NCBI GenBank assembly: GCA_900321905.1
Contig: ONXZ01000107.1
Coordinates: 2,399 to 13,786 of the forward strand
Origin: an uncultured Eubacteriales bacterium
Lineage (GTDB): Bacteria; Bacillota; Clostridia; Oscillospirales; Acutalibacteraceae
DNA length: 11,388 nucleotides
Reading direction: 5' to 3'
Below the pieces are notes generated by a model. That model saw only the letters and a program-made list of their open reading frames with translations, was not told where the DNA came from and did no database searches. Below are positions 1 through 11,388 of this stretch, piece by piece. The stretch's first letter is position 1. Each line of letters opens with the position of its first letter. The position numbers and the translations under genes were made by a program.

Positions 1-3000
1 CCGAACAGCACATTATACTTGCCGTCGCTTGATGACTGCGATATCACGTCCACGTCAGCCGTTCCGTTTTCCGCCTTAACGGTCAGGTTAAGATACGGCT
101 TTAAGTCTGTGATTGCCGTCAGAATTTCACAGGTTGCGGCGTCAATCTGCTCCTGCGTGTTGGTGTTTGCAGAATAGTTTTTGTATTTTTCAATCAGCGC
201 TTCAAGTGCGGAGGTGTTTTCAAATCCGTACTCGTCGGACACATAGCGCTGCGCCGCGGCGATAGCCGCTTTGAGCGCGCTGTCGTCAACAGAATACTCC
301 GCACGCTCTGCTTTTTCACCGTTTGAGGTCAGCCTTGAAACGGTGATTTTGTCAATTTCAGGCGCAGTTGAGTTAACAAGATTGCTGAACTGATACGAAT
401 TGTCGTTATAAATCTTAACCGTGTTTTTGCCCTGCCTGAGTTCAAACTGAACGTTAACAGTCCTGAATGTATCCCAACTGAGTGTGTTTTTAAAGTATAC
501 GGTTTCAGGCTCTGCGCCGTTAACGCTGATTTGTGCGTATCGCTCAACAAGGTCAATATTGTACGGGTGAATGTACGTTGAGCCGTCCTCTTTTTGCATA
601 ATCGGCGCAGGCTCATCGTTTGAATACCGAATAGAAAAATTATACACTCCGCTACTCGGCACGTTCACGCAGAACACCGCATAGTTATCTGTCGCCTTGT
701 CGCCCTCTGCAGGGCTCTGACCTATTCCGAGGTCGGTGATAACGTTGCCGCTGTCAGCGTAAGCGCTTGATTTAAGTTTTGGATTATCGCCGACAAGGGT
801 GATGTCGGAACTGTTAATAACCGTTGACTGTTCTGCCGTAGTATCGCCCTGGTATGTAAATGTCAGCGTCGATACAGTACCCTCAACAAACAGCGTGTTT
901 GCACCTTTTGCAAGGAAAACTGTTTTGCCCACAGGCGTGTCGTAAACGCTGCAGGTCGAGAACGATTTCGCGTCCGCAGCATAGTCAACGCACTGCTTTT
1001 TGAGTTCAAAACTGCCGCTTGCGCTGACGGTGTAATAACCCTCGGCAGGGGCGATAGCGGTTACACGGTAGCCGCCGTTTTCCTTAAAACTTTTCATCTC
1101 GCTAAGGCTGATTTCAAAATCGTTTTCATCGCCTTTAATTTTGCTAAGGTCAAGTTTGTCAAGCGCCGCAACAAGTTGCAGATTGCCCTTGCTGCCCTCA
1201 TCGCCGTTGATATGCTCAAATGTCAGCGTGTGCGTACCTGCGGTGAGATAAATCTCAATATCACAGTGATTTTTGTACGCCCATACAACTGTTGACTCAA
1301 GGCTGATATCGTCAAGCCGCTGTGAATCAAGCCATACGCCGTACGGCAGCGCCTTGCCAATACCCCTGTTTTGTCCGTTTGCGTCAGGTTCAAGCGACTG
1401 CGGGTCAACGTACGGAGCCTGCATTGAGTAGAAAAGTGAGGCTTTATACTTGCCGTCCTCAGGAACATCAACCGTAAACTTAACGCCGTCGCCGTTATTG
1501 TTGACGTTGCCAACATCTGCTCTGCCGCTTGTGGCAAAAGAAGTCCAGCCTGTCTTTGGATATGCGGTTGCGCCGCCAAGGAGTTTTGCGTCCTCCGCTT
1601 CATAACTCTGCACAGGGTAACTCAGCGGCTCGTTTTCACCTGCGGTCACACCGTCGTCAGGCTTTGTCACAACTGCAAAATATGCCTGCATTTCGTCGGT
1701 GTTCTGCACCGTAATTTCAAGCGAGTTATCCTCGGTGCGCATTGTGCCGTCATACACAACCTCGGGCTTGTAGTTTGCGCCGAGTTGACCTGAAAAACTG
1801 ACTGCGTAAACTTTAACATTAACTGCACCATTGTTGTTTTTTAGGTTCGTAAAGTTGAGTTTGTCAAGGTTTACCGTTTCGCCCATTGTGCCGTTGTTGC
1901 CGCCGCCAAAAAGGACATACGCTGTGTTGATATCTTCATCATAAGTTGTTAGTCCGTAAAAACGGGTTTTGGCAAAACCGGGCGACACAAGCGGACATTG
2001 CTTGCCTGTCATCTGCGCGTACCAGTGGTATACCCACCAGGTCGATGACGGCGAGTTCTGGTCAGCCGCCATTTCGTTGAGCGTGTTAGACATTGCCCAG
2101 TAAGCCATACAGCCGCTCATATTTTTATCTTCAAACATTGCAAGCCACTTAACAAAGTGGCGGGCGTACTCGTTGACAAGCAGTTCAGGCTGATAATTTC
2201 TGCCTGTTTTTGCAGCGTAGGCGTCTGTGTAGTATGTTTTTTGCATGCTCTTTACGCTGTCGTAATTGTTATAAAAATGTATAATCGAGCCGTCGCCGAG
2301 TTCGTGCCACGATATAATCTCGGGCAGGCAGTTATTGTTATAACAGTATTCTAAAAAAGAGTTGTAACTGTCTGCGTTGAATACGGAAAAGTTCGGGCCT
2401 GCACAGCGCGCGTCAGGGTCGATTGCGTGAACAGCGTCATAAATCTTTTTCCACGCCCTCTCAAGTCCTTCAAGGTTGCCGCCGTACCAAATCTGGTCAG
2501 GCTCGTTGAACAGTACATAACTGTAATTTTCAGCCGTGCTGTTGAGCACGTGGTACTTGCCGTCGCTGCCGAGGAACGCACCCTCGTCGCCTTGTTCAGC
2601 GTCGTCGCAAATCATAGCGTACAGTATTTCCTCAACAGTTTTCTGATAGCCGTCAAGGTCGATTTCGCCGTCTTTGTACGGCGCGTCATACGGCCACTCA
2701 AGGTAGTGGTCCTGCAGGTAAATCTGCATATCCTTTGCGCCTGCGCTCAGCAGGGCAGAACCTGTCCTTACAGCGTCGCCTGTGGGGTGCTGCTTGCCGG
2801 CATACGCCTTTTGCACCATTGTATCAGGCTGAAGTCCCTGAAGCAGGTCAATTGACGGCACGTTAATCTCCGCCTCGCCGTACAGAAATCCTGTTGAGCC
2901 TTTGTAGAGTTTTTCGCGCCTGCTCATATCAAAGTGAATCGAGTTTTTGTCTTTTGTGTAAAACGTAAAGTTTCTGTACTCAAGACCTTTGTAAAAGTTT

Positions 3001-4517
3001 TTGTTGTCGTCGTCGCCGATTTTAAGGCTTGTGATTGTGTCGCTTGAGCAGTTGTTAAGGCGTGATATGAATGTTGACTCGCTCGTTTCGGCAATATTCT
3101 GCACAATGTTGCCGCCGTCGTCTGTGATATACGCCTTAAATGTGCTGCCGGTAAACTCTGCAACATAGTGGTAGTTCACGCCGACAGAGAGTTTGCCGTT
3201 ATTAGCGGTGATAGATGTTGAGCGCGAGCGGCTTCCGGCGTTGTGACCGTCGTCCTGCCACGAGTAGCAAACACCGTTTGCGTTTTGCGAAAAATAGCAG
3301 TAGTCCGCGTTTGCATGCGCAGGGGCGGCAAATCTGTCGGTATACACATACATTTTCAAAAATGTGTAGTTGCTGCCCATGTAGTACGAAATACTGCTGC
3401 TGTCCGAAGTCTTGAAGCGGAAGCCAAAATCAAGTTTCCAACTCGACAGTCCGCTTATCGGCACCGAGCCGCTGTTGTGACCTGACATATAAAGGTATCC
3501 GTCAGGGATATAAAGCGTGCCGTCATCAGATAGCGACGCGTCACCGTTTTGTGTGTAAACGCCTGTTGCCCACGCCATTTTGCTGCCCTGGTCGTTGTAG
3601 GTGTCAACTTTGCCGAGGTTCCCGTTTGTAACAGCGCTCTCAAGCGTGGTGAAATCTGAGGACGCAATCGCAGTCCAGTCGTCAGAAACGGACTGTTCCT
3701 CACCGGTGTAGAACGTTATGTTCCTGTATTCAAGTCCTTTATAAAAGTAATAGTTATCGTCGTCGCCGATTTTAAACGCGGTTATCGCTTCTGACGAAAT
3801 ATTGTTAAGGCGAGCAATAAAAGTTGAGTCGTTCGACTGCGCAATAACCTGAACAGGCTTGCCGCTGTCATCGGTGATATACGCGCTGAAATAGTCGCCC
3901 GTGAACTCCGCAACGTAGTGATAGTCCACGCCCGCTTCAAGTTTGCCGTTGTTTGCGGTAATCGAGGTTTCCTGCGACTGCGTACCTGCATTGTGACCGT
4001 CGTCCTGCCACGAGTAGCAAACACCGTTTGCGTTTTGTGCAAGGTAACAGTAGTCGGCGTTTTTGTGCGCAGGGTTTGCGAATTTGTCGGTGAAAACGTA
4101 CATTTTCAGGAATGTATATTCATCGCTGTTAAAATATTCATCATCGCCGCTTTCGGCAGATTTAAAGCGAAAGCCGAAATCAAGTTTCCACTGCGACGCA
4201 CCTGTAATCGGCACCGATCCGCCGCTGTAACCAGACATATACATATAGCCGTCGGGTAGGTAAACTGCGCCGTCTGTAACAGACGGATTTTCGTTCCATT
4301 CGTTAGCGTTCCAGGTGATAGCGTTGCCTTGCTCGTTATATGTCGACGGCGTAAAGTCGGCGCCGTTTGTTATATTCTCAACGCTCGAAAAGTCAGAGGA
4401 CGCAACTGCTGTCCACTTGACAGAAGCCGCAGCAGAAAAAGGCGTCGCCAAAACAACAGGTAACGCCATAACTACTGCGAGAACTATCGCAACAGTTTTT
4501 TTATATAACCTTTTCAT
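1..4517 (-). CDS. Large secreted multidomain glycoside hydrolase, clan GH-A-like (C-terminus beyond window)
   Basis: The frame is open without a stop for 1505 codons from the ATG at 4517 and runs off the left edge, so the C-terminus is missing. Residues 1-31 are a signal peptide (MKRLYKK, hydrophobic core, then FSAAAS). Two tandem LamG/ConA-like modules follow at about 35-272 and 281-522. About 525-880 looks like a clan GH-A (beta/alpha)8 barrel, perhaps GH39- or GH5-like: the LFNEPD motif holds E672 as likely acid/base and LLVNEYAR holds E783 as likely nucleophile, 111 residues apart. A CBM6/35-like module starts with YEAEDA at 972 and ends near 1125; a second CBM-like beta-sandwich spans about 1233-1394; a helical FIVAR-like segment spans about 1406-1478. 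The protein probably acts outside the cell on a plant or host polysaccharide; the substrate cannot be read. An AAGGCGG ribosome site (4526-4532) lies 8 nt before the start. Exact GH family is uncertain. Confidence 0.85.
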   Translation of the reverse strand, partial: MKRLYKKTVAIVLAVVMALPVVLATPFSAAASVKWTAVASSDFSSVENITNGADFTPSTYNEQGNAITWNANEWNENPSVTDGAVYLPDGYMYMSGYSGGSVPITGASQWKLDFGFRFKSAESGDDEYFNSDEYTFLKMYVFTDKFANPAHKNADYCYLAQNANGVCYSWQDDGHNAGTQSQETSITANNGKLEAGVDYHYVAEFTGDYFSAYITDDSGKPVQVIAQSNDSTFIARLNNISSEAITAFKIGDDDNYYFYKGLEYRNITFYTGEEQSVSDDWTAIASSDFTTLESAVTNGNLGKVDTYNDQGSKMAWATGVYTQNGDASLSDDGTLYIPDGYLYMSGHNSGSVPISGLSSWKLDFGFRFKTSDSSSISYYMGSNYTFLKMYVYTDRFAAPAHANADYCYFSQNANGVCYSWQDDGHNAGSRSRSTSITANNGKLSVGVNYHYVAEFTGSTFKAYITDDGGNIVQNIAETSESTFISRLNNCSSDTITSLKIGDDDNKNFYKGLEYRNFTFYTKDKNSIHFDMSRREKLYKGSTGFLYGEAEINVPSIDLLQGLQPDTMVQKAYAGKQHPTGDAVRTGSALLSAGAKDMQIYLQDHYLEWPYDAPYKDGEIDLDGYQKTVEEILYAMICDDAEQGDEGAFLGSDGKYHVLNSTAENYSYVLFNEPDQIWYGGNLEGLERAWKKIYDAVHAIDPDARCAGPNFSVFNADSYNSFLEYCYNNNCLPEIISWHELGDGSIIHFYNNYDSVKSMQKTYYTDAYAAKTGRNYQPELLVNEYARHFVKWLAMFEDKNMSGCMAYWAMSNTLNEMAADQNSPSSTWWVYHWYAQMTGKQCPLVSPGFAKTRFYGLTTYDEDINTAYVLFGGGNNGTMGETVNLDKLNFTNLKNNNGAVNVKVYAVSFSGQLGANYKPEVVYDGTMRTEDNSLEITVQNTDEMQAYFAVVTKPDDGVTAGENEPLSYPVQSYEAEDAKLLGGATAYPKTGWTSFATSGRADVGNVNNNGDGVKFTVDVPEDGKYKASLFYSMQAPYVDPQSLEPDANGQNRGIGKALPYGVWLDSQRLDDISLESTVVWAYKNHCDIEIYLTAGTHTLTFEHINGDEGSKGNLQLVAALDKLDLSKIKGDENDFEISLSEMKSFKENGGYRVTAIAPAEGYYTVSASGSFELKKQCVDYAADAKSFSTCSVYDTPVGKTVFLAKGANTLFVEGTVSTLTFTYQGDTTAEQSTVINSSDITLVGDNPKLKSSAYADSGNVITDLGIGQSPAEGDKATDNYAVFCVNVPSSGVYNFSIRYSNDEPAPIMQKEDGSTYIHPYNIDLVERYAQISVNGAEPETVYFKNTLSWDTFRTVNVQFELRQGKNTVKIYNDNSYQFSNLVNSTAPEIDKITVSRLTSNGEKAERAEYSVDDSALKAAIAAAQRYVSDEYGFENTSALEALIEKYKNYSANTNTQEQIDAATCEILTAITDLKPYLNLTVKAENGTADVDVISQSSSDGKYNVLF
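3241..3287 (-). repeat. 47-nt exact direct repeat in LamG module 2 (partner 3991-4037)
   Basis: Positions 3241-3287 are identical to 3991-4037, exactly 750 nt (250 codons) apart and in the same reading frame. The segment encodes QNANGVCYSWQDDGHN in both LamG-like modules of the large glycosidase. The surrounding module sequence is only partly similar, so this is the most conserved core of an internal domain duplication. Confidence 0.9.
3991..4037 (-). repeat. 47-nt exact direct repeat in LamG module 1 (partner 3241-3287)
   Basis: This is the second copy of the exact 47-nt repeat, in the N-terminal LamG/ConA-like module. The bases on each side differ from the partner (a versus g before it, t versus c after it), which fixes its borders. 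Confidence 0.9.
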
Positions 4518-4555
4518 ATGCCTCGCCGCCTTAAAACAAAAAATATCCTAATTAT

Positions 4556-4584
4556 AATATAAATAATTTTCAATCCGTAGTCAA
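4556..4584 (-). promoter_or_regulatory. Sigma-A promoter of the glycosidase gene
   Basis: On the minus strand TTGACT (4579-4584) is followed after exactly 17 nt by TATATT (4556-4561). This is close to the housekeeping consensus and would start the transcript about 30 nt before the ATG at 4517. Confidence 0.7.
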
Positions 4585-4735
4585 GGGGCAAGCGGCACAA
4601 CACCCGATTTTGTTGCAAATACTATGCACAAACAACCGTTATGCAGGAGCAAAGTGAGCGCATATGCAAAGCGGCAGTGTGCAATCAAATACTGATTACT
4701 CCACTGCAAAACAGCGTATAATAAGGTTGCTTTTG

Positions 4736-4764
4736 TTGATTAGGGATTTTTGCTGTGTTATAAT
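4736..4764 (+). promoter_or_regulatory. Sigma-A extended -10 promoter of the sigma-factor operon
   Basis: TTGATT (4736-4741), a 17-nt spacer and a perfect TATAAT (4759-4764) preceded by TGT, an extended -10. The predicted start, near 4771, lies just upstream of the shared 42-nt element, so a transcript from here would carry that element in its leader. The second copy of the element near 10311 has no comparable promoter ahead of it. Confidence 0.7.
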
Positions 4765-4783
4765 TTAAAATAAATCAAAAAAA

Positions 4784-4825
4784 TTTAGGCATATTTTGAT
4801 TTTCGAGCCACTAACAAGTGAAAGG
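4784..4825 (+). promoter_or_regulatory. Shared 42-nt upstream element, copy 1 (sigma operon)
   Basis: This segment aligns without gaps to 10311-10352, with 38 of 42 positions identical (differences at 4798, 4804, 4806 and 4815). Two blocks are invariant apart from one base: TTTAGGCATATTTT (4784-4797) and GCCACTAAYAAGTGAAAGG (4807-4825). The second block holds an imperfect dyad, CACTAA/CAAGTG. TTTAGGC and CCACTAA are 17 nt apart, a spacing that would suit a -35/-10 pair of an alternative sigma factor. An RNA leader function is the other option. The conservation is seen directly; the role is inferred. Confidence 0.7.
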
Positions 4826-4843
4826 CAAAAAATTGTTATGTGG

Positions 4844-4849
4844 GGAGGT
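4844..4849 (+). promoter_or_regulatory. Ribosome binding site deciding the sigma-factor start
   Basis: GGAGGT lies just before ATG 4851, with TTG 4857 at a more typical 8-nt spacing from GGAGG. An upstream in-frame GTG at 4818 falls inside the conserved 42-nt element and would place this ribosome site inside the coding region, so it is unlikely to be the true start. Confidence 0.6.
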
Positions 4850-4850
4850 G

Positions 4851-5402
4851 ATGCTGTTGAGTCAGGTTAAGCAAAAAGCGGACGCACTGTTAACCGAAGC
4901 GTATGAAAAGTATAATACACAACTTATCAAGTTTTGCTACACGAAACTGCTTGAGGATAAAACCGTAGCAGATGATATTGCGCAGGAAGCAATGCTTGTT
5001 TATTATAAGCGGATGCTCAAGGGTGAAGAATTTGAAAAGCCGCTCGCCTTTTTATATCAAACGGCGCACAATCTTTGCAAGAACGCAAACAAAAAGGCGA
5101 CTAAACAGGCAATGCGAACAGTTCCGCTCGAAAATGCAACTGACGTAGCAGCACAGGAGGAGAATTCGCGGGCAAGCGAACTCGACTACGACGAAATCAA
5201 AGAAAAACTGCTTGAAAAACTCAGCGAGCAAGAGTTAATGCTCTATCAACTGAAATATGTTGAAAACAGGTCGTTAAAGGAAATATCCGAAATGATGGAT
5301 ATTTCACCGAATGCGGTAGCCAAACGAACGCAACGGCTCAGGTCAGTAATTAAAGAATTAGTTGAGCCGACATTATCAATCTACGAAGGGAGGTATTCAT
5401 GA
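4851..5402 (+). CDS. ECF-like RNA polymerase sigma-70 family factor
   Basis: This 183-residue protein (181 if TTG 4857 is the start) has the two-domain plan of ECF sigma factors. Region 2 is at about 18-85, with DDIAQEAMLVYYKRM followed by PLAFLYQTAHNLCKNANKK, the core-binding and -10 recognition part. After a short acidic linker, region 4 is at about 116-171, with LSEQELMLYQLKYVENRSL and the helix-turn-helix LKEISEMMDISPNAVAKR. It should direct RNA polymerase to a specific promoter set. It is first in an operon and overlaps the next gene by 4 nt (ATGA), so translation is probably coupled. The 42-nt element directly upstream, repeated before the gene at 10390, is a candidate for its own recognition sequence. 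The ECF subgroup cannot be named from sequence alone. Confidence 0.88.
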   Translation: MLLSQVKQKADALLTEAYEKYNTQLIKFCYTKLLEDKTVADDIAQEAMLVYYKRMLKGEEFEKPLAFLYQTAHNLCKNANKKATKQAMRTVPLENATDVAAQEENSRASELDYDEIKEKLLEKLSEQELMLYQLKYVENRSLKEISEMMDISPNAVAKRTQRLRSVIKELVEPTLSIYEGRYS

Positions 5403-6058
5403 TGAATGTTAAAGTTAACGAAAGCATACTCAACATTGTGTTGAATGATGAAATATTTAAAAGTGAATTAATCGAATTTTTAAACGAAGTAGTTGACGCC
5501 GAGCTTGAAAAAGGCAACGAAATGGATACCGACCTGATTGAGGACTGCACCGAGATTATCTTTGACCTCGAAAACGGATACGAGGTTATGGAGTTTGAAA
5601 GGGAAAAAGCAGAAAAAATTATTAGGCTTTTCAACAACAAAACAGAGAAGAAGAAAATAAATTACAAAAAGGTTTTAATCGCTGCTATTGCTGCTATTAT
5701 GGCAATGACTGCAACTACTACGGTTTTTGCAGATGAAATCAACTATTTCCTGCATCAGATTGTAGACATTATAAACGAAGTAAGCGAAGGCGAAGAATTT
5801 GATGATAAGTATATTTCACTAATATTTGTTCCGCCGGACGGAGCGCCAACAACTGTTAAATCAAAAAAAGATATTAACCTGGAAGGATATTACTGTGTGG
5901 TATTTTGCGAGAACGGCGATGAGAAAACAGTACCGATTTCGGATTGCCAAACTATAATAAAGAAAACCACAGGCGACGACGGAAAGAAAAAGTATACGGT
6001 CGCGGCATATTACAAGGGTGCTAAAGGTGCAATTAGTTTTGATATCGAGGAGGACTAA
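5399..6058 (+). CDS. Single-pass membrane protein, putative anti-sigma factor
   Basis: This is a 219-residue protein whose start overlaps the sigma-factor stop; ATG 5402 is an alternative start, 8 nt after GGGAGG (5388-5393). Residues 1-90 are an acidic, helical, probably cytoplasmic region. A hydrophobic helix at about 92-111 follows a basic KKKINYKK stretch, which suggests the N-terminus is inside. Residues 112-219 would be an extracytoplasmic domain. Position and topology fit a membrane anti-sigma factor that holds the sigma factor until an outside signal arrives. No HxxxCxxC zinc anti-sigma motif is visible and no family was recognised by eye, so the function rests on context. An alternative reading is a secreted protein with an unusually long N-terminal extension. 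The stop is 1 nt from the start of the repeat protein gene. Confidence 0.65.
   Translation: MMNVKVNESILNIVLNDEIFKSELIEFLNEVVDAELEKGNEMDTDLIEDCTEIIFDLENGYEVMEFEREKAEKIIRLFNNKTEKKKINYKKVLIAAIAAIMAMTATTTVFADEINYFLHQIVDIINEVSEGEEFDDKYISLIFVPPDGAPTTVKSKKDINLEGYYCVVFCENGDEKTVPISDCQTIIKKTTGDDGKKKYTVAAYYKGAKGAISFDIEED
6047..6053 (+). promoter_or_regulatory. Ribosome binding site deciding the repeat-protein start
   Basis: GAGGAGG sits 6 nt before ATG 6060, which begins a clean signal peptide (MKKAVSF). An earlier in-frame ATG at 6018 lies inside the anti-sigma-like gene and has no such site, so 6060 is the start chosen. Confidence 0.75.
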
Positions 6059-6059
6059 A

Positions 6060-7502
6060 ATGAAAAAAGCCGTTTCATTTATATTAGCAATAATCATAGC
6101 CACAGGCGCACTGCCTTTTACGGGCTTAACAGCATTTGCTGAAAACACTGAACTTACAGCAGGCTCTTGCGGAGAAAATGCCACATATTCATTTGACAGC
6201 GGAACAGGAACGCTTACAATCAGCGGAACGGGCGAAATGACAACATATTCATCGTCCTCACAGTCACCGTTCAGTAATCATTCTGAAATTAATGCTCTCG
6301 TTGTTGAAGCGGGCATTACAAGCATAAGCGATTTCGCGTTTGTATATTGTACCGGAATGGAATCGGTTTCCTTTCCGAATACACTGGAAAAAATCGGCGT
6401 TCAGTCGTTTCTACATTGTAAAGCGCTTACCGATATAGTTATCCCTGACAGCGTTATTGAAATGGGTCACTTCGTTTTTGCCGATTGTTCAAAACTGGAA
6501 AATGTTACCCTTTCATCAAGCCTTACTGAAATTGTTGATAATGCATTTGCCGAAACAGCAATTAAAAGCATTACCATTCCGAGCGGTGTAAAAAAGATTG
6601 ATGATATGGCGTTTTATAATTGTGAAAATTTGGAAACAGTATCGCTGCCCGAAGGACTTACTGAAATTGACATTGCTGCGTTTTCTTTAGATATTAATTT
6701 AAAAAACATTACGCTGCCAAGCACAATTACTAAAATAGGCACCCAAGCATTTGCAGGTTGTAATTCTATTGAAGAACTAACCCTGCCGGCAAGCCTGCAG
6801 TCGATAAGCGACAGTGCCTTTGCAAATATAAAGTATGTCTCTTACGTGCCAAGCAAATACCAAAACGATAATTCTTATATGGGACTTAAAAAACTCACTG
6901 TGCTTAGCACCGATTGTGTGTTTGAAAGCAGCAGCGGAAACGAGGAAGGACAGTTGTTCCCCGGTGGTGCCACAATAAGTTGTTATGCCGGATCCACCGC
7001 AGAGGCGTTTGCCAAAGGAAAAAACATCAATTACGTAAATATCTGTATTGACGGAACCGAAAATCATAATTTTGTTGACGGAGAAGAGTATTGCCAAAAA
7101 GGCTGCGGAGCTGATAACCCTGCAACAAGAACATACAGTGGTACCTATAAAGATAGCATAAGTTGGGTAGTAAACGCCGCTAAAAAGACGCTTACGTTAA
7201 GCAGCGTTAACGGTTCTGCCTCAATTCCTGCGCGCGATGGAATAACATCAACTGAACAACCTTGGTACGGATATCAAGAGTATTTCAACAAGATTATTAT
7301 TGAAGAGGGTATCACCTCAATAGGAGATATCGCATTTTCATACTATGAAAATGTAAACAGCATAGAGCTTCCGGAAAGTTTGAACAGCATAGGCGAATCT
7401 GCATTTGGATATTGTACGGGTCTTGAAAGTCTGATTATACCGAGTGGCGTAACAGAACTGGGTGATGACGCTTTTCATCGCTATCTATTTCATCAGCCAT
7501 AA
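6060..7502 (+). CDS. BspA-type leucine-rich-repeat surface protein, 5' part (frameshifted)
   Basis: This 480-residue frame is the first part of a longer secreted protein. Residues 1-27 are a signal peptide (MKKAVSF, hydrophobic core, AFA/EN). From residue 35 comes a GSCGENATYSFD...TLTISGTGEM cap, then about eight BspA-type repeats of the LxxIxIPxxVxxIgxxAFxxC kind to about residue 265, then a linker with ATISCYAGSTAEAFA, ENHNF and CQKGCG. A second cap-plus-repeat module begins near nt 7134. The frame breaks within LGDDAF, adds HRYLFHQP and stops, while the matching continuation is in the -1 frame. BspA-type proteins are generally surface adhesins; the ligand is unknown. The gene is third in the sigma/anti-sigma operon. 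Confidence 0.85.
   Translation: MKKAVSFILAIIIATGALPFTGLTAFAENTELTAGSCGENATYSFDSGTGTLTISGTGEMTTYSSSSQSPFSNHSEINALVVEAGITSISDFAFVYCTGMESVSFPNTLEKIGVQSFLHCKALTDIVIPDSVIEMGHFVFADCSKLENVTLSSSLTEIVDNAFAETAIKSITIPSGVKKIDDMAFYNCENLETVSLPEGLTEIDIAAFSLDINLKNITLPSTITKIGTQAFAGCNSIEELTLPASLQSISDSAFANIKYVSYVPSKYQNDNSYMGLKKLTVLSTDCVFESSSGNEEGQLFPGGATISCYAGSTAEAFAKGKNINYVNICIDGTENHNFVDGEEYCQKGCGADNPATRTYSGTYKDSISWVVNAAKKTLTLSSVNGSASIPARDGITSTEQPWYGYQEYFNKIIIEEGITSIGDIAFSYYENVNSIELPESLNSIGESAFGYCTGLESLIIPSGVTELGDDAFHRYLFHQP
6214..6235 (+). repeat. 22-nt exact repeat in module 1 cap (partner 7773-7794)
   Basis: Positions 6214-6235 equal 7773-7794 and sit in the same codon phase, encoding the TISGTG motif of the cap in modules 1 and 3. 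They mark the internal duplication of the repeat protein. Confidence 0.8.
7059..7078 (+). repeat. 20-nt exact repeat in the ENHNF linker (partner 8489-8508)
   Basis: Positions 7059-7078 equal 8489-8508 and encode ENHNFV just before the C-x3-GCG linker in modules 1 and 3. With the cap repeat, this shows that module 3 is a close copy of module 1. Confidence 0.8.
7469..7502 (+). other. Frameshift site within the repeat protein gene
   Basis: The frame of the 5' part stops at 7500-7502, and the -1 frame is open only after a TGA at 7466-7468, so the switch must lie in 7469-7499. A run of four T at 7472-7475 is the obvious place: a fifth T would read GAT GAC GCT TTT TCA and join both frames. No slippery heptamer of the X-XXY-YYZ type is seen. 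The joined sequence also looks a little short for a complete repeat here, so a somewhat larger deletion is possible. Confidence 0.75.
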
Positions 7503-10225
7503 TCCCTGACACTGCAACGATTTACGGTTATTCAGGTTCAACAGCACAAACTTTTGCAAACAATTACAGCCGAGAGTTTGTAGTTGTTTGCGCAGAGGGA
7601 ACAGATAACCACCTGTACGCCTTAGAAAGCACGGAAGAAACACCAACAGCAGTAACGTATAAATATACTTGCCCTGTATGCAAAAACAGTTATACAGAAA
7701 CTGTTGAACACTATGAAACAGGCTCCTGCGGCGACAATGCAACATACTCTTTAAACACCAACACGGGAGTAATTACAATCAGCGGAACGGGCGATATGTC
7801 AAACACACAGCCGTGGAGTGACTATCTTAGCGTTATTACAGAGGTGGTCGTAGAAGAAGGAATTAATAACATAGGCGGTTTTCAGAACGCAACAAATCTT
7901 AAGAAAGTAACACTCCCGACAAGCGCCAAAGTAATATACAACCATGCCTTTTCCTGGTGTTCAAATCTCACTGATGTTGATTTGGGCGGTGCAACATATA
8001 TTAATGGTTCATTTATGTATTGCACATCACTGTCCTCAATTGAAATTCCTGATACTTGCACGGAATTATACGGCGGCACATTTGAGGGGTGTACAAATTT
8101 AACAAGCGTCAGTTTACCTGATAATATGACAAGCATAGGTTATTTTTGCTTTTACAATTGCAGAAAACTTTCCTCTGTAACGCTGCCGTCTAAATTAGAG
8201 TATATATATCCTAATTCTTTTTATAACTGCAAAAACTTAACGGAGTTAACTGTTCCCGCAAGTGTAATTGAGGTATACGGATATGATGAAGAACAGGCAA
8301 ACAACGGTTTAGCTTTTTTAGGTTGCAGTTCATTAAAGACAATGACCTTTTTGGGAGCCGAAACAGCTATTACCGACAACGAGCAGGTTATACCGGCAAC
8401 TACGATTAGAGGTAAAGCAAATTCTCCGGCACAGGCTTATGCCGAAAAATACAACCGTAGTTTTGTTACTATTTGCACTGACGGTTCAGAAAATCATAAT
8501 TTTGTTGAAGTTGAAGAGCACTGCCTTAACGGTTGCGGCGCTGTTAATCCGGATTATGACAGCATATACCGTGGATATTGCAGTGACGACCACAAAGCAT
8601 ATTGGCATTATGACGCGGGTACAGCCACACTGACTATTACGGGTACGGGACCTGTCAGCGATGGTCAGCCTTGGAGTGCATTTTTGTCTTCGATTGAATG
8701 TGTGGTTATTGAGGACGGAATCACTGCTATCGGCGCAAGTAACTTTAAGAATTGCACAAAGTTGCAAAGCGTTACAATACCTTTATCGGTGACTACTGTC
8801 GGAAACTCTGCATTTGCAGGCTGCAACAGTTTAAGAAGCATAACAATTCCCGCCGAGGTAAGCGAAATAGGCGAAAGTGTTTTTGACGGCTGTACTAATC
8901 TTGTTTCTATTAATTATCAGGGAACTATGAAAAGCTGGAACAGTCTTGACATAACTCAGCCCAAATCAGTTGTAGTTGTAAGCGGAGACGGCGAATATAA
9001 AATTAACGAGGAAGATGAAACGAAATTTGCCGTTACTGACAATGTTATATACACTTCAGATAAAAGCGTTCTAATTAAAGTTATTGAGGAAAAAGAGGTT
9101 GAAGTCTATACCGTTCCGAGCGAAGTAAGAGAAATAACCGAGGGTGCATTTGAAAAACTTGAAGCAAGCGAAATAGTTATCAATGATACAGTAGATGAGA
9201 TAGGGTCGTACTTATTTGGACTTAGTCCCGATGACAATATTCCAAACGTAATTTTCTTTTCGGGAGAAAACACGGAGATAGCAGCAAATACTTTATTTGG
9301 ATGTGAAAGCGACGACACCGAAGTTATTGATGATTATAATAGTAACCTAAAGTTATTTTCACTAAACAATAATGAAAACAATTTGCCGAAATATTCGAGA
9401 GCCGGCAATTCCAAACGCGGAAAGAATACGGTTATTTATTGTATCTATAACAGCAAACAATACAAAAAACTTAAATACGGCAAAGTTAAGACTTTCTCAC
9501 CAAAAAAGATTGCAGCATGCACATATACGGGCAGGCAAATCAGACCCGGAGTTGAAGTTTACGACGCGAGAAAAAACAAAACAATTTCAAAGTCAAACTA
9601 CAGAGCCGAATACGGTAAGAACTTGAATGTTGAGGATAAAAAACACAATTTTGTTGTCGTTTTACCCGGCAAAAATTATGACCTCGGAAACCAAACTGTT
9701 TTTTTAAACTTCTTTATTGTGCCTAAAGCTGCCTCGGCAAATCTTGTTTCATTAAAAACAACATACTTCACGTATAACGGCAAGGTTAAAAAGCCGGGAA
9801 TTAACGCAAAGGTTGACAAGAGCAACTATACGGTTACATACCCTTCAAACGGATATGTAGGCAAAAAAACAGTAAAAATCAAGTTCAAAGGGAACTATAA
9901 AGGCACTGTGTCTAAGACTTATACTATTGTTCCTCAAGGCACAAAGGTAAAGTCTCTCAAAAAGAACAAAAAATCCGTAATAGTTAAATGGAAAAAACAG
10001 AGAGCGCAAGTCACAGGTTATCAGGTACAATACAGCACAAGCAAAAGATTTACAGCAAAAACTACTAAAACCGTGACTGTGAGAAGTTCAAAGACAACCG
10101 CGAAAACAATTAAAGGACTCAGGAGCAAAAAGAAGTACTATGTTCGTATTCGCACTTATAAGACTGCTAACAGAAAAAACTATTTCTCCGCATGGTCAAA
10201 GGTTAAGTCTGTAAAAACAAAATAA
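7469..10225 (+). CDS. BspA-type leucine-rich-repeat surface protein, 3' part with Ig-like and Fn3 domains
   Basis: The coding frame is recognisable from just after 7469: IPDTATIYGYSGSTAQTF and CPVCKNSYTETVEHY continue the module broken upstream. The first ATG is 7796 and has no convincing ribosome site; no in-frame GTG or TTG precedes it. Counting from 7796 (809 residues), a third module (cap at nt 7721) has BspA repeats to about residue 200 and an ENHNF...CLNGCG linker near 227-248. A fourth module runs from about 258 (YRGYCSDDHKAYWHYD). Two Ig-like domains (YTGRQIRPGVEVYD and YNGKVKKPGINAKV types) lie near 566-640 and 649-712. A very basic Fn3-like domain, about 715-809, ends in KSVKTK. There is no LPxTG, so anchoring is unknown. 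With the 5' part, the intact protein would be about 1388 residues. Confidence 0.85.
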   Translation, partial: RFSSLSISSAIIPDTATIYGYSGSTAQTFANNYSREFVVVCAEGTDNHLYALESTEETPTAVTYKYTCPVCKNSYTETVEHYETGSCGDNATYSLNTNTGVITISGTGDMSNTQPWSDYLSVITEVVVEEGINNIGGFQNATNLKKVTLPTSAKVIYNHAFSWCSNLTDVDLGGATYINGSFMYCTSLSSIEIPDTCTELYGGTFEGCTNLTSVSLPDNMTSIGYFCFYNCRKLSSVTLPSKLEYIYPNSFYNCKNLTELTVPASVIEVYGYDEEQANNGLAFLGCSSLKTMTFLGAETAITDNEQVIPATTIRGKANSPAQAYAEKYNRSFVTICTDGSENHNFVEVEEHCLNGCGAVNPDYDSIYRGYCSDDHKAYWHYDAGTATLTITGTGPVSDGQPWSAFLSSIECVVIEDGITAIGASNFKNCTKLQSVTIPLSVTTVGNSAFAGCNSLRSITIPAEVSEIGESVFDGCTNLVSINYQGTMKSWNSLDITQPKSVVVVSGDGEYKINEEDETKFAVTDNVIYTSDKSVLIKVIEEKEVEVYTVPSEVREITEGAFEKLEASEIVINDTVDEIGSYLFGLSPDDNIPNVIFFSGENTEIAANTLFGCESDDTEVIDDYNSNLKLFSLNNNENNLPKYSRAGNSKRGKNTVIYCIYNSKQYKKLKYGKVKTFSPKKIAACTYTGRQIRPGVEVYDARKNKTISKSNYRAEYGKNLNVEDKKHNFVVVLPGKNYDLGNQTVFLNFFIVPKAASANLVSLKTTYFTYNGKVKKPGINAKVDKSNYTVTYPSNGYVGKKTVKIKFKGNYKGTVSKTYTIVPQGTKVKSLKKNKKSVIVKWKKQRAQVTGYQVQYSTSKRFTAKTTKTVTVRSSKTTAKTIKGLRSKKKYYVRIRTYKTANRKNYFSAWSKVKSVKTK
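7773..7794 (+). repeat. 22-nt exact repeat in module 3 cap (partner 6214-6235)
   Basis: This is the second copy of the cap repeat. It ends two bases before ATG 7796, which means that ATG lies inside a conserved motif (SGTGDM) and is unlikely to be a natural gene start. Confidence 0.8.
8489..8508 (+). repeat. 20-nt exact repeat in the ENHNF linker (partner 7059-7078)
   Basis: This is the second copy of the linker repeat, in module 3, directly before the EEHCLNGCG cysteine motif. Confidence 0.8.
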
Positions 10226-10240
10226 TCTTACCTCTTTGTT

Positions 10241-10275
10241 GACTCGTCGGGCTGCGGCTCGGCGGGTCCTTTTTT
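10241..10275 (+). terminator. Intrinsic terminator of the sigma/repeat-protein operon
   Basis: A 12-bp stem (10241-10252 with 10257-10268, all positions paired, three of them G-U) closes a TGCG loop and is followed by a run of six T (10270-10275). It lies 15 nt after the stop at 10223-10225 and separates the operon from the last gene. Confidence 0.88.
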
Positions 10276-10310
10276 GCGTTAAATAGCTATTTTAAAAAAT
10301 TTTAAAAAAG

Positions 10311-10352
10311 TTTAGGCATATTTTCATTTTAGTGCCACTAATAAGTGAAAGG
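10311..10352 (+). promoter_or_regulatory. Shared 42-nt upstream element, copy 2 (last gene)
   Basis: This is the partner of 4784-4825, with 38 of 42 identical. It lies between the terminator and the gene at 10390. Here the dyad is CACTAA/TAAGTG, slightly better than in copy 1. No sigma-A promoter of good quality is visible upstream, and the region is A/T-rich (runs of A around 10294-10309), so the element is the best candidate promoter for this gene. Confidence 0.7.
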
Positions 10353-10377
10353 GTTAAAAAATCTTAAAATTCAGATT

Positions 10378-10381
10378 GGAG
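10378..10381 (+). promoter_or_regulatory. Ribosome binding site deciding the last gene's start
   Basis: GGAG lies 8 nt before ATG 10390, which opens onto a normal signal peptide. The in-frame GTG at 10345 is inside the conserved element, has no ribosome site and would add 15 residues before the signal peptide. Confidence 0.65.
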
Positions 10382-10389
10382 AAGAAAAG

Positions 10390-11373
10390 ATGACAAACAC
10401 AAAAAGATTAACAACAAAAAAAGCAATATCCTTTGCGCTTGCAATTATAATTATGCTAAGCACATTTTCAGGTATGAGCTTTAATGCTTTAGCAAAAGAC
10501 AAAAATCAGCCTATTTACAGTTTTAGCGGCTACTTTGAGGAGTGGAATGAGTACAAGCATTACACTATTCCTGTTGAAAGTCCGCGAGATTACAGCAAGG
10601 TTTACAGAATTGAATACACCTGTGAAAACTATAAAATGAAGGTTTCTGTTAATACAGGAATCGGAACGGATGATTATCAAGGATACGAAGGATATATTAA
10701 TCTTTTCACAGATGAGACGAGTTTAGGATACAGCGTTAATTTGCACCCTATAACAACAAACAATGAAAAGAAGAATTTTAAGCGTAGTATGTGGACTTAC
10801 AAGGTTTATGACATTACTCCTGAAACCAATGTCGTTTCAGTAAAACGTAATGGTAAATCACTTAAAATTACATGGAATAACGCAGGTGTAACGGGTTATA
10901 AAATTGTCGGTGGCTATGAAAACCGCAAATGGGGCGATTGCTTTTATACAACGGGAACAGAGTTTACAATAACGAACATTGATGAGTATTGTAACTATCA
11001 GTTTAAGATTTATCCGTATTATGAATTAGATGCAAATACCACTTATTATTTTAAGCCAACCAACATAACAACCTCTCGTGCAACAAAAGTTAAACCTCCA
11101 AAGGCAACTTCTATCAAGTCGCTCAAAGCGGGAAAGAAATCCTTTAAGCTTACAGTGAAAACAATTCAAAACGTAGCAGGATATCAAATCCAGTACGGCA
11201 CAAAGAAAAACTTTAAGGGTGCAAAATCTGTTAATATTAAAGCAACAAAGAAAACGATTAAAAAACTTAAGAAAAATAAAAAATACTACGTAAGAGTGAG
11301 AACATTTAAGGTTGTTAACGGCAAGAAAGTATATAGTAAGTGGTCTGCAAAGAAAGTCGTAAAGACAAAGTAA
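10390..11373 (+). CDS. Secreted protein with two Fn3-like domains
   Basis: This is a 327-residue protein. Residues 1-35 are a signal peptide (TTKKAISFALAIIIMLSTF, then FNALA). Residues 36-145 are an aromatic-rich beta-type domain (YSFSGYFEEWNEYKHY, IGTDDYQGYEGYINLF) that I do not recognise. An Fn3-like domain follows at about 146-230 (VVSVKRNGKSLKITWNNAGVTGYK) and a second, very lysine-rich Fn3-like domain at about 238-327 (GYQIQYGTKKNF, KKYYVRVRTF, ending VVKTK). The last domain resembles the C-terminus of the repeat protein upstream, which suggests a common way of binding the cell surface. There is no LPxTG or membrane anchor. The gene is cut off from the operon by a terminator but has its own copy of the 42-nt element. 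Function is unknown; no catalytic motif is seen. Confidence 0.82.
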   Translation: MTNTKRLTTKKAISFALAIIIMLSTFSGMSFNALAKDKNQPIYSFSGYFEEWNEYKHYTIPVESPRDYSKVYRIEYTCENYKMKVSVNTGIGTDDYQGYEGYINLFTDETSLGYSVNLHPITTNNEKKNFKRSMWTYKVYDITPETNVVSVKRNGKSLKITWNNAGVTGYKIVGGYENRKWGDCFYTTGTEFTITNIDEYCNYQFKIYPYYELDANTTYYFKPTNITTSRATKVKPPKATSIKSLKAGKKSFKLTVKTIQNVAGYQIQYGTKKNFKGAKSVNIKATKKTIKKLKKNKKYYVRVRTFKVVNGKKVYSKWSAKKVVKTK

Positions 11374-11388
11374 TAATTATACCTTCCC

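Follow-up and report, generated by a model that had tools for sequence, protein, structure and literature searches.

A predicted ECF sigma promoter before a sigma operon and surface-protein genes of uncultured Clostridia

The sigma operon and the two copies of the element

The window, i.e. the whole stretch of 11,388 nucleotides analysed here, carries on its forward strand an operon that begins with an ECF sigma factor (4857..5402). The protein matches TIGR02937, Sigma70_r2 and Sigma70_r4_2 above the cut-offs and no further sigma region, which is the domain composition of an ECF sigma. Judged by conservation among the orthologs, its start is likely the TTG at 4857 behind GGGGAGGTG, with GTG 4818 and ATG 4851 as alternatives. 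The second gene (5399..6058, forward) encodes a putative membrane anti-sigma factor of 219 aa, with N-terminal helices, one apparent transmembrane stretch and a beta-rich outer domain. Domain profile searches found no known anti-sigma domain in this sigma-neighbour protein, and a fold search with its structural model (mean pLDDT 61.6, i.e., low confidence) gave no match at E <= 0.001. In 45 of 48 sigma loci, which are the better-scoring part of the matches to the sigma, the ORF that a script picked behind the sigma gene has a similar N-terminal motif (approximately LNxxIDxELxK...LIDxC, by eye). Nothing was picked in L016 and L039, and in L021 the pick is the sigma itself, although its named copy L098 has the gene.

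The third operon gene encodes a BspA-type LRR surface protein. It is split here into a first ORF (6060..7502, forward), which matches Pfam LRR_5 and whose frame ends at 7502, and a second ORF (7796..10225, forward) with a C-terminal Fn3 domain, found from the ORF list and Pfam. In all five orthologous loci the gene corresponding to 6060-10225 is a single ORF. The second ORF is followed by a terminator-like stem-loop and a T run (10241..10268, forward), and then by a gene for a secreted protein with a C-terminal Fn3 domain (10390..11373, forward; PF00041 above cut-off, signal-like N-terminus by eye).

A 42-nt element had been noticed twice in this stretch, at 4784..4825 and 10311..10352, both on the forward strand. 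The reported gapless match of 38 of the 42 positions was reproduced when recomputed, and so was the single-base difference in the second block, GCCACTAAYAAGTGAAAGG. The surroundings are indeed unrelated, as the adjoining 30 nt match at 17 of 30 positions upstream, where the sequence is A/T-rich, and at 8 of 30 downstream. The placing is also as described: copy 1 stands before the sigma gene and copy 2 between the terminator-like stem and the Fn3 gene at 10390. By comparison with the 38 matches of the real sequence, the best ungapped pair of 42-mers reaches 27-30 in 20 Markov-1 simulations of the window. Only one direct pair in the window is better, with 42 of 42 matches at 3241 and 3991; it lies within a large minus-strand ORF of a secreted protein and suggests duplicated domains there.

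Upstream of copy 1 there is a sigma-A-type promoter, TTGATT-17-TATAAT with TG before the -10 (4736..4764, forward), the presumed basal promoter of the sigma operon. A similar promoter precedes the ECF site in four of the five orthologous leaders (9-10 of 12 matches), and a weak one in L021 (7 of 12). This arrangement suggests that the operon has both basal and autoregulated expression. No forward sigma-A-like promoter was found before copy 2 in the scanned stretch 10100-10500.

Sigma orthologs, matching sites and the genes behind them

Relatives of the window sigma are present at E <= 1e-20 in 43 of the 80 genomes of the genus, the window's own included, and close orthologs with 81-91% identity in five of the 79 others. 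Five named records contain the sigma at 81-91%; they come from uncultured or metagenome-assembled Eubacterium, Clostridiales, Clostridia or Ruminococcaceae, and two of them name goat reticulum and red deer. No viral copies of the sigma were found in IMG/VR.

All five orthologs have TTTGGCATAT or TTCGGCATAT-N13-CCACTAA before the sigma gene, giving the joint pattern TTNGGCATAT-N13-CCACTAA. The exact AGGCAT form matches in one of the 80 genomes, the window's own, because the orthologs carry TGGCAT or CGGCAT. In that genome (G000; 1.76 Mb in 274 contigs, 84% complete) the two window copies are the only matches when the element is sought in a 37-nt form and as many as three mismatches are allowed. 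Since the own genome shows only these two sites, the regulon rests on the relatives.

The 80 genomes were scanned with the joint pattern, allowing up to two mismatches, and with the reversed pattern as a control. All 14 exact matches fall in the six ortholog-bearing genomes (G000 2, G155 2, G164 3, G190 3, G194 3, G213 1); these include the six sigma-gene sites that served to build the pattern, and window copy 2, which was known beforehand. Six further matches with one mismatch occur in these genomes and one elsewhere (G154). The reversed pattern, which was not split by mismatch number, equals or exceeds the pattern in many genomes, with six against two matches in G000. As the control is equally frequent, the two-mismatch matches are regarded as mostly chance, and only those with zero or one mismatch carry weight. 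In genomes without the ortholog, 22 of the 25 matches examined, one per genome, sit inside ORFs.

The expected co-occurrence of site and sigma is seen, with exact sites in six of six sigma genomes and none of the 74 others. When the sigma-gene sites and the own genome are left out, exact sites remain in four of five against 0 of 74 genomes (p = 3.3e-6), and sites with at most one mismatch in five of five against one of 74 (p = 2.7e-7).

To describe the genes behind the sites we used 21 sites: the 14 exact ones, six with one mismatch and one with two (G190:C20). The last was chosen by eye, while three other two-mismatch matches in ortholog genomes (G155:C59, G190:C117 and G194:C26) were left out, and the set is thus not a blind sample. 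Six sites stand before sigma genes and 15 do not. Behind 14 of these 15 lies a gene whose N-terminus resembles, by eye, a signal peptide, a lipoprotein signal or a membrane segment; the remaining site, G190:C80, is followed by a small ORF and then the contig end. Seven of the 14 first genes contain Fn3, LRR_5 or a transglutaminase core above the Pfam cut-off, and in one more a transglutaminase match falls below it. The other six show none of these matches, although Fn3, CAP or transglutaminase occurs in the following gene for some of them. Of all 19 proteins in the Pfam scans, seven gave at most a match below the cut-off. Some of the sites in G190 and G194 are on contigs other than that of the sigma.

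The first-pass annotation had expected such sites within 150 nt of the starts of secreted or surface genes. The kind of gene agrees, as these are secreted or membrane proteins, but the distance holds less strictly, since several sites lie 125-180 nt upstream of the first ORF of at least 70 aa. Sites inside genes had been named as evidence against a regulon; by a mechanical rule six of the 21 overlap an ORF of at least 100 aa, but these ORFs were judged over-extended or spurious.

A small conserved ORF of 31-34 codons (29 by one start choice), ending in ...RVNMLFISYVVAA or close to it, is present in five of the 80 genomes, precisely those with the 81-91% orthologs; the window's genome sequence (84% complete) yielded no copy. 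Eight of its ten copies are behind GGCAT-type sites and two behind GACAT-type sites (L076:12120-12212, also L077, L079, L080, L083, L084, L085 and L120), mostly with a clear ribosome site. The start is 50-58 nt after the -10 in seven copies and 38-68 nt in another, depending on the start codon; the two remaining copies lie about 300 nt after the -10, with another small ORF in between. Its C-terminus (VVAA, ILAA) is like an ssrA degradation tag and resembles the tmRNA tags of three carrier genomes (..TVLKAA or PVLKAA).

In three loci the first gene behind such a promoter encodes a small membrane-like protein of 74-97 aa (L077:11263-11496, L084:1684-1977 and L120:4751-4972); the two of these that were scanned have no Pfam match. 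A short pair of a G-run and a C-run (GGGGTAAGAAACCC and alike) directly follows the conserved TGAAAGG in the target leaders of L076, L077, L080 and L085, and is absent from window copy 2. A leaderless ORF starting at the conserved RTGAAAGG was also considered, and taken as a coincidence, though both window copies run in frame into the gene. At the 19 sites of the relatives, RTGAA is missing from two, while the frame stops within 24 codons at 13 and extends over 36-47 codons at four.

Two paralogous sigmas have neighbouring sites of other spellings. On contig C189 of the window's own genome (L123), a paralog has its own site, TGTCACATTTT...TACTA, before the gene. The two sites there, at 153-190 and 4313-4350, have the same direction; the second contains one mismatch and lies about 60 nt behind the paralog's surface-protein ORF, and no plus-strand gene was recognised between it and the contig end. 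A scan with the C189-type pattern gave two matches, compared with one in the reversed control. On contig C22 of G213 (L120), a sigma with the helix ANRTSRLR has lost its own leader at the contig end. Three GACAT-type sites lie behind this sigma; large secreted proteins follow two of them and a 74-aa membrane-like protein the third (domains by eye). From these two paralogs, the layout therefore seems to recur with other promoter spellings.

The family motif and its covariation with the sigma

Of the 48 sigma loci, 47 have enough upstream sequence (L088 was dropped, and the truncated L042 is not included). A search assuming one site per sequence gives a gapless 38-nt motif that scores above 15 bits in 40 of the 47 leaders, while seven have no good site. 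The motif totals 924 bits against 151-173 in four mononucleotide shuffles, although it was trained on the same sequences. The family consensus is TgTGAcATATTTT...ttTttgg.GACTActatATGAA.

This alignment sets the register of the promoter boxes. The first-pass annotation placed them at TTTAGGC and CCACTAA, 17 nt apart; these places agree with the predicted boxes, but the family register is AGGCAT, a 16-nt spacer and CACTAA. In copy 1 the -35 hexamer is then 4787..4792, as indicated by both the register and the covariation described below, and the -10 hexamer 4809..4814; in copy 2 they are 10314..10319 and 10336..10341, all on the forward strand.

According to the available part of PMC8103513, classical ECF promoters have AAC in the -35 and CGT in the -10, and classical ECF sigmas have a co-transcribed cognate anti-sigma gene and positive autoregulation. 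A departure from the AAC-type -35 had been claimed for the element. It holds for the clade of the window, which has GGCAT, but other clades of the same family have the near-canonical GTCAAC, GTTAC and GTCAC. The CGT of the -10 is absent, with CACTAA here and mostly GACTAC elsewhere in the family. The -10 is the more unusual half of the promoter, rather than the -35.

The distances between promoters were compared with those between sigma regions in 39 sigmas (L021 was dropped because its match contains a stop). For the -35 distance the correlation is r 0.69 with sigma region 4 and 0.55 with region 2; for the -10 distance it is 0.38 with region 2 and 0.17 with region 4. When the respective other region is controlled for, the partial correlation is 0.51 between the -35 and region 4 and 0.385 between the -10 and region 2, values that 0 of 500 permutations reached in either case. 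Part of the covariation is explained by shared descent, since both sigma regions show a correlation with the spacer distance as well (r 0.26 and 0.31). The correlation of the -35 is weaker with the recognition helix alone (r 0.50, partial 0.28) than with the whole of region 4. Helices ending in AKRTQRLR go with GGCAT, ANRTSRLR mostly with GACAT or GATAT, AKRLQRLR with GTCAAC and SM(R/K)L.RL(K/R) with GTTAC. Recognition by the sigma would predict such a pairing of the -35 with region 4 and of the -10 with region 2, and an independent operator would not.

The element could instead be the operator of a separate DNA-binding regulator acting on the sigma operon and the surface genes, with other promoters doing the transcription. 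The good sigma-A promoter just upstream of copy 1 would suit such an arrangement; however, the scanned stretch before copy 2 has no forward promoter of this kind, the distance between the two blocks is constant at 16 nt in 40 of 47 leaders, and the two halves covary with different sigma domains. We consider an operator very unlikely. That no forward promoter to transcribe copy 2 was found in this stretch also speaks against an element acting as RNA in the 5' leader, for instance as a CACT-AAYA-AGTG hairpin. Copy 1 could be transcribed, since the sigma-A promoter stands upstream of it, and CACT can pair with AGTG in both window copies. However, the full 4-bp stem exists in only 13 of the 21 sites, no pair is changed on both sides in the 13 aligned sites, and the window has no Rfam match at gathering scores; the hairpin was therefore rejected, and a role as RNA is highly improbable. 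The 38 of 42 identical positions within a single 5.5-kb stretch might suggest that copy 2 arose by a recent duplication or as a mobile fragment and has no function. This is hardly credible given the unrelated flanks, the presence of additional sites before other genes in each of the five ortholog genomes (in G213 with one mismatch) and the G190 and G194 sites on contigs other than the sigma's.

We conclude that the 42-nt element is very probably a promoter, recognised by the ECF sigma of 4857-5402 and serving both its operon and the secreted Fn3 gene. At the sequence level, the same site is found before sigma and target genes, is conserved, co-occurs with the sigma, stands before surface genes in the relatives and covaries with the sigma, which supports the autoregulated ECF regulon that had been proposed.

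Proposed switch and relation to known systems

We suggest that copy 1 would be the autoregulatory promoter, about 23 nt behind a sigma-A promoter providing basal expression, and that copy 2 would drive the gene of the secreted Fn3 protein. The membrane protein of the adjacent gene would presumably hold the sigma inactive until an outside signal, which we infer, frees it. The freed sigma could then transcribe its own operon, i.e., the sigma, the putative anti-sigma and the BspA-type protein, as well as a small regulon of surface-protein genes.

Such a site would be a readable promoter code for a sigma group of uncultured Clostridia, for some of which the records name a ruminant source. It also predicts which surface proteins switch together. 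The paired changes in region 4 and the -35, and in region 2 and the unusual -10, are natural test pairs for promoter choice and insulation among ECF sigmas. There is perhaps an even chance that these Clostridia contain an undescribed family of ECF switches, with an ACTA-type -10, a clade-specific -35 set by region 4, insulated paralogous circuits each with its own set of Fn3/LRR proteins, and a conserved 31-34-residue peptide with an ssrA-like end, co-expressed in many of the transcripts. No description of the sigma clade was found in titles and abstract openings among the literature matches listed, which did not cover the main ECF reclassification; its absence from print is not proven by this.

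The operon resembles canonical autoregulated pairs of ECF sigma and anti-sigma, having a sigma with regions 2 and 4, a membrane protein gene next to it and its own site before the operon. The T-tract after the -35 and the 16-nt spacing are also as in canonical ECF promoters; in Bacillus these have the form TGAAAC-N16-CGTCTA. The closest solved sequence to the window sigma is SigW, 5wuq. However, in contrast to the canonical pairs, the -10 is CACTAA/GACTAC rather than CGT-type, the -35 in the window clade is GGCAT, the partner has no recognised anti-sigma domain, and the predicted regulon consists of Fn3/LRR-type surface proteins. For C. difficile, the available part of PMC7438776 describes the consensus sequences of its three ECF sigmas as still to be identified.

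A second comparison is with SigI/RsgI of cellulolytic clostridia, as far as the available part of PMC6056542 describes them. There too, a genome has several autoregulated pairs of a sigma and a membrane anti-sigma, specificity is set by the -35, and the targets are extracellular. However, in SigI a SigI-C domain replaces region 4 and the -35 has an A-tract, while the window sigma has region 4 and its promoters a T-tract; the targets of SigI/RsgI are cellulosome parts, while here they would be Fn3/LRR-type proteins. The SigI systems are the closest functional parallel to the predicted switch.
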